Assembly: GCA_937124585.1 (NCBI GenBank)
Contig: CAKZKT010000068.1
Location: 1 to 44,356 of the forward strand
Reading direction: 5' to 3'
DNA length: 44,356 nucleotides
From: an uncultured Anaerolineae bacterium
GTDB lineage: Bacteria > Chloroflexota > Anaerolineae > CG2-30-64-16
Under the pieces are notes generated by a model that was given only the letters and a program-made list of their open reading frames with translations, did no database searches and was not told the origin of the DNA. Positions 1 through 44,356 of the stretch are shown piece after piece (the stretch's first letter is position 1; each line of letters starts with the position of its first letter). A program made the translations under genes and the position numbers.

Positions 1-1172
<1,172 letters not shown>

Positions 1173-1216
1173 CTCATCCCCTCCGGAGAGGAAGCTGGAG
1201 ACCAACTTTGCCCGAT

Positions 1217-1246
1217 GTGCCAGGCACTCGACAAGATGCCCGGCAC
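1217..1246. repeat. Intergenic GTGCCAGGCAC palindrome (argG-argJ gap)
   Basis: Imperfect inverted repeat with arms GTGCCAGGCAC and a GTGCCGGGCAT-like partner around CTTGTCG. It has no T-run. It belongs to the same family as the copies at 13756, 13803, 25524, 31063 and 34352. Confidence 0.7.
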
Positions 1247-1273
1247 GCGGACGCGGCTTGTGTTTATGGCACG

Positions 1274-2542
1274 TTAGTCTCTCTTGAACGCCGTGTAGTC
1301 CGGGCCGGCATGTTTTCCGCGGCCGGCGCCTTCGATATCCAGCAACGCCGCAACCTTCATCGGCAGTCCGAACAGCTTGATGAAGCCCTCGGCATCCTTC
1401 TGGTTGTAGACGTCTTCCTCGCCGAAGGTGGCGTAATCCTCGCGATACAGGCTGTAGGGCGACTTGCGGCCGACAATCATGATGTTGCCTTTGTAGAGCT
1501 TGAGGCGCGCCGTGCCGGTGACATGTCGTTGGGTGACGGCCACGAACGCGTCCAATGCCTCGCGCAGCGGCGTGAACCACTGGCCGTTGTAGACCAGTTC
1601 GGCGTATTTCAGGGCGATCATCTGCTTGTACTGAAGCGTCTGCTTGTCCAGGCAGATCTGTTCCAGCGCGTCATGGCCGCGATAGAGGATCGTGCCGCCG
1701 GGCGTCTCGTAAACCCCGCGCGATTTCATGCCGACCAGCCGGTTTTCGACCAGGTCAATCCGGCCGACGCCATGCTTCGCGCCCAGCTTGTTGAGGGTGG
1801 TGACCAGATCAATCGGGCCCATCGCCACACCGTTGACTCGCTTGGGGATGCCGCTTTCGAAGTAGATCTCGACGTACTCCGGCTCGTCCGGCGCCTGCTC
1901 GGGATTCGTGGTGAGCTGATACATGTCATCGTTGGGCTCGTGCCACGGATCCTCCAGGCCGCCGCCCTCATGGCTCAGATGCCAGATGTTGCGATCGCGG
2001 CTGTAGATGGATTTGAGCGTCGCGGTGACGGGCACATTGTGCTCGGCCGCGTACTTCAGGGCGTCTTCGCGGCTGCGGATGTGCCATTCACGCCACGGCG
2101 CGATGATCCGCAGCTTGGGATTGAGCGCCATGACGGTCAACTCGAAGCGTACCTGGTCGTTGCCCTTGCCGGTCGCGCCGTGTGCCACGGCGTCGGCGCC
2201 CTCCAGCGCCGCGATCTCGACCAGCTTCTTGGCAATCAAGGGCCGGGCGAAGCTGGTGCCCAGCAGATATTCCTTCTCGTAGATGGCGCCGGCCAGCATG
2301 GTCGGATAGATATACTGCGTGATAAATTCCTCGCGCAGATCTTCCAGATAGAGCTTGCTGGCGCCGGAGGCAAGCGCCTTCGCTTCCAGGCCGGAGAGCT
2401 CTTCTTCCTGACCCAGGTTGGCGCAGAAACATATCACCTCGCAGCCATAATTTTCGACCAGCCACGGCACAATGCACGAGGTGTCCAGCCCACCCGAATA
2501 GGCGAGCACAACCTTGTTGACGGATTTCTTCGCTGCAGACAT
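1274..2542 (-). CDS. argG: Argininosuccinate synthase
   Basis: Joins citrulline and aspartate with ATP cleavage to give argininosuccinate. The 422-residue product has the N-type ATP-pyrophosphatase loop AYSGGLDTS at residues 14-22 and the family segments [15 protein letters not shown] and [12 protein letters not shown]. Length fits the family (about 400-440). ATG 2542 is preferred because AAGGAG lies 7-8 nt upstream; a start 42 nt further upstream would overlap hom by 17 bp and lacks such a box. It lies 25 bp after hom and is presumably cotranscribed from the argC promoter at 7.5 kb. Argininosuccinate lyase (argH), its usual partner, is not in view. Confidence 0.97.
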
Positions 2543-2567
2543 GGCAGACTCCTTGGGGTGTAAGTTG

Positions 2568-3608
2568 CTAAATTTGCGAACCACGCATTATGTTGATCAC
2601 ATCCCGCAGTATGGCACCGGCTGTCGGCACAGGGCCACGCTCTTCCACTTTGTACATTTGCAAGCCCATGATGTCGGTCTCGAAAACGATGCCCATCTCG
2701 AAGCCGTTGACCTGGGCCAGGAAGCTGTCCGCGGGCAGCCATTCCGGCCGGACCGCCAACCGATAGCCGCCGACGTCTCGTTCGGCGGTCGCCACCAGCT
2801 TGACCACCTGCCCCTGGGCCGCGCCGTCCCGGATCTGCTCCGCGGTGATCCCCGTGATGCCAACGACCGCCGTGACGTCGGCCAGCGTGGCGGGCTGACA
2901 CAGGATGCTGTTGGCGATGATGACCAGCTTGTTTGCCGTATCCCAGCCTTCGACGTCCAGCCGGGGATCGGCCTCGGCCACCCCTTCGAGCTGGGCCTGC
3001 CGCAGGGCATCCGCGTAGCTCTGGCCGCGAGCCATCGCCGTCAGGATGGAATTGCTCGTCGCGTTGAAGATGCCGCGCACCGAGCGGATCGTGCAGCCGG
3101 CCAGATCGCGGCGGCCGATGTTCACCACGGGCAGGGCGCCGCACACGGTGGCGCTGTAGGCCAGTCCGACGCCGGCCTCTGCCGCTGCCTGCGTCAGCTC
3201 GCCGAAGGCGTGGACGAGCGGCCCCTTGTTCGCCAACACCACATGCATCCCGCGGCGGATGGCCGTCCGCACGCAGTCCAGCCCTGGCTGGCCGGTCTGC
3301 AGGTTCACCGGCGAAGCCTCCAGCAACAGGTCGGCCGGCGCCTGGGCGACCAGCTTGCGCGCGCTCATGCCGGGCACGCCGCCCAGGAAATCGCCGGTAC
3401 GGCCGCCGCGTTCCTTGTGCAGCCGCAGCGCGGTCGGATCTATTCCGCTCTCGGTCATCACCGCGCCGGACGAATCGGCTGCGGCGGTGAGTCGCAACTC
3501 CAGGCCGTACTGTTCCCGGAGCAGCGTGGCTTTTTCGGCCATCAGGGCGAGGAATGAGCGCCCCACATTGCCCAGGCCGACCAGGGCCACGCGTACAGAT
3601 TTCGTCAT
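2568..3608 (-). CDS. hom: Homoserine dehydrogenase, short form without ACT domain
   Basis: Reduces aspartate semialdehyde to homoserine, the branch point to threonine and methionine. The 346-residue product begins with a Rossmann loop, [14 protein letters not shown] (residues 7-20). It has the conserved VVLANKGP (123-130) and the signature region [13 protein letters not shown] (218-230). It lacks the C-terminal ACT domain that gives threonine feedback in longer Hom proteins. AGGAG precedes the ATG. It sits between the N-acetylglutamate synthase gene (16 bp gap) and argG (25 bp gap), so it would follow arginine-operon control. That is odd for an aspartate-family enzyme. The family is clear; another aldehyde-lactone dehydrogenase specificity cannot be excluded. 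Confidence 0.9.
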
Positions 3609-3624
3609 CGCCGCATCTCCTCGC

Positions 3625-4194
3625 TCACGATGTGCCCATCCGCAGCTTCAACCGCTGCATCCGGCCGATCTTCACCCCTTGCCACAGCTCCATGGCGATT
3701 TCCGGCGCCAGCGGCTTGGGGACGACCTGGGGCTCGGTCAGGTTCATCAGCATGGCGATCTCGTCGCAGGCATCGAACTTGGGACAATAGATGCATTCGT
3801 GCCAAATTTTGGGCGGAATAGTCCAGCGGTCCACCGTTACGAAGCCCAGCCGCGCGAAAAAGCTTTCCACCAACGTCAACGCGCAGATCTGTTTGTAGCC
3901 GTCGGCGCGGGCCTTGGCGACCAGCGCCTCGACGAGACGCTTGCCCAGGCCGCTGTTGCGAAATTCCGGCGCCACTGCCAGCGAACGCAACTCGACCAGA
4001 TCGTCGGTCAGCGGCACGTTCGAGCCGCAGCCGACAACCCGGCCATCGCACTCGGCGACCAGGAAGTCCTTGAGCACAGTACGGATCTGTTCCGCAGTGC
4101 GTGGCAACATGAGGTTTTGCGCGGCGTAGGCGTTGACGATCGCCAGGATGGCGCCGATATCCGTTTCGATCGCCGGCCGGATCGTTACTTCCAT
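3625..4194 (-). CDS. argA: N-acetylglutamate synthase, short GNAT type
   Basis: Acetylates glutamate with acetyl-CoA, the first step of arginine synthesis. The 189-residue product is a single GNAT domain with the acetyl-CoA loop RNSGLGKRL (79-87). After the GNAT core a short tail carries three cysteines, HECIYCPKFDACDE (Cys134, 137, 143), as in short ArgA-like synthases; a metal site is possible but unproven. There is no N-terminal kinase-like domain as in classical ArgA. ATG 4194 has GGAGAGGAG just upstream; an alternative ATG at 4212 lacks a box and touches the argD stop. The operon also has argJ, so this enzyme probably primes a cycle that ArgJ then sustains. Confidence 0.88.
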   Translation of the reverse strand: MEVTIRPAIETDIGAILAIVNAYAAQNLMLPRTAEQIRTVLKDFLVAECDGRVVGCGSNVPLTDDLVELRSLAVAPEFRNSGLGKRLVEALVAKARADGYKQICALTLVESFFARLGFVTVDRWTIPPKIWHECIYCPKFDACDEIAMLMNLTEPQVVPKPLAPEIAMELWQGVKIGRMQRLKLRMGTS

Positions 4195-4213
4195 CCTCTC
4201 CTCTCCGATCATA

Positions 4214-5404
4214 TCACAGTTCGGCCAGCACAGCGCGCAGCCGTTCGACCAGCAGATCTATTTCGCCGCGCGAGATGATCAGCGGCGGCACCAGGCGCAG
4301 GGTGTTCGTGCCCGCATTGATGAGGATCAGGCCGTGGCGATGGCCGGCGGCGATCACATCGGCCGCCGCGATGTCCAGATCCACGCCGATCATCAGCCCG
4401 CGGCCGCGCACCTCGGTGATGTGCGGCGAGTTGAGCTCCTCGATGCGTTCCATCAGGTACTCGCCTTTGGCCCGCACATCGGCCAGGAAAGCCGGGTCGG
4501 CAACGCGGCGCACCACCTTCTCGGCCACCGCAGCGACCAGCGGCCCGGCGGCGAAGGTGCTGCCATGTTCGCCGACGTGCATGACCTCGGCCACCTGCTG
4601 GGTCATCAGGATGGCGCCCATCGGCAGGCCGCCCGCCAGCGGCTTGGCAGCCGTGAGGAGATCGGGCGTGATCCCATAGCCCTGATGCGCCCAAAGATAG
4701 CCCGTGCGGCCGAGACCACACTGGATCTCATCGAAGATCAGCAGCGCATGGTGGCGATCGCACAGCGCGCGCAGCCCCTGCAGGAATTCCGGCGTGGCCG
4801 GATGGATGCCGCCCTCTCCCTGTACCGGTTCGACGATCACCGCGCACACGTCATCGCCCATCACCGCGGCCGTGCCCTCCAGGTCGTTGAACGGCGCGAT
4901 GCGCACACCGGGCAAAAGAGGGCGGAAGGGCGCCTGATATTTCTCGCGCGGGGTCGCCGCCAGCGCGCCAAAAGTGCGGCCGTGAAACGCGCCGGTGAAG
5001 GCCACGATGGCCGATTTGTCCGCACCGAAATGGTCGTGCGCCCATTTGCGTGCGAATTTGAACGCGCCTTCGTTGGCTTCCGCGCCGGAATTGGCGAAAA
5101 AGACCCGGTCGGCGAAACTGGTGTCGCACAGCTGCTGCGCCAGTCGAGCGTGGGGTGCGGTATGAAAGAGGTTCGACACGTGCCAAAGCTTGCCCGCCTG
5201 CTCGACCAGGGTCGCCACCAGCTCCGGGTCGGCATGGCCCAGCGCGTTGACGGCGATGCCTGCGGCGCAATCCAGATAGGCCCGGCCCTCGGTGTCGTAG
5301 AGCCAGCAGCCCTGACCATGATCCAGCACGAACGGCGCGCGGGCGTAGGTCTGAAGGACATATTGTTTTTCCAGGGCGAAAGTATTTTTGGTCTCAGATG
5401 CCAT
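4214..5404 (-). CDS. argD: Acetylornithine aminotransferase
   Basis: PLP enzyme that transaminates N-acetylglutamate semialdehyde with glutamate to N-acetylornithine; related members also act on succinyldiaminopimelate. The 396-residue product is full length for class-III aminotransferases. NSGAEANEGAFK (105-116) contacts the cofactor phosphate, FDEIQCGLGRTG (224-235) holds the PLP aspartate, and Lys254 in TAAKPLAGG is the Schiff-base lysine. AGGAG lies 7 nt before the ATG. It is third in the arginine operon, 41 bp after argB. Confidence 0.96.
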   Translation of the reverse strand: MASETKNTFALEKQYVLQTYARAPFVLDHGQGCWLYDTEGRAYLDCAAGIAVNALGHADPELVATLVEQAGKLWHVSNLFHTAPHARLAQQLCDTSFADRVFFANSGAEANEGAFKFARKWAHDHFGADKSAIVAFTGAFHGRTFGALAATPREKYQAPFRPLLPGVRIAPFNDLEGTAAVMGDDVCAVIVEPVQGEGGIHPATPEFLQGLRALCDRHHALLIFDEIQCGLGRTGYLWAHQGYGITPDLLTAAKPLAGGLPMGAILMTQQVAEVMHVGEHGSTFAAGPLVAAVAEKVVRRVADPAFLADVRAKGEYLMERIEELNSPHITEVRGRGLMIGVDLDIAAADVIAAGHRHGLILINAGTNTLRLVPPLIISRGEIDLLVERLRAVLAEL

Positions 5405-5445
5405 GTGTGCGCTCCTTTGACGGGTGAAACCGGGAGATTTGTTGA

Positions 5446-6216
5446 TTATCCGCTCACGATGGCAGTGCCTTTGCCGGCCGCCAGCCCATCCAGGTCGGTG
5501 ATCACTGCCTGATAGACGCCGCGTTCGACCGCGTCGGTGGCCGAACGCACCTTCGGGATCATGCCGCCGGTGATGTGACCTTCGGCGATCAGTTCTTCGA
5601 TCTGCGTCAGGCTGAGCGCGGCCACGGTGCGCCCTGCCACCTGTACCCCCGGCACATTGCTGACGAAGACCAGCTTGCTCGCTTCCACCGCCTTCGCTAC
5701 ACCGGCGGCTACGTGGTCGGCATTGACGTTGTACGCCAGGCCGTCTGCGCCGAGCGACACCGGCGAGATGACCGGCGTCAGGTCCAGGTCGAGCAGTTGC
5801 AGCAGCGCCTCGCCGTTGACCGTGGCCACCTGGCCGACCAGCCCCAGGCTTTTGCCGCGCACCGTCAGCGGGGTCGTGTGCACCAGCCCCAGGTCCACGC
5901 CGCTGAGGCCCAGCGCGTCCACACCGGCATTCACCAGCCAGCGCACCAGCCGGGTATTCACCGTGCCGTTCAGCACCATCTCGACCAGCCTCATGCTCTC
6001 CGGGCTGGTAGCGCGCAGCCCTTCGACCGTCTCGAACCCGACATCGAGCCGGCTGTGCAGGTCGCTGATCTCCTTGCCGCCGCCGTGGACGATCACCACA
6101 GCGTGTTCGGCCAACAATCCTTTGACCGCGGCCACGAATCCCGCCAGAAACGTCTCGTCTTCGACCTGGTTGCCGCCGATCTTGAGGACGAGGATGGGTT
6201 TATCGGTTGTGCTCAT
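5446..6216 (-). CDS. argB: Acetylglutamate kinase
   Basis: Phosphorylates N-acetylglutamate at the gamma-carboxyl, the step usually feedback-inhibited by arginine. The 256-residue product has the amino-acid-kinase start LVLKIGGNQ (9-17), the glycine loop VIVHGGGKEI (41-50), NVNADHVAAGVA near residue 170 and GGMIPKV near residue 215. It lacks the extended N-terminal helix of hexameric arginine-inhibited kinases, so allosteric inhibition may be weak; this is inferred from length only. AGGAG lies 7 nt before the ATG. A LysZ-like [LysW]-glutamate kinase was considered, but no lysW is present and argC, argD and argJ are of the acetyl type. Confidence 0.94.
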   Translation of the reverse strand: MSTTDKPILVLKIGGNQVEDETFLAGFVAAVKGLLAEHAVVIVHGGGKEISDLHSRLDVGFETVEGLRATSPESMRLVEMVLNGTVNTRLVRWLVNAGVDALGLSGVDLGLVHTTPLTVRGKSLGLVGQVATVNGEALLQLLDLDLTPVISPVSLGADGLAYNVNADHVAAGVAKAVEASKLVFVSNVPGVQVAGRTVAALSLTQIEELIAEGHITGGMIPKVRSATDAVERGVYQAVITDLDGLAAGKGTAIVSG

Positions 6217-6244
6217 CGGGCAGCTCCTGGATGTCGGGTGTCCC

Positions 6245-7288
6245 TCACATCAATCCCCACGTCTCCGGCAGGCCAAACATCACGTTCATGTTCTGCACGG
6301 CAGCGCCCGAAGCGCCTTTGCCGAGATTGTCAATGCTGGATGTGACGATCAACGTTCGGCTATCGGGCACGCAGGTCAGGCCGATGGCGCAGAAGTTCGT
6401 GTTCACCGTGTGGCCCATCGTGGCGACTTGTCCCGGCTTGAGCAGGTAGACTAGCGGCTCTGCGGCATACATCGCTTCATACTGGGCCCGGACATCGGCC
6501 TCCGTAATGCCCTCCGGAAGCGTGACATAAATCGTCGAGAGCATCCCCCGGCTGATCGGCGTCAGATGCGGCGAAAAAATGATCTGCCACCGCCGATTTG
6601 CCATTTGCCCATTTCCCCATTTGCCGATCTGTCCCAGCTCCTGTTCCATCTCCGGCAGATGGCGGTGGGTACGGCCGATGTTGTACGGGCTGAGGTTTTC
6701 ATTGGCTTCGACGAAATGGGTTTTGAGGCTGAGCGAGCGGCCGGCGCCGGAAACGCCCGATTTGCTGTCGGCGATCACCGTGCCGGTGAGCCAGTCGGCT
6801 TTGGCCAGCGGCGCCAGGCCCAGGATGACGCTGGTGGGGTAGCAGCCGGGATTGGCGATCAGATCGGCCTGCGCGATCTCGACCCGGTGCAGTTCCGGCA
6901 GGCCGTAGACCGCCTGCGCCAGCAGGTCGGTCTGCGTATGCGGATGGCCGTACCATTTGGCGTACACGGCGGGATCCTTCAGCCTGAAATCGGCGCTCAG
7001 ATCAATCACCCGTGCGCCGGCCTGGCGTGCCTTCGCCACCGGCTCCAGCGAGACACCATGAGGCAGGCAGCAGAAGACCAGGTCAACCGCGGTCGGGTCG
7101 GCTGCCGCCGCGACGATCAGACTGTATCGTCCGAGTGGGGGCGGCACGGTGAACACGTCGCCGAAGCGCTGGCCCGCCGAGTTCTCTGAGGTGAGCCAGA
7201 CGATGTGCGCTTCGGGGTGGCGTCCGAGCAGCCTGAGCAGTTCCAGACCGGTGTAACCGGTCGCACCGTAGATGCCTATCTTGATCAT
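6245..7288 (-). CDS. argC: N-acetyl-gamma-glutamyl-phosphate reductase
   Basis: NADPH-dependent reduction of N-acetylglutamyl phosphate to the semialdehyde. The 347-residue product starts MIKIGIYGATGYTGLELLRL (nucleotide-binding loop). It has the catalytic cysteine in ANPGCYPTS (Cys149) and the conserved THRHLPEMEQEL (208-219). ATG 7288 is chosen over an upstream GTG because GGAGAAG precedes it and the protein then starts as relatives do. Between THRHLPEMEQEL and FSPHLTPISRG lies an atypical segment, about IGKWGNGQMANRRWQ (221-235), encoded by an 8-bp simple repeat. It is the first gene of the operon, directly downstream of the leader terminator. Confidence 0.95.
   Translation of the reverse strand: MIKIGIYGATGYTGLELLRLLGRHPEAHIVWLTSENSAGQRFGDVFTVPPPLGRYSLIVAAAADPTAVDLVFCCLPHGVSLEPVAKARQAGARVIDLSADFRLKDPAVYAKWYGHPHTQTDLLAQAVYGLPELHRVEIAQADLIANPGCYPTSVILGLAPLAKADWLTGTVIADSKSGVSGAGRSLSLKTHFVEANENLSPYNIGRTHRHLPEMEQELGQIGKWGNGQMANRRWQIIFSPHLTPISRGMLSTIYVTLPEGITEADVRAQYEAMYAAEPLVYLLKPGQVATMGHTVNTNFCAIGLTCVPDSRTLIVTSSIDNLGKGASGAAVQNMNVMFGLPETWGLM
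6596..6634. repeat. 8-bp ATTTGCCC-type tandem repeat inside argC
   Basis: Five consecutive 7-8 bp units (ATTTGCC, ATTTGCCC, ATTTCCCC, ATTTGCCG, ATCTGTCC) lie within the argC frame. This kind of simple repeat is more usual between genes. The reading frame is preserved. Confidence 0.8.
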
Positions 7289-7305
7289 TATTTCTTCTCC
7301 ACAAC

Positions 7306-7337
7306 AAAAAACCAGCACCCTGGTCTGGGTGCTGGTT
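7306..7337 (-). terminator. Leader intrinsic terminator (attenuator) before argC
   Basis: On the minus strand AACCAGCACCC, loop AGACCA, then GGGTGCTGGTT followed by TTTT. This is a perfect 11-bp stem with a T-run, ending 18 nt before the argC ATG. It lies between the promoter at 7498-7526 and argC, so it must be read through for operon expression. Confidence 0.9.
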
Positions 7338-7386
7338 GCCTGTTGCGACGTTGGAGTTCGGCCCGCGCGCTTCCCTCGACCGGGTT

Positions 7387-7437
7387 TTAGCCGGCTGGCG
7401 TAAAGCGACGACGGGGGAAACGCAAGCTACAAGCCAC
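7387..7437 (-). CDS. Arginine leader peptide (16 codons, RRR)
   Basis: A 16-codon frame begins with GTG 7437 and reads MACSLRFPRRRFTPAG then TAA. Four of 16 residues are arginine, three consecutive (CGT CGT CGC). GGAG lies 7 nt before the GTG. It sits about 55 nt downstream of the predicted transcription start and 50 nt before the terminator hairpin at 7306-7337. Promoter, Arg-rich peptide, terminator and arg genes in this order fit ribosome-mediated attenuation: scarce charged tRNA-Arg would stall the ribosome at the RRR codons and alter leader folding. The antiterminator pairing was not identified by eye. Confidence 0.72.
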   Translation of the reverse strand: MACSLRFPRRRFTPAG

Positions 7438-7497
7438 GGAAATGCTCCGAACGACAAAGTGTTTGGATCGGTGCTTTGACTTTTTTGATCTGGCGAG

Positions 7498-7526
7498 AGT
7501 GTAGCACAAGTGGGCGCGGCTGTCAA
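7498..7526 (-). promoter_or_regulatory. Sigma-70 promoter of the arginine operon
   Basis: A consensus -35 TTGACA (7526-7521) and -10 TACACT (7503-7498) are separated by 17 bp on the minus strand. Predicted start is near 7491, giving a leader of about 200 nt before argC. No ArgR-type operator palindrome was recognised around it. Confidence 0.9.
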
Positions 7527-7593
7527 AACACGGTTGGCCGCTATGCAACATTCGAATCGCGGCGGGACAATCGGCTTATTTCCCGAACCACTA

Positions 7594-8295
7594 CTACCAG
7601 TAGTAGCGACGCCACTGGCGGATGCGGCGGGCGCGGGCCAGCCAGGGCAGGCACAGGATCAGGCCGGCGACGAACCCGCCGATGTGTGCGAACCAGGCCA
7701 CCCCCCCGGTCGCCGTATTCATGCCCAATGAGAGCACGCCATTGAAAAGCTGGAGCACGAACCACAAACCCAGCACCAGCACCGCCGGCAGAGAAGCAAT
7801 GCGGCCGAAATAGCCCAGCACAATGAGCGTATCTACGTGGGCGGTCGGGAAGAAGAGCAGGTAGGCAGCCAGCACGCCGGCAATGGCGCCGCTGGCGCCG
7901 ATGCCCGGAACGGTCGAACCCCACGAGGCGATCACCTGCGCGGCGCTGGCGGCGAAGCCGCAGAGAAAATAGAACACCAGGAACCAGAAATGCCCCATCA
8001 CCTCCTCGATGTTGTTGCCGAAAATCCACAAATAGAGCATGTTGCCCAGGATGTGCATGAAGCCACCGTGCATGAACATCGAGGTGACGAAAGTCAACCA
8101 GGTTTGAGGGCCGGGATCGGTGGCCACGCGCGCCGGGACAACGCCGAACAAGAAGATGGCCTGTTGCAAGCCCCGTTCGCCGAAAGCGCCCAACACCAAC
8201 ATCTGGAGCACAAAGACAGCGATGTTGGCGGCAATCAGGGTGACTGTTACCAGGGGGAAACGATAGGTCGGCAGATGATCGCGTATCGGTATCAT
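7594..8295 (-). CDS. Rhomboid-family intramembrane serine protease
   Basis: The 233-residue polytopic membrane protein cleaves transmembrane substrates; its substrates cannot be inferred. HGGFMHILGNMLYLWIFG (76-93) is the rhomboid core helix. GIGASGAIAG (131-140) carries the nucleophile Ser135, and FAHIGGFVAG (202-211) carries the catalytic His204. It opens MIPIRDHLPTYRFPLVT, the usual start of bacterial rhomboids of this type. ATG 8295 is only about 8 nt downstream of a TATACT box, and no Shine-Dalgarno is seen, so the mRNA may be nearly leaderless. It is divergent from asnS and stands alone, upstream of the arg promoter. Confidence 0.93.
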   Translation of the reverse strand: MIPIRDHLPTYRFPLVTVTLIAANIAVFVLQMLVLGAFGERGLQQAIFLFGVVPARVATDPGPQTWLTFVTSMFMHGGFMHILGNMLYLWIFGNNIEEVMGHFWFLVFYFLCGFAASAAQVIASWGSTVPGIGASGAIAGVLAAYLLFFPTAHVDTLIVLGYFGRIASLPAVLVLGLWFVLQLFNGVLSLGMNTATGGVAWFAHIGGFVAGLILCLPWLARARRIRQWRRYYW

Positions 8296-8348
8296 GGATG
8301 TCAGTATAGCACATTGGCCGTTAAATCGCCAGAGCCATTCAGGCCGAC

Positions 8349-8378
8349 GTGACAAATCGGCCCGGCGTATGATATAAT
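8349..8378 (+). promoter_or_regulatory. Promoter of asnS
   Basis: -35 GTGACA (8349-8354) and consensus -10 TATAAT (8373-8378) with an 18-bp spacer. Predicted start near 8385 leaves a leader of about 45 nt with CGGAG before the GTG start. Confidence 0.8.
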
Positions 8379-8428
8379 CTCGTCGTCTGGCCGATCTGAC
8401 CCGGAATACACACAAACGGAGTCCTCAC

Positions 8429-9778
<1,350 letters not shown>

Positions 9779-9881
9779 AACGTGAAGCGCGAGATGTGAA
9801 ACGGGCAACAGAAAGCATCGGGCGTCATGAAATCTCACATTTGACGCCTGACGCTCGGCACTCTCCACCGCGGAGTTCTCT

Positions 9882-10940
9882 TTGTCACCCAGCGCGTTCC
9901 TGCCGGTTTTCCTGCTGATCTTCTTGCTTGCTGCTGTCATCAGCATCACCATGGCGCCCGCAGCACACCGGCTCGGTCAACGCTTCGGCCTGGTAGACCG
10001 GCCGGGTGGCCGACGCCGGCACCACGGAGTGATCTCCAGGCTGGGCGGTATCGCGCTCTACGTCGGCTTCATGGCCGCACTGCTGGCGACCGTGCTGCTG
10101 CCGGCCGAGGTGCTGCCGCCGCGGCTCGACCCGAAGGAGGGGTATCGCCTGCTCGGCCTGGCGCTCGGCGCGACCACCGCGTTCGGCTTCGGCCTGCTGG
10201 ACGACAGATTTCAGTTTTCCAGCCGGCCGCAATACATCGCGCAGTTTCTGCTGGCGCTGATCGCCATCGCCTTCATCATCTTCATCGAGCGGATCAACAA
10301 TCCATTCGGCACGGAGCAGATCGTCTTCCCCTGGCCGGTCGTCGGCGGCCTGACGATCTTCTGGTTCATGGGGATGATCAACACGGTGAACTGGCTGGAC
10401 GGGCTGGACGGGCTGGCTGCCGGCATCTCGGCCATTCTCGCTGCGTTTTTGGTGATTCATATGCTGCGCGAGGGGCAGCTCAGCGTGGCATTGCTGCCGG
10501 CGGCCTTGCTGGGGGCCACGCTGGGGTTCCTGCCGTTCAACTTCAACCCGGCGCGCGTGTTCATGGGCAGTAGCGGCTCCTATTTCCTCGGCTGGACGCT
10601 GGCCGCGCTGGCGATCATGGGCGGCGCCAAAGTGGCGACCGTGCTGCTGGTGATGAGCCTGCCCATCCTCGATGTGGCCTGGCTTATCTACAATCGCTGG
10701 CGCACGGCGGGTAAACCCTCCGCGGCCGGCCGCGATCATCTCCACTATCGGCTGCTGGACCTGGGCTTCACACAACGCCAGATCGTTCTCGGCTATTACG
10801 GTTTTTGCGCGGCGTGCGGCGTGCTGGCGCTCAGCCTCGGCGCCCGCATCTTCAAGCTGCTGGCCTTGATCGGGCTGGCGGTCGCCGTCCTGGCTGTGTT
10901 GGTCTGGGCCAGCCGCCAGCCGCCGGCCAGGACGGACTGA
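9882..10940 (+). CDS. Polyprenyl-phosphate N-acetylhexosamine-1-phosphate transferase (WecA/TagO/MraY superfamily)
   Basis: Integral membrane enzyme that moves a sugar-1-phosphate from a UDP-sugar to undecaprenyl phosphate, starting a cell-surface glycan. The 352-residue product has about 10-11 hydrophobic segments. It carries family motifs GLLDDRF near residue 105, INTVNWLDGLDGLAAG near 165-180, and AGRDHLHYRLLDLGF near 285 (the histidine-rich loop of the WecA/TagO branch). The start is TTG 9882 with GGAG 6 nt upstream. The gap from asnS (9779-9881) holds only AACGTGAA/ATTTGACGC-like simple sequence. It converges with the glycosyltransferase gene, with 7 bp between stops. WecA or TagO substrate choice cannot be settled. 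Confidence 0.88.
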   Translation: MSPSAFLPVFLLIFLLAAVISITMAPAAHRLGQRFGLVDRPGGRRRHHGVISRLGGIALYVGFMAALLATVLLPAEVLPPRLDPKEGYRLLGLALGATTAFGFGLLDDRFQFSSRPQYIAQFLLALIAIAFIIFIERINNPFGTEQIVFPWPVVGGLTIFWFMGMINTVNWLDGLDGLAAGISAILAAFLVIHMLREGQLSVALLPAALLGATLGFLPFNFNPARVFMGSSGSYFLGWTLAALAIMGGAKVATVLLVMSLPILDVAWLIYNRWRTAGKPSAAGRDHLHYRLLDLGFTQRQIVLGYYGFCAACGVLALSLGARIFKLLALIGLAVAVLAVLVWASRQPPARTD

Positions 10941-10947
10941 GCGGCCG

Positions 10948-11892
10948 CTACCGGTCGAAGCCCAGCGTCTCGCGCACGATATAAAGCGGCCGGTTCTTCA
11001 CCTCGTCGTAGATGCGGCCCAGATACTCGCCGATGATCCCCAGGCAGATCAGCTGCACGCCGCCCAGAAACAGCACGCTGACGAGGGTCGAGGCCTGGCC
11101 GTAGAAGGCGTGGCTGCCGGACAGGCGCAGGATGATCGCGGCGATGATTCCCAGCACCGATAGGCCCGCCGCGATGAAGCCGAGATACATCGCCAGCTGG
11201 AGCGGCAGATAGGAGAACGACGTGATGCCGTCCAGCGCAAATTTGACCATCTTCTTCAGCGGATACTTGGTCTCGCCCGCGTAGCGTTCGGCCCGCACAT
11301 ATTTGACCCCGGTCTGGCGAAAGCCGACCCACACCGACAGGCCGCGCATGAAGCGATGGTGCTCGCGCATCTGCTTCAGCGCGTCCACCACTTTGCGGTC
11401 CATCAGGCGGAAATCGCCTGTGTCCATCGGGATGTTGATGTCGGTGATGCGGTAGATCAGGCGGTAGAAGGCCTTGGCCGTGAATTCTTTGAACCACGTC
11501 TCGCCTTTGCGTTCGGCCCGTACCGCGTAGACCACCTCATAGCCCTCGCGCCACTTGGCGACCAGGTCGAGGATCGTTTCCGGCGGATCCTGGAGGTCAG
11601 CGTCAATGATGACCACGGCGTCACCGGTTGCATAATCGGCGCCGGCGGTGATGGCGATCTGGTGGCCGAAATTGCGTGCGAAGTCCACCACTTTGACGCG
11701 CGGATCGCGCGCGTGGAGCTCGCGCATAATCTGCGGCGAGCGGTCCCGGCTGCCGTCGTTGATCAGCACGAGTTCCCACGTCAGGCCGGCGCCGTCCAAT
11801 ACCTCCCGCAGTCGGCGATACAATTCCGGCAGGATCGCCTCTTCGTTGTAGACCGGGGCAACCACGGACAGGGTCGGATGATCGTTTTTCAT
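10948..11892 (-). CDS. Polyprenyl-phosphate glycosyltransferase, GT2 (DPM1/GtrB/ArnC type)
   Basis: Transfers a sugar from a nucleotide donor to a polyprenyl phosphate on the inner membrane face. The 314-residue protein has an N-terminal GT-A fold with [10 protein letters not shown] (9-18), [10 protein letters not shown], and the metal-binding DADLQDPPE. Two C-terminal transmembrane helices follow ([20 protein letters not shown] and [20 protein letters not shown]), then [15 protein letters not shown], typical of this family. ATG 11892 has AGGAGG 7 nt upstream. It overlaps the preceding metallo-hydrolase gene by 4 bp, so the two are translationally coupled. Confidence 0.92.
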
Positions 11893-12788
11893 GGAGATGC
11901 CTCCTGATTGATGGGCGATGTCGCCGCCGCGACTGGGGTGACGCGCCAGTGGGCGTTCTCGTGCTCGCCCGGCGCGATGCGTCCCGCCGGCAGAGCGAGA
12001 TCGTGCTGGAAGAAGAGCAGCGCCTTTTTGCGCCAGGCCCAATCGCGCAGGCTCCGCTTCGTTTCGATGCTGACCAGCGGTTCGACGTCGAATGCAGGCG
12101 TCCAGGCCAGGCGTTCGAGATAGACGGCCAGGCCGGCCGCGTCGCCCAGGAAGACGGCCGTCTCTCCCTGGCTTTCGATCACGACCACCTGGTGGCCGCG
12201 CGTGTGGCCGGGCGTCACCTGGACGCGCACCTGCGGGGTGATCTGCGCGTCGCCGCTGAGGATGCGCAGCCGACCGGCATCGGCCAGCGGCAGAAAGTTC
12301 TCTGGGAAATAGGTGTTGCGCGTGCGTTCGTTTGGGTAGGCGGCATCGGCCAGCTCCAGGCGCTGCACGAAATAAGCAGCGTTGGGAAAAGTGGGCCTCA
12401 GGCTGCCGTCGGCGTTGTACATCGTGTTGCCGCCGCAATGATCGGCGTGCAGGTGGGTGTTGATGACGAAACGGATGTCTGCAGGCTGATAGCCCAGCCC
12501 GGCCAGCTCGTCCAGCAGCTTCGGCGGCTCAGCCAGGCCAAGCTGTTGCCGGCGTTTCTCGGGCAATTTGGCACCATGTCCCGTGTCCACCAGGATCGGC
12601 CCTTCATCTGTCTCGATCACGCAGGAGCGCAGTTCCATCGGGATGCGATGGAGGGAATCGGGCTGGACGATTTTCTCCCATAGGACGCGTGGCACCAGGC
12701 CGAACACACCGCCGCCGTCGGCGAAATGGACGCCGTCGCTGATGAGATGGACGCGGCATGCGCCGATCAGATAGGTGAGCGGTGTCAT
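11889..12788 (-). CDS. MBL-fold metallo-hydrolase
   Basis: A 299-residue protein of the metallo-beta-lactamase fold. The zinc ligands are visible as [11 protein letters not shown], followed by [10 protein letters not shown] and FLGDAAG. The N-terminal half contains [11 protein letters not shown], as in the lactonase-like quorum-quenching/AHL-hydrolase branch, but a substrate cannot be assigned. GGAGG lies 9 nt before the ATG. It overlaps the HEAT-repeat gene upstream by 4 bp and the glycosyltransferase gene downstream by 4 bp, forming a tightly coupled three-gene unit. Confidence 0.9.
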
Positions 12789-13738
12789 GCGAGGTTGCCT
12801 CCGGGAGAGGGGTGGCCGGCCGGGACACTGCGGCGGCCGCGGCGTTCCAACATGGCGCGCGCGGCAGCTGCCTCGTCGCCTACCGTGCCTTTGAGCAGGG
12901 GGGTGCGGTCGGCGAGCAGGGCGGCTAGCGCTTCGTAGGCGGTTTCGTCGCCCACGTGGCCCAGCGCACGCGCCGCATAGCCGCGCACCTGGGGATCAGG
13001 GTCGGCCAGGGCGGCCAGCAGCGCCGGCTGCGCATCCGGATGACCGGCGCGCGTCAGCGCAGCGGTCAGCGCCCGTCGTGCCAGCAATGGTTGATCGGGT
13101 CGGGCCAGGGCCGCAGCCAGAGGGGCGGCAGCGGTCGGGCTGGCGATCTGGCCCAGGGCCCACGCGGCCGCACAGCGCACGGCCACGTCTGGATCATCCA
13201 GCAGTGGCATCAGCACGTCCTCGGTCGTCGGGTCGGCGATCTGACCGAGAGCGCGCGCGACGGCCTGGCGCACCTCCGGATCGGGATCGGCTGTCTGCTT
13301 GCTCAGGGCCGCGGTCGCTGCTTCGGCGCCGATCTGGCCCAGGGCGGTGGCCGCGCCTGCCCGCTGCAGCGGTCGGCCCTCGACGAGTGTGGCGGCGAGC
13401 GCTGGAAAGACACGGCCTACATCCTGGCGGGCCAGGGCGGCGGCCGCCTTCCACCGGACGAACGGTTCGGGGTCGGCCAGGACTTCGATCAATGCGGTGA
13501 TGGCTTCTGGGCTGCGCTGTGGATGGCGACCCAATGCCATGGCGCCTTCCCAGCGTTGCCGCGGGGCAGCGGCCTGCAGCGCGGCCAGCGCCGCGGCTTC
13601 ACTCATGCCGGCGGCTGCCGCACGGCGAGACATCAGGGTTTCCTTGCCGCAGCGATACCAGCGCTGCAGCTGTCTGAGCGCAGCGCGGATGAGTCGGCGA
13701 TACCGGTCGCGACCGGAATACAGGCGAAAAACGGACAT
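12785..13738 (-). CDS. HEAT-repeat (PBS-lyase-like) protein
   Basis: A 317-residue alpha-solenoid made of repeating units of about 31 residues from about residue 50 onward. Recognisable signatures are ADPEPFVRWKAAAALAR, ADPDPEVRQAVARALGQIAD, DDPDVAVRCAAAWALGQIA and ADPDPQVRGYAARALGHVGD. Such repeats usually provide a protein-binding scaffold; no catalytic motif is seen. It opens the coupled operon with the metallo-hydrolase and glycosyltransferase. Upstream are two GTGCCAGGCAC palindromes and no clear promoter, so it may be read through from the 13844-14581 gene. Confidence 0.88.
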   Translation of the reverse strand: MSVFRLYSGRDRYRRLIRAALRQLQRWYRCGKETLMSRRAAAAGMSEAAALAALQAAAPRQRWEGAMALGRHPQRSPEAITALIEVLADPEPFVRWKAAAALARQDVGRVFPALAATLVEGRPLQRAGAATALGQIGAEAATAALSKQTADPDPEVRQAVARALGQIADPTTEDVLMPLLDDPDVAVRCAAAWALGQIASPTAAAPLAAALARPDQPLLARRALTAALTRAGHPDAQPALLAALADPDPQVRGYAARALGHVGDETAYEALAALLADRTPLLKGTVGDEAAAARAMLERRGRRSVPAGHPSPGGNLA

Positions 13739-13755
13739 GGGTATTGCTCTTTGTT

Positions 13756-13836
13756 CACGTGCCAGGCACCTGAGAGGGTGCCTGGCACGTTTGGTTGCGG
13801 TTCACGTGCCAGGCACCTGAGAGGGTACCTGGCACG
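13756..13836. repeat. Two GTGCCAGGCACC palindromes, 47-bp period
   Basis: Near-identical inverted repeats at 13756-13790 and 13803-13836. Arms are CACGTGCCAGGCACC and GGTGCCTGGCACGT (second copy GGTACCTGGCACGT) around TGAGAG. The one-base difference in a single arm breaks pairing in copy 2. There is no T-run on either strand that would mark a standard terminator. Confidence 0.9.
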
Positions 13837-13843
13837 TTTGTGG

Positions 13844-14581
13844 TCAGCGAATGATCACGACGGTCTGGCAGGGCGGGTCCACGAAGTTGCCGGTCTTGTC
13901 CACGACGACCACCCGAATGGCATAGGTGCCGGGGGCCAGCGCGCCGGCATTCAGCGTGCCCAGCCGATTGTTTTGCACGGGCGTCTCGCCGCCATCGAAG
14001 TACGACCAGACGGTGGGATTCGTTCCGGCGCCGTATTCGAGCTTGTAGTACTGGAAGCGATCGTGGACGGCGGTGCCGAAGATCGGCACCATGCCCGACA
14101 CCACCGCGTTCACGCCCGGTTGTGTGATCACCGCGCGCGGATCGCCGCAGCGCGGGGCCTGCACGGCCGGCGTGTTCGTCGCAATGGGCCCGAACGTCGG
14201 CTGAGGACGCAGGGTGGGGCGGGGCCGTGGGGTGGGAGTTTCGGTGGGCGTCGTCTCCGGCAGCGGCAACGTCGGGGTGGGTCGGGACGGCGTCACGACG
14301 ATCGGCGTCGCGGTGATGATCTCCTCGGCGAGCGGTTTGACGGCTTCGGATACCACTGTGCTGGTCAGGTAGACAAAGCCTATCACCACGATCAGGGCGA
14401 TGGCGACCGTCCAGGCGCCGTAAGTGCGATTGAGGGCGGTTTCGCGCTCGAGGGCGAACACAGCATAGCGACGTTCCCGGCGCGCCAGGATTGCCACGCG
14501 TAGATACCACAGCGCGATCAGGGCACATGCGCCGTAGACCCACACCGCATATTCACGAATCAGATTGATGATCACTGTCAT
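13844..14581 (-). CDS. Membrane-anchored extracellular protein, Pro/Thr-rich linker and C-terminal beta domain
   Basis: I do not recognise a named family. The 245-residue product has two N-terminal hydrophobic helices (about 8-30 and 55-75; the second is YGAWTVAIALIVVIGFVYL). A Pro/Thr-rich linker (about 95-130, TPTETPTPRPRPTLRPQPT) leads to a C-terminal globular part. That part contains GDPRAVITQPGVNAVVSG, YYKLEYGAG and LAPGTYAIRVVVVDKTGNFV. This reads as an immunoglobulin-like or carbohydrate-binding-like beta domain placed outside the membrane. Its two cysteines might form a disulfide. The gene lies 80 bp after punA and upstream of the HEAT operon. Confidence 0.75.
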   Translation of the reverse strand: MTVIINLIREYAVWVYGACALIALWYLRVAILARRERRYAVFALERETALNRTYGAWTVAIALIVVIGFVYLTSTVVSEAVKPLAEEIITATPIVVTPSRPTPTLPLPETTPTETPTPRPRPTLRPQPTFGPIATNTPAVQAPRCGDPRAVITQPGVNAVVSGMVPIFGTAVHDRFQYYKLEYGAGTNPTVWSYFDGGETPVQNNRLGTLNAGALAPGTYAIRVVVVDKTGNFVDPPCQTVVIIR

Positions 14582-14608
14582 GTCGTTTGCCGATCATGGA
14601 GGTGGACT

Positions 14609-14642
14609 CGCTGACACCGCACACAGGACGTCAGTGTCAGCG
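14609..14642. terminator. Hairpin between punA and the 245-residue membrane protein gene
   Basis: Inverted repeat CGCTGACAC / GTGTCAGCG (9 bp) with a 16-nt loop. There is no T-run, so terminator function is uncertain; it could be a processing or pause site. Confidence 0.45.
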
Positions 14643-14661
14643 TCCGTGTTCCGCGATGACT

Positions 14662-15519
14662 TCAATCCTCCGGCAACACCGCGATCACATGGCGTAACAG
14701 CCGCAGGAGCTTCGGCACCAGCAGCCGACCGGCTTCCAGCACTTCTTGGTGAGTGGCTTCTGCGGGGGCGTCTATATCGTCAATGGCCATGTTGCTGATG
14801 GCGCTGAAAGCCAGAACCCGCATTCCCATGTGGCGGGCCACCATCACCTCGGGCACGGTGGACATGCCGCAGGCATCGGCGCCGATGAGGCGCAGGAAAC
14901 GCACCTCGGCCGGCGTCTCGAAGGCCGGACCGGCCAGCCCGCAATAGACCCCCTGGTGCAACAGAATCCTCTGTTCGGCAGCCACCGCGAGCGCCAGGCG
15001 CCGCAGAGCCGGATCATAGGCTTTGGACATGGCCGGGAAGCGCGGGCCGAGCGTGTCGTCGTTTGGTCCCCAGAGCGGGTTGTGGCCGATCATAGCGCTC
15101 AGGCCGATGTGATCGGTGATCAGCATCAGGTCGCCGGCCCGAAAGTTGGGGTTGATGCCGCCGGCCGCGTTGGTCACGATCAGGGTCGTAATGCCCAGTT
15201 CGTGCATCACGCGCACGGGCAGGGTCGCCTGCTGCAGCGAGATCCCCTCGTAGGCATGGGCGCGGCCCTGCAGGATCAGGACGGCCCGGCCGGCCAGACG
15301 GCCGATCACCAGCTGGCCCACATGTCCGACCACGCCGGTCAGCGGAAAGTGTGGGATCTCGCGATAGGGGATGCGCTGGACGTCTTCGGCTTCGTCGGCC
15401 AGCGCATTCAACCCAGATCCCAGGATCAGGCCGATTCGCGGCTGCAGGTGACTCCAACGCCCGATCGCGGCTGCAGCCTCGCGATAGTGCTCGCGCGTGA
15501 ATGTATTGTTCGAGGTCAT
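14662..15519 (-). CDS. punA: Purine nucleoside phosphorylase (trimeric, PNP family 2)
   Basis: Phosphorolysis of purine nucleosides to base and ribose-1-phosphate. The 285-residue product carries LILGSGLNALAD (phosphate loop), ILQGRAHAYEG, TNAAGGINPNFRAGD and STVPEVMVARHMGMRV, all characteristic of the guanosine/inosine-specific trimeric enzymes. ATG 15519 with a GGAAAGGGG box is preferred; the frame is open further upstream but reads through the 3' end of xerD. It lies 46 bp after xerD in the same direction, an arrangement also found in Bacillus (xerD near pupG), which supports a shared operon. Confidence 0.93.
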   Translation of the reverse strand: MTSNNTFTREHYREAAAAIGRWSHLQPRIGLILGSGLNALADEAEDVQRIPYREIPHFPLTGVVGHVGQLVIGRLAGRAVLILQGRAHAYEGISLQQATLPVRVMHELGITTLIVTNAAGGINPNFRAGDLMLITDHIGLSAMIGHNPLWGPNDDTLGPRFPAMSKAYDPALRRLALAVAAEQRILLHQGVYCGLAGPAFETPAEVRFLRLIGADACGMSTVPEVMVARHMGMRVLAFSAISNMAIDDIDAPAEATHQEVLEAGRLLVPKLLRLLRHVIAVLPED

Positions 15520-15565
15520 GGTCCCCTTTCCGGACACGGTCGGCGTGCGCCTGTGGGCCGCGCGT

Positions 15566-16483
15566 TCATGCGGCGTGCGCACGAGGGTGGGCTTTGCTGT
15601 ACACTTCGCGCAGATGATCTTGCGAGATGTGGGTGTAGACCTGCGTGGTCGAGATGTTGGCATGGCCGAGCAATCTCTGGACTTCGCGCAGGCCGGCGCC
15701 GCCATTGAGCATGTGGGTGGCAAAGGAATGGCGCAGGGTATGCGGCGTCACCCGATCTTCCAGGCCGAGCTCGCGGGCGTAGCCCTTGATGATCAGCCAG
15801 AGCCCCTGGCGAGTCAGCCGCTCTCCGCGCGGGTTGAGGAACAGAGTGCGCTCATGTTTGTTGGCGCCGAGCAGGGCCGGCCGGCCCTTTTCCAGATAGG
15901 CGCGCACGGCCGCGATCGCTTCGGCGTAAAGCGGCATGACGCGCTCTTTGTTCCCTTTGCCCATGCAGCGCACGGTGCCCGCCTCCAGGTCCAGGTCGTC
16001 CAGCGTGAGCTGGGCAACCTCGCTGACCCGCATCCCGGTCGCGTAGAGCACTTCCAACAGTGCGACGTCGCGCAGAGATTTCGGCGTGGGCGGCGCGCTG
16101 GCCGGCAGCGCCAGGAGACGCTCGACTTCGGCCGGGGTCAGGGTGGTGGGCAGCTGTTTCTTCACTTTGGGCGAGTCCAGTTCTTCGGCCGGGTCGTCGC
16201 TGATCGCGTCGTTGCGCAGCAGGAAATGGCAGAACGATTTCATGGCAGCCACTTTGCGCGCAACGGTCGCCGAGGCGTACTCGCGTTCTTTGAGGAAGAG
16301 GATGTAGTTGACGAGGTCGTCGCGCGTCATGGCCGACCAATCCGGCGTTTCTTTCAACGAGCCGTGTTCCAGCAAGAACGCATGGAACTGGGTCAGGTCG
16401 TTTTGATACGCAGCGATCGTATTCCCTGAACACCCTTTTTCCGCTATCAGGTGGTTTAGAAACTCCTGGATGTGGGGATCCAT
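15566..16483 (-). CDS. xerD: Site-specific tyrosine recombinase XerD-like
   Basis: Resolves chromosome dimers at dif with a XerC partner. The 305-residue product has an N-terminal SAM-like DNA-binding domain (about 1-90) and the catalytic domain. All active residues are visible: Arg152 (ATGMRVSE), Lys176 (GKGNKE), His248 and Arg251 (HTLRHSFATH), His274 (LGHANISTT) and Tyr283 (VYTH). The length matches XerC/XerD. The neighbourhood of punA favours XerD over XerC. A partner is not in the window, so a single-recombinase system is possible. Confidence 0.9.
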   Translation of the reverse strand: MDPHIQEFLNHLIAEKGCSGNTIAAYQNDLTQFHAFLLEHGSLKETPDWSAMTRDDLVNYILFLKEREYASATVARKVAAMKSFCHFLLRNDAISDDPAEELDSPKVKKQLPTTLTPAEVERLLALPASAPPTPKSLRDVALLEVLYATGMRVSEVAQLTLDDLDLEAGTVRCMGKGNKERVMPLYAEAIAAVRAYLEKGRPALLGANKHERTLFLNPRGERLTRQGLWLIIKGYARELGLEDRVTPHTLRHSFATHMLNGGAGLREVQRLLGHANISTTQVYTHISQDHLREVYSKAHPRAHAA

Positions 16484-16540
16484 CGTTGCTCCTCTTCTGA
16501 AGCGGCTCAGGGCGCCGCCAGGATATCATCGTATGGCTCG

Positions 16541-16568
16541 ATTCTAGCATAACTTTGCATAATGACAA
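16541..16568 (-). promoter_or_regulatory. Promoter of xerD-punA
   Basis: On the minus strand TTGTCA (16568-16563), 16-bp spacer, TAGAAT (16546-16541). The -35 overlaps the T-run of the hairpin at 16574-16600. Confidence 0.75.
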
Positions 16569-16600
16569 AAACGCGCTGCGGCCATTGTGCGGCCGCAGCG
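16566..16600 (-). terminator. Terminator-like hairpin upstream of xerD
   Basis: Perfect 10-bp stem CGCTGCGGCC / GGCCGCAGCG (16574-16583 and 16591-16600) with a 7-nt loop. On the minus strand it is followed by CGTTTTTG. It would block minus-strand transcription entering the xerD promoter from the origin side. Confidence 0.6.
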
Positions 16601-16729
16601 GCGAGCGCGGTTTTGGCCAGAGCGCGGTCGCAGTGTTATATTGGTCCGCACATGGCCGCAGACGCGCTGGGCGCCTGAGCGGCGCGCCGCGCCAGAAGCA
16701 TCGGCGCGGCGGCGGGCCGCGGATGTTGT

Positions 16730-16758
16730 TTGCTCTGATTGCACGCTACAGGTAGACT
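16730..16758 (+). promoter_or_regulatory. Promoter of the P-loop protein gene, close to its ATG
   Basis: TTGCTC (16730-16735), 17-bp spacer, TAGACT (16753-16758). The ATG at 16762 is where transcription should begin, so the mRNA would be leaderless; no Shine-Dalgarno is seen. Confidence 0.55.
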
Positions 16759-16761
16759 GAG

Positions 16762-17511
16762 ATGCCCGACACCTTCGATATTCTCTTCTTGATTGCGCGG
16801 CCGGCTGCCGGCAAAAGCGAAATCATTGACTATCTCAAGCATATGCCGGCGGCAGAGCGCCAGGCCCGCTTCCACATCGGGCCTTTCGTCGAGCTGGACG
16901 ACTTCCCGATGATTTGGGCCTGGTTCGAAGAAGATCGTATCCTCGAACGGCTGGGCCACCCACGGCTGCACACGGATGCGGCCGAGTATTTTCTCCACGA
17001 CTACTTCTGGGATGTTTTGATCGAGCGGTTGGGGCTGGCGTACAGCAAGCTCCGGCGTGACCGGCCCGATTTTCACGCGACCGGGGGCACCGTGCTGGTC
17101 GAGTTCGCGCGCGGGGCCGAACATGGCGGGTTCCGCCGCACCTTTCAGCACGTGCCCACGGAGATGTTGCAGCGCGGCGCGATCCTGTACGTGGATGTGT
17201 CCTGGGAAGAGTCGTTGCGCAAGAATCGGGCGCGCGCCGATCCGGGCCGACCGGACAGCATCTTACAGCACAGCCTGTCCGACGAAAAGCTGGCGCGGCT
17301 CTATCGCGAGAGCGATTGGGCCGATTTCAGCAGCGCCGACCCATATCGGATCATCATCCAGGGGGTGTCGGTGCCCTACGCGGTCTTCGAGAACGAAGAC
17401 GATGTGACTACCCCGCGTGGGCCCGCGTTGGGACAGCGCCTTGAGGCCGTGCTCGGCCGGCTTTGGCGTCTCTATCAGGCGGAACCGCGCCCGGCCGGCG
17501 ATTTACCATAA
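16762..17511 (+). CDS. P-loop NTPase/kinase-like protein of unknown function
   Basis: I do not recognise a named family. The 249-residue soluble protein begins with a beta strand and a Walker A-like loop, LFLIARPAAGKSEIIDYL (8-25), as in small-molecule kinases. Near residue 45 LDDF may be the acidic partner. Further on are GTVLVEFARG, a likely Walker B-like strand, and VDVSWEESLRKNRARADPGR, reminiscent of the lid arginines of nucleoside-monophosphate-kinase folds. No DNA-binding or membrane segment is seen. It is directly upstream of dnaA on the same strand, 476 bp away, with its own promoter. Confidence 0.7.
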   Translation: MPDTFDILFLIARPAAGKSEIIDYLKHMPAAERQARFHIGPFVELDDFPMIWAWFEEDRILERLGHPRLHTDAAEYFLHDYFWDVLIERLGLAYSKLRRDRPDFHATGGTVLVEFARGAEHGGFRRTFQHVPTEMLQRGAILYVDVSWEESLRKNRARADPGRPDSILQHSLSDEKLARLYRESDWADFSSADPYRIIIQGVSVPYAVFENEDDVTTPRGPALGQRLEAVLGRLWRLYQAEPRPAGDLP

Positions 17512-17987
17512 GAAACCTTAACGAAATCGCGCCGGGTCTAACTTTAAGGTTAGGCCTCCGACGGAAATATAGCCCAGCCGACAGGGGGTGATGGTTTGCT
17601 GCCTACTAGCCCTCGCGTAGAACAGGTGTGCAAAAGAAATGTTACGACATAAGAATATGCGGAACGGCCAGTGAACGTCAAATTGCCGTTTGCGCCCCCT
17701 ACAGGGGTCTGGTAAAATCCATGTTATAAATATGACTGTGGTCATTATTCGAGATATCAGGAATGCTCGTTTGCTCATCAATGATCACTCGTGTCGCGTC
17801 TCGTTCCACCCTGGCCGACGCGTCATGTGCGGAGGCCGGCCGAGCTGGCGTGGCTGAGGGTATGGCCATCGCCGCGGTGCCCCACGAACATCTATCGCCT
17901 GCCCTGGCAGATGGGCGAAATCACGTCTTTGCGGTCATGCAACCGGACAGGCATGACGCAGCGTCCGTTACTCAGGGAATTACGACC
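17512..17987 (+). other. Upstream region of dnaA
   Basis: This non-coding stretch is less GC-rich in its first half. A TTGCGC / TAAAAT pair (17690-17695 and 17713-17718, 17-bp spacer) is a possible dnaA promoter, giving a leader of about 265 nt. A short palindrome CTAACTTTAAGGTTAG lies near 17540. The frame of dnaA stays open from 17763, but that extension has no family features. No TGTGGATAA boxes are seen here. Confidence 0.5.
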
Positions 17988-19376
17988 ATGACCACGCCAG
18001 AGACGATTGCTGCCCGTGATCCGCGCGAGATTTGGGAGATCGCGCGCAGTCAGCTGCGCTTGCAGATGACCAAAAGCACCTACGACACGTGGGTCAGAGA
18101 CACCGCCTGTATTGCCTACGAAGATGGCGTTTTCGTCATCGCCGTGAACAACGCCTACGCCAAAGACTGGCTCTCGTTGCGGCTGCGACCGACAATCAAA
18201 CGGACGCTGTCCAACATCATCGGGCGGGCCGTGGATGTGACGTTTGCGGTGCAGCCCGTGTCGGCCGGCGACGCGCCGGCCACGACGGCGACGCCGCTGC
18301 TCGATCTGGAACCGCGGGCCGAGGGCGTGGTGAGCGAAAACTCCACCGACGGGGGATCGGCTCTGAATCCGCGCTACACCTTCGAGAATTTCATCGTGGG
18401 ACCGTCCAACCGCATGGCGCACGCCGTGGCGCTGTCGGTTGCCGAGCGGCCTGGTCGCGCCTACAATCCGCTCTTCCTCTACGGCGGTGTGGGCCTGGGC
18501 AAGACGCATCTGTTGCAGGCGATCGGCCATGTGGCCCAACAGAACCATCTGCGCGTGCTCTACGTCTCCTCGGAGTCGTTCACCAACGAGCTGATTAGCG
18601 CGATTCGCACGCAATCTACCGATCAGTTCCGCACGAAATACCGCACGATGGACATGTTGCTGATTGACGATGTGCACTTCATCGGCGGCAAGGAACAGAC
18701 GCAGGAAGAGTTTTTCCACACGTTCAACGCGCTCCATGCCGCCAACCGGCAGATCGTCATGACCAGCGATCGACCCCCGCAGGCCATTCCGCTGCTGGAG
18801 GAACGCCTGCGGTCTCGCTTCGCCTGGGGCATGATCGCCGACATCCAGCCGCCCAACCTGGAGACGCGCATCGCCATCTTGCAGATCAAGGCCGCGTCGT
18901 TGGGCCGCCATGTGCCCGATGAGGTGCTCGTGGCCATCGCGCAGCGCGCACATCGCAACATTCGCGATCTGGAAGGCGCGCTCACCAACGTCCTGGCGCA
19001 CGCCGAGGTCGCGCATCGGCCGCTGACTGTGGCGTTGGTGGATGATGCGCTCTCCTACCTGGCGCCGGCCCAATCGAAGCTGAGCCCAGAAATGATCCTC
19101 GAGCTGGCCGCCGACTATTTCGGGATCAAGGTGAGCGACCTGACCGGCCGTTCGCGCGCAGCGAAGATCGCCATCCAGCGTCAGATCGTCATGTACCTGA
19201 TTCGCGAAGAGACGGGCGCCTCGTTGCCGCAGATCGGCGACCTGCTCGGCCGCGATCATACGACCGTGATGCACGGCTGCGAGCGCATCGCTCAGGAGCT
19301 GGAGATCAACCCGGAGATCCACCGTCAGGTGGTCGAACTGCGCAGCCGGCTGCACGAGCCGGTCCGTGTGCGCTAG
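17988..19376 (+). CDS. dnaA: Chromosomal replication initiator DnaA
   Basis: ATP-dependent initiator that binds oriC boxes and opens the duplex. The 462-residue product has domain I (about 10-90; IWEIARSQLRLQMTKSTYDTW), a short linker (about 90-125), the AAA+ domain and the box-binding domain IV. Visible motifs are Walker A GGVGLGKTHLL (166-176), Walker B LLIDDVHF (224-231), the arginine-finger region near LEERLRSRFAWG, and the DNA-contact motif GRDHTTVMHGCERI near 414-427. ATG 17988 is chosen because domain I then begins normally and AGGGA lies upstream. Box cluster and AT-rich element follow immediately, as expected for an origin. Confidence 0.97.
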   Translation: MTTPETIAARDPREIWEIARSQLRLQMTKSTYDTWVRDTACIAYEDGVFVIAVNNAYAKDWLSLRLRPTIKRTLSNIIGRAVDVTFAVQPVSAGDAPATTATPLLDLEPRAEGVVSENSTDGGSALNPRYTFENFIVGPSNRMAHAVALSVAERPGRAYNPLFLYGGVGLGKTHLLQAIGHVAQQNHLRVLYVSSESFTNELISAIRTQSTDQFRTKYRTMDMLLIDDVHFIGGKEQTQEEFFHTFNALHAANRQIVMTSDRPPQAIPLLEERLRSRFAWGMIADIQPPNLETRIAILQIKAASLGRHVPDEVLVAIAQRAHRNIRDLEGALTNVLAHAEVAHRPLTVALVDDALSYLAPAQSKLSPEMILELAADYFGIKVSDLTGRSRAAKIAIQRQIVMYLIREETGASLPQIGDLLGRDHTTVMHGCERIAQELEINPEIHRQVVELRSRLHEPVRVR

Positions 19377-19410
19377 CCCCGCAGGGCGTCCTCACCGTGA
19401 TTGCCACAGG

Positions 19411-19441
19411 CATGCCAGACGCTTCCTAAGCGTCTGGCATG
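19411..19441. terminator. Hairpin after dnaA
   Basis: Perfect 14-bp stem CATGCCAGACGCTT / AAGCGTCTGGCATG with loop CCT, 34 bp after the dnaA stop. It lacks a T-run and resembles the GCCAGGC palindrome family in style, so it may be a repeat element rather than a simple terminator. Confidence 0.6.
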
Positions 19442-19448
19442 TTGCTGC

Positions 19449-19620
19449 TTGTGGATAATTGACGTATTTGCTGTGGATAAGTCATCATCCCTGTGGATAA
19501 CTCCGGTTTTTGGCCCCCGCAAATAGGTTTCATTCCGCAAACAGCCCCCACAGTTAGTGTCCGCACCCTCGCGGTGGGAGCCATCCTGTGGATAACACAA
19601 AAATACTGTTTTTTTGTGCA
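19449..19620. other. Putative chromosomal origin oriC
   Basis: Four exact TGTGGATAA DnaA boxes, all in the same orientation, lie at 19450-19458, 19472-19480, 19492-19500 and 19587-19595. Intervals are 22, 20 and 95 bp. Directly after the fourth is an AT-rich stretch, ACACAAAAATACTG plus a run of seven T (about 19595-19616), a candidate unwinding element. The cluster lies between dnaA and purA. Flanking genes are largely co-directional with forks leaving this point. Confidence 0.88.
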
Positions 19621-19699
19621 AAGCGGGCCTCTGCCCTAGCGCGCGGTGGCCCGCGGGCCGCTCGTGGTCACAAGGACACATGCCGCGCTAGGGCGTCGC

Positions 19700-19728
19700 T
19701 TGGTCTGCGGGTCAGGTCATGCTATACT
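19700..19728 (+). promoter_or_regulatory. Promoter of purA
   Basis: TTGGTC (19700-19705), 17-bp spacer, TATACT (19723-19728), 46 bp before the purA ATG. Just upstream an 11-bp inverted repeat, GCCCTAGCGCG (19633-19643) and CGCGCTAGGGC (19684-19694), flanks a 40-bp spacer. Confidence 0.75.
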
Positions 19729-19774
19729 CAGCACCGATGCCGACAGGTCAAGCATGAATTTCAGGGAGAAGCAG

Positions 19775-21040
19775 ATGAGCGTTACCGCAGTTGTCGGCGC
19801 CCAATGGGGCGACGAGGGAAAAGGGCGCATTGTGGACTACCTGGCACAACGCGCCGACATGGTGATCCGTTTTCAGGGTGGCGACAACGCCGGCCACACA
19901 GTCATGAACGAGTATGGCCTCTTCCGGCTGCATCTGGTGCCGTCGGGCATCTTCAACCCGGCCACCTGCTGCATTGTCGGGCCGGGGACGGTCGTCAACC
20001 CCGAAACGCTGATCGGCGAGATGGCCGAGCTCGCCTCGGCCGGCGTGGCGCTGGACAATCTGTGGCTGTCGGAGCGCAGCCAGGTCGTCATGCCCTATCA
20101 CCGCCTGCTCGATGGCCTGGAAGAGACGGCGCGGGGCAGCGGCCAGATCGGCACCACGCGGCGCGGAATCGGGCCGGCCTACGCCGACAAAGCCGCACGC
20201 ATCGGCATTCGCCTGGGCGATTTGTGCCGGCCTGATTATCTGGCCGCACGCCTGGCGCAGGTGTTGCCCCACAAAAATCTGGCCCTCCAACATTTCGGCC
20301 AGCCGGCGTTGAACCTGGACGATCTGCTCGCACAGGCGACCGCCTGGGGCCGCGTGTTGGGGCCGCGCATCGTGGACACCCTGCCGATGGTGCAGGAGGC
20401 GGTGCAACGCGGCCGGCGCGTCCTGCTCGAAGGTCAGCTCGGCGTCATGCGCGACCTGGACTGGGGCACCTATCCCTATGTTACTTCTTCCAACCCGATT
20501 GCCGGCGCCGCGTGTGCCGGCGCCGGGCTGCCGGCCGCGGCCATCACCGAAGTGATCGCTGTGGTGAAGGCTTATTGCACCGCAGTGGGCGCCGGGCCGT
20601 TCCCCACCGAACTGAAGGACGACGTGGCCGTGCATCTGCGCCAGGTCGGCCAGGAATACGGCGCGACCACCGGTCGGCCGCGGCGCTGTGGCTGGCTCGA
20701 CGGCGTCGTCCTACCCTATGCGGCCTGGCTCAACGGCTTCACCGGCCTGGCGATCACCAAGCTCGACGTACTCGACGGCCTGCCCGAGGTGAAGCTCTGT
20801 GTCGGCTATCGGCTCGAAGGCCGGCTCATCACCCATGTGCCCGACACGCCCGATCTCGAGCGCTGCGAACCGGTCTATGAGACGTGGCCAGGATGGTCCC
20901 GCTCGACGCGTACTGCGCGGCGCTGGGAAGAGCTGCCCACGGAAGCCCAGGCCTATCTGCGGCGTATCGCCGAGCTGGCCGGCGCGCCGATCCGCTATGT
21001 GTCGGTCGGCCCGGAACGAGATCAATTGATCGTCGTGTGA
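19775..21040 (+). CDS. purA: Adenylosuccinate synthetase
   Basis: Makes adenylosuccinate from IMP, GTP and aspartate, the first committed step to AMP. The 421-residue product begins [18 protein letters not shown], the family GTP-binding loop with catalytic Asp. It continues with [26 protein letters not shown] and [24 protein letters not shown] 19775 has GGGAGAA 4 nt upstream. Purine synthesis continues with purB 20 bp later, so the two probably form one transcript from the TTGGTC/TATACT promoter. Its placement next to oriC ensures high early copy number; that is an inference. Confidence 0.97.
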
Positions 21041-21060
21041 CTTCTCTGTGATCACCGAAG

Positions 21061-22470
21061 ATGCAACAACAGTCCCCGTCTTTCACGCACGATACCTACC
21101 TTTCGCCCTTCACCTGGCGCTACGGCTCGGCGGAAATGCGCGCCATCTGGAGCGAGATGCAGCGCCGCCGGCTGTGGCGGCGCATCTGGGTGGCACTGGC
21201 CGAGGCGCAACAGGCCTTCGGCCTGACGACGGCCGAGCAGGTGGCCGATCTACGTCGCCACGCCGATGAGATCAATCTGCCGCGCGCGCTGGAGATCGAA
21301 GCGGAGATCCATCACGACCTGATGGCCGAGGTGCGCGTCTACGCAGAGCAGTGCCCGATCGGCGGCGGCATCATCCACCTCGGCGCGACTTCGATGGACA
21401 TCGAAGACAACGCCGACGCGTTGCGCCTCCGTGATGCGCTCGATCTGTTGCTGGGCAGGCTGGCCGACCTGTTGCGGGCCTGTGCTGCCCAGATCGAGGC
21501 ATGGGCCGCCGCGCCGACGATGGCCTTCACCCATCTCCAGCCGGCGGAACCCACGACGATCGGCTATCGGCTGGCGCAGTATGCCCAGGACCTGTGGGGC
21601 GACTACGAGGATCTGCGCCGGCTGCGCGGCGAGATCCGGGGCAAGGGTTTCAAGGGCGCCGTGGGCACCTCGGCCTCCTACGCGCAGCTGCTGGCCGATG
21701 CCGGCGCACCGGCCCAACTGGAGCAGCGCGTCATGGCGGCGCTGGGCTTGGAGGCCTTCCCGATTGCCACGCAGACCTATCCGCGCAAACAAGACTATCG
21801 GGTGCTGGCGGCGTTGGCCGGCCTGGGTGCTTCGCTCTACAAATTCGCGTTCGACCTGCGCCTTCTGCAATCGCCGCCGATCGGCGAGTGGGCCGAGCCG
21901 TTCGCGGCGCGGCAGGTGGGATCGAGCGCGATGCCGTTTAAACGCAACCCGATCCACGCGGAGAACATGGACAGCCTGGCGCGGCAACTGGCCGCGCTGC
22001 CGCGCATTGCATGGGACAACGCCGCGCACAACCTGCTGGAGCGCACCCTGGACGACTCGGCCAATCGGCGCACGCTCCTGCCCGAAGCGTTCCTGATCGC
22101 CGATGAGCTGCTGCGTCGGGGAACACGGTTGATCAGCGGCCTGCAGATCGACCGCGCGGCCTCGGCCCGGCTGCTGGCCGTCTACGGTCCCTTTGCGGCC
22201 ACCGAGCGCCTGCTGATGGAGCTGGTCAAGGCCGGCGGCGACCGCCAGGCGCTGCACGAAGCGATCCGCGAGCACGCCATGACCGCCTGGGCCGCGATCC
22301 GTCGCGGAGAGGCCAACCCGCTGGCCCAACTTCTCGGCGACGATGTCCGCATCACGCGCCACCTGCCGGCCGAGCAAGTGCGCGCCTGGCTCGATGTGTC
22401 GGACTACGTCGGCGACGCGCCCGAGCGGGCGCGGGCCTGCGCCGCATGGCTGCGGCAGCAGTTATCCTGA
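21061..22470 (+). CDS. purB: Adenylosuccinate lyase
   Basis: Cleaves adenylosuccinate to AMP and also acts on SAICAR. The 469-residue product has HLGATSMDIEDNAD near residue 103, MAFTHLQPAEPTTIGYR near 155, and the fumarase/aspartase-superfamily signature GSSAMPFKRNPIHAEN near 290, which carries the catalytic flexible-loop serine. The start ATG 21061 follows purA by 20 bp; only a weak CGAAG precedes it, so translation may be coupled to purA. Length is within the family range. Confidence 0.95.
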   Translation: MQQQSPSFTHDTYLSPFTWRYGSAEMRAIWSEMQRRRLWRRIWVALAEAQQAFGLTTAEQVADLRRHADEINLPRALEIEAEIHHDLMAEVRVYAEQCPIGGGIIHLGATSMDIEDNADALRLRDALDLLLGRLADLLRACAAQIEAWAAAPTMAFTHLQPAEPTTIGYRLAQYAQDLWGDYEDLRRLRGEIRGKGFKGAVGTSASYAQLLADAGAPAQLEQRVMAALGLEAFPIATQTYPRKQDYRVLAALAGLGASLYKFAFDLRLLQSPPIGEWAEPFAARQVGSSAMPFKRNPIHAENMDSLARQLAALPRIAWDNAAHNLLERTLDDSANRRTLLPEAFLIADELLRRGTRLISGLQIDRAASARLLAVYGPFAATERLLMELVKAGGDRQALHEAIREHAMTAWAAIRRGEANPLAQLLGDDVRITRHLPAEQVRAWLDVSDYVGDAPERARACAAWLRQQLS

Positions 22471-22496
22471 CACGAATGTTTGGCGGAGTTCATACT

Positions 22497-24230
22497 TTGA
22501 TTCAATCCACTCGTCTTTCTGCTTGCGATGTTCGGCCGGCCGCGCCGCGCACCACTGCCCAGGTGCGCTTCGCCGATGGCCGGGTGTTCGAAGCGCCGAT
22601 CTGGACGCCTCTGGAGGCCTATGTGGTCGCTGCCGGCGCCGAGCGGCCATGGCCGTCGCCCATCGTCGCCGCGCTGATTGACGACGAGCTGCGCGAGCTG
22701 ACCTATCACATCGAGAAGGATGTCGAAGTGACACCGCTCGGCATGAATGATCGGGATGGCAGCCGCATCTACCGGCGCTCGCTCACGTTTCTGCTGGTCG
22801 TTGCCACCCATGAGCTTTTCCCCGAGGCGCGGCTGAGCGTGGATCACTCGGTCACTTTCGGCGGCTACTACTGCAATGTGGAGAATCGCCCGCCGTTCAC
22901 GCCGGATGAGCTCGGCCGGATCGAGGCGCGCATGCGCGAGATTGTGGCCGCGGACGAGCCGATCGGCAAGGAGCGCGTGCCCCTGGCCGAGGCGATCTCC
23001 CTCTTCCGCGGGCGAGGGGACGAGGAGGCGCTGCAACTGCTCTCCTATCGGCGCAAAGACTATCTGGTGCTCTACACCCTGCGCGACTTGCGCGACTACT
23101 TCCACGGCTACATGGTGCCCTCGACCGGTTACCTGCGCTATTTCGCCCTGCATCCCTATCCGCCCGGCTTCATCCTGCGCTTTCCGCCGCGCGCCAGCCT
23201 GGAGCTCGAGCCGGTCGTGGCGTACCCCAAGCTGATGGATGTCTTCCGCGAGTATGGTCACACGCTCCGCCTGCTCGGCATCAATAACGTGGCTGCACTG
23301 AACGCGGCGTTCCGCGAGGGTCGCGCCAATGAGATCATCCTGGTGGCCGAGGCGCTCCACGCCCAGCGCATCGCGGAGATCGCTGCGCAGATCGCGCAGC
23401 GCCGGGACCAGGTGCGCCTGGTGCTGATGGCGGGGCCTTCTTCCTCCGGCAAGACGACCTTTTCCAAGCGGCTGGCCGTGCAGCTTCTTGCCCATGGCAT
23501 CCGACCGGTGGCGATCGAAATGGACAGCTATTTCGTAGATCGAGAGCAGACGCCGCGAGACGAACAGGGGAACTACAACTTCGAGGTGCTGGAGGCGCTC
23601 GATCTGAAGCTGTTCAACGAGCATCTGCTGCAGTTGATGGCGGGCAAAGAGGTGACGCTGCCGAAGTTCAATTTCGTCGCTGGCCGGCGCGAGGTCGGCG
23701 CGACGATCCAGCTCGGCCCCGATCAGATCCTATTGGTCGAGGGAATCCACGGCTTAAACCCGCGGCTGGTGCCGAACATCGCGGCGGAGCGCATCTTCCG
23801 CATCTACATCTCCGCGCTGACGCAGCTGAATCTCGACCGCTACAATCGCGTGCCGACTACAGACACCCGGCTGATCCGTCGCATCGTGCGCGATGCCCGC
23901 ACGCGCGGCTACACCGCGGCCGACACCATCGGCCGCTGGGAGAGCGTCCATCGGGGCGAGCGCGACAATATCTTCCCCTATCAGGAGAACGCCGACGTGA
24001 TGTTCAATTCGGCGCTCGTCTATGAGCTGTCTGCGCTCAAGCCGCTGGTCGAGCCGCTTCTTTTGCAGATCAAGCCCGGCAAACCCGGCCATATCGAGGC
24101 CAAGCGCCTGCTGGCGTTTCTGGAATGGTTCGAGCCGATCTCGCCCGACCCCATCCCGGACACCTCGATCCTGCGCGAGTTTTTGGGCAAGAGCATCCTT
24201 GAACACTTCGAGCCGTGGGGTCGGCGATAG
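22497..24230 (+). CDS. TGS/ThrRS-like N-terminal domain fused to uridine-kinase-like domain
   Basis: The 577-residue protein has two parts. Residues about 15-210 resemble the TGS plus second additional domain of threonyl-tRNA synthetase (LDHS-like SVDHSVTFGGYYCNV). Residues about 300-577 are a phosphoribulokinase/uridine-kinase-type P-loop kinase with MAGPSSSGKTTFSKRL near 310, IEMDSYFVDREQTPRD, and YNRVPTTDTRLIRRIVRDA. Proteins of this architecture are usually annotated as nucleoside kinases; the true substrate is unknown. TTG 22497 is chosen because GGAG lies 8 nt upstream. ATG 22476 is an in-frame alternative without a box, and 22446 would overlap purB. Confidence 0.85.
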   Translation: MIQSTRLSACDVRPAAPRTTAQVRFADGRVFEAPIWTPLEAYVVAAGAERPWPSPIVAALIDDELRELTYHIEKDVEVTPLGMNDRDGSRIYRRSLTFLLVVATHELFPEARLSVDHSVTFGGYYCNVENRPPFTPDELGRIEARMREIVAADEPIGKERVPLAEAISLFRGRGDEEALQLLSYRRKDYLVLYTLRDLRDYFHGYMVPSTGYLRYFALHPYPPGFILRFPPRASLELEPVVAYPKLMDVFREYGHTLRLLGINNVAALNAAFREGRANEIILVAEALHAQRIAEIAAQIAQRRDQVRLVLMAGPSSSGKTTFSKRLAVQLLAHGIRPVAIEMDSYFVDREQTPRDEQGNYNFEVLEALDLKLFNEHLLQLMAGKEVTLPKFNFVAGRREVGATIQLGPDQILLVEGIHGLNPRLVPNIAAERIFRIYISALTQLNLDRYNRVPTTDTRLIRRIVRDARTRGYTAADTIGRWESVHRGERDNIFPYQENADVMFNSALVYELSALKPLVEPLLLQIKPGKPGHIEAKRLLAFLEWFEPISPDPIPDTSILREFLGKSILEHFEPWGRR

Positions 24231-24280
24231 GGAGAGGACAGCGCAGCGCCAGCTCGAGAAGCACCGCCCGCAGCAGCGCG

Positions 24281-25459
24281 TTAGAAATGTGTCTGGAGGT
24301 CTGGCGTGGTTGAGAGGCGCAACCGGCGGCGGCGGCCCAGGAGAAGCACCCCCAGCGCGACCAGGCAGGTGCCCATCATCGCCAGGAAGAGGCCACGATG
24401 GCCCACATGATCCAGCAGCCAGCCGCCGGCCAGCCCTGCGCCCAGATTGGCCAGGCTCATCACCGACACCAGGAGCCCTTGCGCCGTGGACTTCAGCTCG
24501 TCCGGCGCCAGCTCGTTGGCGTAGGCCACCGCGCTGATCAGGAAGAGGCCGTACGAAGCGCCCTGCAGCAACGCCAGCCACAACACCCACGACGGCGCAG
24601 GCATGAACGCGTAGAGCAGCAGGCGGAGGGCATAGACGCCGATCGCGATCATCAGCAGGCGGGGCGCCGCGAAACGTCGCAGCAGCTGGGAGCCGTACTG
24701 GAAGGTGGGGATCTCGGTGAGGGCAGCGATGGTGGAGGCCAGGCCGATGAGGCTCTGGGCGCCACCCATTTCGACGATGACGATTCCCAGGAACGCGAAC
24801 GCACCCATCACCGAGAACCAGAGGATAAAGACGCTGATGGCGAAAAGCAGCCAGGCGCGATGGCGGATGATCTGGCCCAGGCCGGCCCGGCGTATGGCCC
24901 GGCCCTGGCTGCTGCGCCGATCAGGCAGGCGCAGTGAAAGCAGCCAGAAAACGAAAACGCCGATGCTATATGCCGGAAAGATCAGCCCCAGGCCGATGCG
25001 CTCGATCAGGAACCCCGCCAGAGTGCAGGCGATCACGAACCCGATCGTGCCCCAGGCCCGATAGGCGCCGTAAAGGTCACGGCGCTCGCCCAGGAGGCCG
25101 AGCGTCGTGCTGTCCAGCAGCGGCATGATGGGGCTGGAGAAGACGGTGAACAGGCTGATCATCGCCAGGACGCCCACGAAGGTGTGCATCTGGCCCAGGA
25201 TCAGGCCGACGACTGCCAGGCTGAGCGCCTGGATCGTCAGGAGGAGGCGGGTGCGGCCCAGGCGGTCATTTAACATGCCCCAGACCGGCGCGGCCAGCGT
25301 GCCCGTTGCGGCCGATGCCATCACGACCAGGCCGATCTCCGTGCCGCTCAGTCCGATCTCGCGGCGGTAATAGACGAAGATGAAGGGCCAGAAAGCGCCG
25401 ATCGCTGCCCAGATGGTGAAATAGAGGCTTTTGAGATAAATCCCGTCGCTCTGACGCAT
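24281..25459 (-). CDS. MFS transporter (LacY/nucleoside-permease-like)
   Basis: A 392-residue, 12-helix carrier. It opens MRQSDGIYLKSLYFTIWAAI, typical of the MFS_1-like group that includes LacY and nucleoside permeases. The loop between helices 2 and 3 has GMLNDRLGRTRLL, the MFS motif A. AYRAWGTIGF near residue 130 is also conserved in that group. The C-terminal half ends in a basic tail, GRRRRLRLS. Substrate cannot be assigned. It has its own promoter at 25490-25518 and stands alone, converging with the TGS/kinase gene. Confidence 0.88.
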   Translation of the reverse strand: MRQSDGIYLKSLYFTIWAAIGAFWPFIFVYYRREIGLSGTEIGLVVMASAATGTLAAPVWGMLNDRLGRTRLLLTIQALSLAVVGLILGQMHTFVGVLAMISLFTVFSSPIMPLLDSTTLGLLGERRDLYGAYRAWGTIGFVIACTLAGFLIERIGLGLIFPAYSIGVFVFWLLSLRLPDRRSSQGRAIRRAGLGQIIRHRAWLLFAISVFILWFSVMGAFAFLGIVIVEMGGAQSLIGLASTIAALTEIPTFQYGSQLLRRFAAPRLLMIAIGVYALRLLLYAFMPAPSWVLWLALLQGASYGLFLISAVAYANELAPDELKSTAQGLLVSVMSLANLGAGLAGGWLLDHVGHRGLFLAMMGTCLVALGVLLLGRRRRLRLSTTPDLQTHF

Positions 25460-25489
25460 GATGCTCCGAAAAAGGACGATTTCAGCGGC

Positions 25490-25518
25490 ATTGTATCACG
25501 CAGCGATGGGGCAGCCAA
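25490..25518 (-). promoter_or_regulatory. Promoter of the MFS gene at 24281-25459
   Basis: On the minus strand TTGGCT (25518-25513), 17-bp spacer, TACAAT (25495-25490), with GGAG just before the ATG. Confidence 0.75.
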
Positions 25519-25522
25519 AACT

Positions 25523-25646
25523 CACGTGCCAGGCACTCTGCAAGATGCCTGGCACGTGGCGCCTCCCGTGCCAGGCACTCTGCAAGATGCCTGGCACGTG
25601 GCGCCTCCCGTGCCAGGCACTCTGCAAGATGCCTGGCACGTGGCGA
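25523..25646. repeat. Three tandem 42-bp palindromic repeats (GTGCCAGGCAC family)
   Basis: Three identical copies of an inverted repeat begin at 25525, 25567 and 25609. Arms are CGTGCCAGGCAC and GTGCCTGGCACG-type around TCTGCAAGA; copies are joined by TGGCGCCTCC. Copy identity indicates recent amplification. No open frame covers them on either strand that looks coding. Confidence 0.92.
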
Positions 25647-25651
25647 CTTTC

Positions 25652-25690
25652 AAAACAAACAGGCGATACGCGTTTGGCGTATCGCCTGTT
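25652..25690 (-). terminator. Terminator of the nrfD operon
   Basis: On the minus strand a 13-bp stem AACAGGCGATACG / CGTATCGCCTGTT is followed by TGTTTTG. It lies 40 bp after the nrfD-like stop. Confidence 0.8.
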
Positions 25691-25729
25691 CGCAAGCCGT
25701 GGTGCCGCGCGATGAGCGGCCGACCGGTG

Positions 25730-26992
25730 CTACACCTGGGCTGGCACCGTCGCCTGCTCGCCGTGTTCGGCCGGGAAGACCGGCAGCAGGCGAGCGAGCA
25801 GCGCAAAGACAGCTGCACCGAAGGTAAACATGCCGGCGGTCACCACCATCTCCATCCAGGACGGGATGTAGATCGGCCCGGTGTACGAATAGAGACTGAA
25901 CATGCTGACATTTAGTCGGTTCAGGATGCCGCAGGCCACGATCACCGCCGCGATCGCGAAGAGCGCGTCTCTGTTCTTGCGGATCTGGGGCCGCATCAGC
26001 AGCGCGGCCGGCAGGATGGCGCCCAGCCCCAGCTCGACCCAGAAGAGCACGCCGGGCAGATCGAGCCTTAAAACCAGGCCCAACTGGCCGCGCACCGCCA
26101 GGTCGGCCAGGCGGAAAGCCGCGTAGAAGGCCAGCAGATAGGCGTTGGCCTTGCCCAAGCTGGCGAGCAGATCCTGCTCCAGCCCACGCTTGAAGGCGCG
26201 CGCGCTCAGATTAGACTCCACCGTCACCATGGCCAGTCCGACCGCCACCGCCGAGATCCAGAAGAAGACCGGCAACAGCGGCGAATACCACAGCCCATGC
26301 AGTTTCCCCGGCGCGATCAGCCAGAGCGAGCCGAGGGACGACTGATGCATGGTCGAGAGCAAGATGCCGACGATCACCAGCGGCAGGGTGATCTTGTGCG
26401 TGAGCCGCCACATGCGCCTCCAGCGCAGCCGCTCGAAGAGCGCGGGCGAGAACTCCAGGGCCAGCACGACCGTGTAGCAGAGCACGCACATCGCCACTTC
26501 CCACAATACCGAATGGATGTTGATGAAGTAGACCGGTCGCGCCAGCAGGATGTTTTGGGGCCGGCCGACATCCACCAGCAGGGCCACGATCAACAGGACA
26601 TAGCCCAGGAAGGCGGTCAGGATGGTCGAGCGCAGGATCGGCCGGTAGCGTTCGATGCCGAAGACATACACCAGGCCGGCCAGCACGAACGCACCGCCGC
26701 CCAGCATGGCGCCGGCCATCACATCGAAGCCGATCCACAGTCCCAGGGGGAACTGATCGGATAGATTGGTCACCGCGCCCAGGCCGTCGGTGAAGCGCAG
26801 GATTACCGCGATGGCCGCCAGCGCCCACAGCGCCAGCACCAGTCCCACGCCGGTGACGAACTTGGGCGAGAAATCGAGCTTGACCCCGTAGAATCGCTGC
26901 AACAGCGAGTATCCGATCCCGATGACCAACAGCAGCGGCACGCCGATGCGCAGGATGAAAAACGCCGTCAACATCAAAATATCTTGCAGCAT
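25730..26992 (-). CDS. NrfD/HybB-type membrane quinone-reactive subunit
   Basis: A 420-residue integral membrane protein of the NrfD/PsrC family, which exchanges electrons or protons between the quinone pool and a periplasmic iron-sulfur partner. About ten helices are visible. Conserved family stretches are FPLGLWIGFDVMAGAMLGGG near 80-100, VYFINIHSVLWEVAMCVLCY near 155-175, and THKITLPLVIVGILLSTMHQ near 198-218. The N-terminus adds a helix, FFILRIGVPLLLVIGIGYSL (11-30), that recurs in two upstream genes. GGGAG precedes the ATG. It is the last gene of a five-gene operon with ferredoxin and octaheme cytochrome and ends at a clear terminator. No molybdopterin or hydrogenase catalytic subunit is encoded nearby. 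Confidence 0.9.
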   Translation of the reverse strand: MLQDILMLTAFFILRIGVPLLLVIGIGYSLLQRFYGVKLDFSPKFVTGVGLVLALWALAAIAVILRFTDGLGAVTNLSDQFPLGLWIGFDVMAGAMLGGGAFVLAGLVYVFGIERYRPILRSTILTAFLGYVLLIVALLVDVGRPQNILLARPVYFINIHSVLWEVAMCVLCYTVVLALEFSPALFERLRWRRMWRLTHKITLPLVIVGILLSTMHQSSLGSLWLIAPGKLHGLWYSPLLPVFFWISAVAVGLAMVTVESNLSARAFKRGLEQDLLASLGKANAYLLAFYAAFRLADLAVRGQLGLVLRLDLPGVLFWVELGLGAILPAALLMRPQIRKNRDALFAIAAVIVACGILNRLNVSMFSLYSYTGPIYIPSWMEMVVTAGMFTFGAAVFALLARLLPVFPAEHGEQATVPAQV

Positions 26993-27030
26993 GTGAATCG
27001 CTCCCTCTTCCAGCTTTCAGCCTTCAGCCC

Positions 27031-27948
27031 CTAGCCCCCGGCTTCCGGTCGTTCCCACGGCGGCGTGTCATCGTGATGCGCGCCATTCCGCTTGCGCGTA
27101 TAAATGGACGCGCCGGTCAAGACCGCGGCCAGGCCGCCCACGACCCAGGGCAGCTTTGACATCACGTCCCAGGTGTAGGCCGGGATCGGTCGTGTGGTAA
27201 CGTCGGTGCGGAAACCGAGCAGCGCGAACGGCACATCGGAGATGTAGAGCATGGAGGTGCCGCCGGCCTCGTGTTCGCCGTACACATGATCTACATAGAA
27301 ACGCGGATGCGCCGCAATGCGGGCATGGGCTTCTCGGAGCAGCTCCTCGCGCGTGCCCACCTTCAGGGCGCCGGTCGGACAGTTCTCGGCGCAGGCAGGC
27401 AGCTGCCCGGCCTCCTGACGTTCGATGCAGAACATGCACTTGCGAATCTCGGGCGTCAGGCCCTTGTTCCACTCGAAACGCGGGATATTGAAGGGGCAGC
27501 TCACCATGCAGTAGCGGCAGCCCAGACAGCGATCGGGCCGATAGGCGATGGGCCCGGCCTCGGTTTTGTAGAGCGCCGAGACCGGACAGGCCGAAGCGCA
27601 CGCCGCGTCCAGACAGTGCATGCACTGGCGCTTGACAAAACGCGTGTTTCCGCCCTCGAAATCATAGCGCTGGACGACGGTGAATGTCTGAGCGCTCAAT
27701 CCCTGCAGCTGTTCACTGGTGGGGTGGAGGTTGTTGGCCGCGATGCAGGAACGCTGGCAGTTGCTGCAACCCACACAGCGGCTGATATCAATCAGCATTG
27801 CCGGTGTAGAGCCGGGTTTGACGCCGGTTGAGGCGGCCATGGCGCTCGCTTGCACGCCGGCCAGGGCCGCAGCGCCGGCGGTGACAGCCGATAGCTTGAG
27901 GAATTGGCGTCGCGACAGGCTTTTGGCGGTGGATGAAACGGCGTTCAT
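27031..27948 (-). CDS. HybA/NrfC-type periplasmic ferredoxin with Tat signal and C-terminal membrane anchor
   Basis: A 305-residue electron-transfer protein. The N-terminus has a Tat signal (SRRQFLKLSAVTAGAAAL). Sixteen cysteines arranged for four [4Fe-4S] clusters follow: CVGCSNCQRSC, CMHCLDAACASACP, CLGCRYCMVSCP, and CMFCIERQ with CAENCP. A C-terminal hydrophobic helix, LPWVVGGLAAVLTGASIYT (about 269-287), anchors it, as in HybA. It would pass electrons between the octaheme cytochrome (overlapping by 4 bp upstream) and the NrfD subunit (38 bp downstream). Confidence 0.93.
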   Translation of the reverse strand: MNAVSSTAKSLSRRQFLKLSAVTAGAAALAGVQASAMAASTGVKPGSTPAMLIDISRCVGCSNCQRSCIAANNLHPTSEQLQGLSAQTFTVVQRYDFEGGNTRFVKRQCMHCLDAACASACPVSALYKTEAGPIAYRPDRCLGCRYCMVSCPFNIPRFEWNKGLTPEIRKCMFCIERQEAGQLPACAENCPTGALKVGTREELLREAHARIAAHPRFYVDHVYGEHEAGGTSMLYISDVPFALLGFRTDVTTRPIPAYTWDVMSKLPWVVGGLAAVLTGASIYTRKRNGAHHDDTPPWERPEAGG

Positions 27949-28979
27949 TTGGTGCGACTCCTGTGCCAGAGCGACATGCCGACCACGCCCGCCACCAGGC
28001 CGACAAAGCCGCCGAAGCCGAGCGCAAGGCCCATGCTGATCACTGCGGCATCGCGCAGCGCGTTCAGACGGCCCTGTAACGCGTTGATTTCGGCCTCTAG
28101 CTCGGCCTCGCGTGCCGCATTGGTCGGAGGGGCCGCCGCGCCGCTCACAAGCGGCTCAACCGTCAGCGGCCGGCTGACAGATGTCTGCCCGGCACCGGCT
28201 GCCGGATGGATGGTGCCGGCATGGCAGCGATTGCAAACGTCGGCCGGGATCACGAAGGTGTGGCTTTTGGCCTGGATCTCGGCGCCGGCCATGGAGGTCG
28301 TACCGGCTGTGTTTTTCTTGCTGGCCGCCATGTGACAGTTGGTGCACTCGACTCCGCCGATCCCATGGCGCGAATGGGCAAATTGCGTCTGCTGATTGTT
28401 GTGACAGGCCGCGCACAGGGTGGCCGTGCTGCCGGTACGTACCCCCTGGGTATGTGCGTTGTGACAATCAAAGCACTCGATCTTCCTCTGCGCGTGCTGG
28501 CTTTTGTCCCACTCGCCGAAGGCGGTCTGATGGCAGACCCGGCAGGTGGCGGATTCCATCGGGAGCTGCATCGTCTCCGCGGCCGGATGCCCCGGTTTGT
28601 ATGGGCCGTGGCACGCTTCGCAGGTCACCCCTTCCCAGCTGAATTTGCCGGTCTCGTTGTTGAAGCCGGTGGTGTGGCACTTCAAACAATCGCCCTGGTT
28701 ATGGCTTTTTTCGAATTGCTCTTTGAAAGCGGGATCGAGGGCTGCCTGGGCGTGCATTGTGTTCTGCCAATCCGCGTATTCCTGCGGGTGACAGCTCTGG
28801 CAGGTGGGCCGGGAAGTCTGAAACATCAGCTGATCGGTGGGATGGACGGCCGGAGCAAAGGGCGGGGCAGCCTGCGTCGTCTCGGTCAGCAGCAGCACGA
28901 GCACGGCGATCAACAGCGGGGCCAGGAGGATGGCCCAGCCGCTTTGCTGGCTTCGCCATTGGGCCAGATTCGTTCTCAT
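27945..28979 (-). CDS. Membrane-anchored octaheme cytochrome c
   Basis: A 344-residue exported multiheme cytochrome. A signal/anchor helix (about 14-35) leads to eight CxxCH haem sites in order: CQSCH, CLKCH, CEACH, CRVCH, CFDCH, CAACH, CTNCH and CNRCH. The opening CQSCHPQEYADWQNTMHAQA is typical of cytochrome c554-like proteins. A coiled coil (EAELEAEINALQGRLNALRD) and a C-terminal transmembrane helix close the protein. ATG 28979 has GAGGAG 9 nt upstream. It is much smaller than octaheme sulfite or tetrathionate reductases, so an electron-relay role is more likely than catalysis; this is inferred. Confidence 0.92.
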   Translation of the reverse strand: MRTNLAQWRSQQSGWAILLAPLLIAVLVLLLTETTQAAPPFAPAVHPTDQLMFQTSRPTCQSCHPQEYADWQNTMHAQAALDPAFKEQFEKSHNQGDCLKCHTTGFNNETGKFSWEGVTCEACHGPYKPGHPAAETMQLPMESATCRVCHQTAFGEWDKSQHAQRKIECFDCHNAHTQGVRTGSTATLCAACHNNQQTQFAHSRHGIGGVECTNCHMAASKKNTAGTTSMAGAEIQAKSHTFVIPADVCNRCHAGTIHPAAGAGQTSVSRPLTVEPLVSGAAAPPTNAAREAELEAEINALQGRLNALRDAAVISMGLALGFGGFVGLVAGVVGMSLWHRSRTK

Positions 28980-28993
28980 GGGCGATGGCTCCT

Positions 28994-29458
28994 CTATGCC
29001 ATAGGATAGCGCTGAAACGCGTCGCAATGGACGCACTCGTCGGGGATGGCTCCCTCGGCGTCGAACCGGGCCTGCCAACAGGGCAGTTCGGGATGCTGCG
29101 CGGCCGCGCAATTCGCCCGTTTGGCATCGCTGCAGCCTTTGACCATCCAGCATGGCTGTGCCGCGGCAGCCGTAAGCCCGGGCTGCTGCGCCGGCAATTG
29201 GGTGACCGCAGGCGGCGGCACCCAGGGCAGGGTCGGCGTCGGGGAGACCGGCACGCGCACTTTTGTGCCGCGTGCCGGCGCGGGCGCGGTCGGTTGTGCG
29301 GCTGCCCGCGTCTGCGCCTGCAGGGCACGTGCTTCGGCCTCCCAGCGGCGGTCGAGGCGCTTGAGCAGATAGACCAGGCCGGCCATGATCAGCACCGGCA
29401 CGCCGATGCGCAGCGCGAAGAAACCGATGACTACGAGCAGATCAACGAAGCTCAACAT
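28994..29458 (-). CDS. Membrane-anchored two-CW-domain protein
   Basis: A 154-residue protein in three parts. An N-terminal helix FFALRIGVPVLIMAGLVYLL (13-32) is followed by a basic segment (KRLDRRWEAEARA). A Pro-rich linker comes next (about 55-95, VSPTPTLPWVPPPAVTQLP). The C-terminal cysteine-rich part is PCWMVKGCSDAKRANC, HPELPCWQ, then DECVHCDAF. This resembles the two-CW domain seen in varied bacterial redox and signalling proteins, probably a metal- or cofactor-binding knuckle. ATG 29458 has AGAGGTG upstream and overlaps the end of the 39-residue ORF. It is followed 14 bp later by the octaheme cytochrome. Function is unknown; location implies assembly of, or electron transfer within, the respiratory module. 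Confidence 0.8.
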   Translation of the reverse strand: MLSFVDLLVVIGFFALRIGVPVLIMAGLVYLLKRLDRRWEAEARALQAQTRAAAQPTAPAPARGTKVRVPVSPTPTLPWVPPPAVTQLPAQQPGLTAAAAQPCWMVKGCSDAKRANCAAAQHPELPCWQARFDAEGAIPDECVHCDAFQRYPMA

Positions 29459-29571
29459 AGGGCACCTCTTTTCTGATCCCACGCCTGCAGCCGGGCGCTC
29501 AGCCAGAACAATATCCCGGCCGGCAGGGCAATCCGCAATACGACACCCAGGATGAATGTGATGGCTTCCAT
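29452..29571 (-). CDS. 39-residue single-pass membrane peptide, first gene of the respiratory module
   Basis: A small frame opens at ATG 29571 with AGGAGG 5 nt upstream, the best Shine-Dalgarno of the operon. It ends at TGA 29452, overlapping the ATG of the next gene (stop and start interleaved). The peptide is MEAITFILGVVLRIALPAG then ILFWLSARLQAWDQKRGALC. The LRIALP segment matches LRIGVP in the two-CW protein and in the NrfD subunit. Such peptides often act as small subunits of respiratory complexes, but this one is unrecognised. Coding is supported by the ribosome site, the overlap and the shared motif. Confidence 0.7.
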   Translation of the reverse strand: MEAITFILGVVLRIALPAGILFWLSARLQAWDQKRGALC

Positions 29572-29764
29572 GGCAACCTCCTGACTTCAAGCCGATCCTG
29601 GATTTATTGGCCCTGTATACCGGCTTCTGGCTTCAGCATAGCACGTCGGCCGCGAGAAATCCATTGGGCGGTTTCACCATCTTTTGGATGGGGTGTCTCA
29701 CCCATGCAGACTGGGGTGCTTCATGAGGCGCGGCAACTTTTTCGGGGGGATGCAGAGGGGACGC

Positions 29765-30979
29765 TCAGCCGCGCAGGAGTTCCCACCAGGTGCGCGGGGA
29801 GAATGCGAGCCACGGCGAGGCGACGCCCAGGTTGATGCCGGCAATGGTGCGGGCCAGCCACGGCCGCCGCTGTGCCCGGCGGATCAGGATGCCGAGCGCG
29901 GTCGGGCCGGTTGCCAGGCGCAGCAGCACGCGCACTCCGCGGAAGAAACCGGCATAGCGGCGATGCAGCGTCCGTGCATAAGAGCGCAGGCCGTGGGCCG
30001 TGGTATCGCCCAGCGCCAGCGCCACGTGGATCGCATCGGCCGCGATTTCGGCGCTTTCCAGGGCCAGATCAATCCCCTCGCCGGTCACCGGGTTTACCAG
30101 GCCGGCTGCCTCACCGACTACGAGAAAGCCGTCGCCGACCACCGGGCAGGCGGGAAAGTCAATCCGGATCGGATAGCTTTTGAGTGGGCCGAGCGGCGTG
30201 GCGTGACGCAGGCGCGGCTGACGCTGCATGAAGTCGGCCAGCCTGGCGCGCAGATCGGGCGGCGGCCCGCTGCGAGCGCCGCGCAACATGCCCAGGCCGA
30301 CGTTTGCCCGGTCGGCGCTGACGGGGAAGATCCAGGCATAGCCGGGGGCCAGATCGTGCTCGAAGTAGAAGTCGAAGGTGTCGGCCAGGTCGGCGACTCC
30401 GGCGAAGTAGCCGCGCACGGCGTTGATGCCGATGGGCATGGTCCGGAGGATGCCGAAGCTGCGCAGGAGGCCAATGGCCGCGCCGGTTGCCAGCACCGTG
30501 AGCCGGGCCTGCACTGTCAGCGGGCCGTCTGGCCGGCGGCCGCACACACCGATGACGGCCGGGCCGTGCAGCGGCCGGGTGATGTCTGCCGTGGCGAGGA
30601 AGCGCGCGCCCTGTTCCACGGCGTGCTGTCGCAGCAGTTCGTCCAGCTCGAGGCGGGGGACTACCAGGCCGAAATCGGGCAGTCGCAGGTCATAGTCTGC
30701 AAAGCGCATGTGCCAGGTATCGCCGTCGGCCGCGATCAGTCGTGCGCCGTGAATCGCACGGTAGCCGTTGGCCTGCAGCCGGGGCAGCAGGCCGAGCCGA
30801 GCGAGGACGGGGATCGCGCGCGGGGTCAGGCCGTCACCGCAGGTTTTGTCGCGCGGGAAGGCGGCGCGATCCACCAGCACCACGTCGTGGCCGCGTGCGG
30901 CCAGCAGCGCGGCCAGCGTGCTGCCGGCCGGGCCGGCGCCCACGATGACGACTTCGGCGGTTTCCACGGCTGCGGACAT
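29765..30979 (-). CDS. Geranylgeranyl-reductase-family FAD-dependent oxidoreductase
   Basis: A 404-residue flavoprotein of the family that saturates isoprenoid chains of lipids, menaquinone or chlorophyll. The FAD site is VVIVGAGPAGSTLAALLAARG (about 10-29, abridged here), followed by PRDKTCGDGLTPRA (42-55), the family CG motif. Next come PGYAWIFPVSADRANVG, the substrate-cavity motif, and VVGEAAGLVNPVTGEGI near 285-300, the second FAD contact. It lies 193 bp upstream of the NrfD module on the same strand, so menaquinone-tail reduction would be a fitting but unproven role. Confidence 0.88.
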   Translation of the reverse strand: MSAAVETAEVVIVGAGPAGSTLAALLAARGHDVVLVDRAAFPRDKTCGDGLTPRAIPVLARLGLLPRLQANGYRAIHGARLIAADGDTWHMRFADYDLRLPDFGLVVPRLELDELLRQHAVEQGARFLATADITRPLHGPAVIGVCGRRPDGPLTVQARLTVLATGAAIGLLRSFGILRTMPIGINAVRGYFAGVADLADTFDFYFEHDLAPGYAWIFPVSADRANVGLGMLRGARSGPPPDLRARLADFMQRQPRLRHATPLGPLKSYPIRIDFPACPVVGDGFLVVGEAAGLVNPVTGEGIDLALESAEIAADAIHVALALGDTTAHGLRSYARTLHRRYAGFFRGVRVLLRLATGPTALGILIRRAQRRPWLARTIAGINLGVASPWLAFSPRTWWELLRG

Positions 30980-30991
30980 CGCGGTTCTTCA

Positions 30992-31029
30992 AACAAAAAG
31001 TAGGGAGGGGATAGCTCCCTCTCCCTACT
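30992..31029 (-). terminator. Terminator of the ABC ATPase gene
   Basis: On the minus strand AGTAGGGAG / CTCCCTACT (9 bp) encloses a second GGGAGCTATCCC element and is followed by TTTTTG. It lies 96 bp after the ABC gene, just before the reductase gene. Confidence 0.75.
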
Positions 31030-31062
31030 CGATTTCTCCGTTTGCCCTCAAAATCGCCTTAC

Positions 31063-31092
31063 GTGCCAGGCCCTCTCCCAGGGGCCTGGCAC
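31063..31092. repeat. GTGCCAGGCCC palindrome, variant copy
   Basis: Inverted repeat GTGCCAGGCCC / GGGCCTGGCAC around TCTCCCAG, between the ABC gene and its terminator. It belongs to the palindrome family noted elsewhere. Confidence 0.75.
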
Positions 31093-31124
31093 ATGGAGGG
31101 CAAAACGACGTCCGTTGTGCCGGA

Positions 31125-32231
<1,107 letters not shown>

Positions 32232-32587
32232 CGGGTGTTTTTGCTCCTGAAATAAGGATGTTTGAGATGCGCCGGCAGCGCCGGATCGAAGCCGGGCAGA
32301 CAGAACTGTTCGGTTGAGTGCTTCAGCTTTGCCGAATGGAAGGCTAGGCCGGGCCTCCGCGCATCCAATGACCAAGTTCGACGCAGGTGAAGCCTCAGGC
32401 AAACTGCCAAAACCGTTCTGCCACGGCCGCAGAAAGCTTCAAATCGGATCAGAGGCAAATAGAATCGCGAACGCAGCACCTCCCACAAAGTTCTGGTCTG
32501 AGTGGGGCCCACGAGATAGGCTTGCCGGCCCGCTTCCGGGTCGAGACACCTGGTCTGATCTCGGCCATTCCAGAAGCGACTGGGCCG
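32232..32587 (-). other. Long (~350 nt) untranslated leader of the ABC ATPase gene
   Basis: The only convincing promoter for the ABC gene is at 32588-32617, so its mRNA should carry a leader of about 350 nt. I see no terminator hairpin with a T-run and no known riboswitch core by eye. A minus-strand frame at 32219-32512 exists but has no protein-like features. The stretch is less GC-rich than its surroundings. Confidence 0.5.
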
Positions 32588-32617
32588 ATTTTACCATAGC
32601 ATGGCGAAAAGTGGCAA
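32588..32617 (-). promoter_or_regulatory. Promoter of the ABC ATPase gene
   Basis: On the minus strand TTGCCA (32617-32612), 18-bp spacer, TAAAAT (32593-32588). Its -35 hexamer coincides with that of the divergent promoter at 32611-32640. Confidence 0.7.
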
Positions 32618-32640
32618 GTTGCGAGCAGTTGGGTTAGAAT
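32611..32640 (+). promoter_or_regulatory. Divergent promoter of the phosphatase-MFS genes
   Basis: GTGGCA (32611-32616), 18-bp spacer, TAGAAT (32635-32640), about 35 bp before ATG 32676. The -35 is shared with the opposing promoter. Confidence 0.55.
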
Positions 32641-32675
32641 CAGATCAATTCACGAGAGTCAAGGATGGTACTGCT

Positions 32676-33128
32676 ATGACCGATGTCTCGCTCGCTGCAA
32701 TCTATCATTATCGTCCGGTTTCGGATTGGATCGGCTCGGCCGGGATGCCGACCGCGGCGCAACTGGCCGCAGTCGCCCGCGCCGGCTTCGAAGTGGTCAT
32801 CAACCTGGATCAGCTCGATTCCCGCTATGCGCTGCCCGACGAACGAGCCACCGTCGAGGCGTTGGGAATGACCTACGTGCAGATCCCGGTGCTTTGGGTC
32901 AGGCCCACCCATGAGGACTTCGTCGCGTTTGTGGCCGCGATGGATCAGTTCGCGGACAAACGCGTTTTTGTGCACTGTGTTGCCAATTACCGCGCCTCTG
33001 TCTTCCTTACTCTCTATCGCATCCTGCGGCTGGGCTGGCCGCCCGCTGAAGCACTGCGCGATCTGACCTCTTTTTGGCAGCCGGATGCCGTCTGGCAACA
33101 ATTCATCGAAAGCGAACTGCCCGCATGA
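32676..33128 (+). CDS. Small cysteine-phosphatase-like protein (DSP/DUF442-type)
   Basis: A 150-residue protein of the compact tyrosine/dual-specificity phosphatase fold. VVINLDQLDSRYALPDE (about 36-52) matches the strand and loop carrying the general acid region. VFVHCVANYRASVFLTLYR (about 104-122) contains the P-loop-like HCxxxxR-x-S with nucleophilic Cys. The loop has four residues between Cys and Arg rather than the canonical five, as in some bacterial relatives. Substrate is unknown. ATG 32676 has AAGGATGG upstream. It overlaps the MFS gene by 4 bp. Confidence 0.78.
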   Translation: MTDVSLAAIYHYRPVSDWIGSAGMPTAAQLAAVARAGFEVVINLDQLDSRYALPDERATVEALGMTYVQIPVLWVRPTHEDFVAFVAAMDQFADKRVFVHCVANYRASVFLTLYRILRLGWPPAEALRDLTSFWQPDAVWQQFIESELPA

Positions 33129-34333
33129 AGCTCATTTCACTTGCAAAGTCCGCCTTCTCGACCACCAGTCCGTTCGCAAAAGTCACCGGTTACTACGCCG
33201 CGTTTGTCGCGTTGGGGCTGTTCGGCGCCTCCATGGGGCCGACGCTGCCCGGCCTGGCCCAACACACCGGCTCGCGGCTCAGCGAGATCAGCTTTTTGTT
33301 CACCGCCCGCTCTCTGGGCTATCTGCTCGGCTCGCTTATCGGCGGCCGCCTCTATGATCGCTTTCCGGGCCATCGGGTTTTGGCGGCGGTGTTGGTGATG
33401 ATGGCCGTCATGATGGCCGTTGTACCCACGGTGCCGTTGCTCTGGCTGCTGGCGTTGACGCTGCTGGCGCTGGGCTTCGGCGAAGGCGGGCTCGATGTCG
33501 GCGGCAACACCCTGCTGGTGTGGGTGTACGGTGACAAGGTCGGGCCATTCATGAACGCGTTGCACTTCTGCTTCGGCCTGGGTGCATTCATCGCGCCGTT
33601 GGTGGTTGCCTTCGCCATTCAGGCGAGCGGCGACATCACCCTGGCCTATTGGCTGCTGGCACTGCTGATGCTGCCCGCCCTGGCGTGGATCGTCCGCCTG
33701 CCCAGCCCCCGGCCGCTGGTCGCCACGGTCGCACAGCGGATGGGCAACGCCAACCGTGCCCTGCTGGCCCTTTTGGTGCTCTCCTTTTTCGTCTATGTCG
33801 GCGCCGAGCTCAGCTTCGGCGGCTGGATCTACACCTATGCGGTGACGGCCGGCCTGGGCACTGCCACCAGCGCGGCCTATCTGACCTCGGCTTTTTGGGG
33901 CGCGTTGATGGCGGGTCGTCTCGTTTCGATCCCCCTCGCAGTCCGCTTCAGCCCCAACGCGATCCTGCTGGCCGATTTGTTGGGCTGTCTGGCCGCGATG
34001 AGCGTGATCCTGGTCTGGCCCGGTTCGGCCGTCGCGCTCTGGATCGGCACCTGCGCGGCCGGCTTCGCCATGGCCTCGATCTTCCCCACCATGATCGCGT
34101 TGGCCGAACGCTACATGACCATCACAGGCCAGATCACCAGCCTGTTTCTGGCCGGCTCCAGCCTGGGCAGCATGACGTTGCCCTGGTTGATCGGTCAGCT
34201 CTTCGAACCGGTAGGGCCGTTCGTCACGATCGTCGTGATCACGCTCAGTCTGGTGGTCGAACTGGCGCTGTATGGGTTGATTCGCATCGAAGCGGCGCGG
34301 CGGCGTGTGTGGGGGGAGGCAGGCGCCGCGTGA
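33125..34333 (+). CDS. MFS transporter, first of two tandem paralogues
   Basis: A 402-residue, 12-helix carrier. It opens MKLISLAKSAF, then KVTGYYAAFVALGLFGASMG. Motif A is replaced by GGRLYDRFPGHRVL (about 83-96). LDVGGNTLLVWVYGDKVGPF and ALHFCFGLGAFIAPL (about 135-170) are the most distinctive stretches and recur almost unchanged in the next gene. They recall the FucP/sodium-glucose-transporter-1-like branch of MFS. ATG 33125 overlaps the phosphatase stop, suggesting translational coupling. Substrate unknown. Confidence 0.88.
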   Translation: MKLISLAKSAFSTTSPFAKVTGYYAAFVALGLFGASMGPTLPGLAQHTGSRLSEISFLFTARSLGYLLGSLIGGRLYDRFPGHRVLAAVLVMMAVMMAVVPTVPLLWLLALTLLALGFGEGGLDVGGNTLLVWVYGDKVGPFMNALHFCFGLGAFIAPLVVAFAIQASGDITLAYWLLALLMLPALAWIVRLPSPRPLVATVAQRMGNANRALLALLVLSFFVYVGAELSFGGWIYTYAVTAGLGTATSAAYLTSAFWGALMAGRLVSIPLAVRFSPNAILLADLLGCLAAMSVILVWPGSAVALWIGTCAAGFAMASIFPTMIALAERYMTITGQITSLFLAGSSLGSMTLPWLIGQLFEPVGPFVTIVVITLSLVVELALYGLIRIEAARRRVWGEAGAA

Positions 34334-34351
34334 TCCGGTTATCGGCGAGAC

Positions 34352-34382
34352 GCGCCAGGCCCTCTGCAAGAGGCCCGGCACG
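34352..34382. repeat. CGCCAGGCCC palindrome, variant copy
   Basis: Inverted repeat GCGCCAGGCCC / GGGCCTCTTGC-type with GAGGCCCGGCAC as right arm, around TCTGCAAG, between the two MFS genes. It has diverged from the family consensus. Confidence 0.65.
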
Positions 34383-34399
34383 GGGATAAAAGAGGAGCT

Positions 34400-35656
34400 A
34401 TGGGACATCCTGCGTTGACCATGGGGCCGATGACGGCCGAGGTCAGGCATCGGCTGGCCGTCACAGCCGCCTATTTCACTGCCTTCGTTGCGCTGGGCCT
34501 TTTCGCTGCGTCGCTGGGCCCCACGCTGCCGGGGCTGGCCGAGAACACGCGCTCGGCGCTCGGCCAGATCAGCTATCTGTTCACCGCACGCGCCTTCGGC
34601 TATCTGCTTGGCTCGTTTTTCGGCGGCCAGCTCTATGACCGGCTGCCCGGCCATCGGGTGATGGTCCTCGCACTGGCGGCTATGGCGCTCGTGCTGCTCG
34701 GCATGCCGCTCATTCCGCTGCTACCATTGCTGGTCGCCGTGATCCTGCTGGGCGGGATCGCCGAGGGCGTGCTGGACGTGGGCGGCAATACCCTGCTGGT
34801 GTGGTTGCATCGCGACCGGGTAGGACCGTTCATGAATGGGTTGCATTTCGCTTTCGGCCTCGGCGCGTTCCTGGCCCCCATCGTGATCGCACAAGCGATG
34901 CTGTTCAGCGGCGGCATCCGCGGCGCGTATTGGGCGCTGGCGCTCCTGATGGCGCCCCCGTTGTTCTGGTTATGGCCGCTGCAGAGCCCGCTTCCCCTGG
35001 CGACGCGCGGCGAGCGAAGCGAGCGAAGCGATGGCCGACGGGTGGTTGTCAGGCCGCTGCTTGTCGCCGTGATCGCGCTTTTCTGCTTCCTCTACGTGGG
35101 CGCAGAGGTGAGCTTTGGCGGCTGGATCTACACCTACGCCACGACACAGATGCTGGCTACGGCGACGACCGCTGCTTATCTCACCTCGCTCTTTTGGGGC
35201 GCGTTGACCCTGGGGCGCCTGCTCGCTATCCCCATCGCGCTCCGCCTGCGGCCGCGCACCATCCTCTTCGCCGATCTGATCGGCTGCCTGACCGGGGTGG
35301 CAGCGATCCTGCTTTGGCCGCGTTCGCCGGCGCTGCTGTGGGGGGCCGCGTTTCTGATCGGCTTCGCCATGGCCTCGGTCTTCCCGACCATGTTGGCCTT
35401 TGCCGCCCGGCGGATGACGACCACCGGCGCGGTGACCGCGTGGTTTCTAGTGGGCGGCAGCAGCGGCGCCATGCTCACGCCGTGGGTCATCGGCCAGCTG
35501 TTTCAATCTGTCGGGCCGCGCGTCGTGATGCTGGCCATCGGGCTCGATCTGGTGCTGGCGCTGGTCGTGCTGGTGGCCCTGGTGGCGCGCTGGGGCGGCC
35601 CCCACAGCGAACGCGACGAACGCAATGAGCAGCCGGAGGCCGCGACGCCGAGGTGA
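34400..35656 (+). CDS. MFS transporter, second tandem paralogue with a repeat-derived loop
   Basis: A 418-residue carrier closely related to the preceding product. Shared stretches include TAAYFTAFVALGLFAASLGP, LDVGGNTLLVWLHRDRVGPF and LHFAFGLGAFLAP. After helix 6 the central cytoplasmic loop contains TRGERSERSDGRR, encoded by a 9-bp GCGAGCGAA tandem (35010-35032) that the paralogue lacks. AGAGGAG lies 3 nt before the ATG. The tail is hydrophilic and charged (GPHSERDERNEQPE). Duplication followed by divergence is likely; substrate unknown. Confidence 0.88.
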   Translation: MGHPALTMGPMTAEVRHRLAVTAAYFTAFVALGLFAASLGPTLPGLAENTRSALGQISYLFTARAFGYLLGSFFGGQLYDRLPGHRVMVLALAAMALVLLGMPLIPLLPLLVAVILLGGIAEGVLDVGGNTLLVWLHRDRVGPFMNGLHFAFGLGAFLAPIVIAQAMLFSGGIRGAYWALALLMAPPLFWLWPLQSPLPLATRGERSERSDGRRVVVRPLLVAVIALFCFLYVGAEVSFGGWIYTYATTQMLATATTAAYLTSLFWGALTLGRLLAIPIALRLRPRTILFADLIGCLTGVAAILLWPRSPALLWGAAFLIGFAMASVFPTMLAFAARRMTTTGAVTAWFLVGGSSGAMLTPWVIGQLFQSVGPRVVMLAIGLDLVLALVVLVALVARWGGPHSERDERNEQPEAATPR

Positions 35657-35660
35657 CGGC

Positions 35661-38090
35661 ATGGCATTCGATCCGTCGCTCTTTCTGAGCGAACTGCGGC
35701 GCCGCCGTGACTATGCCGGGCAGATGGTGCACGTGCAGACGATCCCGGCCCGGCTTCCGCGTTACGGCACGCTCCAGTTCAAGCTCAGCCCGGCCGTGAG
35801 CCGGGCGCTGGCCGCGGCCGGCGCCGAGCGTCTGTACTCCCATCAGGCCGCGGCGATCAACGCGGCGCTGGCCGGCCAGCATGTGGTGATCGCCACCTCC
35901 ACGGCCAGCGGCAAGACCCTCTGCTTCAACGTGCCCGTGCTGGAGGCGCTGGCGCGCGATCCGCTGGCCCGCGCGCTCTATCTCTATCCGACGAAGGCAT
36001 TGGCCCAGGATCAGCTCGGCAAATGGCAGGCGCTGGTGAAGGGCGCGGGCGATGACATCGTCAATCCGCTGGCGGCCACCTACGACGGCGACACACCGCA
36101 GGGCGCACGGGCCCGTTTGCGCAAGACCGCGCGCGTGCTGCTGACCAATCCGGACATGCTCCACACCGGCATTCTGCCCAACCATCCGCTATGGGCCGAG
36201 TTCTTCCGCCACCTGAAATATGTGGTGATAGATGAGGCGCACACCTATCGGGGCGTGTTCGGCTCGCAAGTGGCGTGCGTGCTGCGCCGGCTGCGCCGGG
36301 TATGCGCGCTGTATCAGGGGCCAGGGGTCAGGGGCTGGGGGCCAGGGGTCAGGGACCAGGAAGCGGCGGTCAGAAGCCAATCCCCGACTTCCAACCCCCA
36401 GCCCCCAACCCCCACTCCCCAATTCATCGCTGCCTCTGCCACCATCGCCAATCCGGCAGAACATTTCGAGCTGTTGACCGGCCTGTCGGCCACAGTGATC
36501 ACCGATGATGGGTCGCCGCACGGCCCGCGCACGTTCGTGCTGTGGAATCCGCCGTTTCTCGACCGCAGTCGCACGGTCCGGCGCAGCGCCAACCATGAGG
36601 CCAGCGTGTTGTTCGCCGCGCTCGTCAGCGCAGGGGTGCGCACCATCGCCTTTGCCCGCGCGCGCGTGCTGGCTGAGCTGCTGCTGCGCTACGCCCGGGA
36701 GGCATTGCGCCGCAACCGCGAGACGGCTGGCCTGGCCGACCGGATCGCTTCCTATCGCGCCGGCTACCTGCCGGAAGAGCGCCGGCGCATCGAGCGCGAG
36801 CTGTTCGGCGGTCGGCTCGTGGGCGTGACGGCGACCAGCGCGCTGGAGCTGGGCATAGATGTGGGGGGCCTGGACGCGGCGCTGCTGGTCGGCTATCCGG
36901 GCACGATTGCCAGCCTGTGGCAGCAGGCTGGCCGCGCCGGTCGCGGCGACGATCCGGCCCTGGCCGTGCTCATCGGCCTGGACAACCCGCTCGATCAGTA
37001 CTACATGCGCCATCCTGCCGAGCTGCTGGGCCGGCCCCACGAGCATGCGCTGCTCGATCCCGACAACATCTACATCCTGCAGCGGCATCTGCCCTGCGCC
37101 GCACATGAGACGCCGCTGCGCGTGGCCGAGGAAGACGGCCAGCTCGAGGACGATGAGGCGCTCTTCGGCCCCGGTTTCGTGGACGCGATGGTGGCGCTGG
37201 AGGAACATGGCGTGTTGCGCTTCACCGGCGACCGCTGGGTGTATGCGCGCGGAGACTATCCGGCGCAGGATGTCAGCCTGCGCGATGCCGAGGGGGAGCG
37301 CTTCGCCATCCTGAACGCGGCCAACGATTATCGGCTGCTGGAGGAGATCAGCAGCACGACCGCGCCGTTTCGTGTGCATCCGGGCGCCATCTACCTGCAT
37401 CAGGGCGAGTCGTATCTGGTGACCGAGTACAATGCGGGGCTGCGCCACGCCATCGTGAAGCCGGTCAACGCGGATTACTACACCCAGCCGCGCGAGGTCA
37501 ACGATGTGCGCATCGTGCGCTCGCTGCAGCATCGGCTTTTGCCGTTCGCCGCGGCATTTCTGGGCCGGGTGCGCGTGCGCGGCCAGGTGATCGGCTATCG
37601 CCGGCTCCAGCAGTTCACCGAGGCGGTGCTCGGCGAGGAGCCGCTGGAGATGCCGGTGATGGAATACGAGACGGTGGCGCTCTGGTGGGACCTGCCGGCA
37701 GAACTGCCGCTCGAGCTGGGCCGGGCCGGGCTGGATTTTCTGGGCGGCCTGCACGCGGTGGAGCACGCGGCCATCGGCATCCTGCCGCTCTTCGCCATGT
37801 GCGATCGATGGGACATCGGCGGGCTGAGCACACCCCGTCACCCCGACACCGATGCGGCGCAGGTGTTCATCTACGACGGTTTTCCGGGCGGGGTGGGGAT
37901 TGCGGAGAAAGGGTTCGAGCTGCTGCCCCGGCTGTGGGCGGCCACACTGGATGTGATTCGCGGCTGCCCGTGCGAGGCTGGTTGTCCGAGCTGTGTGCAG
38001 AGCCCGAAATGCGGCAATTTCAACCAGCCTCTGGACAAGCAGGCCGCCGTTGTCATTTTGCGCCGGCTGCTGGCCGGCCAGGCAAGCTGA
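35661..38090 (+). CDS. MrfA/YprA-type DEAD/DEAH-box DNA helicase with DUF1998 cysteine domain
   Basis: An 809-residue superfamily 2 helicase related to MrfA (YprA) and Hrq1, which act in DNA repair. Motif I is ATSTASGKTL (78-87). YPTKALAQDQL is motif Ia, VVIDEAHTYRG near 190 is motif II, and FIAASATIANP near 255 is motif III. GVTATSALELGIDVG and QQAGRAGRGDDP are motifs V and VI. The C-terminal DUF1998 part has CPCEAGCPSCVQSPKCG near 770-786, four cysteines for zinc as in MrfA. ATG 35661 follows the MFS stop by 4 bp with GAGGTGA upstream. Between motifs II and III lies an atypical insert of about 35 residues encoded by a repeat. Confidence 0.92.
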   Translation: MAFDPSLFLSELRRRRDYAGQMVHVQTIPARLPRYGTLQFKLSPAVSRALAAAGAERLYSHQAAAINAALAGQHVVIATSTASGKTLCFNVPVLEALARDPLARALYLYPTKALAQDQLGKWQALVKGAGDDIVNPLAATYDGDTPQGARARLRKTARVLLTNPDMLHTGILPNHPLWAEFFRHLKYVVIDEAHTYRGVFGSQVACVLRRLRRVCALYQGPGVRGWGPGVRDQEAAVRSQSPTSNPQPPTPTPQFIAASATIANPAEHFELLTGLSATVITDDGSPHGPRTFVLWNPPFLDRSRTVRRSANHEASVLFAALVSAGVRTIAFARARVLAELLLRYAREALRRNRETAGLADRIASYRAGYLPEERRRIERELFGGRLVGVTATSALELGIDVGGLDAALLVGYPGTIASLWQQAGRAGRGDDPALAVLIGLDNPLDQYYMRHPAELLGRPHEHALLDPDNIYILQRHLPCAAHETPLRVAEEDGQLEDDEALFGPGFVDAMVALEEHGVLRFTGDRWVYARGDYPAQDVSLRDAEGERFAILNAANDYRLLEEISSTTAPFRVHPGAIYLHQGESYLVTEYNAGLRHAIVKPVNADYYTQPREVNDVRIVRSLQHRLLPFAAAFLGRVRVRGQVIGYRRLQQFTEAVLGEEPLEMPVMEYETVALWWDLPAELPLELGRAGLDFLGGLHAVEHAAIGILPLFAMCDRWDIGGLSTPRHPDTDAAQVFIYDGFPGGVGIAEKGFELLPRLWAATLDVIRGCPCEAGCPSCVQSPKCGNFNQPLDKQAAVVILRRLLAGQAS
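36316..36421. repeat. GGGGTCAGGG / CCCCCAACCC simple-sequence insert within the helicase gene
   Basis: About 105 bp with repeated CAGGGGTCAGGGGCTGGGGG-type words in the first half and the C-rich counterpart (CCCCCAGCCCCCAACCCCC) in the second, so the two halves are partly complementary. It is in frame and encodes residues about 219-254 of the helicase (GPGVRGWGPGVRDQ, then SNPQPPTPTP). Confidence 0.85.
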
Positions 38091-38166
38091 GGGAGCGCTC
38101 CGGGGTGGCTGTGTTGTGGCCGGTCCCCTGACCGTGCCATCCAGGGCACAGTCAGAGACCGGCCCA

Positions 38167-38357
38167 AGCGAGGTGATCGTGGATCGCGGCCGCGGCTTCC
38201 TGATCTCGTCCGGCGTTGCGCCCAGGACGCGGCCCGCCTGGGCTTCTTGCACGCCGCAAGCGCCCAGGACGCGTTCGACCGCGCGTTGAAGATGAAGGGG
38301 CCGGACGCAACGATCATCGTATTAAGTCACGCCGGAGACCTGCTGCCGATCTTCTGA
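38167..38357 (+). pseudogene. Remnant of a LarA-like racemase (DUF2088) C-terminus, frameshifted
   Basis: Frame 1 from 38167 reads SEVIVDRGRGFLISSGVAP. A shift of one base at about 38223 continues as QDAARLGFLHAASAQDAFD then RALKMKGPDATIIVLSHAGD, ending LLPIF and TGA 38357. The combined sequence resembles the end of nickel-dependent lactate-racemase-family proteins. The 5' part is absent: the helicase stop lies only 77 bp upstream. Adding one base restores one continuous frame, so this is a decayed tail. The family call is from memory of its C-terminal pattern. Confidence 0.55.
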
Positions 38358-38394
38358 CTCCCCACCGCTCCCCGACCTTCTACCCTGCACGTTC

Positions 38395-38440
38395 AACTGT
38401 AGTGCAAGATGTCATCTTGCGCTACAGTTTTAATTTTTTT
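38395..38440 (+). terminator. Intrinsic terminator upstream of the M4 protease gene
   Basis: Stem AACTGTAGTGCAAGATG / CATCTTGCGCTACAGTT (17 positions, one wobble) is followed by TTAATTTTTTT. Downstream to 38545 the DNA turns AT-rich, with a TATAAT at 38506-38511. Confidence 0.88.
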
Positions 38441-38482
38441 CTGGCTAGAATCGGCGTTCGGTAAGATATGTTACATTTTTGA

Positions 38483-38511
38483 TCTCTAAATGTGATACAC
38501 TTATCTATAAT
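38483..38511 (+). promoter_or_regulatory. Likely promoter of the M4 protease gene
   Basis: A consensus -10 TATAAT lies at 38506-38511 in an AT-rich stretch, about 35 bp before the TTG start. No good -35 stands at 17 bp; TTGATC (38479-38484) is 21 bp away. This suggests an activator-dependent or atypical promoter. Confidence 0.5.
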
Positions 38512-38545
38512 ATGTACAGATCAATGCCATCATAGGAGCGCGAAG

Positions 38546-41500
38546 TTGAGAGACCGTAGACTTGGGCGTCTTTTCGCGGCCGTCGCGTTTTGCGTGACGG
38601 TTTCTGTGGTTGGGCTGGCGGCGATCCCGGCGCAGGCGGCTGGCGTGGTCGGCGTGGGCACACCGGCGAGTTGCACCGAGGCTGCGCTGAACGCGGCGCT
38701 GGCGGGCGGCGGCGCGATCACCTTCAACTGCGGGCCAGACCTGCACACGATCACGCTGAGTTCGCAGAAATCCATCACCGCTGACACGGCCCTGGATGGC
38801 GGCGGCAAGATCGCGCTCAGCGCGCACGGCTCGCGCCATTTCCTCGTCAATGCCGGGAGCACGCTGGCGCTGACCAGCATCGTGTTGCGCGACGGCTATG
38901 CCAACGGCGACGGCGGTTCGATCTACAACAACGGCACGGTCGTCATCAGCAACACGCTGATGACCAACAACCGCACCGATGATGCCCACAGCGGCGGCGC
39001 GATTGTGAACTACGGCTCGTTGACGATCATCCAGAGCACCTTCGAGGACAACGTCGGCGCCAACGGCGGCGCGGTGTACCCGCGCTGGGGCGGCTCGCGC
39101 ACGGTGGTGGATCACAGCATCTTCCGCCGCAACCGCACAACCAGCGTCACGAACGGCTGGGGCGGCGCGTTCTTGCTCTGGGACGGCGCGCCGTTGGTGA
39201 TCCAGGATAGCTTGATCGAGGAGAACAGCGCGATTTACGGCGGCGGCATCTTCAATTTTCCGGCCAGCAGCATCGTGATGACCCGGACGGTGGTGCGCGC
39301 CAACACGGCGCAGTACGGCGCGGGCATCTACAACGAACGCGCGGCGCTGACCATGCACGACAGCATGTTGCTCGGCAACACCGCCGAGTGGTACGGCGGC
39401 GGCGTTGACAACCGCGGCGGGGTGGTCGTCATCACCAACGGCGTTCTCAACGACAACCGCGTGAGTTACCTGGAGGGCACGGGCGGCGCGGTCAACAACT
39501 GGTATGCTTACAACGCAACGACCGGCGCGGTGCAGGGAACGTTGGCGATGACCGATACGACCGTCTCGACCAACACCGCCGGGCAAACGGGCGGCGGCGT
39601 CTTCAACACCGGGACGGCGCGGCTCGTGCGTGTCACCCTCGATCACAACACCGCGTCGCGCGGGGCTGCCATCTACAACGAGGGCCAGCTCGATCTCGAT
39701 ACGAGCACGTTGAGCGACAACGCGGCGACCTATCACGGCGGCGCGGTGTATCAGGCGGACGGCGCGTTCACCGCGCGCTATGTCACGCTTGCGGACAACA
39801 CGGCGGAGGATGGCAGCGCGGTTTACCTCGATCGAGGCCAGCGCGCCAACACCCAATTCGCCGGCGTCATCGTGGCGGGCGGCGCGTGCGTGGGGGATGC
39901 GCCGCAATCCGCAGGCCACAACCTGGAGAACGGCGCCACCTGCGGCTTCGACCAGGCGACCGATCAGTCCAATGTTGACCCGTCGTTGGGGCCGCTGGCG
40001 GCCAACGGCGGCCTCACGCGCACGCGGATGCCCGCGCCGGGCAGCGCAGCCACCGACAACGGCGGCGCATGCGCCAGCCCGGATCAGCGCGGCGAGGCGC
40101 GGCCGCTCGGCCCAGCCTGCGACGTCGGCGCGGTAGAGGTGGTGGCGTTGCCGCTGACGTGTGGCGCCGAACTGACCGCGCTTGCCGACACGACTGTCAG
40201 CAGCGACGCGCCCGATGCGTCCCAGGGGGACGCGCTCACCTTGCGGGTGGCGGATGTGGGCGGCGCGGAAGCGCGGGCCTTGATCGCCTTCGATCCGGCG
40301 GCGTTGCGGGCCGCGGCGCCGGCCGGCGCGACCCTCACCAAGGCGGTGTTGCAGTTGCCGGTCGCGCTCACGGCGGCGACGCCGATCAGCGATGCGTTGG
40401 ATGTGCGCGGCCTCGACCAGGCCTGGGATGAAGCCGCAACCTGGAACACGCAGCCGGCCCCGCGCGCCAGCTACGCCCGCGGCGGCACGTTGAGCCAATC
40501 GCTGTTGCAGATTGACATCACGGCGCTGGCGCTGCGCTGGCTCAACGGCGGCGTGGCCGAAACCAGCCTGGCGCTGTTGCCGGGCGGGCCAGGCGTTGAC
40601 GTGCGTTTCGGCACGCGCGAGAGCCAGTCGCCGGCCCGGTTGGTCGTGCAGTGTGCGCCGCAGCCCGCGGCGAAGTTGACCGATCCGCAGGCGCGGAATG
40701 ACCGGCAGGCGCAGGCCATCGTGCAGTTGGAGCAAGAGTCTGCCGGGCCGGTCAGCGTGTTGTTTGCGGCCGGCGCGTTGCAACACGCAACGTTCGACGT
40801 GTCTGGGCCGGCCGGCGTATTCACCGATGCGCTGGCGATCTGGTTCCTGGACACGCACAAAGACCTGCTCGGCACGGACGACGCCTGGCAATTGATCCGC
40901 CGGTCGCCCGATGCGCAGCACTATTTCTTCCGCCAGGTGCACGCCGACATCCCGGTTTATCCGGCGGAGATCGCGGTCCACCTCGACGCGAACCGGGTGA
41001 TCGGCGCGGGCGGCGGCTACGCGCCGGTCGTGCTGCTGGCGCCCACGCCCGCGTTAAGCGCCGAGCAGGCCGGGCAGATCGCCATCAACGCGCTGGATCC
41101 CCAGGCGAGCCTGGTAGGCGAAACGCAACTGCGTTACATCAACCTGGGTCTTTTGGGTAATGCAGATAAATCCACGCATCTGGCCTGGCTGATGGCGTTG
41201 CGTGGCAACCCGGGTGATATCACCGTGTTCGTGGATGCACATTCGGGCGTGGTGCTGTTCCAAGACCTGCGCAGCAAAGATGGCTACGATCTGGATTTGG
41301 AGAATGGCAACAACGAGCAACTGAAGGATCTGTGCAGCATTTTCGACAACGATAACATTGACGCAAACTTCGACAGCGACGCCCGCGCGACCAGTGATAA
41401 CATCGGTCGCACCTACAACTTCTGGCGCAACACCTTTGGCCGGGATTCCTACGATGATGATGGCGAACAAATCGAATTCAACATCCATGTGAACTATGGC

Positions 41501-43396
41501 GGCAATAACGCCTCCTACAGCCCAGGCTGCGATATCTTCGGCGCCAGCAACGGCATGGTGACGCAGGATATCCTGGCGCATGAGTTCACCCATGCGGTGG
41601 TGCACAACGAGATCGGCCTGCCCTATCACAACCAGCAAGGCGCGTTGGATGAAAGCCTGGCAGACACCTTTGGCGCGTTCGTGGACAGTGCGAATTGGAC
41701 CATCGGCGAAGGGTCGCCATCAGGCGTGATCCGCACCATGAGCAACCCGCCGGCCAACGGTCATCCAGATAGAATGTCGAACTTCGTGACCAGGCCTGAT
41801 ACGTCAGCCGGCGACTGGGGCGGTGTACATACCAACAGCGGCATCCTCAACAAGGCCGCGTTTTTGATCACCGACGGCCAGAATTTCAACACCCACAACG
41901 TGCGCGGCATGGGGCGGAACAAGGCGCAGCGGCTCTACTACAACGTGCTGGTGAACCGGCTGCGCGGCAACAGCGATTTCGCGGACATGGCGCGCCAGAT
42001 GGTAGCCGAAGCGAAGGCGCTGCGCGGCGCTGGCTTCTTCAGCAACGCCGATGTGTGCACCGTTATCGAGGCGTATGCCGCCGTCGAGCTGGGGCCGGCC
42101 GACCGCGACTGCAACGGCCTGGAAGACAGCCTGCAGGATGACGACGGCGATGGCGTCCCGAACGCGTACAACGACCCGGCCGGCACGCCCTGGGACAATT
42201 GCCGCACCATCCGCAACACCAACCAGGCCGACAACGACGGCGACGGCATCGGCGATGCCTGCGATTGGGACAGCGACAACGACGGTGTCTCCGACTTCTT
42301 CCAGGGCAACCTGAACGACAATTGCCGCTGGGTCTACAATCCCAGCCAAACCGATCGCGACAAAGACGGAGTCGGCGACGCCTGCGACAGCGACAGCGAC
42401 GGCGACAATGTGCCCAATGCGCTCGACAATTGCCCGAACAACGCCAACGCCGATCAGAGCGATGTGGATCGTGACGGCGTGGGCGATGTGTGCGATCTCG
42501 ACTCGGACGCCGACCGGATCTGCAACACGGGCGGGCCGCGCGCCAGCGGACTGGGCCTCATCGCCGGCCTGGGCTGCTTCCCCGGCCAGGGCAGCGTCGG
42601 CGGCATCGTAGTCGAGAAGGGCGGCTACGGCGTGCTTCCAAGGCCGGCGGACAACTGCCCCCTGCATCCTAATGCCGGCCAGCAGGATGCCGACGCGGAT
42701 GGCGTGGGGGACGCCTGCGACTTATGTCCAGGGGTGCAAAGCAAGGACAATGGCGACCCCGACCATGATGGCCGCGGCAACGCGTGCGATGACGACGATG
42801 ACAACGACAACGTGCCCGACTACCAGGCCGACGGTGTGACGCCGCTCGACAACTGCCGCGAGATACCGAATCCCGATCAACTCGATTCAGATAAGAACGG
42901 CATCGGCTACGCGTGCGATGCCGCTGAGCAGGCGGTCTGGCTTTCCGTCAGGGACAAGCTGGCGCGGCTATACTTCAAGCCGCGGGCCGTGATCCGCGTC
43001 CCGATTGACAACTGCCCGCAGTGTGAGCGGGGGTATTTGCCCAAGGATCTTCAGACGCAGGTGGTGCTGCAATCGCCGGTCGCGATCGCCGCGCGGGTGG
43101 TGGACAGCGCCGGCTTCGTGGTGGCGAAGAGCCAGAGGTTCGGCACGACACAGGTGCTGAATTTCAAGGCGCCGCCGTATGCCGGCGTCCGCCTGCGCGC
43201 GGCCAACGCATCTGTGTCCGCCGGCGCGCCAGCGCAGGTCGCCGGCCTTGCCGCGGATGACGTGGCGTACTACCTGGAGATTGCGCCGGCCGACGGCGTG
43301 GATGTCTCGCAGCCGTATGACGTGCAGATCGGGACAACGACCGCCATCCCGGAAAAAACGCCCATTCGGATTTACTTGCCGCTGATAATGCGGTAG
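38546..43396 (+). CDS. Secreted multidomain M4 (thermolysin-type) metalloprotease with beta-helix and thrombospondin type 3 repeats
   Basis: A 1616-residue exported protein. TTG 38546 is chosen because AGGAG lies 7 nt upstream and a clean signal peptide follows (VAFCVTVSVVGLAAIPAQA). Order of parts: right-handed beta-helix (about 50-530, recurring GGAIYN/GGGVFN turns); DNRLRE-like domain (about 540-700, LTALADTTVSSDAPDASQGD); FTP-type propeptide (about 720-860); M4 peptidase with zinc motif HEFTHAV (His1012), GALDESLADTFG and GGVHTNSGILNKAA. Calcium-binding thrombospondin type 3 repeats follow (about 1185-1460, DNDGDGIGDACDWDSDNDGV). A C-terminal beta domain ends in IRIYLPLIMR. All catalytic elements are present. 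The propeptide is internal, preceded by about 700 residues. It has its own terminator upstream and hairpins downstream. Confidence 0.9.
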   Translation: MRDRRLGRLFAAVAFCVTVSVVGLAAIPAQAAGVVGVGTPASCTEAALNAALAGGGAITFNCGPDLHTITLSSQKSITADTALDGGGKIALSAHGSRHFLVNAGSTLALTSIVLRDGYANGDGGSIYNNGTVVISNTLMTNNRTDDAHSGGAIVNYGSLTIIQSTFEDNVGANGGAVYPRWGGSRTVVDHSIFRRNRTTSVTNGWGGAFLLWDGAPLVIQDSLIEENSAIYGGGIFNFPASSIVMTRTVVRANTAQYGAGIYNERAALTMHDSMLLGNTAEWYGGGVDNRGGVVVITNGVLNDNRVSYLEGTGGAVNNWYAYNATTGAVQGTLAMTDTTVSTNTAGQTGGGVFNTGTARLVRVTLDHNTASRGAAIYNEGQLDLDTSTLSDNAATYHGGAVYQADGAFTARYVTLADNTAEDGSAVYLDRGQRANTQFAGVIVAGGACVGDAPQSAGHNLENGATCGFDQATDQSNVDPSLGPLAANGGLTRTRMPAPGSAATDNGGACASPDQRGEARPLGPACDVGAVEVVALPLTCGAELTALADTTVSSDAPDASQGDALTLRVADVGGAEARALIAFDPAALRAAAPAGATLTKAVLQLPVALTAATPISDALDVRGLDQAWDEAATWNTQPAPRASYARGGTLSQSLLQIDITALALRWLNGGVAETSLALLPGGPGVDVRFGTRESQSPARLVVQCAPQPAAKLTDPQARNDRQAQAIVQLEQESAGPVSVLFAAGALQHATFDVSGPAGVFTDALAIWFLDTHKDLLGTDDAWQLIRRSPDAQHYFFRQVHADIPVYPAEIAVHLDANRVIGAGGGYAPVVLLAPTPALSAEQAGQIAINALDPQASLVGETQLRYINLGLLGNADKSTHLAWLMALRGNPGDITVFVDAHSGVVLFQDLRSKDGYDLDLENGNNEQLKDLCSIFDNDNIDANFDSDARATSDNIGRTYNFWRNTFGRDSYDDDGEQIEFNIHVNYGGNNASYSPGCDIFGASNGMVTQDILAHEFTHAVVHNEIGLPYHNQQGALDESLADTFGAFVDSANWTIGEGSPSGVIRTMSNPPANGHPDRMSNFVTRPDTSAGDWGGVHTNSGILNKAAFLITDGQNFNTHNVRGMGRNKAQRLYYNVLVNRLRGNSDFADMARQMVAEAKALRGAGFFSNADVCTVIEAYAAVELGPADRDCNGLEDSLQDDDGDGVPNAYNDPAGTPWDNCRTIRNTNQADNDGDGIGDACDWDSDNDGVSDFFQGNLNDNCRWVYNPSQTDRDKDGVGDACDSDSDGDNVPNALDNCPNNANADQSDVDRDGVGDVCDLDSDADRICNTGGPRASGLGLIAGLGCFPGQGSVGGIVVEKGGYGVLPRPADNCPLHPNAGQQDADADGVGDACDLCPGVQSKDNGDPDHDGRGNACDDDDDNDNVPDYQADGVTPLDNCREIPNPDQLDSDKNGIGYACDAAEQAVWLSVRDKLARLYFKPRAVIRVPIDNCPQCERGYLPKDLQTQVVLQSPVAIAARVVDSAGFVVAKSQRFGTTQVLNFKAPPYAGVRLRAANASVSAGAPAQVAGLAADDVAYYLEIAPADGVDVSQPYDVQIGTTTAIPEKTPIRIYLPLIMR

Positions 43397-43422
43397 CGGC
43401 GGCAAACGCCGCGACGGGCTTT

Positions 43423-43498
43423 ATGGTGACGATCACGCTGGAATCGTCACCATGTAATCGCACAGGCGCTATGGATGTTATCGGCGCATGTGCGATTA
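43423..43498 (+). terminator. Two hairpins after the M4 protease gene
   Basis: ATGGTGACGAT / ATCGTCACCAT (43423-43433 and 43443-43453) is followed by TAATCGCACA / TGTGCGATTA (43455-43464 and 43489-43498). A GTTTTTG run comes 10 bp later. The second hairpin with its T-run may serve as terminator. Confidence 0.6.
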
Positions 43499-43588
43499 TT
43501 GAGCCGTTTTTGTGGCAGGTCATATCTTCGGGTGACGGAGGACATAGACCGAATGAACTGTAACAATCAAGATCGGTAGCCCTATGTT

Positions 43589-43741
43589 GTGACGAGAGCC
43601 TGGGCCAGCTCGTCTTCGCTCAGCGAGCCAACATTGCGTAATGTCCACCGGCTCGGCGTCGGCGCCTCGGCGGCCGGCGGGCTCGAGAAGACCGACAAGG
43701 ACGGCGACATCACGGTCGGCTGGAGCGGCTGGACGAGCTGA
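43589..43741 (+). other. Possible gene remnant abutting the transposase
   Basis: The rest of 43397-43824 carries no recognised gene. From about 43640 to a TGA at 43741 a plus-strand frame reads VHRLGVGASAAGGLEKTDK then DGDITVGWSGWTS, with almost every third base G or C, as in real genes here. An opposite frame ending at 43582 (SLSEDELAQALVTT) also looks protein-like, so the coding strand is unsettled. It may be the end of a gene cut by the neighbouring element. Confidence 0.3.
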
Positions 43742-43824
43742 TTGCGCGGTGCAGGAGTAAAGAATTCTCCATAGAACGCTTGCGGGGGGTATGGTATCAG
43801 ACATGCCTGGGACCAGTGAGGGTT

Positions 43825-44356
43825 ATGAGGAGATTGTATCGTGACAGAGATGGGAAGCGCCGGCATCTGCTGGATGAGCTGATGGGGATGGGCAGATACC
43901 GGCACGTCGCCAGTAGCGTTGAGGAGCTGGTATTGGAGACGGCCAGTGCCATGCCCTTCCGCCGGAGTGCTGAGGTATTGAGGAAGGCCTCAGCTATCGA
44001 CCTTCCTCACCAGACCATTTGGCGCTTAGTAGCCAGGGTAGCTGATCCTTATCTGGAGAAAGCGAAGCGGGAGTTGCAGTGGTTCCTGAAGACGGGTGAG
44101 ATACCACAGGGTGAAGGTAGAAAGGCGGCTCGCCTTATGGTGGAAGCGGATGGGGTGATGCTATCTCTGCAAAGGGAGAAAGAGAAGAAAGCCGAGGTCA
44201 AACTGGGCATTGCTTACGAGGGTTGGGAGAAAGTGGGCAAGGACAGGTACAGGACGGTCAATAAGACAGCCTTTGCTGCCGTAGGTGGCGGTGATGTTTT
44301 CTGGGCAGGCATGAGCTTAAAGCTTCAAGGGAAGTATAATCTGTGCAAGGTGGGGG
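43825..44356 (+). CDS. ISLre2-family (UPF0236-type) transposase, partial at right edge
   Basis: A DDE-type transposase fragment of 177 codons, open at the window end. From ATG 43825 it reads RRLYRDRDGKRRHLLDELMG, then HQTIWRLVARVADPYLEKAK, the strand LMVEADGVMLSLQREKEKK with the first catalytic Asp, and EVKLGIAYEGWEKVGKDRY. These match ISLre2 transposases. Family members have about 80 more N-terminal residues. Upstream in frame SIERLRGVWYQTCLGPVRV (from about 43768) still looks like transposase, but a stop at 43639 and host-like DNA before 43741 suggest the element is 5'-truncated. Lower GC than neighbours supports transfer. No terminal inverted repeat was located. Confidence 0.82.
   Translation, partial: MRRLYRDRDGKRRHLLDELMGMGRYRHVASSVEELVLETASAMPFRRSAEVLRKASAIDLPHQTIWRLVARVADPYLEKAKRELQWFLKTGEIPQGEGRKAARLMVEADGVMLSLQREKEKKAEVKLGIAYEGWEKVGKDRYRTVNKTAFAAVGGGDVFWAGMSLKLQGKYNLCKVG

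Follow-up and report, generated by a model that had tools for sequence, protein, structure and literature searches.

In amino-acid operons (trp, his, leu, ilv, thr, and phe), attenuation can work through ribosome stalling in leader peptides. For bacterial arg operons, repression by ArgR is the general rule, and textbooks present arginine synthesis as the ArgR pathway. Leader frames with arginine codons have been described in Salmonella, where consecutive Arg codons in the orf34 leader of speF pause ribosomes and alter RNA folding (PMC6386406), and in Staphylococcus aureus, where the leader frame rbfL senses arginine limitation through its Arg codons (PMC13009471). In Pseudomonas aeruginosa, according to work cited in PMC4997734, a leader peptide is encoded upstream of carA, a gene needed for arginine synthesis. 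A survey of actinobacteria reported no arginine attenuator and noted T-boxes elsewhere (PMC1262725), arginine and Chloroflexi are both absent from the main text of a broad survey of terminators (PMC2965389), and attenuation in bacteria was surveyed by Lopatovskaya, Seliverstov, and Lyubetsky in 2010 (as cited in PMC4833913). The preliminary description of the locus studied here knew of no well-described arginine case in this type of bacterium, and we likewise found no arginine leader-peptide attenuator before arginine biosynthesis in the searchable literature, although the 2010 survey may contain an earlier prediction.

The window—the whole 44,356-nt stretch of DNA analyzed here, a contig of an uncultured Anaerolineae bacterium (CAKZKT010000068.1)—has Anaerolineae and Chloroflexi metagenome assemblies as its closest named relatives and carries an arginine operon on the minus strand (Table 1). 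HMM matches back the gene identities in the order argCBDA-hom-argGJ that had been proposed for it. A homoserine dehydrogenase-like gene lies between the GNAT gene and argG, the true start of which is probably an internal ATG (MSAAKK...). At positions 1–184 of the window, 2.9 copies of a 63-bp tandem repeat (91% match) enter argJ in frame past residue ~332 and extend as far as the contig end; either an interruption of argJ or a break in the assembly is possible at this repeat.

Upstream of argC, the promoter, GTG-initiated frame, GGAG box, Arg codons, and terminator named in the preliminary description are each present where it had placed them. One promoter match was found where shuffles would give 0.2, Arg accounts for four of the 16 codons of the leader peptide MACSLRFPRRRFTPAG, and a GC-rich pairing region separates the frame from the terminator, which ends ~15 nt from the argC start (ATG, 7288). 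Folding of the leader RNA as a whole is better than that of shuffled sequence (z −2.75). CGT is rare nearby (16 of 208 Arg codons in ten window genes), yet it dominates the Arg run of the window's family of leaders. Since an Arg cluster as dense occurs in ~8% of dinucleotide shuffles of the window leader (p about 0.08), the frame is not significant when taken by itself, and this figure would fit a real terminator preceded by an incidental short frame, with readthrough either constitutive or mediated by an unknown RNA-binding protein or small RNA. The single leader is only partly beyond chance, and the question was put to argC upstream regions of the class.

Table 1 Coordinates of the arginine operon, its leader and the predicted leader structures in the window, and of two alaS leaders
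Feature	Position (strand)	Details
argJ	1..1250 (-)	upper boundary approximate; runs to contig end
argG	1274..2584 (-)	NF001770, 626 bits
Homoserine dehydrogenase-like gene	2568..3608 (-)	NF004976, over cut-off
GNAT N-acetyltransferase, argA-like	3625..4212 (-)	NF005840, barely over its cut-off
argD	4214..5404 (-)	TIGR00707
argB	5446..6216 (-)	TIGR00761
argC	6245..7288 (-)	TIGR01850, 388 bits
Intrinsic terminator	7304..7337 (-)	11-bp stem 7337-7310, then TTTTTTG; present in 8/8 family members
Region 3, CCCAGACC	7322..7329 (-)	end of terminator 5′ arm plus loop
Predicted free-leader closing helix	7355..7453 (-)	7453-7447 (overlaps Shine-Dalgarno box) with 7361-7355
Predicted free-leader helix of the Arg codons	7362..7415 (-)	Arg-codon run 7415-7405 with 7370-7362
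Region 2, GGTCGAGGG	7373..7381 (-)	proposed antiterminator 5′ strand
Leader peptide ORF	7387..7437 (-)	GTG start 7437; 16 codons; stop TAA 7389-7387
Arg control codons CGT CGT CGC, CGTCGTCGC	7405..7413 (-)	further CGT at 7422-7420
Shine-Dalgarno box GGAG of leader frame	7445..7448 (-)	7 nt before GTG
Sigma-70-type promoter TTGACA-17-TACACT	7498..7526 (-)	extended -10 TG; 10/12 consensus matches
Rhomboid-type membrane protein	7594-8415	by eye; without NCBIfam match; leader sits between it and argC
alaS leader L141	G361:C1:1304212-1304334	L141 and L142: two genomes, one genus
alaS leader L142	G402:C29:109584-109704	

The eight leaders found in the window's family all share TTGACA, GTTCGGAG, the Arg run, ACCCGGTC, and the terminator. 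In the promoter, TTGACA and TG.TA.ACT are kept in 8/8 members, and GTTCGGAG, at the leader Shine-Dalgarno box, is invariant in all eight. Conservation of the leader frame and Arg codons, on which the preliminary description had made its reading depend, holds throughout the family: frame and Arg run accompany the argC upstream region in 8/8 members, the run reading CGTCGTCGY in seven and CGCCCTCGT in L005, and two of the eight (L002 and L004) carry in-frame insertions. Pairwise codon differences among the six leaders of equal length comprise 57 synonymous and 25 non-synonymous changes in the leader frame, as against 4/73 and 1/71 (synonymous/non-synonymous) in the other two frames, and differences per codon position number 21/21/63. 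A synonymous bias confined to this frame argues that it is maintained as a coding sequence, and by this signature the family's leader frame evolves as one. Each of the eight family genomes has one strong match to the leader, always at argC, with no convincing second copy of the family type.

Beyond the family, the leader recurs, modified, in most of the class. The comparison covered 30 argC upstream regions of the class together with named loci; a terminator was counted if it reached −12 kcal/mol and lay no more than 200 nt upstream. Such a terminator precedes argC at 52 of 57 de-duplicated Anaerolineae-type loci, and the strong ones are usually preceded by an Arg-rich short frame (for example MKHFPTQLFRRYRRRQTIGLGFSVV in L077, MLNDVTFFPRRRRSSRTPGLDFSVG in L064, and MTVAFIRFPRIRRLETLPGIGSGAGRRVIGP in L027). 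Five loci are without one, contig ends cutting two of these, and the terminator is absent in at least two class members (L014 and L017). Across the 52 leaders, the best Arg cluster before the terminator averages 3.73 per eight codons where shuffles average 2.02 (sd 1.19), and it is through this class comparison of Arg clusters that the window frame becomes significant. In the same genomes, terminators of this kind are mostly absent within 1500 nt upstream of argH, carA, and alaS; four of the few near argH belong to argG, and no arginine leader was seen before argH or carA in class genomes. Of 45 outgroup argC loci, taken from other phyla and from further classes of Chloroflexota, 11 have terminators, several of them after the end of an Arg/Lys-rich ORF that by eye is rpsI, and in none of the 45 upstream regions did we recognize a leader of this kind.

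That a tRNA-binding T-box or another known riboswitch acts as the sensor appears extremely improbable: some bacteria do regulate arginine genes through T-boxes (PMC1262725), but Rfam scans of the window and of 11 sampled relatives returned no family at threshold, and a relaxed threshold on the leader yielded one irrelevant weak match on the other strand. As a separate observation, the region upstream of alaS in one class genome (L244 in G039) contains, by eye, a T-box-like GGTGGTACCACG segment and a terminator, with Rfam below threshold, which suggests that the class has T-boxes alongside leader attenuators.

ArgR-type repression of the operon, with the leader as a relic, would agree with the general rule for arg operons and with the occurrence of ArgR elsewhere in the phylum: the Arg_repressor domain (Pfam PF01316) is over cut-off in 71 of 301 Chloroflexota genomes. 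All 71, however, belong to other classes, and the domain is found in 0/60 genomes of the class, the window's own genome included; 40 of these are of good quality, and the same search was positive in 9 of 14 control genomes. The pattern across genomes is consistent with ArgR being missing from the class, absence from a draft assembly being no proof for any one genome. We accordingly give repression by ArgR next to no weight.

What remains is whether the leader RNA could switch—that is, whether it offers the mutually exclusive folds that the preliminary description called for. These are clear at the level of the class and weaker in the family to which the window belongs. In the class-wide set, region 2, the stretch that separates the Arg codons from the terminator, complements the terminator 5′ arm and loop (mean z −1.77, n=52), with p<0.05 in 25 of the 52 leaders. 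When segments were swapped between leaders, native pairs proved better than swapped ones (double-centred −2.10 kcal/mol, permutation sd 0.42, 0/20,000), and controls with reversed or farther-upstream segments stayed near zero (−0.18 and 0.03, respectively). In a well-aligned subgroup (alignment A1), six pairs of the terminator helix are changed on both sides and the helix between regions 2 and 3 is formed in 77/77 cells; covariation in region 2 is limited because this segment must pair with both regions 1 and 3. Folding of 47 leaders, with the frames of some (L005, L038, and L060 among them) set by hand, gave probabilities for sequestration of the terminator 5′ arm of 0.63 with a ribosome stalled at the run's first Arg codon, 0.28 with a ribosome at the stop codon, and 0.39 without a ribosome. 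Shuffles attribute to length and composition only ~0.10 of the 0.35 by which the stalled and stop states differ, and in leaders outside the window's family this difference amounts to 0.43, versus 0.11 ± 0.04 in shuffles. Such position-specific antiterminators, together with the recurrent Arg runs and the synonymous-biased evolution of the frame, speak against an incidental frame before a real terminator, which we regard as very improbable.

Within the window's family, the picture is less sharp. For the window leader alone, complementarity between regions 2 and 3 is not significant (p 0.13); in the family, pairing of GGTCGAGGG with CCCAGACC is kept in 8/8 members and is stronger than in shuffled sequence (0/2,000), but the swap test run within the family gives native pairs no advantage over swapped ones. 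Masking by a ribosome at the stop codon was rejected as the family's off state, as it did not release the terminator arm, and the switching logic of the family therefore needs ribosome release. Compared in this manner, stalled minus free sequestration is 0.28, versus −0.03 ± 0.09 in shuffles, with the right direction in 8/8 members. In the predicted free leader, the helix of the Arg-codon run has two pairs changed on both sides (CCC/CGGG vs CCT/CGAG). The closing helix is paired in 96% of cells with one compensatory change, and its support is weak because most of its pairs are invariant. Over the whole free fold, the family shows nine compensatory cells versus 4.4 in shuffles (2/500) and a covariation score of 0.151 versus 0.120 (1/500 shuffles), the compensatory changes including a C-G/U-A exchange in the helix of the Pro-Arg codons. 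In all eight members, the Shine-Dalgarno region complements a downstream CCGAAC (CTGAAC in L004). This pairing possibly limits re-initiation on the leader or makes termination the default for an untranslated leader.

From these folds, a course of events can be proposed for the window. RNA polymerase would start just downstream of 7498, and a ribosome would begin the 16-codon leader. With charged tRNA-Arg plentiful, the ribosome would pass the Arg codons, terminate, and leave; the Arg-codon segment and the Shine-Dalgarno region could then re-pair with their partners, region 2 would be tied up, and the terminator would form before argC. With charged tRNA-Arg scarce, the ribosome would instead stall on CGT CGT CGC and cover the Arg-codon strand, leaving region 2 to pair with the 5′ side of the terminator, and antitermination would carry transcription into argCBDA-hom-argGJ. 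Stalling, the response to arginine, and actual termination are here inferred from comparative sequence and folding.

Further leaders were sought with a covariance model of subgroup A1. Besides leaders at argC, the model found leaders of the same architecture with Arg runs before argG (L145 MKTHIYISSHRRIRRRLTISREFLR and L149 MLNSPDFLTRRIRRRRTRDESGGLGVPGQR) and with Ala runs before alaS (L141 MLNVPFKHVNFAAAAQTASLVGIVA and L142 ...FAAAGRTSSLVGDVA). More argG leaders, with peptides read by eye from the DNA, are L245 (...DIKRRPEEEPDCPSG), L247 (...FKCRRPGKEPGHLSG), and L248 (...NRRRPKEPVSPSG), to which L277 (...RLRRRIRRLHIG...) and L282 (...ALRRRRPAG...) can be added, as well as L246, an Arg-run leader with a terminator upstream of argG. 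In the genomes G414 and G446, argC and argG each have a leader. In several leaders of the argG group, GTCTGGATAG serves at once as the last two codons plus stop (Ser-Gly-stop) and as region 2. The alaS leaders with Ala runs occur in their two genomes and are absent in most other class genomes sampled; their run GCC GCC GCC GCC reads like a CGC run shifted by one base, and another alaS leader, L143, is mixed Ala/Arg and weak. Matches of the model R1 to L146, L147, L148, and L155 were discarded as ordinary terminators without a leader. With Arg runs at argG and Ala runs at alaS, the leader codons mirror the amino acid of the controlled gene, and this tracking is the best argument from sequence for the putative sensing of codons.

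The peptides themselves raise a different possibility. AAP, TnaC, and SpeFL are arrest peptides that sense metabolites in the ribosome tunnel, and the nascent chain F-P-R-R-R might in the same manner sense free arginine or another metabolite, rather than tRNA-Arg charging. A Phe-Pro-Arg context does recur in distant clades (RFPRRR, AFPRRPRP, SFPRRLRRR, and RFPRIRR), and the conservation of these residues exceeds the needs of a bare codon run. However, leader length, C-terminus, and Arg spacing vary freely; an Ala run replaces the Arg run in the alaS leaders L141 and L142 with the RNA arrangement unchanged; and stalling from excess arginine would, in this architecture, switch a biosynthetic operon in the wrong direction. 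We consider an arrest peptide improbable and return to the stalling of ribosomes for want of charged tRNA-Arg.

A classical ribosome-mediated transcription attenuator that senses charged tRNA-Arg thus very probably controls the arg operon of the window. What can be read directly from the genomes is the leader with its coding signature, the terminator, the class-wide complementarity between region 2 and the terminator arm, and the absence of ArgR, and the tests on sequence named in the preliminary description, which had interpreted the locus as an arginine attenuator, came out in favor of that interpretation. Whether the Anaerolineae as a whole, with ArgR missing, control arginine synthesis by attenuators at argC, argG, or both, using an RNA chassis re-specified by its codon run, is a proposal we hold to be evenly poised. 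If true, an entire bacterial class would sense arginine via tRNA charging instead of a repressor, and classical attenuation would extend to Chloroflexota, where we found no report of it. The argC, argG, and alaS leaders would then represent a natural series in which the codon run matches the gene's amino acid, and the leaders of the window's family—with the rare CGT in their Arg run—would offer a test bed for attenuator codon choice.

Set beside the described systems that also read arginine codons, the Anaerolineae leader differs in target and logic. Salmonella orf34 controls ornithine decarboxylase via Rho termination and RNase G decay (PMC6386406) and is without the intrinsic terminator before arginine biosynthesis that marks the Anaerolineae leader, and S. 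aureus rbfL occludes the ribosome-binding site of rbf and so represses its translation, with both gene and logic unrelated (PMC13009471). At P. aeruginosa carA, attenuation is described as pyrimidine-responsive in work cited in PMC4997734, and arginine exerts a separate, transcriptional effect. A T-box at arginine genes (noted in PMC1262725) likewise senses tRNA charging, but it binds the tRNA directly and can do without a leader frame. The closest likeness is to the trp, his, leu, ilv, thr, and phe attenuators, with which the Anaerolineae leader shares a short frame rich in codons for the operon's product and, ahead of the first gene, a predicted antiterminator and terminator that would exclude one another. 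It departs from them in its arginine specificity and its host, the Anaerolineae (Chloroflexota), and, in the window's family, in the predicted pairing of the Arg-codon strand and the Shine-Dalgarno region in the free leader. Its interest lies in the amino acid, the phylum, the class-wide spread, and the absence of ArgR; attenuation of this kind is itself known.
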